DNA of 37,783 nucleotides from a virus. The stretch spans positions 1-37,783 of the IMG/VR virus record IMGVR_UViG_3300046012_000298. One strand, written 5' to 3'. Below are positions 1 through 37,783 of the stretch, piece after piece. The position numbers and the translations under genes are program-made. The first letter of the stretch is position 1. Every line of letters begins with the position of its first letter. The notes under the pieces are model-generated. The model saw nothing but the letters and a program-made list of their open reading frames with translations. It searched no databases and had not been told where the DNA came from.

Positions 1-55
1 AAAGCGCATGGGTATTCACCCAGAGAATTTTTCCCGCTAGGGGATTTTAGTTAGG

Positions 56-268
56 TGCGAACCAGTGCGAACTAGAGAAGGAAATTCTACGGACTGGATT
101 CAGATCGGTGAAGCGTATTGCCAAGAAACCCTTTCGATACGGGCTTTGGGTAAGAAATTTGGCGTTTCCGATACCGCCGTCCGCAAAGAAGCAAAAAAGC
201 GCGGATGGATCCGTCCGGATGCGAACCAGCAACCCCGCGAACCTGATTGCGAACCAACCCGCGAACCA
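56..268. repeat. Iteron-like YGCGAACCA repeats over the terS start
   Basis: Six copies of a 9-bp element with consensus YGCGAACCA lie in the same orientation at 56-64, 66-74 (TGCGAACTA), 220-228, 236-244 (CGCGAACCT), 248-256 and 260-268. The last three are spaced exactly 12 bp start to start and the first two 10 bp. Two copies lie upstream of or across the GTG start, so the motif is not only a by-product of the repeated REP/CEP residues in the protein. Position next to the small terminase suggests a cosB/pac-like recognition site. That role is inference. Confidence 0.5.
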
Positions 269-649
269 TCGCAGACGCGTTCACCCGATGCTATCAGGCG
301 GACCCTCGCTGCACTGCCCATCAGCGAGCTCACGGCCCGCGGACGCAACATTATCTTAGACCTGATGTCCGAGCTGGAGTTCCAGAACCGAAACCACGAG
401 ACGATCGCCGGCATGGTTGAGGACTATGTGAATGGTGAGAAGGACGCGGCCGCCCGCGCCAAATTGCTGAAGGTCCTCGACCTCGAGACCCGGTGCAAGA
501 ATGCTAACCAACTCGCGACAGCGCTTGCAAAGTTGAATGATGCTGCCCCTGGCAAGAAGCAGCAGGCGGATGATGACGCCAAGACTGCCAGCCAAGGTTC
601 CGGATGGGGTGACGATCTCGACGCTGGCACGGCGGGCCGGCCGAACTGA
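65..649 (+). CDS. terS: Terminase small subunit (HTH DNA-packaging protein)
   Basis: A 194-residue protein starting at GTG 65; the GTG at 55 is closed by an in-frame stop, so 65 is the first usable start. Residues about 15-45 form a resolvase-like helix-turn-helix (ALGKKFGVSDTAVRKEAKKR) followed by RGW, typical of small terminases that bind the packaging site. Residues 55-75 are a low-complexity REP/CEP stretch encoded by DNA repeats. The C-terminal half is charged and helical, fitting an oligomerisation region. Its stop overlaps the large terminase start by one base. The family call rests on the HTH and on position; the sequence is diverged, so confidence is below that of the large subunit. 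Confidence 0.8.
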   Translation: MRTREGNSTDWIQIGEAYCQETLSIRALGKKFGVSDTAVRKEAKKRGWIRPDANQQPREPDCEPTREPSQTRSPDAIRRTLAALPISELTARGRNIILDLMSELEFQNRNHETIAGMVEDYVNGEKDAAARAKLLKVLDLETRCKNANQLATALAKLNDAAPGKKQQADDDAKTASQGSGWGDDLDAGTAGRPN

Positions 650-2325
650 TGGATTGGGATCTCTCTTGCGTCGACTGGCGGGATCGTATCCTTTCCGGGC
701 GATCCTTAGTGCCGGACTTGCCGCTGTTCGAATCCGAGGCCGCGCGCGCGTTGCGCGTGTTCAAGCGCCTCAAGATGCCGGATGTCATCGGCACGCCCAC
801 TATGGAAGAGGCCTGCGGGCCGTGGTTCTACCCGATCGTGTCGGCACTCTTCGGCGCTTATGACCCGGTCAATAATGTCAGGATGATCCAAGAGGTTTTC
901 CAGCTGATCCCGAAAGGGAACAGTAAGAGTTCGAACGGCGGCGCGCTGATGCTGACGGCGCTGATCGTCAACAAGCGGCCTGAGGCGGAATTCCTGCTGG
1001 TAGCGCCAACGCTCGAAATCGCCGGCATCGCGTTCAAGCAGGCGAAGGGTACGATCAAGATAGACCCGGCCCTGGATAAGCTGTTTCAGATTCAGGACCA
1101 TATCCGAAAGATTACCCATCGCCGAACCGGCGCCACGCTGCAGATCAAGGCCGCTGATACCGACGTCATCACCGGCTCCAAAGCGACCGGCACGATGATC
1201 GACGAGACGCACGTCTTTGCGAAGCGGTCCAACGCGAAAGAGGTCTTCGTCGAGCTCCGCGGCGCGCTGACGAAACGGCGCGACGGGTTTCTCTATCAAA
1301 CCACAACACAGTCGAAGACGCCGCCGTCCGGCGTGTTCAGGTCGGAACTGACAATGGCGCGCGCGGTGCGCGACGGGAAGATGAAGCTTCCATTACTTCC
1401 GGTGTTGTATGAGCTGCCGGCTGATGTGGCGAAAGACGGCGGGTGGAAGAACCGAAAATACTGGCCGCTGGTCAATCCGAACCTTGGGCGGTCAACGAAC
1501 GAAACGTTTCTCGCCAACGAGATCATGAAGGCGGAAGAGGATGGTCCGGCGCAAATGGCGCTGATCGCCTCGCAGCATTTCAACGTTGAGGTTGATCAGG
1601 GTCTCCGGTCGGACGGATGGGCTGGCGCTAACCTTTGGCCGCGCGGCGCCGATCGGACGCTTAGTCTCGAGGTCATCCTCAAACGCAGTGAGGTTGTCAC
1701 CGTCGGCATCGACGGCGGTGGCCTTGATGATCTGCTCGGCCTCTCGGTTGTCGGTCGAGAAAAGGGAAGCCTACGTTGGCTGACTTGGTCACACGCATAC
1801 ATTTCCCCGGAAGGGTGGGAGCGGCGAAAGGCGAACTCGTCGATCTACTCTGACTTCGTCAAGGCGGGCGACCTTACGCTTGTCAAAAACATTCAGGACG
1901 ACATCGACTCCCTTGTTACGACGGTCGAGAAAATCGTCTCTGTCGGTATTCTTTCGCAGGTCGGTGTTGACCCCGCCGGACTTGGTATCATCGTCGACAG
2001 CCTAGCGCGCATTGGCGTCACCGAAGAATCGAAGCAGCTCGGCGGCGTTCGCCAGGGCATCGCGCTCATGGGTGCCATCAAGGCGACAGAGCGTAAGCTG
2101 GCCGACGGCTCGCTACGTCACTGCGGTCAACCAATGATGACATGGTGTGCAGGCAACGCAATCGTCGAGCCCACAGCGACGGGAATGCGGATCGCGCGGG
2201 ACGCTTCGGGCTACGGCAAAATCGATCCACTAATGGCGATGTTCGACGCAATGGCGTTGATGTCGATGAACCCGCCGGCGCTTGGGGGAATGGGCGGTTT
2301 TCTTGCGGCCCCGCTAGTCGCCTAA
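649..2325 (+). CDS. terL: Terminase large subunit, ATPase-nuclease
   Basis: A 558-residue packaging motor. The N-terminal ATPase has a Walker A-like PKGNSKS (residues 88-94) and a Walker B with catalytic acid in GTMIDETH (D185, E186). The C-terminal RNase H-fold nuclease shows acidic motifs VGIDGGGLDD (D355, D360, D361), VGVDPAG (D441) and KIDPLMAMFDAM (D526, D533). Length and motif order match the HK97/Terminase_1 group, which usually cuts at cos sites, although cos versus pac cannot be read from the protein. It docks on the portal, encoded 19 bp downstream, and pumps DNA into the prohead. No key residue appears to be missing. Confidence 0.95.
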   Translation: MDWDLSCVDWRDRILSGRSLVPDLPLFESEAARALRVFKRLKMPDVIGTPTMEEACGPWFYPIVSALFGAYDPVNNVRMIQEVFQLIPKGNSKSSNGGALMLTALIVNKRPEAEFLLVAPTLEIAGIAFKQAKGTIKIDPALDKLFQIQDHIRKITHRRTGATLQIKAADTDVITGSKATGTMIDETHVFAKRSNAKEVFVELRGALTKRRDGFLYQTTTQSKTPPSGVFRSELTMARAVRDGKMKLPLLPVLYELPADVAKDGGWKNRKYWPLVNPNLGRSTNETFLANEIMKAEEDGPAQMALIASQHFNVEVDQGLRSDGWAGANLWPRGADRTLSLEVILKRSEVVTVGIDGGGLDDLLGLSVVGREKGSLRWLTWSHAYISPEGWERRKANSSIYSDFVKAGDLTLVKNIQDDIDSLVTTVEKIVSVGILSQVGVDPAGLGIIVDSLARIGVTEESKQLGGVRQGIALMGAIKATERKLADGSLRHCGQPMMTWCAGNAIVEPTATGMRIARDASGYGKIDPLMAMFDAMALMSMNPPALGGMGGFLAAPLVA

Positions 2326-2344
2326 ATCAAATCGAGGCTGCCTG

Positions 2345-3631
2345 ATGGGTTTGTACACGAAGGCAGTCTCTTATCTTGCCCGCAACATCGGCATGACCGA
2401 TCCGCGACTGTACAATTTTGTTGGCGGCGGAGATACGGATTCCGGCGAGCGCGTCACCGTAGATGGCGCGATGCAGCAGGGCGTCGTGTGGGCTTGCGTT
2501 CGCAGGACCGCCGAGACGATCGCAACGTTGCCGCTGCATCTTTATAAGATCGACGCGGCAGGAAATCCGCATCGGGCCGACCAGCACCAGCTTTACACGG
2601 TGCTACACAATCGGCCTAACATTGAGATGACGGCCGTCGAATTCTGGGAGGCGATGGTCGGATGCTATCTGTTGTGGGGGAATGCATACGCGTCGATTGA
2701 TCGAGGGACGGGCGACCGGGTTGTTGCCCTGAATCCGATGCGACCCGATCGTGTACAGGTCGGGCGCAATCCAGATGGATCGCTCTTCTATCGTTACACC
2801 ATCAATGGCCAGGTGCAGATCTTCGGAGAGGAAGATGTTCTCCACATCAAGGGGTTCTCACTTGACGGTCTAATGGGTATGTCGCCGGTCAGCCAGGCTC
2901 GCCAAACGCTGGGGAGCGCCCGGGCTGCTGAGAGAGCGTCTGGGGCCATTTTCCGAAACGGCATGCGGCCGTCCGGCATTTTGAAGGCGCCGACGTATCT
3001 GACGGATCCTCAGCGGATCATCGCCAAGGACTTGCTAGAAAAATTTAAGGGTGCGGCACAGACGGGCGGCACCCCGTTGCTTGAGGGTGGCTGGGATTGG
3101 CTCTCGCTGACCATTCCACCCGAAGATGCACAGCTCCTCGAGACGCGATCGTTTCATGTCGAGGAAATCTGCCGCTGGTTCGATATCCCGCCGATCCTGG
3201 TAGGACATTCCGGCCAGACGACATGGGGTTCCGGTATCGAACAGATCGTCCTGGGCTGGCTAATGCTGAGCCTGCGATCGCACTTGAAGCGGATTCAACA
3301 AGCGATCTGGCTGCGGCTTCTTTCGCCCCAAGATCAGGGCAACTTCTACGCCGAATTCAATGTTGATGGCTTGTTGCAGGCCGACAGCGCCGCACGCGCG
3401 ACGCAAATGGCATCTCTGGCACAAAACGGCTTGCGAACCCGCAACGAGCTTCGAGCTCTCGATAACCTGCCGCCTCTTCCGGGCGGCGATGATCTCACGG
3501 TGCAATCCAATCTGATGCCGATCGATAAGCTCGGCGAAGTGTCGACGATGCCGCGGGAAAAACCAATCGATCCCGGCGCTGCGTTGGGGCCGGCGACAAC
3601 CGGCGCTAATATTCCAGGAAAGAAGCCATGA
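2345..3631 (+). CDS. Portal protein, HK97 family
   Basis: A 428-residue portal that forms the dodecameric ring at the capsid vertex through which DNA passes. Family features visible include VDGAMQQGVVWACVRRTAETIA near the N-terminus, PLHLYK, the YLLWGNAYASIDR segment, HIKGFS, and the late HVEEICRWFDIPPILVG stretch. The C-terminal tail is Pro/Gly-rich and ends just after the overlap with the protease ATG at 3628. The ATG start at 2345 is three bases after a GCTGCC stretch in the short gap from terL. Length is normal for the family. Confidence 0.95.
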   Translation: MGLYTKAVSYLARNIGMTDPRLYNFVGGGDTDSGERVTVDGAMQQGVVWACVRRTAETIATLPLHLYKIDAAGNPHRADQHQLYTVLHNRPNIEMTAVEFWEAMVGCYLLWGNAYASIDRGTGDRVVALNPMRPDRVQVGRNPDGSLFYRYTINGQVQIFGEEDVLHIKGFSLDGLMGMSPVSQARQTLGSARAAERASGAIFRNGMRPSGILKAPTYLTDPQRIIAKDLLEKFKGAAQTGGTPLLEGGWDWLSLTIPPEDAQLLETRSFHVEEICRWFDIPPILVGHSGQTTWGSGIEQIVLGWLMLSLRSHLKRIQQAIWLRLLSPQDQGNFYAEFNVDGLLQADSAARATQMASLAQNGLRTRNELRALDNLPPLPGGDDLTVQSNLMPIDKLGEVSTMPREKPIDPGAALGPATTGANIPGKKP

Positions 3632-4506
3632 ACCATCTCTATGCCCCGCTGGAATTCAAGTTTTCCGATGGCGCCGAAGGTGTCTTTTCCGGATATGGAG
3701 CCGTGTTCGGAAATCAGGACAGTCATGGCGATGTGATCGCGCCGACGGCATTTGATAGGAGCCTTGCGCAGCTCAAGGCTGAGGGCCGCAACGTTCCAAT
3801 GCACGTCATGCACCGCGTGTACGGCGGAGACGGCGTGCCCGTGGGCGTTTGGAATACCATTACGCCGGACGATCATGGCCTTAAGGTCGAAGGCAAGATC
3901 TCAGGAATGAATACCGATGGCGGGCGGCTGCTCTATGAGCGCGTGAAGGACAAGGCGCTGCCCGGCTTGTCGATTGGGTACAGCGTGCCATCCGATGGCG
4001 TGATCGTCGGAAAGAAGCCCGGCGAGCCCAAGCGTCTCCTGACCAATATCGATCTGAAGGAAATCAGCCTCGTCGACACGCCGTCGAACGCGCTATCGCG
4101 AGTGGATCAGGTCAAGTCCGAGCTTTTGGACGAAATCAAAGAGATGATGAAGGTCGCCGATGTGTCGAGGGCGACTGCGGCGACCGTCGCTGCGATTCAG
4201 CTTCATAGCAGCACCATGTCCGGCAGCGACAGCCCGAATGCCGAAGAGCGCGCGAAGCTTCTGGCCCATCTTCAAGACATTCACGAGGCGCTGACAGGTC
4301 AGCGCACTCCCGCGGGAATGAAGTCCGCGCCGAAAACCATTCGCGAGTTCGAAACTTTCCTCCGGGAGGAGTGCAAGTTCTCGCACGCGCAAGCCCGAGC
4401 TATCGCCGAGTCCGGGTTCAAATCTGCATCGCCACCTCGGGATGAGGGAAACGATACGGCGAATAACGCTGCCGACTTCATGAAGGCGCTTCTGAAGGCG
4501 GATTAA
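3628..4506 (+). CDS. Prohead protease, HK97 U35 family
   Basis: A 292-residue serine protease that trims the capsid scaffold domain after prohead assembly. The N-terminal catalytic domain (about 1-165) shows FSGYGAVFGNQDSHGDVI, a catalytic-histidine region MHVMH (H62), and LPGLSIGYSV, where S115 is the likely nucleophile. ISLVDTPSN is the usual closing strand. Residues 170-292 form a helical extension of the scaffold-like type. ATG 3628 overlaps the portal stop (ATGA), implying translational coupling. The order portal-protease-capsid is diagnostic. Confidence 0.93.
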   Translation: MNHLYAPLEFKFSDGAEGVFSGYGAVFGNQDSHGDVIAPTAFDRSLAQLKAEGRNVPMHVMHRVYGGDGVPVGVWNTITPDDHGLKVEGKISGMNTDGGRLLYERVKDKALPGLSIGYSVPSDGVIVGKKPGEPKRLLTNIDLKEISLVDTPSNALSRVDQVKSELLDEIKEMMKVADVSRATAATVAAIQLHSSTMSGSDSPNAEERAKLLAHLQDIHEALTGQRTPAGMKSAPKTIREFETFLREECKFSHAQARAIAESGFKSASPPRDEGNDTANNAADFMKALLKAD

Positions 4507-4533
4507 CTTTCAACTCATCCAAAGGATATCACC

Positions 4534-5760
4534 ATGACGACCGAAACGAAAACGGCCGAGCAGCTTGCCGTGGAATTCAAGGCCGAACAGGCCAAGATCC
4601 AAAAAGCTCACGAAGACAAGGTCAATGAAGTCAAGGCGCTCGCCGAGCAGGCGGTCGAAGAGGCCAAGAAGGGCATCGAACTCAGCAACAGCCTGAAGGA
4701 AAAGGCCGATCTTGGCCTGACCGAAATGAACGGGCTGAAGTCGCAGTTGACCGAGATCGAGCAGAAGCTGGCTCGTCGGCCCGGTGGCGACGCAAAGGAC
4801 GAACGTAAGTCGCTCGGATCGATCGTTGTCGACGACGAAAAGGTCAAGAAGCTGATCGAAAGCAAGCGCGGTAGCGCGAGCCTCAGCATCGAGACCAAGA
4901 CCATTCTCAGCGCGTCGGGTTCGTGGGGTGCAACCGCCTCCGTGTCGAATTCGCTGGTGGTCGCCGATCGTCAGCCGATGGTCGCGCTGCCGATGCGCCA
5001 GATGACCGTTCGCGATCTGATCGCGCCGGGCGAAACCAACTCGAACGCGGTCGAGTTCGCCGTCCAGGTAGCGCGCACGAACAATGCCGCGGCCGTCGCG
5101 GAGAACACCACCAAGGCGTATTCCAACTACACCTGGAACCTGGTGAACTTCCCGGTTCGCACCATCGCCCATTTGGTGAAGGCTTCGCGCCAGATCCTGG
5201 ACGATGCGCCGGCGCTCAAGAGCACGATCGACGCCGAAATGCGTTACGGCCTCGAGTTCGCGGAAGAGGCGGAGCTGCTCTATGGCGACGGGACGGGCGC
5301 GCATCTGCTCGGTATCGTGCCGCAGGCCAGCGCATATTCGGCCGCATTCGCCGTGACCGGCGAAACCGCGATCGACCGCATCCGCCTCGCCATGTTGCAG
5401 GGCGTCCTTGCCCTCTATCCGATGACCGGAACCGTGCTTAACCCCACGGACTGGACCAAAATCGAGATGCTGAAGGACTCCATGGGCCGCTACATCATCG
5501 GCGACCCGCAGGGCACGGTAGCGCCGCGTCTGTGGGGTCTTCCGGTTGTGGCAAGCATCGCGATGACCGCCGGCACGTTCCTCACCGGTGCGTTCAAGTA
5601 TGGTGCCCAGATCTTCGACCGCATGGCGATCGAAGTTCTGATCTCCACCGAGAACGTCGACGATTTCGAGAAAAATATGATCTCGATCCGAGCGGAAGAG
5701 CGGCTGGCTCTGGTTGTCAAACGCCCGGCGGCCTTCATCACCGGCGACCTGCCGACGTAA
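4534..5760 (+). CDS. Major capsid protein, HK97 fold
   Basis: A 408-residue major capsid protein. Residues 1-85 are strongly coiled-coil (Ala/Glu/Lys heptads), the delta scaffold domain removed by the upstream protease. Mature shell sequence begins roughly at residues 110-130. Typical HK97 segments follow: FPVRTIAHLVKASRQILDDA, a Glu-rich ALEF-like helix, LLYGDGTG, and the LNPTDWTKIEMLKDSMGRYI block before the P-loop. An AAGGATATC ribosome site precedes ATG 4534. A GC-rich hairpin follows the stop, which may insulate this high-expression gene from its neighbours. Confidence 0.95.
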   Translation: MTTETKTAEQLAVEFKAEQAKIQKAHEDKVNEVKALAEQAVEEAKKGIELSNSLKEKADLGLTEMNGLKSQLTEIEQKLARRPGGDAKDERKSLGSIVVDDEKVKKLIESKRGSASLSIETKTILSASGSWGATASVSNSLVVADRQPMVALPMRQMTVRDLIAPGETNSNAVEFAVQVARTNNAAAVAENTTKAYSNYTWNLVNFPVRTIAHLVKASRQILDDAPALKSTIDAEMRYGLEFAEEAELLYGDGTGAHLLGIVPQASAYSAAFAVTGETAIDRIRLAMLQGVLALYPMTGTVLNPTDWTKIEMLKDSMGRYIIGDPQGTVAPRLWGLPVVASIAMTAGTFLTGAFKYGAQIFDRMAIEVLISTENVDDFEKNMISIRAEERLALVVKRPAAFITGDLPT

Positions 5761-5780
5761 GCGGCGGGCCATTGATCTTC

Positions 5781-5802
5781 GGACGCGCAACTCTGCGCGT
5801 CC
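5781..5802 (+). promoter_or_regulatory. Hairpin after major capsid gene
   Basis: A perfect 8-bp stem GGACGCGC / GCGCGTCC with a 6-nt loop lies 21 bases after the capsid stop. It has no following U-tract, so it is more likely an mRNA-stabilising or attenuating hairpin than a full intrinsic terminator. It sits in one of the few real gaps of the head operon. Confidence 0.6.
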
Positions 5803-5832
5803 GCCATTTCTGAAAATCCAAGGAGAAAAACA

Positions 5833-6255
5833 ATGACCGATGAAACCAAGCCGATCACTTCCGCTGATTTGGGTTCGAAGCCAAGTCAGACCGTCAACGT
5901 TGGTGGCACCGTCGAGAACAAGCGCGATACGTCGGGCGACCAGACCGTCAGTGTTAAAGCCCTGAAAGCCTTCCATAAAGAAGGGGACATGAAGGGCGAC
6001 ATGGCGAAGCCCGGCGACGAGTTCGATGTTCCACGCCACCGCGCCGCGCAGCTCCGCGCTAACGGCCTCATCGAATACGCCAACGAGGCAGATGATCAGG
6101 ACATCCACGGCAAGATCGACGCTGGCCGGATCGCGGATAAGGTCAAGCTGCAGGCAGAGGCCAGCAAAATCCCGGAGAACAGCAAGACCACTCCGCTGCG
6201 AAACCCTGAAGTCAAACTGGCCGATGCGCCGGCCGACAATGGCAAGCGCAAGTAA
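5833..6255 (+). CDS. Accessory head protein, unknown function
   Basis: A 140-residue acidic and Lys-rich protein immediately after the capsid gene, with a clear AAGGAGAAA ribosome site before ATG 5833. The centre (about 40-80) has the pattern SVKALKAFHKEGDMKGDM followed by KPGDEFDVP and AAQLRANGLIEY. This resembles a small beta module common in phage head genes, where a basic strand is followed by a PGD turn and an AAxLxANGL helix. The flanks look disordered. Position suggests a head decoration or maturation role, but I recognise no named function. No signal peptide or membrane segment is seen. Confidence 0.7.
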   Translation: MTDETKPITSADLGSKPSQTVNVGGTVENKRDTSGDQTVSVKALKAFHKEGDMKGDMAKPGDEFDVPRHRAAQLRANGLIEYANEADDQDIHGKIDAGRIADKVKLQAEASKIPENSKTTPLRNPEVKLADAPADNGKRK

Positions 6256-6298
6256 CCGAACCATTCCTCCCGCAAGCCCAATCATCTCGGAGATCACA

Positions 6299-6709
6299 AT
6301 GAAAGCCTTTGTCACGGGTCTCTTGGCCCTGGTTGCCCTTGCGGGCCCTGCCTTCGCGCAGTCGCCAGCAACGTTCCGTCCCAACTCGATCGCGATCGAT
6401 AGCGGCACCAAGGCGGCCACGGCCGTTTCAGGCGCGGCCACGCTCGCAAAAGGGTCTGGTGTCGTTACGTCGGAGGCGCTGACAACCGCCGCCGCGGCGA
6501 CGTATACTCTCACCATCACTGATGCTGCGGTGAGCGCGACCGATCTTGCGTTTGCTTCGGTGAAACTCGGGACTGCGACGACGGGCCTGCCGGAGATTGC
6601 CACCGTGACGCCTGGCGCCGGCTCGCTGGTGGTGGTCGTGCGAAATGCACATGCTTCGGCTGCTTTGAACGGGACCATCGCGGTGTCGTTCTTTGTTCTG
6701 AAGCGATAG
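6299..6709 (+). CDS. Capsid-region beta protein with Sec signal peptide
   Basis: A 136-residue protein from ATG 6299, with GGAG seven bases upstream. Residues 1-20 form a classic signal peptide: MK, a hydrophobic core, and an AFA-Q cleavage site. The mature part is Ala/Thr/Val-rich beta sequence with repeated TYTLTITDAAV and LVVVVRNAHAS strands, like small head-decoration or fibre domains. There is no later in-frame Met, so the signal cannot be an artefact of choosing the longest start. A longer upstream reading in this frame only shadows the previous gene. A secreted protein inside a head operon is odd. It may decorate the capsid or be exported; function is unknown. Confidence 0.8.
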   Translation: MKAFVTGLLALVALAGPAFAQSPATFRPNSIAIDSGTKAATAVSGAATLAKGSGVVTSEALTTAAAATYTLTITDAAVSATDLAFASVKLGTATTGLPEIATVTPGAGSLVVVVRNAHASAALNGTIAVSFFVLKR

Positions 6710-6724
6710 GGCAAGACCTTCTAA

Positions 6725-7450
6725 ATGTCCCTGACCCTCATCACGCCGCCGACGGTTGAGCCGCTTTCCGTGTCCGACGCACGGGATCGGCTCAACCTTG
6801 CGGTGTCGGATGTCAGCGATACGGCTCTCACGGCGTTCATCAAGAGCGCGCGCCAGAAGCTCGAGCGCCGGTATGGCGTCGCCATGATAAACCAGACGTG
6901 GCGGCTGACGCTGGATCGTTTCCCGGGCTGGGGCCAATATCCATACCCCCAGGACGTCGGATTTTATCCGAGCATGCACCGCGACGGCCGTCCCGATTAT
7001 GGAAACCGGCTGCAGCGGTTTGAAATTCAGATTAATATGGCGCCGATCGCGCCGGATGGAATCCAGTCCGTCAAATATAATGATACGGACGGCTCATCTC
7101 AGTCGATGGATCCGTCACTCTACAGTCTGGTACCGGGCGATCTAAGATCGAGCTTGGTTCTTGCCGATCAGCAAACGTGGCCTTCGACAGCGTTTATTGC
7201 CGGGGCGGTGCAAATTCAGTTCGTGGCCGGTTTCGGGGCCGATGACATCAACGTTCCGGAAAGCCTTAAATCCGCGATCACTTTGTTGGTCTCGCATATG
7301 CGGTCGTTGACGACTCAAAATCTCTTCCTGAGTGGTGACACCGTGGATGGCGTGGGATCAAAGAGCTACGTCGTCGGCGGCAATGCCGGTGCGGCCATCG
7401 ATGCCGCCGTGTCTTCTCTAATGCAAGACTATGTGAGGCCTTCCCTGTGA
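6725..7450 (+). CDS. Head-tail connector (gp6-like adaptor)
   Basis: A 241-residue protein beginning MSLTLITPPTVEPLSVSDA, the standard opening of phage gp6-like connectors. Helices at 20-50 contain the KSARQKLERRYG motif. A beta-rich middle follows, then FVAGFGADDINVPESLKSAITLLVSHM, the C-terminal helix seen in this family, here in a form somewhat longer than HK97 gp6. It would form the adaptor ring under the portal. Its stop overlaps the next GTG by four bases. Confidence 0.85.
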   Translation: MSLTLITPPTVEPLSVSDARDRLNLAVSDVSDTALTAFIKSARQKLERRYGVAMINQTWRLTLDRFPGWGQYPYPQDVGFYPSMHRDGRPDYGNRLQRFEIQINMAPIAPDGIQSVKYNDTDGSSQSMDPSLYSLVPGDLRSSLVLADQQTWPSTAFIAGAVQIQFVAGFGADDINVPESLKSAITLLVSHMRSLTTQNLFLSGDTVDGVGSKSYVVGGNAGAAIDAAVSSLMQDYVRPSL

Positions 7451-7785
7451 CGCCAGACCAGGCGCTCGCATCATACCGCAAGATGATCGGTGAAGTCGGG
7501 CAGCCCGTCTCCATCCGCCGCTATACGGGGTCGGGTCCGAGCAGAACGTTCGTCGACACGGTAACGCAAGCGTTTGTTCGAAATTACGGCTCGAAGGAAT
7601 TGATCGGTTCGATCGTTCAAGGAGATCAGGTCGCGGTGACGTTGATCGATGCGCTTTCAGGAATCCTTCCGGTGACGACAAATGACAAGCTTGTCGTTGG
7701 AACGAAAGAATACGCCATCAAAAACCCAATGAAGCGAGTTGTCGGCGGTGTGCTGATAGCGCTTGAAATTCAGGCATCGGGCTAG
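7447..7785 (+). CDS. Head closure protein (head-tail joining family)
   Basis: A 112-residue protein with GTG start overlapping the connector stop (GTGA). It has the small beta-barrel pattern of SPP1 gp16/HK97 head-tail joining proteins: VSIRRYTGSG, an internal loop, then DKLVVGTKEYAIKNPMKRVVGGVLIALEIQASG, where the final strands recall the family's typical ending. It would plug the portal-adaptor complex and give the tail its docking surface. The call rests mainly on size, the C-terminal strands and position between connector and terminator. Confidence 0.75.
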   Translation: MTPDQALASYRKMIGEVGQPVSIRRYTGSGPSRTFVDTVTQAFVRNYGSKELIGSIVQGDQVAVTLIDALSGILPVTTNDKLVVGTKEYAIKNPMKRVVGGVLIALEIQASG

Positions 7786-8243
7786 TGACGACCGCATCCG
7801 GCGTCTTCGCTGAGATACGTGCGCGGCTCGACGATGCCGGTTCCGGCATTTCCATCCCGCGATATTATCAGGGCGATGACGCGCTCATCTTGCCTGACAC
7901 TCCGGCACCGTTCGTCTTTGTCGTATTCAACAATGAGGGGTCCGGCGGCCGGCCCGCAGCATACGGCGGCGGTCGCGGCGCGAACCTGTACCGCAACCGC
8001 GCAACGCTCGAGGCTTACGTTTTTTCGCCAGTGGGCGAGGGCATGGAAACCGTCACGGGTTATGCCGAAACGGTGGCGGCTCGGATGCGCAGCTATCGAA
8101 GCGCGACGATCTCTTGCTTTTCTGCCGACGTGATTCCGGTTGGTCCGGGTTCCAGCATTTCCGTACCAGGTCTATCGTCTGAGGTTTCGAACTATCAGTG
8201 CGCGGTCGCCGAGATCGTGCTGTCATTCGACCAGATCGGCTAG
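7785..8243 (+). CDS. Tail terminator/minor tail protein
   Basis: A 152-residue protein from GTG 7785, whose first base is the last base of the previous stop. The pattern (an N-terminal helix FAEIRARLDD, a PFVFVVFNN strand, an ATLEAYVFSP strand, the EGMETVTGYAETVAARMRS helix, and final strands) fits the gpU/tail-terminator fold, similar to DUF4128-type proteins. It would cap the tail tube end that meets the head. Position between head closure and tail tube supports this; sequence evidence alone is moderate. Confidence 0.7.
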   Translation: MTTASGVFAEIRARLDDAGSGISIPRYYQGDDALILPDTPAPFVFVVFNNEGSGGRPAAYGGGRGANLYRNRATLEAYVFSPVGEGMETVTGYAETVAARMRSYRSATISCFSADVIPVGPGSSISVPGLSSEVSNYQCAVAEIVLSFDQIG

Positions 8244-8254
8244 CGCCGTAACTT

Positions 8255-8269
8255 GCCGCCGCGGGCGGC
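8255..8269 (+). promoter_or_regulatory. Hairpin upstream of tail tube gene
   Basis: A perfect 6-bp stem GCCGCC / GGCGGC with a 3-nt loop occupies the 47-bp gap before the tail tube gene, about 20 bases upstream of its start. It has no U-tract. With the hairpin at 9606-9629 it brackets the tail tube cistron, which would suit mRNA processing or stability. Confidence 0.45.
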
Positions 8270-8290
8270 CCTTCCAAATGGAGAAATGTC

Positions 8291-9538
8291 ATGTCGCTCG
8301 CTGAGGGCGTATCAGCCCGTATCGCCTACAAAAAGTATGCTTCCGGCGCCATCACCGCGAATACGGAGGCGGACACCGCGACAGAGCCGGGCGCATCGAG
8401 CGGTCAGATCTTGCGCCGTGTTTCATCCTCGCTGAAGCTGGCGAAAGATACATACCAAAGCGCCGAAATTCGCTCGGATCGACAGATCGGCGACTTCAGG
8501 CACGGCACACGGCGCGTAACCGGGTCGATCAGCGGCGAACTGAGCCCGCTCACATATGTGGATCTGTTCGAGGCCGCATTTCGTGGGACTTGGGAGGTGG
8601 CCGTCGCGCTTAGCGAGACCGATTTGACCAGCGTTGCCGCGGATGAAGATGCGTCTACCCTCTCTTTTGGGGGTGGCGATCCCGTGGCGCTTGGTCTCAT
8701 GGTCGGCCATGTGATCCGGTTGACCGATACGTCGGTCGTCGGAGATTCTGGCAAGAACTTCGTCGTTCTCGGATTCTCCGCTTCGAACAACCGGACCGTC
8801 GAGGTTTATCCGGCGCCGACGGACATGACGGCGGATACGGCATTCGATCTCACCACCATCGGCAAGCGTCTTTCTGTTCCGTCGACCGGACATGTCAGCC
8901 ACAAATTCGGCTTCGAAATCTACAATGAAGACATCGACGTCGCCCGGCTCTTTACGGAATGCCGCGTTGGCGGATTCACGATGCAGCTTCCGGCCTCCGG
9001 AATGTCGACCATCGAATTCCCGGTGATGGGCCGCAATATGCAGGTCCTCGAGGACGCGGCCGCCCCATACTTCACGGCGCCGGCCGCCGAGACGACGACG
9101 GGAATCTTTGCCGCGGTCAACGGCTTGGTGCGTGTCAACGGCGTCACCCAGGGCGTTGTGACCGGCGTCAATATCCAGATGGATCTCAGTCCTTCGTCGG
9201 ACGCTGTGGTCGGCCAGAACTTCGTTCCTGAAATCTTCCTTGGTCGCGCCAATTGTACCGGTCAACTCACGGCATTTTTTCAGGATGGCGATTTGATCGG
9301 CGCGTTCACCGACGAAGATGAAATCAGCATCCTGCTGTACCTCACGACGGAAAGCGACCCAGCGACGCCGGCCATGACGGTCTTCCTGCCGCGCATCAAG
9401 TTTTCAGATGCCGACGTCGCGACGTCAGGCGAGGGCGGCCAGGCCGTGACGCTTCCATTCCAGGCCCTCAAGGGCTCCGGCGGAATCGGCATCGACGGGA
9501 CCACCATTCAGATCGTCGATACCCAGATCGCCGCCTAA
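8291..9538 (+). CDS. Major tail tube protein
   Basis: A 415-residue tail tube protein starting MSLAEGVSARIAYKKYASG, with a ribosome site GGAGAAATG. It has the opening of the phage tail-tube family (RIAYKKYASG..., ILRRVSSSLKLAKDTYQSAEIRSDRQI, GTRRVTGSISGELSP), and later beta repeats including VNGLVRVNGVTQGVVTGVNIQM. It is long for a tube protein, so it probably carries an extra surface domain, perhaps the internal block from about 110 to 190. It stands alone between two hairpins and encodes the most abundant tail component. Confidence 0.88.
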   Translation: MSLAEGVSARIAYKKYASGAITANTEADTATEPGASSGQILRRVSSSLKLAKDTYQSAEIRSDRQIGDFRHGTRRVTGSISGELSPLTYVDLFEAAFRGTWEVAVALSETDLTSVAADEDASTLSFGGGDPVALGLMVGHVIRLTDTSVVGDSGKNFVVLGFSASNNRTVEVYPAPTDMTADTAFDLTTIGKRLSVPSTGHVSHKFGFEIYNEDIDVARLFTECRVGGFTMQLPASGMSTIEFPVMGRNMQVLEDAAAPYFTAPAAETTTGIFAAVNGLVRVNGVTQGVVTGVNIQMDLSPSSDAVVGQNFVPEIFLGRANCTGQLTAFFQDGDLIGAFTDEDEISILLYLTTESDPATPAMTVFLPRIKFSDADVATSGEGGQAVTLPFQALKGSGGIGIDGTTIQIVDTQIAA

Positions 9539-9605
9539 TCCATCCTTCCCTGCCGTCACAGGGACCCTTGCTCGGCTCGCCACGGGCCGGGTGATCGCGA
9601 TCGAG

Positions 9606-9629
9606 CGGAGCCGCTGGCGGGCGGCTCCG
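9606..9629 (+). promoter_or_regulatory. Hairpin after tail tube gene
   Basis: A perfect 9-bp GC stem CGGAGCCGC / GCGGCTCCG with a 6-nt loop lies in the 116-bp gap downstream of the tail tube gene. Only TTC follows, not a U-run, so it is a candidate attenuator or 3'-end stabiliser rather than a strong terminator. Confidence 0.6.
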
Positions 9630-9654
9630 TTCACCTTCCGCCAAAGGAAACTCT

Positions 9655-10122
9655 ATGAGCAAATTCGCAGGCATGGGCGTACCGGTTGATAAGCCGTCCC
9701 GTATGTATATCACGCATCCCGTTACTAATGAGCCGCTGGTCGATAAGTCCGACAATCCGGCCTACGTCGATGTTTATTCCGCCGACTCCAACCGCGCGCG
9801 CGCGTACAATCGCACCGCAACGCAGAAGCGTCTCGATATGCGGGGACGCAATGCGGTCAGTGCCGTCGCACTGGAAAACGATGGCTATGGATTCTTGGCG
9901 GAACTCACGTCGGGCTGGCATCTCGTTGATATCAATACCGGCGAACCGGTCGCCGTTCCTTGCACCACGCAGAACGCGCGCGAGCTCTATTCCGAACCAG
10001 AAATGACGTGGTTGAAAGACCAGGTTGATACCTTCGCGGGTGTGCGGGGAAATTTCTTGAAGCCCTCTGCGAAGGGCTCCGGAGATTCGCAGAACGAGAG
10101 TTCGAAAGCCAACGAAGGCTAA
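9655..10122 (+). CDS. Tail assembly chaperone, G-type product
   Basis: A 155-residue protein equivalent in position and role to lambda gpG: it coats the tape measure during tail assembly. AAAGGAAACTCT precedes ATG 9655. The N-terminal region has a short beta barrel-like pattern (KPSRMYITHPVTNEPLV, YVDVYSADSN); residues 55-75 hold RTATQKRLDMRGRNA; the C-terminal tail is disordered and Ser/Asn-rich, as expected for the part replaced after frameshifting. A heptamer slip site lies inside the gene at 10047-10053. Sequence similarity to gpG itself is not evident; the call rests on position and on the frameshift architecture. Confidence 0.8.
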   Translation: MSKFAGMGVPVDKPSRMYITHPVTNEPLVDKSDNPAYVDVYSADSNRARAYNRTATQKRLDMRGRNAVSAVALENDGYGFLAELTSGWHLVDINTGEPVAVPCTTQNARELYSEPEMTWLKDQVDTFAGVRGNFLKPSAKGSGDSQNESSKANEG

Positions 10123-10487
10123 GCGACGGAGCCTCGCAGCGCGACCACGATGAGTCGGCAGCGCGCCAGTGGGCCGCGCTACGTCGAATTTCAAAAGCAG
10201 TTGTAGCCGAAGATGATGCCCCGGAATGTCCATTCGAATTAACGTATCTCTGGGGATGGTTCATTGAACTGTCCCACGGCATCACGCCGGGCTTCGGTCC
10301 GGCGATGGCGACCTGGGACAACGTCGGATGGTGGTCGCGTCTGATGCGTGTCGCGCTCGAGCCTTGGGAAGCGCGAATGCTTGTCGAGTTGAGCGTCATT
10401 CGCGCCAACGCGGTGGCTGAGAAGCCAAAATCGGAAACGGGAAAATGGCCTACAAAGCGACCTTCGACCCGATCGATGTCGAAGTAA
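9655..10487 (+). CDS. Tail assembly chaperone GT fusion by -1 frameshift
   Basis: Ribosomes that slip -1 at 10053 leave the G frame and read a frame open from 10029 to the stop at 10485-10487, giving a 277-residue product (133 plus 144 residues). The T part runs through a charged linker and then ELTYLWGWFIELSHGITPG, MATWDNVGWWSRLMRVALEPWEARMLVEL, a Trp-rich helical segment like lambda-type T domains and other tail chaperones. No good start codon with a ribosome site precedes this domain, and the 320 bp from 10123 would otherwise be non-coding, which supports fusion over independent expression. Its end overlaps the next gene by 43 bp. Confidence 0.8.
10047..10078 (+). promoter_or_regulatory. 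Programmed -1 ribosomal frameshift signal
   Basis: In the chaperone frame the bases read G GGA AAT (10047-10053), a canonical X XXY YYZ slippery heptamer differing from lambda's GGGAAAG only in the last base. Seven bases later a perfect 6-bp hairpin AGCCCT / AGGGCT (10061-10066 with 10073-10078, loop CTGCGA) supplies the usual stimulator. The -1 frame is open from 10029 to 10487. Confidence 0.85.
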
Positions 10488-11113
10488 TGGCCCGTGATTG
10501 GTCGCCGGCCGGCCGTAGCGCCGTTGCGGCGGAATATGCTCGGCAAGCTATCGCGGAAGTTGACGCTGCAAACCGATCAGTTCTCGGACGTATTCCGCCG
10601 GCGGCGGTCACAGTCGATGGCCGCCGCGGTGTAGATCTGGAGAGGATCAACCCGGATCATGGGGTCATCGCTGCCGATTGGGCCGTGGTGTCAGATGTCT
10701 TGGTGTGGATCGGTGAAACCCTGCGCCAGCGGTCGCCTGTGCTCTCCGGCCGCTATCGCGACAGTCACACGCTGTTTGCGGATGGGGTTGAGGTCGAAAT
10801 CGGCGGCACCGTGCCGCAAGCCGCGGAATACGTGTTTCTCAATCCGCTGCCCTATGCGCGCAAGATCGAGATCGGCACGACCAGATCCGGCCGCGCCTTC
10901 GTCATTCAGGTGCCGAACCGCATCTATGAACGCACGGCGGCAGACGCACAGGCGCGCTTCGGCAACGTGGCGACCATCAAGGATGTCTACCGCGCGCCAT
11001 TCGCTGGTGCGCTGCTGAAATATGTACCGATCCGCGGACCGGCGAGTCGCGCGGCGTCAGAATTCGAGCGCGATCAGCGCGTTCCCGCGATCGTCGTGAC
11101 CCTGAAAGCATAG
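10445..11113 (+). CDS. Tail completion-like minor tail protein (HK97 gp10-like)
   Basis: A 222-residue protein from ATG 10445, overlapping the frameshift product by 43 bp. The central part has the pattern of gp10/tail completion proteins: a helix VLVWIGETLRQRSPVLSGRYRDSH, then a strand, then FLNPLPYARKIEIGTTRSGRAF, with the P..(S/T)G...S and YA..IE.G signatures. These proteins normally sit between head closure and tail terminator; here the gene is between chaperone and tape measure. It may act at the tail tip or neck. Assignment is from these motifs and is tentative. Confidence 0.6.
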   Translation: MAYKATFDPIDVEVMARDWSPAGRSAVAAEYARQAIAEVDAANRSVLGRIPPAAVTVDGRRGVDLERINPDHGVIAADWAVVSDVLVWIGETLRQRSPVLSGRYRDSHTLFADGVEVEIGGTVPQAAEYVFLNPLPYARKIEIGTTRSGRAFVIQVPNRIYERTAADAQARFGNVATIKDVYRAPFAGALLKYVPIRGPASRAASEFERDQRVPAIVVTLKA

Positions 11114-11114
11114 T

Positions 11115-13784
11115 ATGGCCACAACCCAAGAGGCGGTCCGCCGCCTTCGCATCGAGGTGACGTCGACCGGTGCCGACCAGGCGACGGCGAAGCTCGGCCA
11201 ATTGGCCGGGCAGCAAACCGCCGTCGCGGCCACAGCCGGCAACGCCAGCAAGGCGACACAGCAGTTCGACGCATCCATGGCGAAGTCCGTCAATCAATAC
11301 GACGCCATTCTCCGGCAACAGGCCGATGTCAACAAATTGCTAGCCGCCAACGTCGTCACGCTGGGCAATGCCTCGCGCGCGGCCAACGACAACAATCGTT
11401 CCGTCAGCGAAAGCGGACTGGAATGGGCGGAGTGGGCCAATCACCTGAAGGTCGCCGGCGAGGCAGCGTATGCGCTGTCTCCCAAGTTTCGGGGGCTGGT
11501 GAACTCGCTTGCGGAGCCCGCGCTCGCGGTGGCTACGTCAGCAATAGAGCTGGCGGCGCTCGGTGTAGTGCGTGGAACCAACCTGGCGGGTAAGGGTCTT
11601 GTCGAGCTCGGCGTGGCTACGGCGCGCGCCTCAACCACACTCACGCCATTTGCGGGTCAGATGGCATTGACGGGCGCCGCGATGGCGTCTTGGAACCCGA
11701 CGCTGATTGGCATCGCCACCACCATTCTCGGCAAGTTCCTGCCGGCGATTTCAGCATTGCTTCGAATTGTCGCGCCCATCCTGATCATCAAGGACACGAT
11801 CCAGGTTGTCGCCGAGGCGTGGGATCTCGGCGGAAAGAAGCTCGACGAGTATCGCGCTATTGCGCAGAAGGCCGCAGCCGTCGATCTGTCGACCTCCTAT
11901 TTCCAGAAGCTGACAAAGGGCGCTGAAGACGCAAAGGTTCCGGTCGATGCCTTAACAAAGGCTCTGACCACTCTCCAATCGTCGTCCGCAGATCAGCTAG
12001 GTGGAAGTGCGTTGCAGCAGCAACTCGACAAACATGTGAAAGCTGGAAATTTCCAAAACAATTCAGGCGTCGGGGAGTTCGCGCAGGCCAACACGACGGA
12101 AGAAAAATACAAGGCGATCACCGACCTGATCCATAATGCGATGCAGGACGGTCAACGGCTTGCCGCGATCGACATTGCAAATACCGCGTTTGGGCCTGAA
12201 GCCGCCGACAACCTCCGCAAGGACTCTGAATACTTCGACAAGATCAATGCGTCTGCTGCAAAGGTCAGCGACAAACAGATTGTCTCGGACGCCGACGTCG
12301 GACGCGCGTTGGATTTACAGAAGCGATATGACGCCGCGGTGGCCATTCTCGAACAGCGCTGGCATCCAATCCAAGATCTTCTGACGCAGCAGGGCATCAA
12401 GATGCAGGCCGCGTGGGTTGGCATCGTCGAGGCCGTTGCGACCGGTTTTGATTGGGTGACCAAGCTGGTCCTCAAGATCAACGAAATTCCGCAGACATTT
12501 TGGGATTATGCAAAAAATGGAGTTCATGCGGCGGCGGCGGGCGTTGCTGCGGTCGGCCCGGCTCTCGGCCCGGCCGGCGCAGCCGTAGGCGCTGTCGCTG
12601 GATTTGTTGCGGACGCTACCGCGACGGATCCGGCAAAAGACACCTCAGCATATGCCGTTGCCGTCGATAAGCTGCGCGCTGGCCTTCAAAATCAAGCTGA
12701 GCAGCAGCGCAAGGTGAACGAAGCCAACACGATCGCACAAAGGACCATCAAAGATACCTCGCACACGATCGACGACAACAAGAAGGCTCATGAAGAGCTT
12801 AACGATGCCGTCGATCGAGCCATTAACTCGACCACGCGTCACATCGAGCAGCAGAAGGCAGATGCCGCTGCAGTTGGCCTTGGTGCGGCAGCGCTTGCTG
12901 AGTTTCGTGTACAGGCTTCCGAAACTGCCGCGGTACAGGCAAACGGCGGCAAAGAGACTGACGAACAGGCGGCAAGCTTTGCTCGATTGAAAGACGCGGC
13001 CGGCGCGGCTGCAGATGCTCTTGCTCGGGCGAAGATCAATAACACGATTTCCCGTGGCTCTCAGACGGCACTGCTGTCTCCCGAAGATGTGACGATCGCA
13101 AACCAGCTCAAGGATATATATCCGAACGTTGCCACAGCGCTGGGGAGTGTTGAAGCCTCGGCGCTCCGAACCAACCAAGCCATCAGCGGGGTCTCGTCGC
13201 AAATCAGCGGCGATCTCGTCACCGGTATCGCGGATGTGACGGACGGAACAAAGAGCTGGGGACAAGCGACAGTAGACACCAGCAAACTGATCATCCGAGC
13301 GATCGAGGAAATGCTGGTTAAACTCTATATAGTGGCGCCCCTGATGCGCGCGCTGCAAGGAGGGTTCGGACTTCTTGGAGGTGGGACGGCAACGGCAACG
13401 GCGGGAGTTGACAGCCTCGCGGCAATCCACCATGGCGGATACGGGCCGGGCGATTCCTTTGCTACCCGCGCGGTCAGTGATGGAGCCTTTCGGAGTGCGC
13501 CGCGATATCACGATGGCATAGGCCCCGGCGAACGCGCGGCGGTCATCCGAAATGACGAGTCTGTTCTTACACCGGGGCAGATGCGCCAGCTTGCCCCGGT
13601 GGGATATTCGGGCGGCGGCTCCGCTATTTCATTTGGCGATATTAACATCAACCTTCCGGAAGGAACGTCCGCAGAAAACGCTCAAGCCGTCGGCGCTGCG
13701 GTGAAGGCCTCCCTCACGCAATTGGTTGACGATCGGCTTGCCTATCATTCGCGCTCGCGCGGGATGCTGAACCGTGCCTCTTGA
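11115..13784 (+). CDS. Tape measure protein
   Basis: An 889-residue protein that sets tail length and is threaded inside the tube. The N-terminus is Ala/Gln-rich coiled coil (LRIEVTSTGADQATAKLGQL), a hydrophobic block lies near 175-240 (GIATTILGKFLPAISALL), and a second Gly/Ala-rich one near 470-500. The C-terminal 150 residues carry the family ending with HHGGYGPGD, RYHDGIGPGE, AAVIRNDESVLTPGQMRQLA. At about 1.5 angstrom per residue the tail would be about 130 nm, a rule-of-thumb estimate. It follows the previous stop by one base. Confidence 0.92.
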   Translation: MATTQEAVRRLRIEVTSTGADQATAKLGQLAGQQTAVAATAGNASKATQQFDASMAKSVNQYDAILRQQADVNKLLAANVVTLGNASRAANDNNRSVSESGLEWAEWANHLKVAGEAAYALSPKFRGLVNSLAEPALAVATSAIELAALGVVRGTNLAGKGLVELGVATARASTTLTPFAGQMALTGAAMASWNPTLIGIATTILGKFLPAISALLRIVAPILIIKDTIQVVAEAWDLGGKKLDEYRAIAQKAAAVDLSTSYFQKLTKGAEDAKVPVDALTKALTTLQSSSADQLGGSALQQQLDKHVKAGNFQNNSGVGEFAQANTTEEKYKAITDLIHNAMQDGQRLAAIDIANTAFGPEAADNLRKDSEYFDKINASAAKVSDKQIVSDADVGRALDLQKRYDAAVAILEQRWHPIQDLLTQQGIKMQAAWVGIVEAVATGFDWVTKLVLKINEIPQTFWDYAKNGVHAAAAGVAAVGPALGPAGAAVGAVAGFVADATATDPAKDTSAYAVAVDKLRAGLQNQAEQQRKVNEANTIAQRTIKDTSHTIDDNKKAHEELNDAVDRAINSTTRHIEQQKADAAAVGLGAAALAEFRVQASETAAVQANGGKETDEQAASFARLKDAAGAAADALARAKINNTISRGSQTALLSPEDVTIANQLKDIYPNVATALGSVEASALRTNQAISGVSSQISGDLVTGIADVTDGTKSWGQATVDTSKLIIRAIEEMLVKLYIVAPLMRALQGGFGLLGGGTATATAGVDSLAAIHHGGYGPGDSFATRAVSDGAFRSAPRYHDGIGPGERAAVIRNDESVLTPGQMRQLAPVGYSGGGSAISFGDININLPEGTSAENAQAVGAAVKASLTQLVDDRLAYHSRSRGMLNRAS

Positions 13785-14127
13785 TGTATTCGCGCCTTCG
13801 ACAAACCCGTCGAATGACGGAACACAACGCGCAACTAAGCGTCGCGTCAACGCCGCGCAATTTGGAGACGGATACAGCCAGCGCAGTGGAGACGGGCTCA
13901 ATGTCTCGCCTCGAACAATCTCGGCTCAATGGTCGATGCTCGATCAAGCCGAGGCCGAAAACTATGAGGCTTTCTTCGATGCGCATGCCGCTACTCCATT
14001 TCTCTGGGCTCCTCCGGGAGAAACCTTGCAGCGCAAGTGGACCGCCGGTGACTCGACCGTGGGCTATGTCCCCGTCGACGGTGCCGTCAGTCTGTCTTGT
14101 CCCTTAACTGAGGTCTTTGATCTGTGA
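13774..14127 (+). CDS. Minor tail protein M-like
   Basis: A 117-residue protein from GTG 13774, inside the last codons of the tape measure gene. RRVNAAQFGDGYSQRSGDGLN and the AENYEAFFDAHAATPFLWAPPGE segment are hallmarks of the lambda gpM/DUF2460-like tail tip family, in which a FGDGY loop and an F.W.PPG motif recur. It would help build the tip complex with the L, K, I and J homologues that follow. The stop overlaps the L-like start by four bases. Confidence 0.88.
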   Translation: MPLDVFAPSTNPSNDGTQRATKRRVNAAQFGDGYSQRSGDGLNVSPRTISAQWSMLDQAEAENYEAFFDAHAATPFLWAPPGETLQRKWTAGDSTVGYVPVDGAVSLSCPLTEVFDL

Positions 14128-14858
14128 CGTCGCCGACAATAGATATCCAGCGTCCCGACCTCGGGGAGGTGATAGAGCTATACGACGTGGACTGCACGGC
14201 GATCTTCGGCGTGGTGCTGCGGTTCGCGCCGGCGCCGTTGATCGTCGATCGCGCTGCGCCGGCGCCGCAGCCGGTCGTATGGCGCGGCAATACCTATGAA
14301 CCGCGCGCCTGTCAGTCTGAGGGCTGGAAGGTTGATGGGCTAGGGCCATTGCCGCAGCCGAAGTTGACGATCGGCAACACCGATCGCGCCGTGTCGGCGC
14401 TCTGTATCGCCAATAGCGACCTGCAGGGTGCGATCGTGACCCGGCATCGTGTGCCGCTGAAGTATCTCGACGCGATGCCGGATGCCGACCCGGATGTGGA
14501 ATTCGATCCGGACATCTTCGTGATCGATCAAAAGACGACGCAGAACAAGATGGTGGTGGAATTCACGCTCGGTGCGGCGATCGACATTCAGGGTCGCCTC
14601 ATTCCAGGGCGGCAGGTAATCCAGGGTTATTGTTCGTTTCGCTACCGCTACTGGAACGGAACGGCCTTCGTCTATCCGCAGAACAGCGGCGCATGTCCGT
14701 ACACGGGAAACCGATATTTCAATGCCAATGGCGTCGAGGTGTTCGATCCCGCGTTCGACAAGCCGTCGAAGCGATTGCAGTCCTGCTGCAAGAAGCGGTT
14801 TCCGTCGGGCGATCTGCCGTTCGGCGGATTTCCGGGTGCAGCGAAGTACAGAGGCTAA
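14124..14858 (+). CDS. Minor tail protein L-like, probable Fe-S protein
   Basis: A 244-residue lambda gpL homologue (GTG start, GTGA overlap). The N-terminal domain shows ACQSEGWKVDGLGPLPQPKLTIGNTD, the family signature. The C-terminal domain carries four cysteines, C170 (GYCSFRY), C191 (ACPYTG) and C221/C222 (LQSCCKKRF), matching the pattern by which lambda gpL binds a [4Fe-4S] cluster. The cluster here is inferred by homology. It forms part of the tail tip ring. The normal next gene, K, is separated from it by a reverse-strand ORF. Confidence 0.9.
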   Translation: MTSPTIDIQRPDLGEVIELYDVDCTAIFGVVLRFAPAPLIVDRAAPAPQPVVWRGNTYEPRACQSEGWKVDGLGPLPQPKLTIGNTDRAVSALCIANSDLQGAIVTRHRVPLKYLDAMPDADPDVEFDPDIFVIDQKTTQNKMVVEFTLGAAIDIQGRLIPGRQVIQGYCSFRYRYWNGTAFVYPQNSGACPYTGNRYFNANGVEVFDPAFDKPSKRLQSCCKKRFPSGDLPFGGFPGAAKYRG

Positions 14859-14873
14859 TGCCAATGATCGTTG

Positions 14874-15194
14874 TCAATTCTCCGAAGGTTTCAAAATCGC
14901 GCTGTTCCGAGAATGCACCAGACTCATGTGAACGGATTCTGCTGTTTCAGAAGATCCGCGAATTAGAAGGTCGAGTGCGGCTGCAAGAAGTAGCTTTTCG
15001 GCATCAGGAATCGTTATTCCCTGATCGCAGACGGCGCCGATTTCTATCGTGAGCGTTGGGCCTGCATCCGATCCATCGAACGCGCTAAATTGCAGTCGAA
15101 CTGTGCCAGAGACGCCGTGGTCCGCGTTTCCAATAGGTCCGGCCTCTAAACCCCATACATTCGCCCACGTCAATTTTCGGTCTGAAAATCTCAT
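14874..15194 (-). CDS. Reverse-strand small protein of unknown function (moron)
   Basis: A 106-residue ORF opposite to the tail operon, filling the only large gap between the L and K genes. The start at 15194 is preferred because GAGGTG lies about four bases upstream; a longer form from 15230 lacks a ribosome site. The sequence has coherent domain-like composition (DRKLTWANVWGLEAGP, VRLQFSAFDGSD, TLTIEIGAVCDQG) followed by an amphipathic helix EKLLLAAALDLLIR, suggesting a small alpha/beta protein. The tail past about residue 80 looks unstructured. I recognise no family. The layout suggests independently transcribed cargo; no confident promoter is seen. Confidence 0.6.
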   Translation of the reverse strand: MRFSDRKLTWANVWGLEAGPIGNADHGVSGTVRLQFSAFDGSDAGPTLTIEIGAVCDQGITIPDAEKLLLAAALDLLIRGSSETAESVHMSLVHSRNSAILKPSEN

Positions 15195-15246
15195 CGTACA
15201 CCTCGCGATTGTGAAAAGTGTAACGTGCAATCCTTAAGGAAACCCG

Positions 15247-15945
15247 ATGTTCGGCCCTGACGTCGATGTCGCTGCGCGCGCCCATGCGATCGCGCAGCAT
15301 CCGAAGGAGAGCAGCGGTCTGGTCGTGGTCAATGGTTATGTGCCGGTCGACAATATCGCCGCGGATCCCGAGAAACACTTTGAAATGCCGACGGATGCCT
15401 GGACCGCGCACGGCAAGGTGCAGGCCGTCATTCACAGTCATGGCCCGCAGGATTCGCTGGCGCCCTCCGCAAGCGACATGCAGCACCAGATCGCAACGGC
15501 GGTGCCATGGGGCATCGTCCGGACGGACGGCGTCGTGGCGTCACCGATAATGTGGTGGGGCGATCATCGTCTTGAGGATCCGCTGCTGGGTCGCGAGTTT
15601 GTTCACGGCGTCACCGATTGCTACGGCGCGATCCGGTCGTGGATGTGGCAACAGCGCAAGGTCAAGCTGCCGGACGTGCCGCGCGATCTGCAATGGTGGA
15701 AGACCGAAGGCGGCAATCTGTACGACGATGGGTTCGCGGCGGCGGGCTACCGCATCATCCCGGAAAGCGCCGCTTCGGTCGGCGACGTCGCGTTGATCAC
15801 GTTCCGGTCGGACGTGCCGAACCACGGCGGCGTGCTGGTCGAGGACGGGTTGCTTTACCATCACTTGCAAAACCGCCTTTCTGCCCGCGAGCCGTTGGGG
15901 CGCTGGCGGTCGATGATCTCGAAATGGCTTCGCTATGAGGGTTGA
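15247..15945 (+). CDS. Tail tip protein K-like, JAMM plus NlpC/P60
   Basis: A 232-residue lambda gpK homologue. The N-terminal half is a JAB/MPN metalloprotease-like domain with E21, the HSH metal ligands (H63, H65) and S74-A-S-D77. The C-terminal half is an NlpC/P60 cysteine peptidase domain with VTDCYGAIR (C125) and GG preceded by H193 (PNHGGVLVEDG). The enzyme would cleave peptidoglycan cross-links during DNA entry and process or assemble the tip. AAGGAAACCCG precedes ATG 15247. Both catalytic sets appear intact. Confidence 0.92.
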   Translation: MFGPDVDVAARAHAIAQHPKESSGLVVVNGYVPVDNIAADPEKHFEMPTDAWTAHGKVQAVIHSHGPQDSLAPSASDMQHQIATAVPWGIVRTDGVVASPIMWWGDHRLEDPLLGREFVHGVTDCYGAIRSWMWQQRKVKLPDVPRDLQWWKTEGGNLYDDGFAAAGYRIIPESAASVGDVALITFRSDVPNHGGVLVEDGLLYHHLQNRLSAREPLGRWRSMISKWLRYEG

Positions 15946-15948
15946 GAC

Positions 15949-16650
15949 ATGCGCACGGTTGTCCTGCACGGCGCGCTGGCCGCACAATTCGGGTCGACAT
16001 TCGATCTCGATATCAAGAGCCCCGCCGAGGCCATCCGTGCTCTCATCGTGCAGCTCAGAGGGTTTCGGCAGGCGATCCGGGAAGGGCATTACCGCGTCCT
16101 GAAGGCGCGGCCCGACGTCGCGCAGTCGCTCGATCTAGAAGAACTGAAATTTCGGCTCGGACGCGCCAACGAAATCCACATTGTGCCGGTCATCGCCGGC
16201 GCTGCGAGCGCCTGGGGCAAGATCCTCGCCGGCGTGGCGATTGTCGGACTCGCGATCGCGGCACCTTACGCGCTGGGGCTGGCCGGAGGCCTTGCGGGCG
16301 GTCTGACGGTCGGAGGCACAACGCTGTTGTCGTTCGGACAGATTGCTGGGGTTGGCGCTCTGGTAGCGTTGGGCGGCATCGCCCAGATGTTGTCACCGGC
16401 CCCGACACTATCGGGCGGCAGCGCAGCCGCGGATCGTAAGGACTCGTTTCTGTTCGGCAGCGCCGACAACGTCACCACGCAAGGCGGTCCAGTGCCGGTA
16501 GTGTTCGGGGAATTCGTCACGGGCTCGACGGTCATATCGGTCGGCCTGACGACGGAAGATACGGGATCGGGGGCAGCCGCGCCAAACTTTGGCCAGGCGA
16601 TAGTAGACAACATCCTTAAGGACGGCGGCCTTTTCTCGGGCGGCGGCTAG
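15949..16650 (+). CDS. Tail assembly protein I-like
   Basis: A 233-residue lambda gpI-family protein. Residues 1-85 are a ubiquitin-like N-terminal domain (VVLHGALAAQFGSTFDLDIKSPAEAIRALIVQL), residues 85-130 a hydrophobic Gly/Ala-rich segment (GLAGGLAGG), and the last 90 residues a soluble tail with NVTTQGGPVPVVFGEFVTGS and a Gly-rich end. It is required for tail tip assembly but is not expected in mature virions, as in lambda. Three bases separate it from K and it is followed immediately by J. Confidence 0.9.
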   Translation: MRTVVLHGALAAQFGSTFDLDIKSPAEAIRALIVQLRGFRQAIREGHYRVLKARPDVAQSLDLEELKFRLGRANEIHIVPVIAGAASAWGKILAGVAIVGLAIAAPYALGLAGGLAGGLTVGGTTLLSFGQIAGVGALVALGGIAQMLSPAPTLSGGSAAADRKDSFLFGSADNVTTQGGPVPVVFGEFVTGSTVISVGLTTEDTGSGAAAPNFGQAIVDNILKDGGLFSGGG

Positions 16651-16653
16651 TCG

Positions 16654-19600
16654 ATGAAAATACGGGGATCAGGCGGCGGAAAGGCCGGGGGTTCGGCTGC
16701 GTCGACGCCGACAGAAGCGCCGAATACGCTGCAATCGAGTTCCACGGTTCGCGTCATCGACTTGCTGTCGGAAGGTGAAATTGAGGGCGTCGTCGGCGGG
16801 CTGCAGGGCGTCTATTTTGACAACACACCGGTTCAGAATGCGGACGGCTCGTTCAATTTTTCAGGCCTGACCATTGATGGAAGGGCTGGCACACCAGATC
16901 AGGCTTCGATGCCGGGGTTTCGGGCTGTCGAAGCAGTCTTCGCGATCGGGACGGAGGTTAAGAATACTGCGCCTGTGGTGCGGGCCATCGCCAACGCCGA
17001 TGCATCCGCAGCGCTGGTGACGATCAGGCTCAACGGTTTGCAGTCTGTCGATGCTTCGACCGGAAATATCGGGCCGACCACGGTTCAAGTCGGGATCGAC
17101 GTGCAGATCGACGGAGGCGCGTGGGTCGATGTCTCGCCCGGCAACTGCACGTTCTCGGGCAAGACATCGAGCGCCTATCAGCGCAGCTTCCGCATCGCGC
17201 GGCCGGCCGCGGGTGACTGGTCGATCCGGGTGCGGCGGGTCACCGCGGACAATTCGTCGGCAACGCTGACCAACCAGACATTCTGGGACAGCGTCACCGA
17301 GATCGAGGACTACCAGCTTCAGTACCCGCACTCGGCGCTTGCGGGCTATCAGGTCGACGCGCAGGCGTTCGGCGGCAACGTTCCGAAGCGTTTGGTACGG
17401 CTGCGCGGCCTAAAAACCCGCGTGCCGTCGAATTACGACCCGCTGGAGCGCACCTATGCCGGAATATGGGACGGCACGTTCAAGACGGCGTGGCACCAGA
17501 ACCCGGCATGGACCTTGTTTGAATGCATCGCCAACGATCGTTGGGGCATCGGCGAATATGTCCCGGACGCGTTCCGCGACAAGTGGACCATCTACGCGAT
17601 CGCGCAGTACTGCGATTTCACGGTGCCGGACGGGCACGGCGGTTGGGAGTCCCGCTACACCTTCAATTTTGCCATCGCCACGGCCGAGGAGGCCATCAAG
17701 GTTCTGATGTCGATCGCCTCGGTATTCCGGGGCATGATCTATTGGGGTTCGGCCGGCGTCACCGCCAGTGCGGACCGGCCGCTCGATCCGGTCAAGCTGG
17801 TCACGCCGGCCAACGTCATCGGCGGTCTGATCAACTGGGGCGGCGGCAGCCTGAAGACGCGCCATACCGTTGCGATCGTCACCTGGTATAATCCGGACGA
17901 TTTCTGCCAACCGGACTACGAAGTCGTCGAAGGCGACCCCATCGATATCGCGCGGTTCGGCTATCGCACCATCGAGGTCGTGGCCTTCGGGTGCACGTCG
18001 CGCGGCCAGGCGCACCGCATGGGTCGCTGGGCGCTGGAGACTGAAAAGAGCGAGGCCGAAACCTGCAGCTGGCAGGCCGCGTGGGATCATTCCGATGTCT
18101 ATCCCGGCGAGATCGTCTCGGTGCAGGATCCGTCCTATGCCGGGGTCGAGTTCGGCGGGCGGGTGGCCGGGCTGGTCGAAACCGATGGCGTGACGGGTCT
18201 GGTGCTTGATCGGCCGATCGCACTGGAGGAAGGCAAGACCTATCGCATCAATGTGACGCTGGCGGATGGCACGGTTGCCGACCGGCTGGTGACATCGCCG
18301 GCGGGCACGACCGACACGCTGGCGCTGAAAAGCGAACTAACTCCGGCGCCAATCGTCAATGCGGTGTGGGTTTTGATCGCATCCGATCTTGCGCCACGGC
18401 TGGTCAAGGTGATCTCGCGGTCCGAAGACGAGCAGAACAAGGGCAACTATACGCTCACCGGGATACTGCATGATCCGACCAAATTCGATCGCATCGAACA
18501 GAACTTGGTACTGGAACCGCCAAATTATACGGCGCTGCCGTCCGGGCCGATTCTGCCGCCGACACACATGGACGCGGTTGAGTGCATTGTCCTGGTCAGT
18601 GCCGTGCCGCATTCCGAGGCTATTTTGTCGTGGCTGTTGTCGACCGATCCGCGCGTCGTCAATTACGAGGTGCAGGTCAAGCCGCCTGGCTTGAACTGGC
18701 AGCCGGCATCGCCGCAGTTCTCCTCGCTCAGCTCGATCGATTTGCTCGATCTCGCCGCCGGGGTCTGGGGCTTTCGTGTTCGTGCCATGGACGGTTTCGG
18801 ACGGCCATCAGCGTGGATTACGATCGAGGCATTCGAACTCGACGGCATGCGGTTGCCGCCGGCCGATGTGCAGAATCCGCGCGCGGCGGCCTATGTCGAC
18901 AACAACACGTCGTTTGCGTGGGATGAGATATCAGACGTCCGGCCTATCCGCTACGCGGTTCGGAAGGGCGACAGTTGGGAGGCGGCGCTCGAGCTCGGCA
19001 CCATCGCGCATCCGCCATTCGCAGCACACGGCAATGGGCTCTACTTCGTCAAGGCCTACACCGGCCCGGATGGCGACCGCATCTACAGCCGCAACGCGGC
19101 GTCGGTCGAGATCGCCGGCGCTGCGCTGGTTACCAACGTTATCGCGGTTCGTGATGAGGCGGCCGACGGCTGGACCGGTGTGTTTACCGGAACGGTCGCC
19201 AAATCGGGGTCTTTGATCCGCACCGGAGGCACGGACAATTTTCTGACGGTTACCGACTTTCTGGCTGCACAGGATATCCTCAATGCCGGCGGGCAGGGTG
19301 ACGGCGCGTATGAGATCGCAGCATCGCGCTACATCGACGCCCGCCGCGCCACGGCATGCCGCGTCACCTGCACCTGGAAGGGGACAGGGCAGATCGTCAC
19401 CGACGACTTTCTCGGCAATCCGGACATTCTCGGCAATCCCGATTTCCTTGCCTCCGGTTTATCCGACCTGGTCGAGGTTTATGCGGAAGTGTCGGTCGCG
19501 CAGAACGATGTCATAGGCGACGTCTTCAATCTCGATGCCGGTGAGAATCCGGGCAACGACGTGTTCGCCGAGCCGGATGTGTTCAGTCCGGGGGTGTCGT

Positions 19601-20028
19601 TCGGGCCGTGGGTCAAATACGAGCCGGGCCTGTATGTCGGCCGCTATTTTCGCGCGCGACTTGTGCTGAAAACGCATGATCCGCAGGTGGTAGCAGTCGC
19701 GCTGGCGTTTACCTTCAGCGTCGATGTGCCCGATCGGGTCGATACCTGGGCGCTGGTCACGGGCGTTGGGACATCGCTGAACCAGATCACGGTGCCGTCG
19801 GCGGGTCTTGCGATCGTGTTCGCATCAAACGGAAAAACCATCGCCGAGCCGTTCAACGGCGGCCCGAATACCGACGACGTGCCGCTGATCCAGATCACCA
19901 ACACGGACTCGCAGCCTTACGATTTTGAGGTGACAAGTCTGGATAAGAACGGCTGCACCATCGTTCCGCGGCTCGCCGGCACACCAACTAACGCGCCGAA
20001 AACCAACATCACCATTCAGGGATGGTGA
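16654..20028 (+). CDS. Central tail tip/host specificity protein J-like
   Basis: A 1124-residue lambda gpJ-type protein. It opens with a Gly-rich stretch then NTLQSSSTVRVIDLLSEGEIEGVV, the family's N-terminal signature. The central part (about 200-520) is the tip-attachment protein-type hub, with NYDPLERTYAGIWDGTFK and FNFAIATAEEAIKVLMSIASVFRG. Fibronectin III-like domains follow. The last 250 residues hold repeated DFLxxPDIL elements and a beta-rich receptor-facing region. It anchors the tail tip and probably reads the host surface. The C-terminal end is where host-range divergence is expected. Confidence 0.93.
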   Translation: MKIRGSGGGKAGGSAASTPTEAPNTLQSSSTVRVIDLLSEGEIEGVVGGLQGVYFDNTPVQNADGSFNFSGLTIDGRAGTPDQASMPGFRAVEAVFAIGTEVKNTAPVVRAIANADASAALVTIRLNGLQSVDASTGNIGPTTVQVGIDVQIDGGAWVDVSPGNCTFSGKTSSAYQRSFRIARPAAGDWSIRVRRVTADNSSATLTNQTFWDSVTEIEDYQLQYPHSALAGYQVDAQAFGGNVPKRLVRLRGLKTRVPSNYDPLERTYAGIWDGTFKTAWHQNPAWTLFECIANDRWGIGEYVPDAFRDKWTIYAIAQYCDFTVPDGHGGWESRYTFNFAIATAEEAIKVLMSIASVFRGMIYWGSAGVTASADRPLDPVKLVTPANVIGGLINWGGGSLKTRHTVAIVTWYNPDDFCQPDYEVVEGDPIDIARFGYRTIEVVAFGCTSRGQAHRMGRWALETEKSEAETCSWQAAWDHSDVYPGEIVSVQDPSYAGVEFGGRVAGLVETDGVTGLVLDRPIALEEGKTYRINVTLADGTVADRLVTSPAGTTDTLALKSELTPAPIVNAVWVLIASDLAPRLVKVISRSEDEQNKGNYTLTGILHDPTKFDRIEQNLVLEPPNYTALPSGPILPPTHMDAVECIVLVSAVPHSEAILSWLLSTDPRVVNYEVQVKPPGLNWQPASPQFSSLSSIDLLDLAAGVWGFRVRAMDGFGRPSAWITIEAFELDGMRLPPADVQNPRAAAYVDNNTSFAWDEISDVRPIRYAVRKGDSWEAALELGTIAHPPFAAHGNGLYFVKAYTGPDGDRIYSRNAASVEIAGAALVTNVIAVRDEAADGWTGVFTGTVAKSGSLIRTGGTDNFLTVTDFLAAQDILNAGGQGDGAYEIAASRYIDARRATACRVTCTWKGTGQIVTDDFLGNPDILGNPDFLASGLSDLVEVYAEVSVAQNDVIGDVFNLDAGENPGNDVFAEPDVFSPGVSFGPWVKYEPGLYVGRYFRARLVLKTHDPQVVAVALAFTFSVDVPDRVDTWALVTGVGTSLNQITVPSAGLAIVFASNGKTIAEPFNGGPNTDDVPLIQITNTDSQPYDFEVTSLDKNGCTIVPRLAGTPTNAPKTNITIQGW

Positions 20029-20056
20029 TCTCTTAAATCGATATCGAGGATTGAGA

Positions 20057-21754
20057 ATGAAGGCTCTCCGCTTTCTGCGAGCGCTCCCGCTTGCCGTGTT
20101 GCTGACCTATTCGCCAGCGCGCGCGACCGATGACACGATCGTTACGCCAACGGTCGGTCCGCATACCATGTCGGAATATGCAACCATCCTGAACGCGGCA
20201 CTGGTCGCGATTCAGGGCTGCAATTATGCTGCGTCTGCGCCGGATAACGGGCCGTCCGGGGATCCCGTCGACTATCAGTGCTGGGCCGACACCACATCGA
20301 ATCCTGTCGTTTTCAAGCGATACGACGGTGCGTCCTGGGTAGCCTTCGGCAAGCTCAACACGTCATCACACATCTGGACGCCGGTCTATCAAGGCACCGA
20401 TACCGGGACGGCATCGATCGCGACCACGGGAACCAGCGGGCATACGCTCGGTTTTCTTGACGGTGCGAACACCTGGTCGGGTGTGCAGTCGATCAACAGT
20501 GGCGATCTCGCGCTAAAAGGATCGTCGTCTGGATCCACGACGCTCAATGCAACCGCCGCGGCGTCGGGAACGCTCGCGCTGCCGGCAGCCACGGATACGC
20601 TGGTCGGCAAGGCGACGACCGACACGCTCACCAACAAGACCTTCGATACGGCGGGGACCGGCAATTCATTTTTAATCAACGGGCTCGCGGCGACCGCCAA
20701 TACCGGGACGGGGTCGGTCGTTCGCGCGATATCGCCCGCACTCACGACGCCAAACCTCGGCACGCCTTCGGCCGCCACGCTTACCAGCGCGACGGGTCTG
20801 CCGATTTCGACGGGACTGACCGGTGCGGGAACCGGCGTTCTGTCAGCGCTCGGAAACACGACAAACGCATCGGGCGGCCTCGTCACATATAGCGGCGCAC
20901 TGGGAACGCCGACGTCCGGAACGCTGACCAATGCCACGGGCCTGCCGGTCTCAGCGCTCGCGAGTGCGGGGACCGGTGTCCTTACCGCGCTCGGCATCAA
21001 CATCGGGGCGTCCGGCGCCGTCGTCCTCAATGGCGGATCGCTCGGCACGCCGTCATTCGGTGTTGCGACGAATCTGACCGGGTTGCCTTTGACGACAGGC
21101 GTGACCGGAACGCTGCCCGTTGCGAATGGCGGCACCGCGGCAACCTCTCTGGACGCGACGCTGAGTAACAGCGGCGGTGTCCTGAAGTGCGTGACAGGCA
21201 CGACCTCTCAGGCCGGCTGCCTGAAACCGGATGGGAGCACCATCACAGTATCGGGCGGCGTCATTACCGCCAGCGGCGCCAGCGCGACCGCGATCACGGT
21301 CGGCACGACCAGCATCGTCAGCGGTACGTCAGGATATCAGCTTTACAACAATGGTGGCGTGCTGGGGAATTATGCGCGCGCTCCGATCACGGCCGCGCTC
21401 GGCGCGAACGTCAACCTGTCATCCTCCGGTACATATTTTGACGGCCCGAGCATCGCGCAGGGATCTTCCGGGACGTGGTTCGTCACGGGCTCTGTCACGC
21501 TGAACGACACTGCCGCAGCGGGCGGCTTCGATTGCACGTTGAACGACGGCACGACCACCATCGCCAGCGCTTCGGCGAATACAGCGGCCTCGAACCTTCG
21601 GAACTCCATCAGTCTGTCGGGTTACATCACGTCTCCCGCAGGTAATCTCCGAATTTCATGTCGCGGTCGATCTTCGACGACGGGCGTCATTGAGTTCAAT
21701 CGGTCCAGCTCGTCGAAAGACTCCACCATAACGGCGTTCCGAATCGCCGCCTGA
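20057..21754 (+). CDS. Tail fibre protein with signal peptide
   Basis: A 565-residue fibre. ATG 20057 is chosen because GAGG lies seven bases upstream; a TTG two codons earlier would sit on top of it. Residues 1-23 are a Sec signal (basic MKALRFLRA, hydrophobic core, ARA-T). Residues about 50-110 are a small domain with YDGASWVAFGKLN, shared with the next gene. Then come three approximate fibre repeats of the type LGTPSAATLTSATGLPIS ... GTGVLSALGN and GTLPVANGGTAATS. The C-terminus is a beta-rich head domain with four Cys. Receptor binding is likely; why a fibre has a secretion signal is unclear. Confidence 0.85.
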   Translation: MKALRFLRALPLAVLLTYSPARATDDTIVTPTVGPHTMSEYATILNAALVAIQGCNYAASAPDNGPSGDPVDYQCWADTTSNPVVFKRYDGASWVAFGKLNTSSHIWTPVYQGTDTGTASIATTGTSGHTLGFLDGANTWSGVQSINSGDLALKGSSSGSTTLNATAAASGTLALPAATDTLVGKATTDTLTNKTFDTAGTGNSFLINGLAATANTGTGSVVRAISPALTTPNLGTPSAATLTSATGLPISTGLTGAGTGVLSALGNTTNASGGLVTYSGALGTPTSGTLTNATGLPVSALASAGTGVLTALGINIGASGAVVLNGGSLGTPSFGVATNLTGLPLTTGVTGTLPVANGGTAATSLDATLSNSGGVLKCVTGTTSQAGCLKPDGSTITVSGGVITASGASATAITVGTTSIVSGTSGYQLYNNGGVLGNYARAPITAALGANVNLSSSGTYFDGPSIAQGSSGTWFVTGSVTLNDTAAAGGFDCTLNDGTTTIASASANTAASNLRNSISLSGYITSPAGNLRISCRGRSSTTGVIEFNRSSSSKDSTITAFRIAA

Positions 21755-21794
21755 TCTCAACCGCAACCCCAATCTCATAAAAAGGCATCATCCC

Positions 21795-23219
21795 ATGATG
21801 AAGTTGCTTCGCGCGGCTGCATGCGCCGTTCTGCTGTCCTTGCTCACGATGCCCGCCGCGCTGGCGTCGCAGGGCTCCGGCTGCATGCCGACGACCGGCA
21901 CCGTCTCCGGCCTTGCCTTCGCCCAGGATGTCAACGCAGGCATCGCGGCGCTGATCTCGCAAAACTCGGGTGCGTCGGCACCTGCGACAGATTGCACCGG
22001 CGTTGCGATAAAGGGGCAACTCTGGCTGGATACGTCGGTCACGCCGAACCTCCTGAAGATGTACGATGGTGCGTCCTGGGTGGTGTTCGGTGGTGTGAAC
22101 GCGACGGATCATCTTTGGGCGCCGCCCGTCGGCGGCGGCATGGTCACTGTCACGGCAGCGACCACGACGGATATCTGCGCGTCGCCAGCCGCCGTACAGA
22201 CCGTCAGCGGCACCACGACGATCACGGGGTTCGGCTCGGCGTGCGCCGTCGGTCAGATTAAGAAGCTGATCTTCTCCAGCGCCACGCCGCTCACCTATGA
22301 CGCGACGTCGCTGATCATCCCGGGACAGCGCAGCTACACCACGACCGCCGGCGATCTGGCAGAAGCTATTTATCTGGGCTCCGGCCATTGGCGCATCAGC
22401 AACATTACGAAGATCGACGGCAGCAGCGTCGTCAATCCATCGGTTCCGCTCGGCGCGATCGTGTATGGCGATTTCGGCACCATTCCAGCCAAGGCGCTAA
22501 TTGCTGCGGGGCAGGCGATTTCACGGGCGTCGTATCCTGACTATCTCGCCGCGGTCACGCGGGCGCAATCGGGCACGCTCACCGCCGGCAACAACACGGT
22601 TACTTCGGTCAGCAATACCGCGGGCCTCGGCTTTGGCATGCCGATCGAGGGCACCGGCGTTCAGTCGGGCACCACGATCACCAGCGTCACATCGTCCACT
22701 ATCGTCATGTCCAAGACGGCGACGGCAAACGGGGCGCAGACGGTAACGGCGTTCATCACTGGCTATGGTTCGGGCGGCGACAGCACTACAGTCGGCGTGA
22801 GAAACTGCGCGGGAAAGGTGCTGGCGGGACGCGACAACGCCACCGGGACGGCAGCCAATCGGCTCACATCATCGTTCTTCGGTGCCGACGCGACGGTGAT
22901 TGGCAACTTCGGAGGCACGGAAAAGGTGACGCTGTCGCTTCCGCAACTGCCCGTAACGACGCTGACCTTTACAGGCAGCGCGGGCGCGTTGAGCGTAGAC
23001 TCAACCGTTTCGAACATCGACCAAGGCAGGGATAACCTTTCGAATATTACGACCGGCGGAGGCGGTACATCGTTGGATGGTGTTCACGCCGACGGAAGTG
23101 TGCATTCGACGGGCACGTTCACGCCCAGTGGCACGATTTCGTCGTTCGGCAGCGGCGCTGCGCACGCTACCGTGCAGCCGACGTCGATCGAGGAATGTGT
23201 GGTGTTTGTGCTGCCCTGA
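21795..23219 (+). CDS. Tail fibre/collar protein with signal peptide
   Basis: A 474-residue fibre paralogue of the previous gene at its N-terminus. Residues 1-25 are a signal peptide (MMKLLRAAACAVLLSLL ending ALA-S), then a shared module ending LKMYDGASWVVFGGVNATDHLW. The middle region is beta helical. A tail-collar-like domain begins at GAIVYGDFGTIPAKALIAAGQAISRASYPDYL, and the C-terminus ends FGSGAAHATVQPTSIEECVVFVLP, typical of collar domains that close a fibre. Together the two fibres suggest a duplication with different tips. Its stop codon abuts the stop of the reverse-strand methyltransferase. Confidence 0.85.
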   Translation: MMKLLRAAACAVLLSLLTMPAALASQGSGCMPTTGTVSGLAFAQDVNAGIAALISQNSGASAPATDCTGVAIKGQLWLDTSVTPNLLKMYDGASWVVFGGVNATDHLWAPPVGGGMVTVTAATTTDICASPAAVQTVSGTTTITGFGSACAVGQIKKLIFSSATPLTYDATSLIIPGQRSYTTTAGDLAEAIYLGSGHWRISNITKIDGSSVVNPSVPLGAIVYGDFGTIPAKALIAAGQAISRASYPDYLAAVTRAQSGTLTAGNNTVTSVSNTAGLGFGMPIEGTGVQSGTTITSVTSSTIVMSKTATANGAQTVTAFITGYGSGGDSTTVGVRNCAGKVLAGRDNATGTAANRLTSSFFGADATVIGNFGGTEKVTLSLPQLPVTTLTFTGSAGALSVDSTVSNIDQGRDNLSNITTGGGGTSLDGVHADGSVHSTGTFTPSGTISSFGSGAAHATVQPTSIEECVVFVLP

Positions 23220-23858
23220 TCAAGTTGCCTGAAGGACAAGCCAGCCAACCCCGCAGCCGATGTTGATGCGCTTGTCGATGATGCGGAGGGACTTAAACGT
23301 CGTCCCGAGCGCGGTCTGATAATCCTGCAACGATGGCTTGGCCGTTCCAAATCGGGAGAGCATAAAATCGCGCGTCGGCTCGGATAGCGCCAACGGGAGC
23401 CTTGGGTTTCGCGGATTAAACGCCGCGCCGTGATCGTAAATGCACTCCGCGATAATGAAGCCTCCGGGCGGAAGGCAGTTTTTCGCAGCGGGCAGGAAGT
23501 CGGAATACAGTGCATCGTCAAGGTTGATATCGATAACGATGAGGTCGAAAGACAACGCCGTTTTGCGCATGAAGTCCAAGCCATCCGCGCAAACCACCTT
23601 AACTTGCGGGTAGCGGGCTTCCAGCGCGTGGCTCAACACAGGATCATTCTCTACGGCGGTAATGTCGTCATGAAAGCGGCAAAGATATTTTGTCGTCGTC
23701 TCGCCGCAAAATCCGCCAGCCCCAATGTCAAGAACTCGCGCTCCGGCCGGCAACTGTAGCTCGGTGAGAGCCGTCAGAAAGCCGGAGTGATCGCGCCGAA
23801 CCCGGTGCAGATACCACTCTGAAATATGAGAAGGCCGCAGCTTTCTAACGAAGTTCAT
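23220..23858 (-). CDS. Class I SAM-dependent methyltransferase (moron)
   Basis: A 212-residue Rossmann-fold methyltransferase on the opposite strand to the late operon. ATG 23858 has GAGGAAG five bases upstream; the same frame stays open far upstream but only as antisense of the endolysin. Motif I is RVLDIGAGGFCGE (near 55-70), motif II AVENDP, motif III CADGLDF, motif IV FDLIVIDINLDDALYSD, motif V LPPGGFIIAECIYD. The spacing resembles spermidine synthase-like and small-molecule/protein methyltransferases more than DNA methylases: no DPPY/NPPY motif is present. The substrate is unknown; virion or host-surface modification is speculation. Its stop abuts the fibre stop with no gap. Confidence 0.82.
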   Translation of the reverse strand: MNFVRKLRPSHISEWYLHRVRRDHSGFLTALTELQLPAGARVLDIGAGGFCGETTTKYLCRFHDDITAVENDPVLSHALEARYPQVKVVCADGLDFMRKTALSFDLIVIDINLDDALYSDFLPAAKNCLPPGGFIIAECIYDHGAAFNPRNPRLPLALSEPTRDFMLSRFGTAKPSLQDYQTALGTTFKSLRIIDKRINIGCGVGWLVLQAT

Positions 23859-23924
23859 AACTTCCTCTACCACACCCAAAAGGACCAATCCAATGCCCAA
23901 CCTCTCCCAGGGGAATGCGGATCT

Positions 23925-24473
23925 ATGAGTGCATCCAGCTATCAAACGGCCATTTTGCATGTCCTCGCCAGCGAGGGCGGGTATGTGAACCATCCGGCCG
24001 ATCCGGGTGGCCCGACCAATTGGGGGATCACGCTGGCCGACGCCCGTCATTACTGGAAGACCAACGCCACAGCCTCTGACGTAAGGGTCATGTCGCTTGA
24101 TGTGGCAAAGCAGATTTACCGCGCGCACTACTGGAATTCCATGTCGTGCGACGGGCTTCCGGCAGGCGTGGATTATTGCGTGTTCGACTACGGGGTGAAT
24201 TCGGGCGTCGGGCGCTCGGCACGGGTGCTGCAAAAGCTGGTCAAGGTGCCACAGGACGGCGTGATCGGTCCGCAGACCTTGGCGGCGGCCGGGGAGATTG
24301 ACCCGGCGAAGCTCGTCAATTCGATCTGCGCTGAACGTCTCGCGTTCCTGAAGGCTCTCCCGACCTGGCGCACCTTCGGCAAGGGCTGGTCGGCCCGCGT
24401 TGCTGAGGTCCGTGCAACATCTCTTCGTCTCGCTGCGGCTGCTCCGCACGGGAAGGGTAAAGCCGCCGCCTGA
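23925..24473 (+). CDS. Endolysin, GH108 N-acetylmuramidase
   Basis: A 182-residue muramidase cleaving the glycan backbone. The GH108 signature is ILHVLASEGGYVNHPADPGG followed by PTNWGIT, where E17 in EGGY is the catalytic acid. The DYCVFDYGVNSGVG segment continues the domain. The C-terminal third is a PG_binding_3-like domain (VPQDGVIGPQTLAAA). There is no signal peptide, so release depends on the holin genes downstream. The ATG at 23925 follows AGGGGA by ten bases; an earlier in-frame start lies within the divergent methyltransferase promoter area and is unlikely. Confidence 0.92.
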   Translation: MSASSYQTAILHVLASEGGYVNHPADPGGPTNWGITLADARHYWKTNATASDVRVMSLDVAKQIYRAHYWNSMSCDGLPAGVDYCVFDYGVNSGVGRSARVLQKLVKVPQDGVIGPQTLAAAGEIDPAKLVNSICAERLAFLKALPTWRTFGKGWSARVAEVRATSLRLAAAAPHGKGKAAA

Positions 24474-24506
24474 CGGTCTCAGGCATTTCAAAACAGGAGA
24501 GCCAAA

Positions 24507-24734
24507 ATGGCTTCTGTCGATAGCACGTCTGACGCTCGCACCGTGAACAATACGATGCGCCACGCTTATCGCGTCCTCTCGGATGCCGAGAAAGCGAACA
24601 TGTCCGCGATCAAGGACGAAGGTCTGAAATTCCACGACCTGATTGCCGGTATGGGCAACAGCCGGGAAATCTCGCTCGCCAAGACCAAGATCGAAGAGGC
24701 GGTCATGTGGGCCGTCAAGCACATCACGGCCTGA
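24507..24734 (+). CDS. Acb2/Tad1 hairpin-domain protein, candidate anti-CBASS
   Basis: A 75-residue helical hairpin protein. NTMRHAYRVLSDAEKANMSAIKDEGLKF and SREISLAKTKIEEAVMWAVKHIT match the pattern I associate with the Acb2/Tad1 hairpin family, whose characterised members sequester cyclic oligonucleotides to block CBASS or Thoeris. As I recall, phage PaMx33 Acb2 uses Y11 and K26 for ligand contact; here Y21 and K36 have the same spacing of 15. A good AGGAGAG ribosome site precedes ATG 24507. It lies between endolysin and holin genes, a common insertion point for small accessory genes. Many members of this family have no tested activity. Confidence 0.75.
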   Translation: MASVDSTSDARTVNNTMRHAYRVLSDAEKANMSAIKDEGLKFHDLIAGMGNSREISLAKTKIEEAVMWAVKHITA

Positions 24735-24739
24735 CCATC

Positions 24740-24934
24740 ATGGCATACCTCACGGCGAACTGGTTTGTTGTCTATTTCTTCGCCGCTGTCTGGCTCTTCG
24801 GCTGGGTCGCGTCGATACGCGAAACCAACATTGGTCAGGAGCCGTGGGGCTTCTTCAAAATACGCGGCATCATTTTGCTGCTTTTCGTCTGGCCCTACAT
24901 CGCCTTCTGCATGTTCAGCCAAGGCGACCGCTAA
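24740..24934 (+). CDS. Small membrane protein with two helices
   Basis: A 64-residue protein with transmembrane segments at about 7-24 (FVVYFFAAVWLFGWVA) and 44-60 (GIILLLFVWPYIAFCMF), joined by a charged loop. No clear ribosome site precedes ATG 24740, but it begins five bases after the previous stop, so coupling is plausible. It lies just upstream of the holin and may be a holin partner, antiholin or membrane-acting accessory; I do not recognise the family. Confidence 0.65.
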   Translation: MAYLTANWFVVYFFAAVWLFGWVASIRETNIGQEPWGFFKIRGIILLLFVWPYIAFCMFSQGDR

Positions 24935-24979
24935 CGCCGCGCGTCGGACACGCGCCATCACAACATCACAGGAACTACC

Positions 24980-25222
24980 ATGAACCAGGATACCATCTGG
25001 CAAGTCATTCGCTATGCGCTGATCGCGCTCGGCGGATATTTCACCAACAAGGGCATCGTCAGTTCGGATCAGTGGACCACGATCATCGGCGCACTCGGAA
25101 CGGTCTTTCCGATCATCTGGGGCCTGTACGTCAAGTTCGGCACCAAGGCCACGACCGTTGAGGCTGCGGCCAAGCCATCTGTCCCGACCGTCAGCGGCGC
25201 TACCGGCATCGTCACAAAGTAA
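24980..25222 (+). CDS. Holin, Pam3-gp28-like
   Basis: An 80-residue two-helix protein beginning MNQDTIWQVIRYALIALGGYFTNKGI, with a second helix TIIGALGTVFPIIWGLYVKFGTK. This pattern (WQVIRY, GGY, IIWG.YVK) matches the putative phage holin family named for Pam3 gp28, which forms inner membrane lesions that let the endolysin out. The C-terminal 25 residues are Ala/Val/Lys-rich and cytoplasmic-like. AGGA lies about six bases before ATG 24980. The neighbouring muramidase supports the role. Confidence 0.8.
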   Translation: MNQDTIWQVIRYALIALGGYFTNKGIVSSDQWTTIIGALGTVFPIIWGLYVKFGTKATTVEAAAKPSVPTVSGATGIVTK

Positions 25223-25247
25223 CCACCTCACATCGAAAGGACTACCA

Positions 25248-25661
25248 ATGCGAAAGCTCTTTGCTATCGCGGCCCTCGCGTGCGCTGTTGCGCTCGGCGG
25301 CTGCTCTACCCAATTCGGTCAGAAGCTTGAAGGCGCCTATAGCGCAATCACTGGCGCGACCGTCACCGCTCAGTCCGTCATCGTCGCCTCGAACATCTTC
25401 GACGGCCTTGAGCGCACCGCAACCAACTATCTCACGCTGAAGAAATGCAATGGCTCGACTCCGGTCTGCCGCGATCCCGGCGCGACCAAGATCATCGTGC
25501 CTGCCGTCCGGTCGGGGCGCGTCGCACGAAACAACCTTCAGCAGTTCTTCAAGGACCATCCCGGCCAGCTTGGCCCGTCAGGTCTTTATGACGCCCTGCA
25601 ATCGTCCATCAGCACGCTTCAGCAGGTATTCACACAGTACAGCATCGGAGCCGGTCAATGA
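25248..25661 (+). CDS. Phage lipoprotein
   Basis: A 137-residue lipoprotein. ATG 25248 has AAGGACTACC upstream, and the signal MRKLFAIAALACAVALGGC has a lipobox (LGGC) with Cys19 lipidated. The mature protein is mostly helical (VIVASNIFDGLERTATNYLTL, a CNGSTPVC pair that may form a disulfide, and a Gln-rich C-terminal helix). A position beside holin and lysins is compatible with an outer-membrane spanin or lysis helper, but Pro-rich spanin features are absent. Its stop overlaps the next start (ATGA). Confidence 0.75.
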   Translation: MRKLFAIAALACAVALGGCSTQFGQKLEGAYSAITGATVTAQSVIVASNIFDGLERTATNYLTLKKCNGSTPVCRDPGATKIIVPAVRSGRVARNNLQQFFKDHPGQLGPSGLYDALQSSISTLQQVFTQYSIGAGQ

Positions 25662-25948
25662 GCGCAATTCTCACCTCAGTCCTCGCCATCATCGCGCAGC
25701 TCGCGGGATCGACCGGCAACGCCGCCCTCGTTGAAAAGATCATCGAGGCCCTGATCGCGATTATCCCGGTCGTCATCAAGGAGTACCAGGATTTGGCACC
25801 CATCGTTCAAAACATCATCACGGCGCTGAAAGCAGATCCTTCGACCACGGCGGCCCAGCTTGAGCAGTTGCAGAATTTGGAGATCCAGTGGGATGCCGAA
25901 TTTGAAGCTGCGGCCGCGGCGGCTCAGGCCGACGACGCTACGACCTGA
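25658..25948 (+). CDS. Small hydrophobic helical protein, unknown
   Basis: A 96-residue protein coupled by an ATGA overlap to the lipoprotein gene. Residues 1-45 are hydrophobic helix (ILTSVLAIIAQLAGS, IIEALIAIIPVVIK), residues 50-85 an amphipathic Gln/Glu/Leu helix, and the end is an Ala/Glu run. It may be membrane-associated. It resembles small unnamed proteins often found near lysis genes of rhizobial phages; no function is assigned. Confidence 0.65.
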   Translation: MSAILTSVLAIIAQLAGSTGNAALVEKIIEALIAIIPVVIKEYQDLAPIVQNIITALKADPSTTAAQLEQLQNLEIQWDAEFEAAAAAAQADDATT

Positions 25949-25978
25949 CAACCCCGCGCCAATGCGAGGAATACCTGA

Positions 25979-26278
25979 ATGACCTTCGATCCCACGATAA
26001 CATCGGGAGCAGTCCTCAATGCCGTCGTTTTGCTTATCGGATTTGTGGTCGCTTTCACTCGCATTGGCGGTCGCATTGACCTTCTTGCCCAGCGTCTCAA
26101 GGCCGTGGAGGACGCCGTTAAGGGGTCCAGTGACTTCGACAAGCGACTTGCCACGCTTGAGGAGCGCGTCACGAACCACGTCAAGATGCTCACCATCGCG
26201 CAGCAGGACATATCAAACCTGCGGCGCGGCGAGGGCTTCATCACGAGCCATCGCCAGAGCGTAGACGGCCCGTACTGA
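25979..26278 (+). CDS. Membrane-anchored coiled-coil protein (inner spanin candidate)
   Basis: A 99-residue protein with one N-terminal transmembrane helix (AVLNAVVLLIGFVVAFTRIGG, about 11-31) followed by a heptad-rich coiled coil (IDLLAQRLKAVEDAV, RLATLEERVTNHVKML). Single-TM plus periplasmic coiled coil is the layout of an i-spanin and also of DUF2730-like phage proteins. With a lipoprotein encoded just upstream the two could form a two-component spanin, though the genes are not nested as in lambda. Inference from topology only. Confidence 0.6.
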   Translation: MTFDPTITSGAVLNAVVLLIGFVVAFTRIGGRIDLLAQRLKAVEDAVKGSSDFDKRLATLEERVTNHVKMLTIAQQDISNLRRGEGFITSHRQSVDGPY

Positions 26279-26299
26279 CCTCCCATCACCGGAGTTTCC

Positions 26300-26884
26300 A
26301 TGATCCGTACCCTATTGGTCGCGGCGCTTTTCTGCGTCGTGTGTTCGTCTGCGTCCTATGCCCGGGTCAAACACGGGCATCATTACCGGGCTCAACCCGC
26401 TAATTCGAACCTGCAAGAAAACCTTGCAGGTTGCGATGCCATGCGTCCCTGCTATGGGAACGGAAGGCTGCTGTATGGGCCAGCCGAGTCCGTCCAGCAC
26501 GCCTCCCGCCATTCGAGGCATGTGAGCCGGGCAGAACGGCACACGCACAGGCGAGTCCCGGAAGGGCTGGCAAAGGTCATGGCCGAGGGGGCGGGAAGGG
26601 CAATCAACTGGCATCGTCCGCGCGCCTGGTGCGGGTGGCAAATGCGAAAGTGGCTCGGCGTGGCGAATCCTTCCGGCAATCTGGCTCGTTGGTGGGCGGG
26701 ATTTGGGCGACCTGCCCATGGCCCCGCTGTCGGCGCTATTGTCGTTTGGCGGCATCACGTCGGTCGAATTACCGGCAAGACTTCGGATGGCCGATGGGTG
26801 GTCAAGAGCGGTAACGACGGCCATGCGGTTAGAGAACGGCCACGGTCGGTTGCTGGTGCGATCGCATTCAGGTGGCCTGCATGA
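26300..26884 (+). CDS. Secreted CHAP/NlpC-like cysteine peptidase
   Basis: A 194-residue protein with a signal peptide (residues 1-21, SYA-R). A His/Arg-rich linker leads to a C-terminal domain with AWCGWQMRKWLGV (C111), GAIVVWRHHVGRITG (H152/H153) and SGN (N172), the Cys-His-Asn order of CHAP/NlpC-P60-type peptidases, similar to TIGR02594-like proteins. It would cut peptidoglycan peptides from the periplasm and does not need a holin. It adds a second lytic activity to the muramidase. The His-rich linker (HGHHYR, HASRHSRHVS) is unusual and may bind metal. Confidence 0.75.
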   Translation: MIRTLLVAALFCVVCSSASYARVKHGHHYRAQPANSNLQENLAGCDAMRPCYGNGRLLYGPAESVQHASRHSRHVSRAERHTHRRVPEGLAKVMAEGAGRAINWHRPRAWCGWQMRKWLGVANPSGNLARWWAGFGRPAHGPAVGAIVVWRHHVGRITGKTSDGRWVVKSGNDGHAVRERPRSVAGAIAFRWPA

Positions 26885-27126
26885 TGACCCGCTCCGGTTT
26901 AATCACGCTGGCTGGCCTTGCCTGTCTCGCATTGGCGTTGCTCAGTAGCCGGGCTCATGCCGACGACCACAATCTGCGCATCAAGGTTTCGCTCACCTGC
27001 CAAGACGTGCAGGCCGTGGTGCAGCTCGTCGGCTGGCCTGAATTGGTTCGGCGCGCGAGAGAGGCCGGGGCGTCCGAAGGCTTGATCGATGAGGCCCGAC
27101 GTTGCCTGCCCTCATCCAATCGCTAG
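26881..27126 (+). CDS. Small secreted protein
   Basis: An 81-residue protein. ATG 26881 overlaps the peptidase stop (ATGA) and follows AGGTGG; a second ATG at 26884 is equally placed. Residues 1-25 form a signal peptide with core LITLAGLACLALALL and AHA-D cleavage. The mature 55 residues contain two Cys (TCQDV, RCLPSS) spaced to make a disulfide around helices VQAVVQLVGWPELVRRAREAG. It may act with the upstream peptidase or as an excluded-lysis or superinfection factor; function is unknown. Confidence 0.65.
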   Translation: MMTRSGLITLAGLACLALALLSSRAHADDHNLRIKVSLTCQDVQAVVQLVGWPELVRRAREAGASEGLIDEARRCLPSSNR

Positions 27127-27245
27127 GCGCTGTCCTGATCTTCGCAGGAGCTTGGCTCCATCTCTGCGACCGCAATAACGAATTCATCGGCATGACATTG
27201 GGAACGGGCGCTGTCCTGTTCGTGATTGGATGGTCGGTGTCCTGA
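27102..27245 (+). CDS. Tiny membrane protein, two helices
   Basis: A 47-residue ORF from TTG 27102, with GAGG seven bases upstream, overlapping the previous gene by 25 bp. An in-frame stop at 27090 makes this the first possible start. It reads LPALIQSLGAVLIFAGAWL, then a short polar loop HLCDRNNEFIG, then MTLGTGAVLFVIGWSV, two hydrophobic helices. Composition and coupling argue that it is real; it resembles a small holin or pinholin. No family is recognised. Confidence 0.5.
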   Translation: MPALIQSLGAVLIFAGAWLHLCDRNNEFIGMTLGTGAVLFVIGWSVS

Positions 27246-27283
27246 CCGCGCCGGACGGAATCCGGTTCAATAGAGGAGCTTGC

Positions 27284-27496
27284 ATGTCTGAATTTAAGAA
27301 TTACCGCCGCACGCAGATTGCTGAAATGACGCCATGGGTCGAAGGCTTCGACATGAGCCGCGTATCGGTGTCCGCGCCAGACAAGGAAGCTGGATCGCCA
27401 AAGACGGGCGACATGATCGCGCGCAACCCAAAGAATTACGATGACAAGTGGTTGGTCGCTGCGCAGTACGCCGCCGACAATTTCGAGCCCGCCTAA
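27284..27496 (+). CDS. Conserved phage protein, unknown function
   Basis: A 70-residue soluble protein starting MSEFKNYRRTQIAEMTPW with GAGGAGC upstream. The motif string RVSVSAPDKEAGSPK then GDMIARNPKN...DDKWLVAAQY...NFE is one I recognise from many tailed phages, where it recurs near the lysis module; no function is known to me. It is the last + strand gene before the terminators. An upstream extension from 27230 lacks a ribosome site and is rejected. Confidence 0.75.
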   Translation: MSEFKNYRRTQIAEMTPWVEGFDMSRVSVSAPDKEAGSPKTGDMIARNPKNYDDKWLVAAQYAADNFEPA

Positions 27497-27529
27497 TTCG
27501 GCCCCCATGGCCGTCCCTAACCAGCACTG

Positions 27530-27571
27530 CTGGGAGCTAGGGTTCTTCGCCTAGCGTGACGTTCCTCCCAG
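27530..27571 (+). ncRNA. Structured 3' element upstream of terminator
   Basis: Nested inverted repeats: CTGGGAG (27530-27536) pairs perfectly with CTCCCAG (27565-27571), and inside them CTAGG (27537-27541) pairs with CCTAG (27550-27554). A competing hairpin CCAGCA / TGCTGG lies at 27521-27533. The element sits just before the intrinsic terminator. Whether it is a regulatory RNA, a processing site or part of a complex terminator cannot be told. Confidence 0.45.
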
Positions 27572-27576
27572 ACTTG

Positions 27577-27615
27577 GCCGCGCTGTTCACTTCGGTGGAT
27601 GGCGCGGCTTTTTTT
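27577..27615 (+). terminator. Intrinsic terminator of late/lysis operon
   Basis: A 7-bp stem GCCGCGC (27577-27583) / GCGCGGC (27602-27608) with a loop, followed directly by seven T residues at 27609-27615. Strong rho-independent terminator shape, 81 bp after the last + strand gene. Confidence 0.9.
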
Positions 27616-27843
27616 GTTGAGGGGATTCACTTTTCAGTGCGAAGCGGGTATGGGTTGTTTCTCTGATCGCTCGCGCCGAAACTGGTCTCGGTAAGTGGTA
27701 TCCGCCAAAGGAACCTTCCAGAAGGGCGCGGACTAAGTTGCACGTAGCAGCCTGCGCGAGCAGTCAGATCGACCAGTAAGTGAGTTTGGGTGGCGCGACG
27801 ATGGGAGCCCCTTCGATTCCTGACCCGTCATCTGATCCTACAG
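27616..27843. other. Non-coding gap between two terminators
   Basis: About 230 bp with no convincing gene, lying between two + strand terminators. A short reading at 27780-27905 (GTG start) runs through the second terminator and has no ribosome site. The sequence CCCGTCATCT occurs twice (27824-27833 and 27845-27854). A T-loop-like TTCGATTCC occurs but cannot pair as a tRNA arm. The second terminator implies some + strand transcript starts here or leaks from upstream. Confidence 0.5.
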
Positions 27844-27877
27844 GCCCGTCATCTCTTAGGAGGTGGCGGGCTTTTTT
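27844..27877 (+). terminator. Second intrinsic terminator
   Basis: A 12-bp stem (27844-27855 with 27860-27871, two G-U pairs) closes a TTAG loop and is followed by six T residues. The G-U pairs become mismatches on the opposite strand and no T-run is there, so it acts on + strand transcripts. Confidence 0.85.
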
Positions 27878-27904
27878 GCGTTTAGGAGCGGTCGGAGCGG
27901 GGAG

Positions 27905-28093
27905 CTAGGGCTTGTTTTGCTCTATCAACTTGACCGGCTGCACAGGCTCCGCAGTCAAATCCAAATCGAAGTCCTGACGCGGAGCGCGCTCAACCATCGA
28001 AGCAAGTAATTCCGGCGTAACAATCGTCCCGGCAGGCAGTACCCCGATAAATCGCGTTCCCGATCGGCGCTTTGATTCTGACTTATCGCTCAT
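27905..28093 (-). CDS. Small unknown phage protein
   Basis: A 62-residue soluble protein read from ATG 28093, preferred over an upstream TTG because GAGGAGG lies six bases before it. It starts MSDKSESKRRSGTRF and contains VLPAGTIVTPELLASMV. It is the last gene of the leftward operon, overlapping nothing, and ends 28 bp before the + strand terminator's T-run. No known domain is seen. Confidence 0.55.
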   Translation of the reverse strand: MSDKSESKRRSGTRFIGVLPAGTIVTPELLASMVERAPRQDFDLDLTAEPVQPVKLIEQNKP

Positions 28094-28107
28094 CCCCGCC
28101 TCCTCTA

Positions 28108-28305
28108 TCAATCCTGCGGCTCAAACCCCGCAACCGCCGCATTCACCTTCGCGCGGTCTTTCCGATCCTCTGGCGATAGCTCCATTACTGGCTCATGAAT
28201 CAACCATGAGAGCGTGCCGTAGCTATCGCGGGGCTTGTTGGCCCATTGCCAGAACTGGTCGTAGGGGTCGGGCTCGTTCGTTACGTCGCGGAGAGGGTCG
28301 GGCAT
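28108..28305 (-). CDS. Small unknown phage protein
   Basis: A 65-residue protein from ATG 28305, which overlaps the HNH gene stop (ATGA) and follows GAGGAGCG. It is acidic and aromatic near the N-terminus (PDPYDQFWQWANKP) and ends in a charged helix. A longer version from 28338 would intrude on the HNH gene without a ribosome site. No family recognised. Confidence 0.55.
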   Translation of the reverse strand: MPDPLRDVTNEPDPYDQFWQWANKPRDSYGTLSWLIHEPVMELSPEDRKDRAKVNAAVAGFEPQD

Positions 28306-28892
28306 CACGCTCCTCGAATTCCTTTTTCCTTCAACCACTGCGCTGTTTCGATTGCGGTCATCTTAGGTCGCGCAATGCGGTTGCGCACTATAATTCCGAG
28401 CGCGGCTTGGTTCTCGGGCAATAGGGTAGCTCCGCGCGGGAGCGATAGCGCATTGGCTGCACACCAAGCGATGCCTCGTTCTTTTCTAGCCTGATATTCT
28501 TTCATGCGCCGCGCGTTTTCCTCCGCCGTCATCGACTGGAGAGCCGATTTTTCAGCGGCGCGTCGGTTTCCTTTGGCGGTATTGAGCGCCCATTTTTCGG
28601 ATAGCGGAGGCAGTCCCATTGCTGTGCGATGCTGGTTCAAGCTCCAAAGACCGCCAAGTGCATGATTGCAGCGAGCATGGGCAAGCCGGACGTTGTCGAC
28701 CGTATCCGGTCCGCCGTCACGTTTCGGAATTAGATGCTCGACAGTCGCAGCTTCAGGGTCGTTGGTATGTTGCCGACGATATGGCTTCATCGATTCATGG
28801 CAGACGCAGCAAAGTCCTTGCTGTTCCATCCACCAATAATCGACGACGAGCAACTTCTCGTCTCGCGTGGTCCATTTGAAATCCATGTCCAC
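28305..28892 (-). CDS. HNH endonuclease
   Basis: An HNH nuclease of about 195 residues. The zinc-binding pair CCVCHES, the catalytic VEHLIPKRDGG (His of the HNH) and NVRLAHARCNHA (final Asn/His helix) are all present. A Lys/Arg-rich helical tail of about 100 residues follows, a possible DNA-binding extension. GTG 28892 is taken as start because GGAGAG lies seven bases upstream; TTG at 28907 and ATG at 28886 are alternatives. It may be a packaging-associated or homing nuclease; it is not next to terL as the packaging HNH usually is. Confidence 0.8.
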   Translation of the reverse strand: MDMDFKWTTRDEKLLVVDYWWMEQQGLCCVCHESMKPYRRQHTNDPEAATVEHLIPKRDGGPDTVDNVRLAHARCNHALGGLWSLNQHRTAMGLPPLSEKWALNTAKGNRRAAEKSALQSMTAEENARRMKEYQARKERGIAWCAANALSLPRGATLLPENQAALGIIVRNRIARPKMTAIETAQWLKEKGIRGA

Positions 28893-28946
28893 GAAAATTC
28901 TCTCCAATCCTATCCTATAGGGGCAGGGGTGTCAGGACTTTCGCCT

Positions 28947-29417
28947 CTACTGAAAGCTGCTCGGCGGTGGCAATAGTGGCTGCATGGTCCCGGTATCGTA
29001 GGCTGCCGCGATCTTTGGTCGAACGTGGCTAGAGACCGTTTGTCCGTCCGGCATGACAATGTTCGCCAAGAACTCATCCTCGAATTGCGAGATGCCAGTT
29101 TCGACGGCTTCGAGTTTCGCCTTGATAACCAGTGCGAGTGCGCGCCAGCGTTGACGGCAAGCTTGTTCCCATGCGTCGTGCCGTTTCTCAGGAGACCGAA
29201 CAGACCCGCGACCGTCCTTATCGAACTTGCTGTCTGCCAAATTAGGAAGAGGCAATTCGAAAAGGACGCGCCGACCCTTCGCTTCGAAAGCGATCATGGC
29301 GCGGCCCGGACTGTTCATGAACGCCGTGCTAGTCGCGCCGTATCGAACTATTAATCCCTCAATTTCGGCGCGGGATCGCTCGACAGGCACGTCAGTTGTC
29401 TCAGCAAATTTAGCCAT
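28947..29417 (-). CDS. Conserved phage protein (RYGA family), unknown
   Basis: A 156-residue protein starting MAKFAETTDVPVERSRAEIE with GGGAGGGAG upstream. It carries IVRYGATS, RAMIAFEAKGRRVLFELPLP, RQRWRALALVIKAKLEAVE and ISQFEDEFLA, a string I recognise from many alphaproteobacterial phages. The alpha/beta pattern and conserved WRAL..I.AKLEA helix suggest an enzyme or DNA-associated protein, but no function is established to my knowledge. It is translationally coupled to the upstream gene. Confidence 0.8.
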   Translation of the reverse strand: MAKFAETTDVPVERSRAEIEGLIVRYGATSTAFMNSPGRAMIAFEAKGRRVLFELPLPNLADSKFDKDGRGSVRSPEKRHDAWEQACRQRWRALALVIKAKLEAVETGISQFEDEFLANIVMPDGQTVSSHVRPKIAAAYDTGTMQPLLPPPSSFQ

Positions 29418-30037
29418 CACTCCCTCCCTGTCGCAGGAGGGGTGATCTCCCGTTTTGCTTCTGCGTATGCAACATTGAGTTCGGCCATGAGGTTGTCGCT
29501 GCCGCCGCTGTCGGGGCGCCGGTTTTTGGCCTTCTCGCGATAAAGTGCCGTGATATCGCCGCGCCAGTCAGGCTGCACGCCGAACACTTCGCGCCAAGGC
29601 TTCTTCCAGTCGGGCGGGGCGATGGCCGCGAATCCTTGGAAGGCCCGCTCCATCATTGTCGAGCCGCCGTGACGCTCTAGCTGGCGCATGGCCTCGATTG
29701 CCAGTGTCAGAGAGCGCATGTTACCCGCAACGGTCTTATAGGCGTCTCGCGCCATCACCATCGGTCGCGCCTTGTACATGAAGTAAACGGCGACGCCGGG
29801 ATCTGCGATCTGCTTTTGCGTAGCGTAGGGCAGGCCGTCATTGCGCAGCGACACGTTCGACGAAACCACGATGTTCTTCGCGCCCAGCCGCTTCAATTCA
29901 TCGAATAGCTGATCCCGCGTCCGCCCCATGGACAGGCCGTAGACCTTCCCGCCGAACCTGTTGTCGCTCTCGCGCTTCCAGTCGGCCGTTCGCGGCCATC
30001 CCTCAGGCCAAGAGAGCGGGAATGCTTCCGCGCTCAT
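29417..30037 (-). CDS. Conserved phage protein, unknown
   Basis: A 206-residue protein. ATG 30037 is chosen because GGGAGGGTGTGGGA lies just upstream; a longer frame to 30148 crosses the operator and is rejected. The N-terminus is MSAEAFPLSWPEGWPRT, then RFGGKVYGLSMGRTRDQLFDELKRLGA, VSSNVSLRNDGLPYATQKQIADPGVAVYF and a long helical C-terminus with RQLERHGGSTMMERAFQGF. This string recurs in rhizobial prophages, sometimes annotated with a J-domain label. Function unknown. It heads a leftward operon behind a palindromic operator. Confidence 0.8.
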   Translation of the reverse strand: MSAEAFPLSWPEGWPRTADWKRESDNRFGGKVYGLSMGRTRDQLFDELKRLGAKNIVVSSNVSLRNDGLPYATQKQIADPGVAVYFMYKARPMVMARDAYKTVAGNMRSLTLAIEAMRQLERHGGSTMMERAFQGFAAIAPPDWKKPWREVFGVQPDWRGDITALYREKAKNRRPDSGGSDNLMAELNVAYAEAKREITPPATGRE

Positions 30038-30078
30038 TCCCACACCCTCCCAGAACGGGGAACGGGAGCGGAACAAGC

Positions 30079-30100
30079 CTGTGTCAGTTTTGTGACACAG
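30079..30100. promoter_or_regulatory. Perfect palindrome, candidate repressor operator
   Basis: CTGTGTCA / TGACACAG, an 8-bp perfect inverted repeat with a 6-nt spacer, centred about 50 bp upstream of the start at 30037. Size and symmetry suit a dimeric phage repressor or Cro-like site. It lies where the transcript of the leftward operon would start. Confidence 0.6.
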
Positions 30101-30111
30101 TTGCCGCAGGT

Positions 30112-30140
30112 TCGATATTTGTTCATGCAAATTACTGCAA
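30112..30140 (-). promoter_or_regulatory. Candidate promoter for 27.9-30.0 kb operon
   Basis: On the - strand, a -35-like TTGCAG (30140-30135) and a -10-like TATCGA (30117-30112) are spaced 17 bp. The -10 is weak (three matches), so this rests on spacing and on the palindrome directly downstream, which would overlap the transcription start. Confidence 0.4.
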
Positions 30141-30230
30141 GTTCGCACATCTTCGATTTCAGGAAATGCCCATAAATAAAGGATTTCCTAGCAACCACGG
30201 AAACGCGGTTGTCCCCCCGGGCGGGTCTTC

Positions 30231-31247
30231 TCATTTTACTATCCTTTTGGTTTTCCTAGATGATTTTTTGGGCTGCGTCAGATTTGCGTCAAACAATCCA
30301 TCGGTCAACTTAGCCTTCGGCATGGCGTGCGCGTAGGTCTCCATAAAGAGCGTCACCGAATCCCATCCACCAAGATCAGCGGCCGTCTTGGGATCGACGC
30401 CGTTGCGCAGCATCGAAGTTGCAAAGCCATGTCGGCAACTGTGGAACGTGAGGCGTAGGAATCCCTCGACCGCCTTCGCGGTCGCCGCGATGTCTTCATC
30501 CCACCAGCGGCGCAGCGTAGTCTCTCCATATCCGAACGGTCTTCGGTCGCGCGGGAGATTCGCGAGCGCGACGAGCAACCGTTGCGGCATATGCGGAAGC
30601 CGGTCCTTTTTGTTCTTGGTCTTGCGTACCAGGATTGTGCGCGCTTGAAAATTGATGTCGTCCCATTCGGTGCGGCGAGCATCTGAGATTCGGCAAGCCG
30701 TCGCGAACATGAAGGTCGCCAAGGCGGCGGTGATCGGCCTCGCGTGAGCGCAAAACGTATTGAGCCAATCTAGGAGGACTGGCTTTTTGATCTTCTGCTC
30801 GAACTTGAATTTCCGCACGCGTATCGGCGGGCACATTTCCAATTCGGCGCAGTGATTGATGACGGCGCGGGTAGGGGTGATGACCTGACGATTGCGCGTT
30901 GCCGGGCCAGCCTCCGGGTAAATCTCGGTCGCGCTCTGCCGGATCGCTCCTGCGGTCATGTCCTTAACCAGCGTATCCTTCCAATAATCCTCGATTTTTT
31001 CGAGGTACTTGATCTGGCGTTTCGTGTTCATCCTGCCAGCAGATCGATACAGGATCGATCCCTTCGCAAATGTCAGGACTGAGTCCGGTCCATGGTGATG
31101 ACGTTTCCATTCGGCGGCTTCTTCCTTGGCTGCAACTTCTTCCGCCCGGAGCTTGTCCGAAGTGCCTGTAGTGCCTCGTAATCTCCGTCCGGCAACCGTC
31201 CCGGCGTAGTGGTACGTATTGCCGCGCTTGTAGACCTTGAGGGGCAC
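30231..31247 (-). CDS. int: Tyrosine recombinase integrase
   Basis: A 338-residue integrase. The N-terminus MPLKVYKRGNTYHYAGTVAGRRLRG is an arm-binding-like domain, followed by a core-binding helical region (about 60-150) and a catalytic domain with R186 (TACRISDA), K near 209-213 (RKTKNKK), H269-x-x-R272 (HSCRHG), W295 in place of the second His (GGWDSV) and nucleophile Y305 (METYAHA). All catalytic residues are intact, so it should be active on attP. Its 5' end overlaps the excisionase-like gene by 175 bp. It sits inside the leftward operon, not at a prophage edge. Confidence 0.95.
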   Translation of the reverse strand: MPLKVYKRGNTYHYAGTVAGRRLRGTTGTSDKLRAEEVAAKEEAAEWKRHHHGPDSVLTFAKGSILYRSAGRMNTKRQIKYLEKIEDYWKDTLVKDMTAGAIRQSATEIYPEAGPATRNRQVITPTRAVINHCAELEMCPPIRVRKFKFEQKIKKPVLLDWLNTFCAHARPITAALATFMFATACRISDARRTEWDDINFQARTILVRKTKNKKDRLPHMPQRLLVALANLPRDRRPFGYGETTLRRWWDEDIAATAKAVEGFLRLTFHSCRHGFATSMLRNGVDPKTAADLGGWDSVTLFMETYAHAMPKAKLTDGLFDANLTQPKKSSRKTKRIVK

Positions 31248-31426
31248 CGCCTAGCCTCCATGATTTTAAGGACATCGGCCTCAGTAAGCCGCATTCCTCG
31301 GTTCCTGCCAAGGCAGGCATTGAGTGCCCGGGCCGTTTCGCGCACATATCTTTCAGACCAGCCAGTGCGTTCGGCCAGATCCTTCGGCGTGATCGTGTCG
31401 GGAATGATCGTCTCAGTCCTACTCAT
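31073..31426 (-). CDS. Excisionase-like HTH protein overlapping int
   Basis: A 117-residue DNA-binding protein. Residues 12-60 form a winged-helix/MerR-like HTH: ITPKDLAERTGWSERYVRETARALNA and GMRLTEADVLKIMEA. The C-terminal 50 residues, encoded in another frame over the start of int, are basic and disordered (GRKKLQPRKKPP). Position before int and size fit a recombination directionality factor, though it might instead control early transcription. Its stop lies within int codons; both frames look protein-like, so this is a true dual-coding overlap. Confidence 0.75.
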   Translation of the reverse strand: MSRTETIIPDTITPKDLAERTGWSERYVRETARALNACLGRNRGMRLTEADVLKIMEARRCPSRSTSAAIRTTTPGRLPDGDYEALQALRTSSGRKKLQPRKKPPNGNVITMDRTQS

Positions 31427-31737
31427 TGCCTTGGTCCGTCCCCGCCACGAGCGGCTGCGGAAACATACTTACCGCTGGCTATAAGAGCGCGCGCGGTTCG
31501 CTCGTTGCATTCGATTGTCGAACCGCCGTCTTTGCTTTTTAGCGTCACGGTCTGGGATTCAACGACCCGCTGTTTCGGCACGACCACGCTGTCATTCCCG
31601 AGATATGCGGAGACTGTGGCGCGAGACAACGCGTCGTAGCTTGATCCGAAGATGTTTTCAGGATCTGCGGCCAATTCGTCGTCCAGTTTCTTCATGGCGA
31701 GCTTTGCCCGCTCTATCCGCCGCTCGTCGAGGGTCAT
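31423..31737 (-). CDS. Unknown early phage protein
   Basis: A 104-residue charged protein (MTLDERRIERAKLAMKKLDDELAAD) with a helical N-terminal half and a beta C-terminal half containing TVTLKSKDGGSTIECNERTARALI. The ATGA junctions on both sides show coupling. Composition suggests a soluble early protein; no family recognised. Confidence 0.6.
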   Translation of the reverse strand: MTLDERRIERAKLAMKKLDDELAADPENIFGSSYDALSRATVSAYLGNDSVVVPKQRVVESQTVTLKSKDGGSTIECNERTARALIASGKYVSAAARGGDGPRQ

Positions 31738-31952
31738 GGCTTGCCGACTCCCATCGTTTCCATTGCGTCAGCCGCCATCGCAGCGTCCGCCATTTCGATC
31801 ATTTGCTGATAGCCGTGGGTTGGGCCGTTCAAATCGCTGCGGCCTGCGAGAAATCCGTGGCGATAGCTTCGCGAGCGGTTCAAGGAAGGCTCTGGGTTAT
31901 TGGCATCGCGGCCATCAATATAGCCATCGATCATTTCTTGATTAGCCTCCAT
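31734..31952 (-). CDS. RMF-like small protein
   Basis: A 72-residue protein from ATG 31952 (AAGGGG seven bases upstream; ATG 31958 is an alternative). MIDGYIDGRDANNPEPSLNRSRSYRHGFLAGRSDL repeats a GY..GR-type helix then a Tyr-x-x-Gly-Phe helix, the pattern of ribosome modulation factor and its phage relatives: two small Gly-aromatic helices. If related it might hibernate or tune host ribosomes, or act like CrpP-type relatives of RMF. The match is by eye and loose; other roles are possible. Confidence 0.45.
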   Translation of the reverse strand: MEANQEMIDGYIDGRDANNPEPSLNRSRSYRHGFLAGRSDLNGPTHGYQQMIEMADAAMAADAMETMGVGKP

Positions 31953-32436
31953 TCCCATCCCCCTTCAGAAAGTCTCGCGCGGCGCGGAATTGATCTTTTG
32001 TCACTGTCAGCTTGATCGGCATAAGTCCGCTGATCCGCTTGTTGATTAACTTCATAGATTCCGGGAATTGATCCCGAAGTTCTATGAACGGCCCGATCAC
32101 CCTCTCCGCCTCTGCCAATCTTGCGGTGAGGGCATCCCGTTCGCGCCGGGCTTCGGTGAGGGCGGTGCGGCCAATTTCCGGGAAGTCCTCGCGGTCCAAA
32201 GTTTCGCCGTCGTTCAAGACCGCGCTGGCACCGGCAAACGTCAGACAGAAACCGACAATGGCGATGCCGTCATCTCCACGCAGAGCGTAGCCCTGCCGGG
32301 CAAGGTCGTCCCATGCGGCTTCTTGCGTAGTACCGAGACCAGCAGCATAATGGTTGCGATATGATGTGGTGCGCCCCTCGGTGAGACCGAGCGCATGGCG
32401 AGACATTTCGATTTGCTCGCTCGTCAGCCTCCCCAT
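31942..32436 (-). CDS. Conserved phage protein with coiled coil
   Basis: A 164-residue protein from ATG 32436, with GGAGG six bases upstream. It opens MGRLTSEQIEMSRHALGLTEGRTTSYRNHY, followed by AAWDDLARQGYALRGDDGIAIVGFCLTFAGA and EDFPEIG, a phage family I recognise from rhizobial prophages. Residues 90-120 are a coiled coil (TEARRERDALTARLAEAERV). Function unknown. It overlaps its neighbour's stop (ATGA). Confidence 0.75.
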   Translation of the reverse strand: MGRLTSEQIEMSRHALGLTEGRTTSYRNHYAAGLGTTQEAAWDDLARQGYALRGDDGIAIVGFCLTFAGASAVLNDGETLDREDFPEIGRTALTEARRERDALTARLAEAERVIGPFIELRDQFPESMKLINKRISGLMPIKLTVTKDQFRAARDFLKGDGNGG

Positions 32437-33713
32437 CACCGGCCTCCGTCGAGAGCGGAGAGGATGGCGTCGGTAGTCTCTAATGCCAGGGCATTCGGGG
32501 CTGATGTTTCATCGTCACCTAAAGCGTAGTCGCCGGGCCACTTCCGCGCTAGCGCCTGCGCCACCACCTCCCGCCGATCTGCGGGTTGGCCTCCCTCGGT
32601 TTCAGACGATGCGTTGCCGGTGGTGAGGAGGGTGAGGATGTGCTTTACGACTGCCATGGTCTCATAATGAATGACCGTACCGTCGCGCGAAGTGAAGGCT
32701 TGAGCTTTGAGGGATCGCGCAATCGTCTCCACGTCCACCGCCTTTGCGGGATGGGTGTAGAGCGGGATTGAGTATCGCGCGGCAGCTTCCGGCAACATCG
32801 CAGCTTTGATATGCGGCCTTACAAATGGCTGTGCGCTGTCGCTTGGGCTATGCCACGCCACCGCAGCGTCATCCGCAGGGTCGGCCTGCGGGGAGAGGGC
32901 CAGCAACGCTGCCTGATCTGCTTTCACCAAAACTTCTGTCAGAGAATGGGCAGTCTGTTTGAGGCGATCGCTGTCCATGTCGCGCCCAAGAAAAGCGACT
33001 GCAAGAACGACCGCTTCGCGCGCTGCGGTCAACGCCTCCCTTAGCCGCACCGCCTCTGCGTTGGCAGAGGGGCGGGATGGCGCGACCGTTTTCAGCAGAC
33101 GCTTGCAGTCGCTTCGGAACGCCTCGCGGTACTGCGCCCGTTCGTCCTCGCCAATCCACGCGCAAATCATATCGTTGACGATGCTGATCTGTTCCGGCGT
33201 AAGTTCGTCCACCCGCTCTTGCGACGGGGCGGGGGAAAGTGAGGCGAGCAAGCGAGGCGTCAATAATTCAACGACCTGTTGGCTGAGGGGTTTCAGGTGA
33301 AGGTTGTTTCGCGGGGAAAATATTTGAGCGAGAGCGGCAACCGTAGGACTATCAACGGCGCTCGTAACCGCGGCCTCAACCCCCTCCGCGAACGAGGGCG
33401 CGGGTTGGGGTGTGGTGTAAAGGGGTTCAACAACCTTGTTTGTCAGATCGGCAGCCGGCGTCTCGCTATACGTCCACATCGACCATTCGCGGTCTCGATC
33501 GCTGCCTGTTAGCCAGTGCCAGCGCCACGCCTTCACCTCTCCCTCTGGCACGGTGGAGAGAGCGGCATCGATGTAATCCACGACGGTTTCGTTCTTCGAC
33601 AGTCGTTCTGGCATCCAGAGCGTGTCGGTGATGACCGCGATGTTCGCTTCAAGGATCGCGGCCTTGACGTTTTCCAGCGCCGCTTTGAGGGTCTCTGCTC
33701 GGGGATGGGTCAT
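32436..33713 (-). CDS. Large Ea22-like early protein
   Basis: A 425-residue protein from ATG 33713 (MTHPRAETLKAALENVKAAI), following the HNH stop by one base. Two stretches end in PLYTTPQ and PLYTHPA, each after a Trp and Arg/Asp-rich run (WHWLTGSD, WHSPSDSAQP), the shape of Ead/Ea22-like phage proteins, where such PLYT repeats recur. The rest is helical and Ala-rich with ANAEAVRLREALTAAREAV. A longer N-terminal reading is antisense to the HNH gene. Role unknown; in lambda-like phages such genes are dispensable early accessory genes. Confidence 0.6.
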   Translation of the reverse strand: MTHPRAETLKAALENVKAAILEANIAVITDTLWMPERLSKNETVVDYIDAALSTVPEGEVKAWRWHWLTGSDRDREWSMWTYSETPAADLTNKVVEPLYTTPQPAPSFAEGVEAAVTSAVDSPTVAALAQIFSPRNNLHLKPLSQQVVELLTPRLLASLSPAPSQERVDELTPEQISIVNDMICAWIGEDERAQYREAFRSDCKRLLKTVAPSRPSANAEAVRLREALTAAREAVVLAVAFLGRDMDSDRLKQTAHSLTEVLVKADQAALLALSPQADPADDAAVAWHSPSDSAQPFVRPHIKAAMLPEAAARYSIPLYTHPAKAVDVETIARSLKAQAFTSRDGTVIHYETMAVVKHILTLLTTGNASSETEGGQPADRREVVAQALARKWPGDYALGDDETSAPNALALETTDAILSALDGGR

Positions 33714-33714
33714 G

Positions 33715-34362
33715 TCAGGCGGCTTTCGTTTCGTGAATGCGTTGTTCGAGCTTGGCAACGGCCATGATCGTCGGCTTGATCTCAACGGGCGCGGCATCGT
33801 ATGCGAGGCGTCGTTTGTGGCGCCCACCGTTCAGGCGCGGCAGTAGGGCGCGCGGGATCAGTTCCCAATTCGACGGATCGGTATTGAGCCGATCAGTCTT
33901 GCATTTAAGCGCCATGCCCTCGGGGACAGGCCCGTTCGCCTGCTCCCAAAGCCATCGATGCTTAAGGACATAGCGACGTTCAAAGCCCGTATGCGGGTTG
34001 ATTTCGTCGATGCTGATTTCGACATAACCGTCTTTTGAAACGCGCTCATGGTGCAGGAAGTTTGTATTGTGAGGCTCGTTACCTTTCTTGAACTGCGTTC
34101 GCTGGGCGTTCGGGTGACGACCGCCCGTCCCTGGCGCGCAAGGCTTGCCTTTGTTGAGCGGAGTCTGCCCCGGCTCAAAGCAACCCGTTCGGCCCGTTTT
34201 CCAACCCTTGCGCTTGCGGAGCGCATGAAGGTGGCCGGCAGTCACGTCAGCCCGACCGAACGCGGCGACAAATGCCTTGTGGTAGTCCGAAATGACCATA
34301 AGGCGGTTGGCTTCAAGCCATTCCATCTCAGCGGTAGAATATCGAATCGAGCGCCCCTTCAT
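33715..34362 (-). CDS. HNH endonuclease with N-terminal HTH
   Basis: A 215-residue nuclease. The N-terminal 60 residues carry a helical element (MEWLEANRLMVISDYHKAFVAAFG followed by HLHALRKRKGW) resembling a DNA-binding HTH. The HNH domain is FLHHERVSKDGYVEISI, VLKHRWLWEQANGPVPEGM, then NTDPSNWELIPR, matching the HNH_3-type nucleases of phages, many of which are homing or intron-encoded in origin. The typical catalytic His is in KHRWLWE. Unlike intron homing cases, it sits in an operon with ATGA coupling. Confidence 0.85.
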   Translation of the reverse strand: MKGRSIRYSTAEMEWLEANRLMVISDYHKAFVAAFGRADVTAGHLHALRKRKGWKTGRTGCFEPGQTPLNKGKPCAPGTGGRHPNAQRTQFKKGNEPHNTNFLHHERVSKDGYVEISIDEINPHTGFERRYVLKHRWLWEQANGPVPEGMALKCKTDRLNTDPSNWELIPRALLPRLNGGRHKRRLAYDAAPVEIKPTIMAVAKLEQRIHETKAA

Positions 34363-34625
34363 TGCTTTGTGCCCTCAACTGTGCGGGCCGCTGGCCGACC
34401 AAGCGCCGGAAGATGGTTGGTCGGATCGTTGCCGTGGTCCGACATGATCTTAGCGGCTTGGACCTGTAAGCTCGCGTGACGCAAGATTTGATCGGCAACG
34501 CCGACAATTGCGGCACCGCGCTTGACCTCGGTCTCGATTTGCTCCGCTGTCATGGTCTCGTCCGATAAGCGTTCGATTTGCGCAAACAGGTGATCGTTCA
34601 AATCTGAAAGTCGGTTCTTAGTCAC
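34359..34625 (-). CDS. Conserved early phage protein, unknown
   Basis: An 88-residue protein from GTG 34625, which overlaps its neighbour's stop. MTKNRLSDLNDHLFAQIERLSDETMTAEQIETEVKR is a signature I associate with a widespread small phage protein found near replication genes. Helical throughout with AIVGVADQILRHASLQVQAAK. Function unknown. A longer frame from 34685 has no ribosome site. Confidence 0.7.
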   Translation of the reverse strand: MTKNRLSDLNDHLFAQIERLSDETMTAEQIETEVKRGAAIVGVADQILRHASLQVQAAKIMSDHGNDPTNHLPALGRPAARTVEGTKQ

Positions 34626-34930
34626 CCCACACCCCCGTTGTCCGCCTCTGTGGCTGACTCGCTCCGGGGTTGGCGGGCGGCGCACGGCATTTTCACAGTG
34701 CGAGGATCATCAATCCTACCCGCCGTCGTGATCGCAGCGCTTTCGCCGCAGGTCTCACATCGAACAATCAGCACGCCACAACATTCTGCCGGATATGGCA
34801 GGTTTGCGAGACACGCCACTTTCGCGCCGTGGGTCAGGTCGATATCAATACCATTCGGATACGCTGGATTAGGCGCGCAAGTCGGCTTCCGATTGTGAGA
34901 GATGAAGGTGACGGAGATCGCTTGTTCCAT
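34622..34930 (-). CDS. Cysteine-rich small phage protein
   Basis: A 102-residue protein from ATG 34930. It contains KPTCAPNPAYPNGIDIDLTHG, PAECCGVLIVRCETCGESAAI and a late MPCAA, so several Cys are placed as zinc-knuckle ligands (CETC and CC). The core looks like a small beta-rich zinc module. Its first 97 bp overlap the 3' end of the HAD gene in a different frame. No name recognised; a nucleic-acid or protein interaction role is a guess. Confidence 0.65.
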   Translation of the reverse strand: MEQAISVTFISHNRKPTCAPNPAYPNGIDIDLTHGAKVACLANLPYPAECCGVLIVRCETCGESAAITTAGRIDDPRTVKMPCAARQPRSESATEADNGGVG

Positions 34931-35364
34931 GGCTGGAATCCCAAAAGGTCTTGAGGATAGAAGTCGGCCCAATTGCCGGTGAAGCACAGCGCGCGGTCGT
35001 CGATGGTCAGGAAGGCCGCTGGCTTTGATGTCGGGAACGAGATCGCGGCAAGAACTTCGTCGCGCTTGTCCATGTCATCCGGCGCGCCTGCGAATGCGCA
35101 GTCAAAGAATCTTGCGACTTCATAATTCAGCCAGTCCTTCATCGCTTGGATGCCGCCCGGCTGGCCTGATCTGCTGCTGTAAATCTGCACATCGAAGTAA
35201 TGCACCGCATGATGCAAAAACATCATCGCGCCTGGTGTTGGCGGGTCAGGAATGCTATCCGCGCCCTTCCATCCGCTCGAATAGCTATGCAAAACGCCGT
35301 CAAAATCGAGGCATAAAATCGGCTTACGTCGCGCCCCACCATCCTTCCCCGGATTATCCGACAT
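34834..35364 (-). CDS. HAD-superfamily phosphatase
   Basis: A 176-residue HAD-like protein. Motif I is ILCLDFDGVLHSY (nucleophile D in DFDG), SSR acts as motif II, and FLTIDDRALCF as motif IV with paired Asp; KPAA just before it supplies the motif III Lys. The segment WKGADSIPDPPTPGAM is family-typical. Members act on phosphorylated nucleotides or polynucleotide 3' ends, but the substrate here is open. The protein runs past the usual end (GFQPWNK) for another 33 residues into the next gene, suggesting loss of an older stop codon. Confidence 0.8.
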   Translation of the reverse strand: MSDNPGKDGGARRKPILCLDFDGVLHSYSSGWKGADSIPDPPTPGAMMFLHHAVHYFDVQIYSSRSGQPGGIQAMKDWLNYEVARFFDCAFAGAPDDMDKRDEVLAAISFPTSKPAAFLTIDDRALCFTGNWADFYPQDLLGFQPWNKRSPSPSSLTIGSRLARLIQRIRMVLIST

Positions 35365-35857
35365 GGGAGGGCTCCTTGGAGGTGGGAGTGATCTCGGGGG
35401 CGCTTCGAAACCCGCGAGATTGAATTTTCGGGTTGCTATGGATCTTCCGGCCGCTCCGGATTTTCTTGCGGGCGTCCTGGGGCTTCCGCGCCGCGATCCG
35501 CCGCGGCGGCTTAACTTTCGCCGGCAGGGCGGCTCGTTCGGCGCCCCCCGATTGAATCCACAGCGATGCCGCGATCTGGAACGGATTGAGCCCCGTTCGC
35601 TCCCACCATTCCCGCTCGTTGCTGTTGTGCTGGCAGTCGACGCCGATGCGGTGGTGGTAGGGACACAGCGGCACGGTATAGCGGTCGCTCGGCTTCTCGC
35701 CTTTGCCGGTCAGTTCTTTGCCGATCGCGAGGTTGTCCATGCGCAGGTGCGCCGGCTCGGCCTCTCGCTTGCAGAACGGCTGGCAACAGGGCTGCGCTCG
35801 AATGAACGCAAGGTGCCTCTCGTCGCGCTCCCGCGGCTCCCGCTGGCGCAAATTCAT
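35354..35857 (-). CDS. DUF968-like HNH nuclease
   Basis: A 167-residue protein with a zinc HNH-like core: AFIRAQPCCQPFCKRE, EPAHLRMDNLAIGKELTGKG, VPLCPYHHRIGVDCQHNSNEREWWERTG. The pattern Cys-Cys...His...CPxHHR...N matches the DUF968/Rap-NinG-like phage nucleases thought to resolve recombination intermediates. The last 50 residues are a basic Arg/Lys tail (VKPPRRIAARKPQDARKKI). It belongs to the early recombination/replication functions and starts at ATG 35857, overlapping the gene upstream (ATGA). Confidence 0.7.
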   Translation of the reverse strand: MNLRQREPRERDERHLAFIRAQPCCQPFCKREAEPAHLRMDNLAIGKELTGKGEKPSDRYTVPLCPYHHRIGVDCQHNSNEREWWERTGLNPFQIAASLWIQSGGAERAALPAKVKPPRRIAARKPQDARKKIRSGRKIHSNPKIQSRGFRSAPEITPTSKEPSHVG

Positions 35858-36015
35858 TGGATGCGCCTCGATCGCTGCTCGAGATCGCCGTCACTGCCGA
35901 ATGAATCGAAAGCCGCCGCGATGGACGCATTCTCGGCTCCCCGAATCCACCAGCCGAACGCAAAGCATCCAAACGACCACACAGCAAGCGCGGCAACAAT
36001 GATTTGCAGGTCCAT
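35854..36015 (-). CDS. Tiny single-helix membrane protein
   Basis: A 53-residue ORF from ATG 36015, with GGAG seven bases upstream. Residues 3-22 (LQIIVAALAVWSFGCFAFGWWI) form a transmembrane helix, followed by an acidic tail with DSFGSDGDLEQRSRR. It joins the previous stop with no gap (TAGATG) and the next gene by ATGA, so expression in the operon is likely. No function recognised. Confidence 0.6.
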   Translation of the reverse strand: MDLQIIVAALAVWSFGCFAFGWWIRGAENASIAAAFDSFGSDGDLEQRSRRIQ

Positions 36016-36231
36016 CTATTGCTCCTTCATGATTGCTGCGATGCGGTCCAGGTCGCGCTCAAACGCCTCCATCCGCATGTACGCGGTGAAGGGATCGACG
36101 CCCCGGCGGCGCTCGGCGGTGTAGAAATTGTCCTTGGCGCGTTCACGCAGTTCGGGAGTAGTCAATCCGGGCATCGACGCCCCGGACGCGTAGGCGTTGT
36201 TCACGCACGGGAAAGGAACGACGTTGCTCAT
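36016..36231 (-). CDS. Small unknown early protein
   Basis: A 71-residue protein from ATG 36231, chosen because GGAGGAACGC is just upstream and the ATG overlaps the neighbour's stop; another ATG at 36243 lacks spacing. Sequence MSNVVPFPCVNNAYASG, then LTTPELRERAKDNFYTAERRRGVDPFTAYMRMEAFE. Helical, soluble. No family recognised. Confidence 0.6.
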   Translation of the reverse strand: MSNVVPFPCVNNAYASGASMPGLTTPELRERAKDNFYTAERRRGVDPFTAYMRMEAFERDLDRIAAIMKEQ

Positions 36232-36686
36232 GCGTTCCTCCATGATTCAGCCGCGGTGCGGCGGGAACTGGTTTCCCATTGCTGACCGGGGAGGCGTCGG
36301 TATTTGTTTTCACGATCGACGATGTACTGAGCGAGCGCACGTTCGCCGTCGTCGATCTTTTCCTGCAATGTCCGATGATCCGGAGCCGCTTCACGACAGA
36401 ACGCCGGAACGATTTGCGGAAGGTTGCTGTAGCCGTAGAGCCCGTAGCTCTTGCGATACCAGGCCGGCACCGTGACGGCGTACCAGCGCTTATTTTCCGG
36501 CGTGTGGATCGTGATTTGCGGGCGCGTCGTCCCGTAGACGTAACGCGGGATGCTCACGACGCCGGCGCGGCTCTCGGAGAAAACCTCAAGCGTCCGATCC
36601 CGCGCATTCCCCCGGACGTCCAGCAACATGCAGATGTTGCGGTCCTGATTTGAGGCATAGCGCGTTTTGGTTGCGGTGCCGGTCAT
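36228..36686 (-). CDS. Unknown early phage protein
   Basis: A 152-residue protein. The N-terminal part is a beta sheet-like region (MLLDVRGNARDRTLEVFSES, VSIPRYVYGTTRPQITIHTPENKRWYAVTVP), and the C-terminus is a charged helix ending in a Trp/Arg-rich tail. It has ATGA junctions with both neighbours. No known domain is visible; the ordered strands suggest a compact small domain. Confidence 0.6.
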   Translation of the reverse strand: MTGTATKTRYASNQDRNICMLLDVRGNARDRTLEVFSESRAGVVSIPRYVYGTTRPQITIHTPENKRWYAVTVPAWYRKSYGLYGYSNLPQIVPAFCREAAPDHRTLQEKIDDGERALAQYIVDRENKYRRLPGQQWETSSRRTAAESWRNA

Positions 36687-36997
36687 GCGGCACCCTTGGC
36701 GTCCGCAGGAATCTCGCTTTCGATGTAGTCCGCGATTTCAGAGAAAGTTTTTCCCTGTCCATCGTTTAGCGTGTCGCCAAGGTACGACCGCATTTCTTTG
36801 TCTATGCCGGAATCTAAACACGGAGTGTCAGTCGATATCACATCCCGGATATCGTCGATGGAAACCCCGGCAACTCGACAAAGAACACCGAGACAGCAGA
36901 ACGTATTTCTCTCGCTGTCGTGAAGATAGTTTAGTCCCTGTCGGTATTCACCAGATCGAAGTGCGGCGATCCATTCGGCTTTTAATTTCGCGTCCAT
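36683..36997 (-). CDS. Conserved phage protein, CClGV type
   Basis: A 104-residue protein MDAKLKAEWIAALRSGEYRQGLNYLHD followed by FCCLGVLCRVAGV, a pattern I recognise from many phages in which a short K.W..ALRSG.Y.QG segment leads to a CClGVL motif. The C-terminal 40 residues are acidic and helical. GGGGAG precedes ATG 36997. Function is not known to me. Confidence 0.75.
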   Translation of the reverse strand: MDAKLKAEWIAALRSGEYRQGLNYLHDSERNTFCCLGVLCRVAGVSIDDIRDVISTDTPCLDSGIDKEMRSYLGDTLNDGQGKTFSEIADYIESEIPADAKGAA

Positions 36998-36998
36998 G

Positions 36999-37106
36999 TC
37001 ACGCGCTCCCCGTCAGGATCGCACACACAACGAAAGCCATTCCAAGAAACAAAGTCAGCGCAACAAGCGCAGCCCCGTCAGATGCAGTTGATTTGAGGAA
37101 GGTCAT
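36999..37106 (-). CDS. Tiny membrane peptide
   Basis: A 35-residue ORF from ATG 37106, coupled by ATGA to the upstream gene and ending one base before the next start. Residues 12-31 (ALVALTLFLGMAFVVCAIL) form one transmembrane helix. GAAGG-like bases precede it. Small single-helix peptides of this kind are common in phage early operons; function unknown. Confidence 0.5.
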   Translation of the reverse strand: MTFLKSTASDGAALVALTLFLGMAFVVCAILTGSA

Positions 37107-37363
37107 GCGGCCTCCATAGAGCGAAACGGCACCATCGCTGGCCGTTCCATGCCAGACGTGAATTCCTCTTCGCCGTGTTTGAAGTAGTTTTCTTTGGCGT
37201 CGAACCAGCAATCCCAATGCCACGCGAAATTCTGGTGGCTACCGTCGTAGATCGACGCCTCACGCAAATAAATTTCCAGAAGCTCGATTCTGCCGCAACA
37301 CCAAATGCATCGGTGCGGTTTTCGAGCCGCTAGCCATTTCGCGTCGAATAGGTGATAGGTCAC
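37103..37363 (-). CDS. Conserved phage zinc-knuckle protein
   Basis: An 86-residue protein with PHRCIWCCGRIELLEIYLREASIYDG, then QNFAWHWDCWFDAKENYF and EEEFTSGMERPAMVPF. CxxC pairs and the H.DC segment look like zinc ligands. This is a family I recognise from many proteobacterial phages, where the FTSGMERP end is conserved. Function is unknown. Confidence 0.7.
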   Translation of the reverse strand: MTYHLFDAKWLAARKPHRCIWCCGRIELLEIYLREASIYDGSHQNFAWHWDCWFDAKENYFKHGEEEFTSGMERPAMVPFRSMEAA

Positions 37364-37593
37364 GCCGCCTCCGATTTCTCAAGTGCGCGAGCGCACCGGG
37401 TGCATTTGTCTTCAATGAAGATATCGAGGCTCCATCCATGAGACGGCAGAAGACCGCATGCCGCACGCACGAAACGAATTTCGGAAAAGTTCTCATTTTC
37501 AGTTTTGATCGCGTGAAGACGCCAGCCGCGTTGGCCTGCATCGACGCCGGTCGCGGAGGTTCGGGGATTTGGTGCCGTCGTGAGCCAATGCAT
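37360..37593 (-). CDS. Small cysteine-containing early protein
   Basis: A 77-residue protein starting MHWLTTAPNPRTSATGVDAG. Cysteines at CGLLPSHGW and KCTRCARAL suggest a small metal site. It begins inside the final codon overlap of the upstream gene (TGATG) and ends by ATGA with the zinc-knuckle gene. No family recognised. Confidence 0.55.
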   Translation of the reverse strand: MHWLTTAPNPRTSATGVDAGQRGWRLHAIKTENENFSEIRFVRAACGLLPSHGWSLDIFIEDKCTRCARALEKSEAA

Positions 37594-37781
37594 CAGTAGC
37601 GCTCCGCTTGCTTGAGCGCGTCGAGCTGCGCGTCGCGGAGGTATTCGAAACTTGCCTGCGGCATCGCACGAAGACTGAGCAGCCAGCCGCGCGGGAGCAT
37701 CTTTTGAATGAAGCCAGCCTCCGCGCCGGATGTCCCGCGCACGAGGTAATAACCGGGCTGGACGCGTTCGATGCTGCTCAT
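37593..37781 (-). CDS. Small unknown early protein at right edge
   Basis: A 62-residue protein MSSIERVQPGYYLVRGTSGAEAGFIQK with a short beta opening then an amphipathic helix (EYLRDAQLDALKQAERY). The ATG at 37781 overlaps a TGA-like end of a gene that continues off the right edge (TCATGA on the + strand), so the operon is cut here. Confidence 0.55.
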   Translation of the reverse strand: MSSIERVQPGYYLVRGTSGAEAGFIQKMLPRGWLLSLRAMPQASFEYLRDAQLDALKQAERY

Positions 37782-37783
37782 GA

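Follow-up and report, generated by a model that had tools for sequence, protein, structure and literature searches.

The question raised by this locus is what the small gene at positions 24507 to 24734 does for the phage that carries it. The window, which is the whole 37,783-nucleotide stretch of virus DNA analysed here (IMG/VR record IMGVR_UViG_3300046012_000298), is a record of a temperate tailed phage with TerL, portal, head protease, major head protein, tail fibre, and integrase. Members of the Acb2/Tad1 family that have been studied soak up the nucleotide alarm signals that bacteria use against phages, and a first-pass annotation, made from the letters of the window, had placed the gene product in this group. 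Judged from sequence comparison and a predicted model, the gene product is probably a compact sponge of the Acb2 type that takes up CBASS cyclic oligonucleotides.

The open reading frame, on the + strand, starts with ATG at 24507 and closes with a TGA that ends at 24734, just as it had been delimited before, and its 75-residue product is MASVDSTSDARTVNNTMRHAYRVLSDAEKANMSAIKDEGLKFHDLIAGMGNSREISLAKTKIEEAVMWAVKHITA. A ribosome-binding site, AGGAG (24495 to 24499, + strand), lies 7 nt 5' of the ATG. Since dN/dS is at most 0.17 against 15 relatives, with two of these comparisons saturated at synonymous sites, the substitution pattern marks the frame as a true protein-coding gene under strong purifying selection; the closest relative (L001) differs by 24 synonymous and 2 non-synonymous changes. 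The 5' neighbour on the same strand is an endolysin with GH108 and PG_binding_3 domains (23826 to 24473; PF05838, 6.2e-29; phrog_315 endolysin), and on the 3' side lies a holin of the Pam3 gp28 family (24980 to 25222, + strand; PF23987, 4.1e-16). The placement between endolysin and holin given by the first-pass annotation is therefore true, but one small open reading frame of 64 codons (24740 to 24934, + strand) also intervenes. Its hydrophobic, membrane-protein-like product and a lipoprotein-like protein encoded at 25248 to 25661 both belong to the lysis cassette; neither had a match in Pfam or PHROG, and they are possible spanin or holin partners.

The family assignment is well supported. 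The single Pfam-A match of the protein is PF24729 (Acb2_Tad1_hairpin), with E=1.5e-19 and 70.4 bits over residues 20–74 against a cut-off of 27 bits, and the proposed hairpin type is thereby upheld by a profile search. The positive control, T4 Vs.4 (Acb2, structure 7UQ2), scores equally at 71.4 bits. PF24729 gave one match in each of the 50 viral records tested and none in 14 control genomes. A profile built from 60 relatives ranked T4 Vs.4 (E=0.0021) and 'Acb2 homolog 43' (9PTQ, 0.0047) highest among PDB sequences, followed by PaP2/PaMx33 Acb2 (0.014) and Tad1 (0.048), with all other PDB entries below. Single-sequence phmmer reached T4 Vs.4 and Tad1 at E of about 1 only, the NCBIfam search returned no match, and the PHROGs search returned only families without a function. 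The family is already known, and Pfam recognises the protein as part of it.

An AF2 model from a 57-sequence alignment (pLDDT 82.7, pTM 0.62) is a helical hairpin with both helices at high confidence. Helix 1 comprises residues 26–47 (24582 to 24647, + strand) and helix 2 comprises residues 53–74 (24663 to 24728, + strand; REISLAKTKIEEAVMWAVKHIT), the latter resembling the stretch SSRENACALTHVEEALMW of CbTad1, while residues 1–18 are of low confidence. The single-sequence model was poor (one very long helix, pTM 0.34), and the alignment-based model was used instead. The 8 best Foldseek matches in the PDB are all Acb2 chains (probability 0.98–1.00, TMq about 0.61–0.63), with T4 Acb2 as the top fold match, although the shortness of the protein leaves the E-values above 0.1. 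Among the top viral matches, the majority are named 'Acb2/Tad1 hairpin domain-containing'. At the level of the monomer, the predicted fold thus agrees with the Acb2 structures, as had been anticipated.

Tyr21, Lys36, and Thr60 correspond to functional positions of T4 and PaMx33 Acb2. Tyr21 (24567 to 24569, + strand) aligns with the cyclic dinucleotide contacts PaMx33 Tyr11 and T4 Tyr8, and Lys36 (24612 to 24614, + strand) aligns with PaMx33 Lys26 and T4 Lys23. The residue patterns quoted earlier and the positions of Tyr21 and Lys36 are all found in the protein; the stated equality of spacing with PaMx33 Y11 and K26 is borne out by a gap-free alignment with PaMx33/PaP2 Acb2, and the register also matches T4 Y8 and K23. 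Lys36 is invariant in 60 of 60 relatives, and neither residue varies among 44 sequences dereplicated at 85%. K36, F42, T60, and M67 are identical throughout an alignment that includes PaMx33 Acb2 and T4 Vs.4, and Tyr21 is common to all aligned viral relatives but one. Arg53 (24663 to 24665, + strand) corresponds to PaMx33 Arg67, presumably a trinucleotide-pocket residue, and to the arginine of the Tad1 SRE motif, whereas T4 has no arginine there. Thr60 (24684 to 24686, + strand) aligns with T4 Thr68. In T4 Acb2, the Y8A change abolishes dinucleotide binding and the C-terminal aromatic F82 stacks on the ligand (PMC12657218), and a natural T68M change reduces binding affinity (PMC12657230). The F82 position is Thr74 in the present protein, whose chain ends at residue 75, so this contact is absent, which tells against the sponge reading; it is a T4 contact and not a demonstrated family-wide feature.

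Because of the family membership and the conserved pocket residues, sequestration of CBASS cyclic oligonucleotides is the likely function predicted from the sequence. The hairpins would assemble as a hexamer, which would bind cyclic dinucleotides and probably trinucleotides made by the host CBASS (CD-NTase) without cutting them. Capture of the messenger would prevent effector-driven cell death until the phage has matured, and the placement in the lysis cassette suggests that expression may be late. The exceptional relative in the Tyr21 alignment (L003:6001-6228) has Cys in place of this ligand-contact residue despite 96% identity; it is the only such relative seen, and the substitution is possibly a loss-of-binding variant.

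When compared to T4 Vs.4/Acb2, the protein shares the Pfam domain, the conserved Tyr8, Lys23, and Thr68, and the AKTK..EA.MWA helix. In contrast, T4 has an inserted inter-helix loop and an FQPEEKY tail with the stacking Phe82, and it lacks both the arginine at the Arg53 position and the SD.RTVNN.MRH segment. PaMx33/PaP2 Acb2 (PDB 8H2J, 8H2X) has YR.LS..E...M..IK..G..F without a gap and with the same Y11/K26 spacing, as well as Arg67 and Thr in helix 2, whereas it has about 24 more loop residues, is about 30% identical, and is without the conserved N-terminal motif. 'Acb2 homolog 43' is a 76-residue short-loop hairpin with REKS..KTK.EEA; however, it does not contain the MW motif, and the identity is too low for ligand inference. 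The hypothetical proteins of Sinorhizobium phage Aussie, phage SI2, and ctCJ8213 are about 60–62% identical over nearly the full length, N-terminal motif included, but they occupy other genomic positions.

This N-terminal segment covers residues 9–20 (24531 to 24566, + strand; D.RTVNN.MRH.) and lies outside the Pfam domain, in a part of the AF2 model with low confidence. D9, R11, N14, N15, R18, and H19 are invariant in the 44 dereplicated sequences, and together with the preceding serine the motif SD.RTVNN.MRH is near-invariant. The inter-helix loop is about 15–25 residues shorter than in T4 and PaMx33 Acb2, and the aromatic C-terminal tail is missing. Shortness alone is not new, because the short-loop 9PTQ protein already has a structure. 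A tentative suggestion, rather doubtful at present, is that the Alphaproteobacteria-phage proteins form a distinct Acb2 subfamily in which SD.RTVNN.MRH replaces the loop and the C-terminal tail in the pocket and confers a different or broader nucleotide specificity. The segment is the one feature of the protein that merits a dedicated experiment. One relative (L109:8001-8288) has about 20 extra inter-helix loop residues at the site of the T4 and PaMx33 Acb2 insertions.

The hairpin domain is common to the present protein and Tad1 (PDB 7UAV, 8KBF), and helix 2 is closer to CbTad1 than to PaMx33 (SRE...T.VEEA.MW in Tad1), which would fit an anti-Thoeris sponge that mainly binds gcADPR. However, the gcADPR pocket of Tad1 requires an N-terminal beta domain (PMC12043709), and only about 20 residues with no predicted strand precede the hairpin here, while Foldseek covers only about 41–42 Tad1 residues. 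A Tad1-like role is therefore improbable; Thoeris specificity was rejected for lack of this domain, and the blocking of Thoeris signalling, which the first-pass annotation had offered as an alternative, is unsupported. Many different nucleotides are ligands of hairpin sponges (PMC12043709, PMC12657218), and the subfamily lacks the T4 aromatic while having its own near-invariant N-terminal motif. The ligand could accordingly be a non-CBASS nucleotide, such as those of Panoptes or the messengers of type III CRISPR, or a host regulatory cyclic dinucleotide, but the conserved Tyr, Lys, and Thr positions and the neighbouring Acb1 of some relatives indicate the usual CBASS messengers and make another ligand similarly improbable.

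A protein of the lysis cassette, acting in lysis timing or like an antiholin and merely sharing the hairpin fold, is the least probable of these readings. It would explain the position between endolysin and holin, the upstream lysis genes in several relatives, the divergent relative located 3' of an endolysin in Pseudomonas phage 5400, and the fusion of two relatives to a hydrophobic C-terminal domain. On the other hand, relatives with 60–62% identity sit in head-tail, post-tail, and recombination modules, so a lysis context is not needed; the protein has no hydrophobic span, and in both profile and fold it matches sponges whose function is known. The lysis role is unlikely because the genomic context of the relatives varies, and it was rejected since the position with lysis genes is not conserved among them.

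Support for the CBASS-sponge reading also comes from Acb1, another anti-CBASS protein, which is a nuclease. A gene for a portal protein with a C-terminal Acb1 nuclease domain (PF06381 and PF23474) is present upstream of the hairpin gene in 6 distinct loci (L028/L093, L032/L094, L037/L096, L045, L092, and L109), immediately or nearly so in 5 and at about 2 kb in 1. The fusion genes are located at L028:2255-4051, L032:3984-5810, L037:4176-6011, L045:4049-5914, L092:5980-7884, and L109:6082-7956, and two anti-CBASS-type proteins are thus encoded together in a head module. In each of the 5 lysogen genomes with any Acb1, no more than about 2.5 kb separates it from the hairpin gene. This neighbourhood is supportive of an anti-CBASS role, but not conclusive, because Acb1 rides on the portal and the association may reflect insertion into the head module and not a shared function. 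The window itself had no match when searched for Acb1. SMODS CD-NTase genes above cut-off were found in 9 of 24 lysogen genomes versus 11 of 150 genomes sampled from one order (p=2.6e-4), and within that order in 4 of 14 lysogens versus 11 of 150 (p=0.027); taxonomy and genome size confound this excess. At 75 residues, the protein is a very small member of the family; it has an additional conserved segment, and its gene is repeatedly linked to Acb1 among the relatives.

Viral contigs yielded 226 relatives, and genomes a further 34. A rhizobial-type host is plausible for the window phage because the genome relatives are nearly all from Alphaproteobacteria, including Mesorhizobium, Neorhizobium, Aureimonas, Methylobacterium, and Microvirga; in one order, 16 of 297 genomes carry the hairpin family. 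With this protein, the range of likely Acb2-type sponges comes to include temperate phages that infect rhizobia-like Alphaproteobacteria, a group in which the closest relatives in phage collections bear only the label 'hypothetical protein'. In a phage DNA similarity search, the head genes of the window had no relatives. Few matches were obtained by tblastn between the lysis genes of the window and the related loci, and synteny was therefore judged by Pfam on the neighbours of the relatives. The relatives have variable neighbours and occupy the head-tail region in Aussie, the post-tail region in SI2, and a recombination region in ctCJ8213, as is typical of a mobile accessory gene.

Several relatives merit separate mention. 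In L011:6001-6729 and L018:6001-6693 (242 and 230 residues), no stop codon separates the hairpin from an in-frame hydrophobic stretch that resembles a membrane protein, and from their sequences these may be sponge-membrane protein fusions. The Pseudomonas phage 5400 gene (L085, 2974-3204), directly 3' of the endolysin, encodes a divergent PaMx33-like hairpin protein. The matching region is labelled 'Rz-like spanin' in phage U2 (H43) and 'phosphomannomutase' in some Paenibacillus phages, and both labels on hairpin genes are apparently misannotations. Phage SI2 (HQ332136) is named Dunaliella viridis virus SI2 and labelled as an alga virus, and it is of the class Caudoviricetes and carries an Alphaproteobacteria-phage gene; the alga host label is probably wrong.
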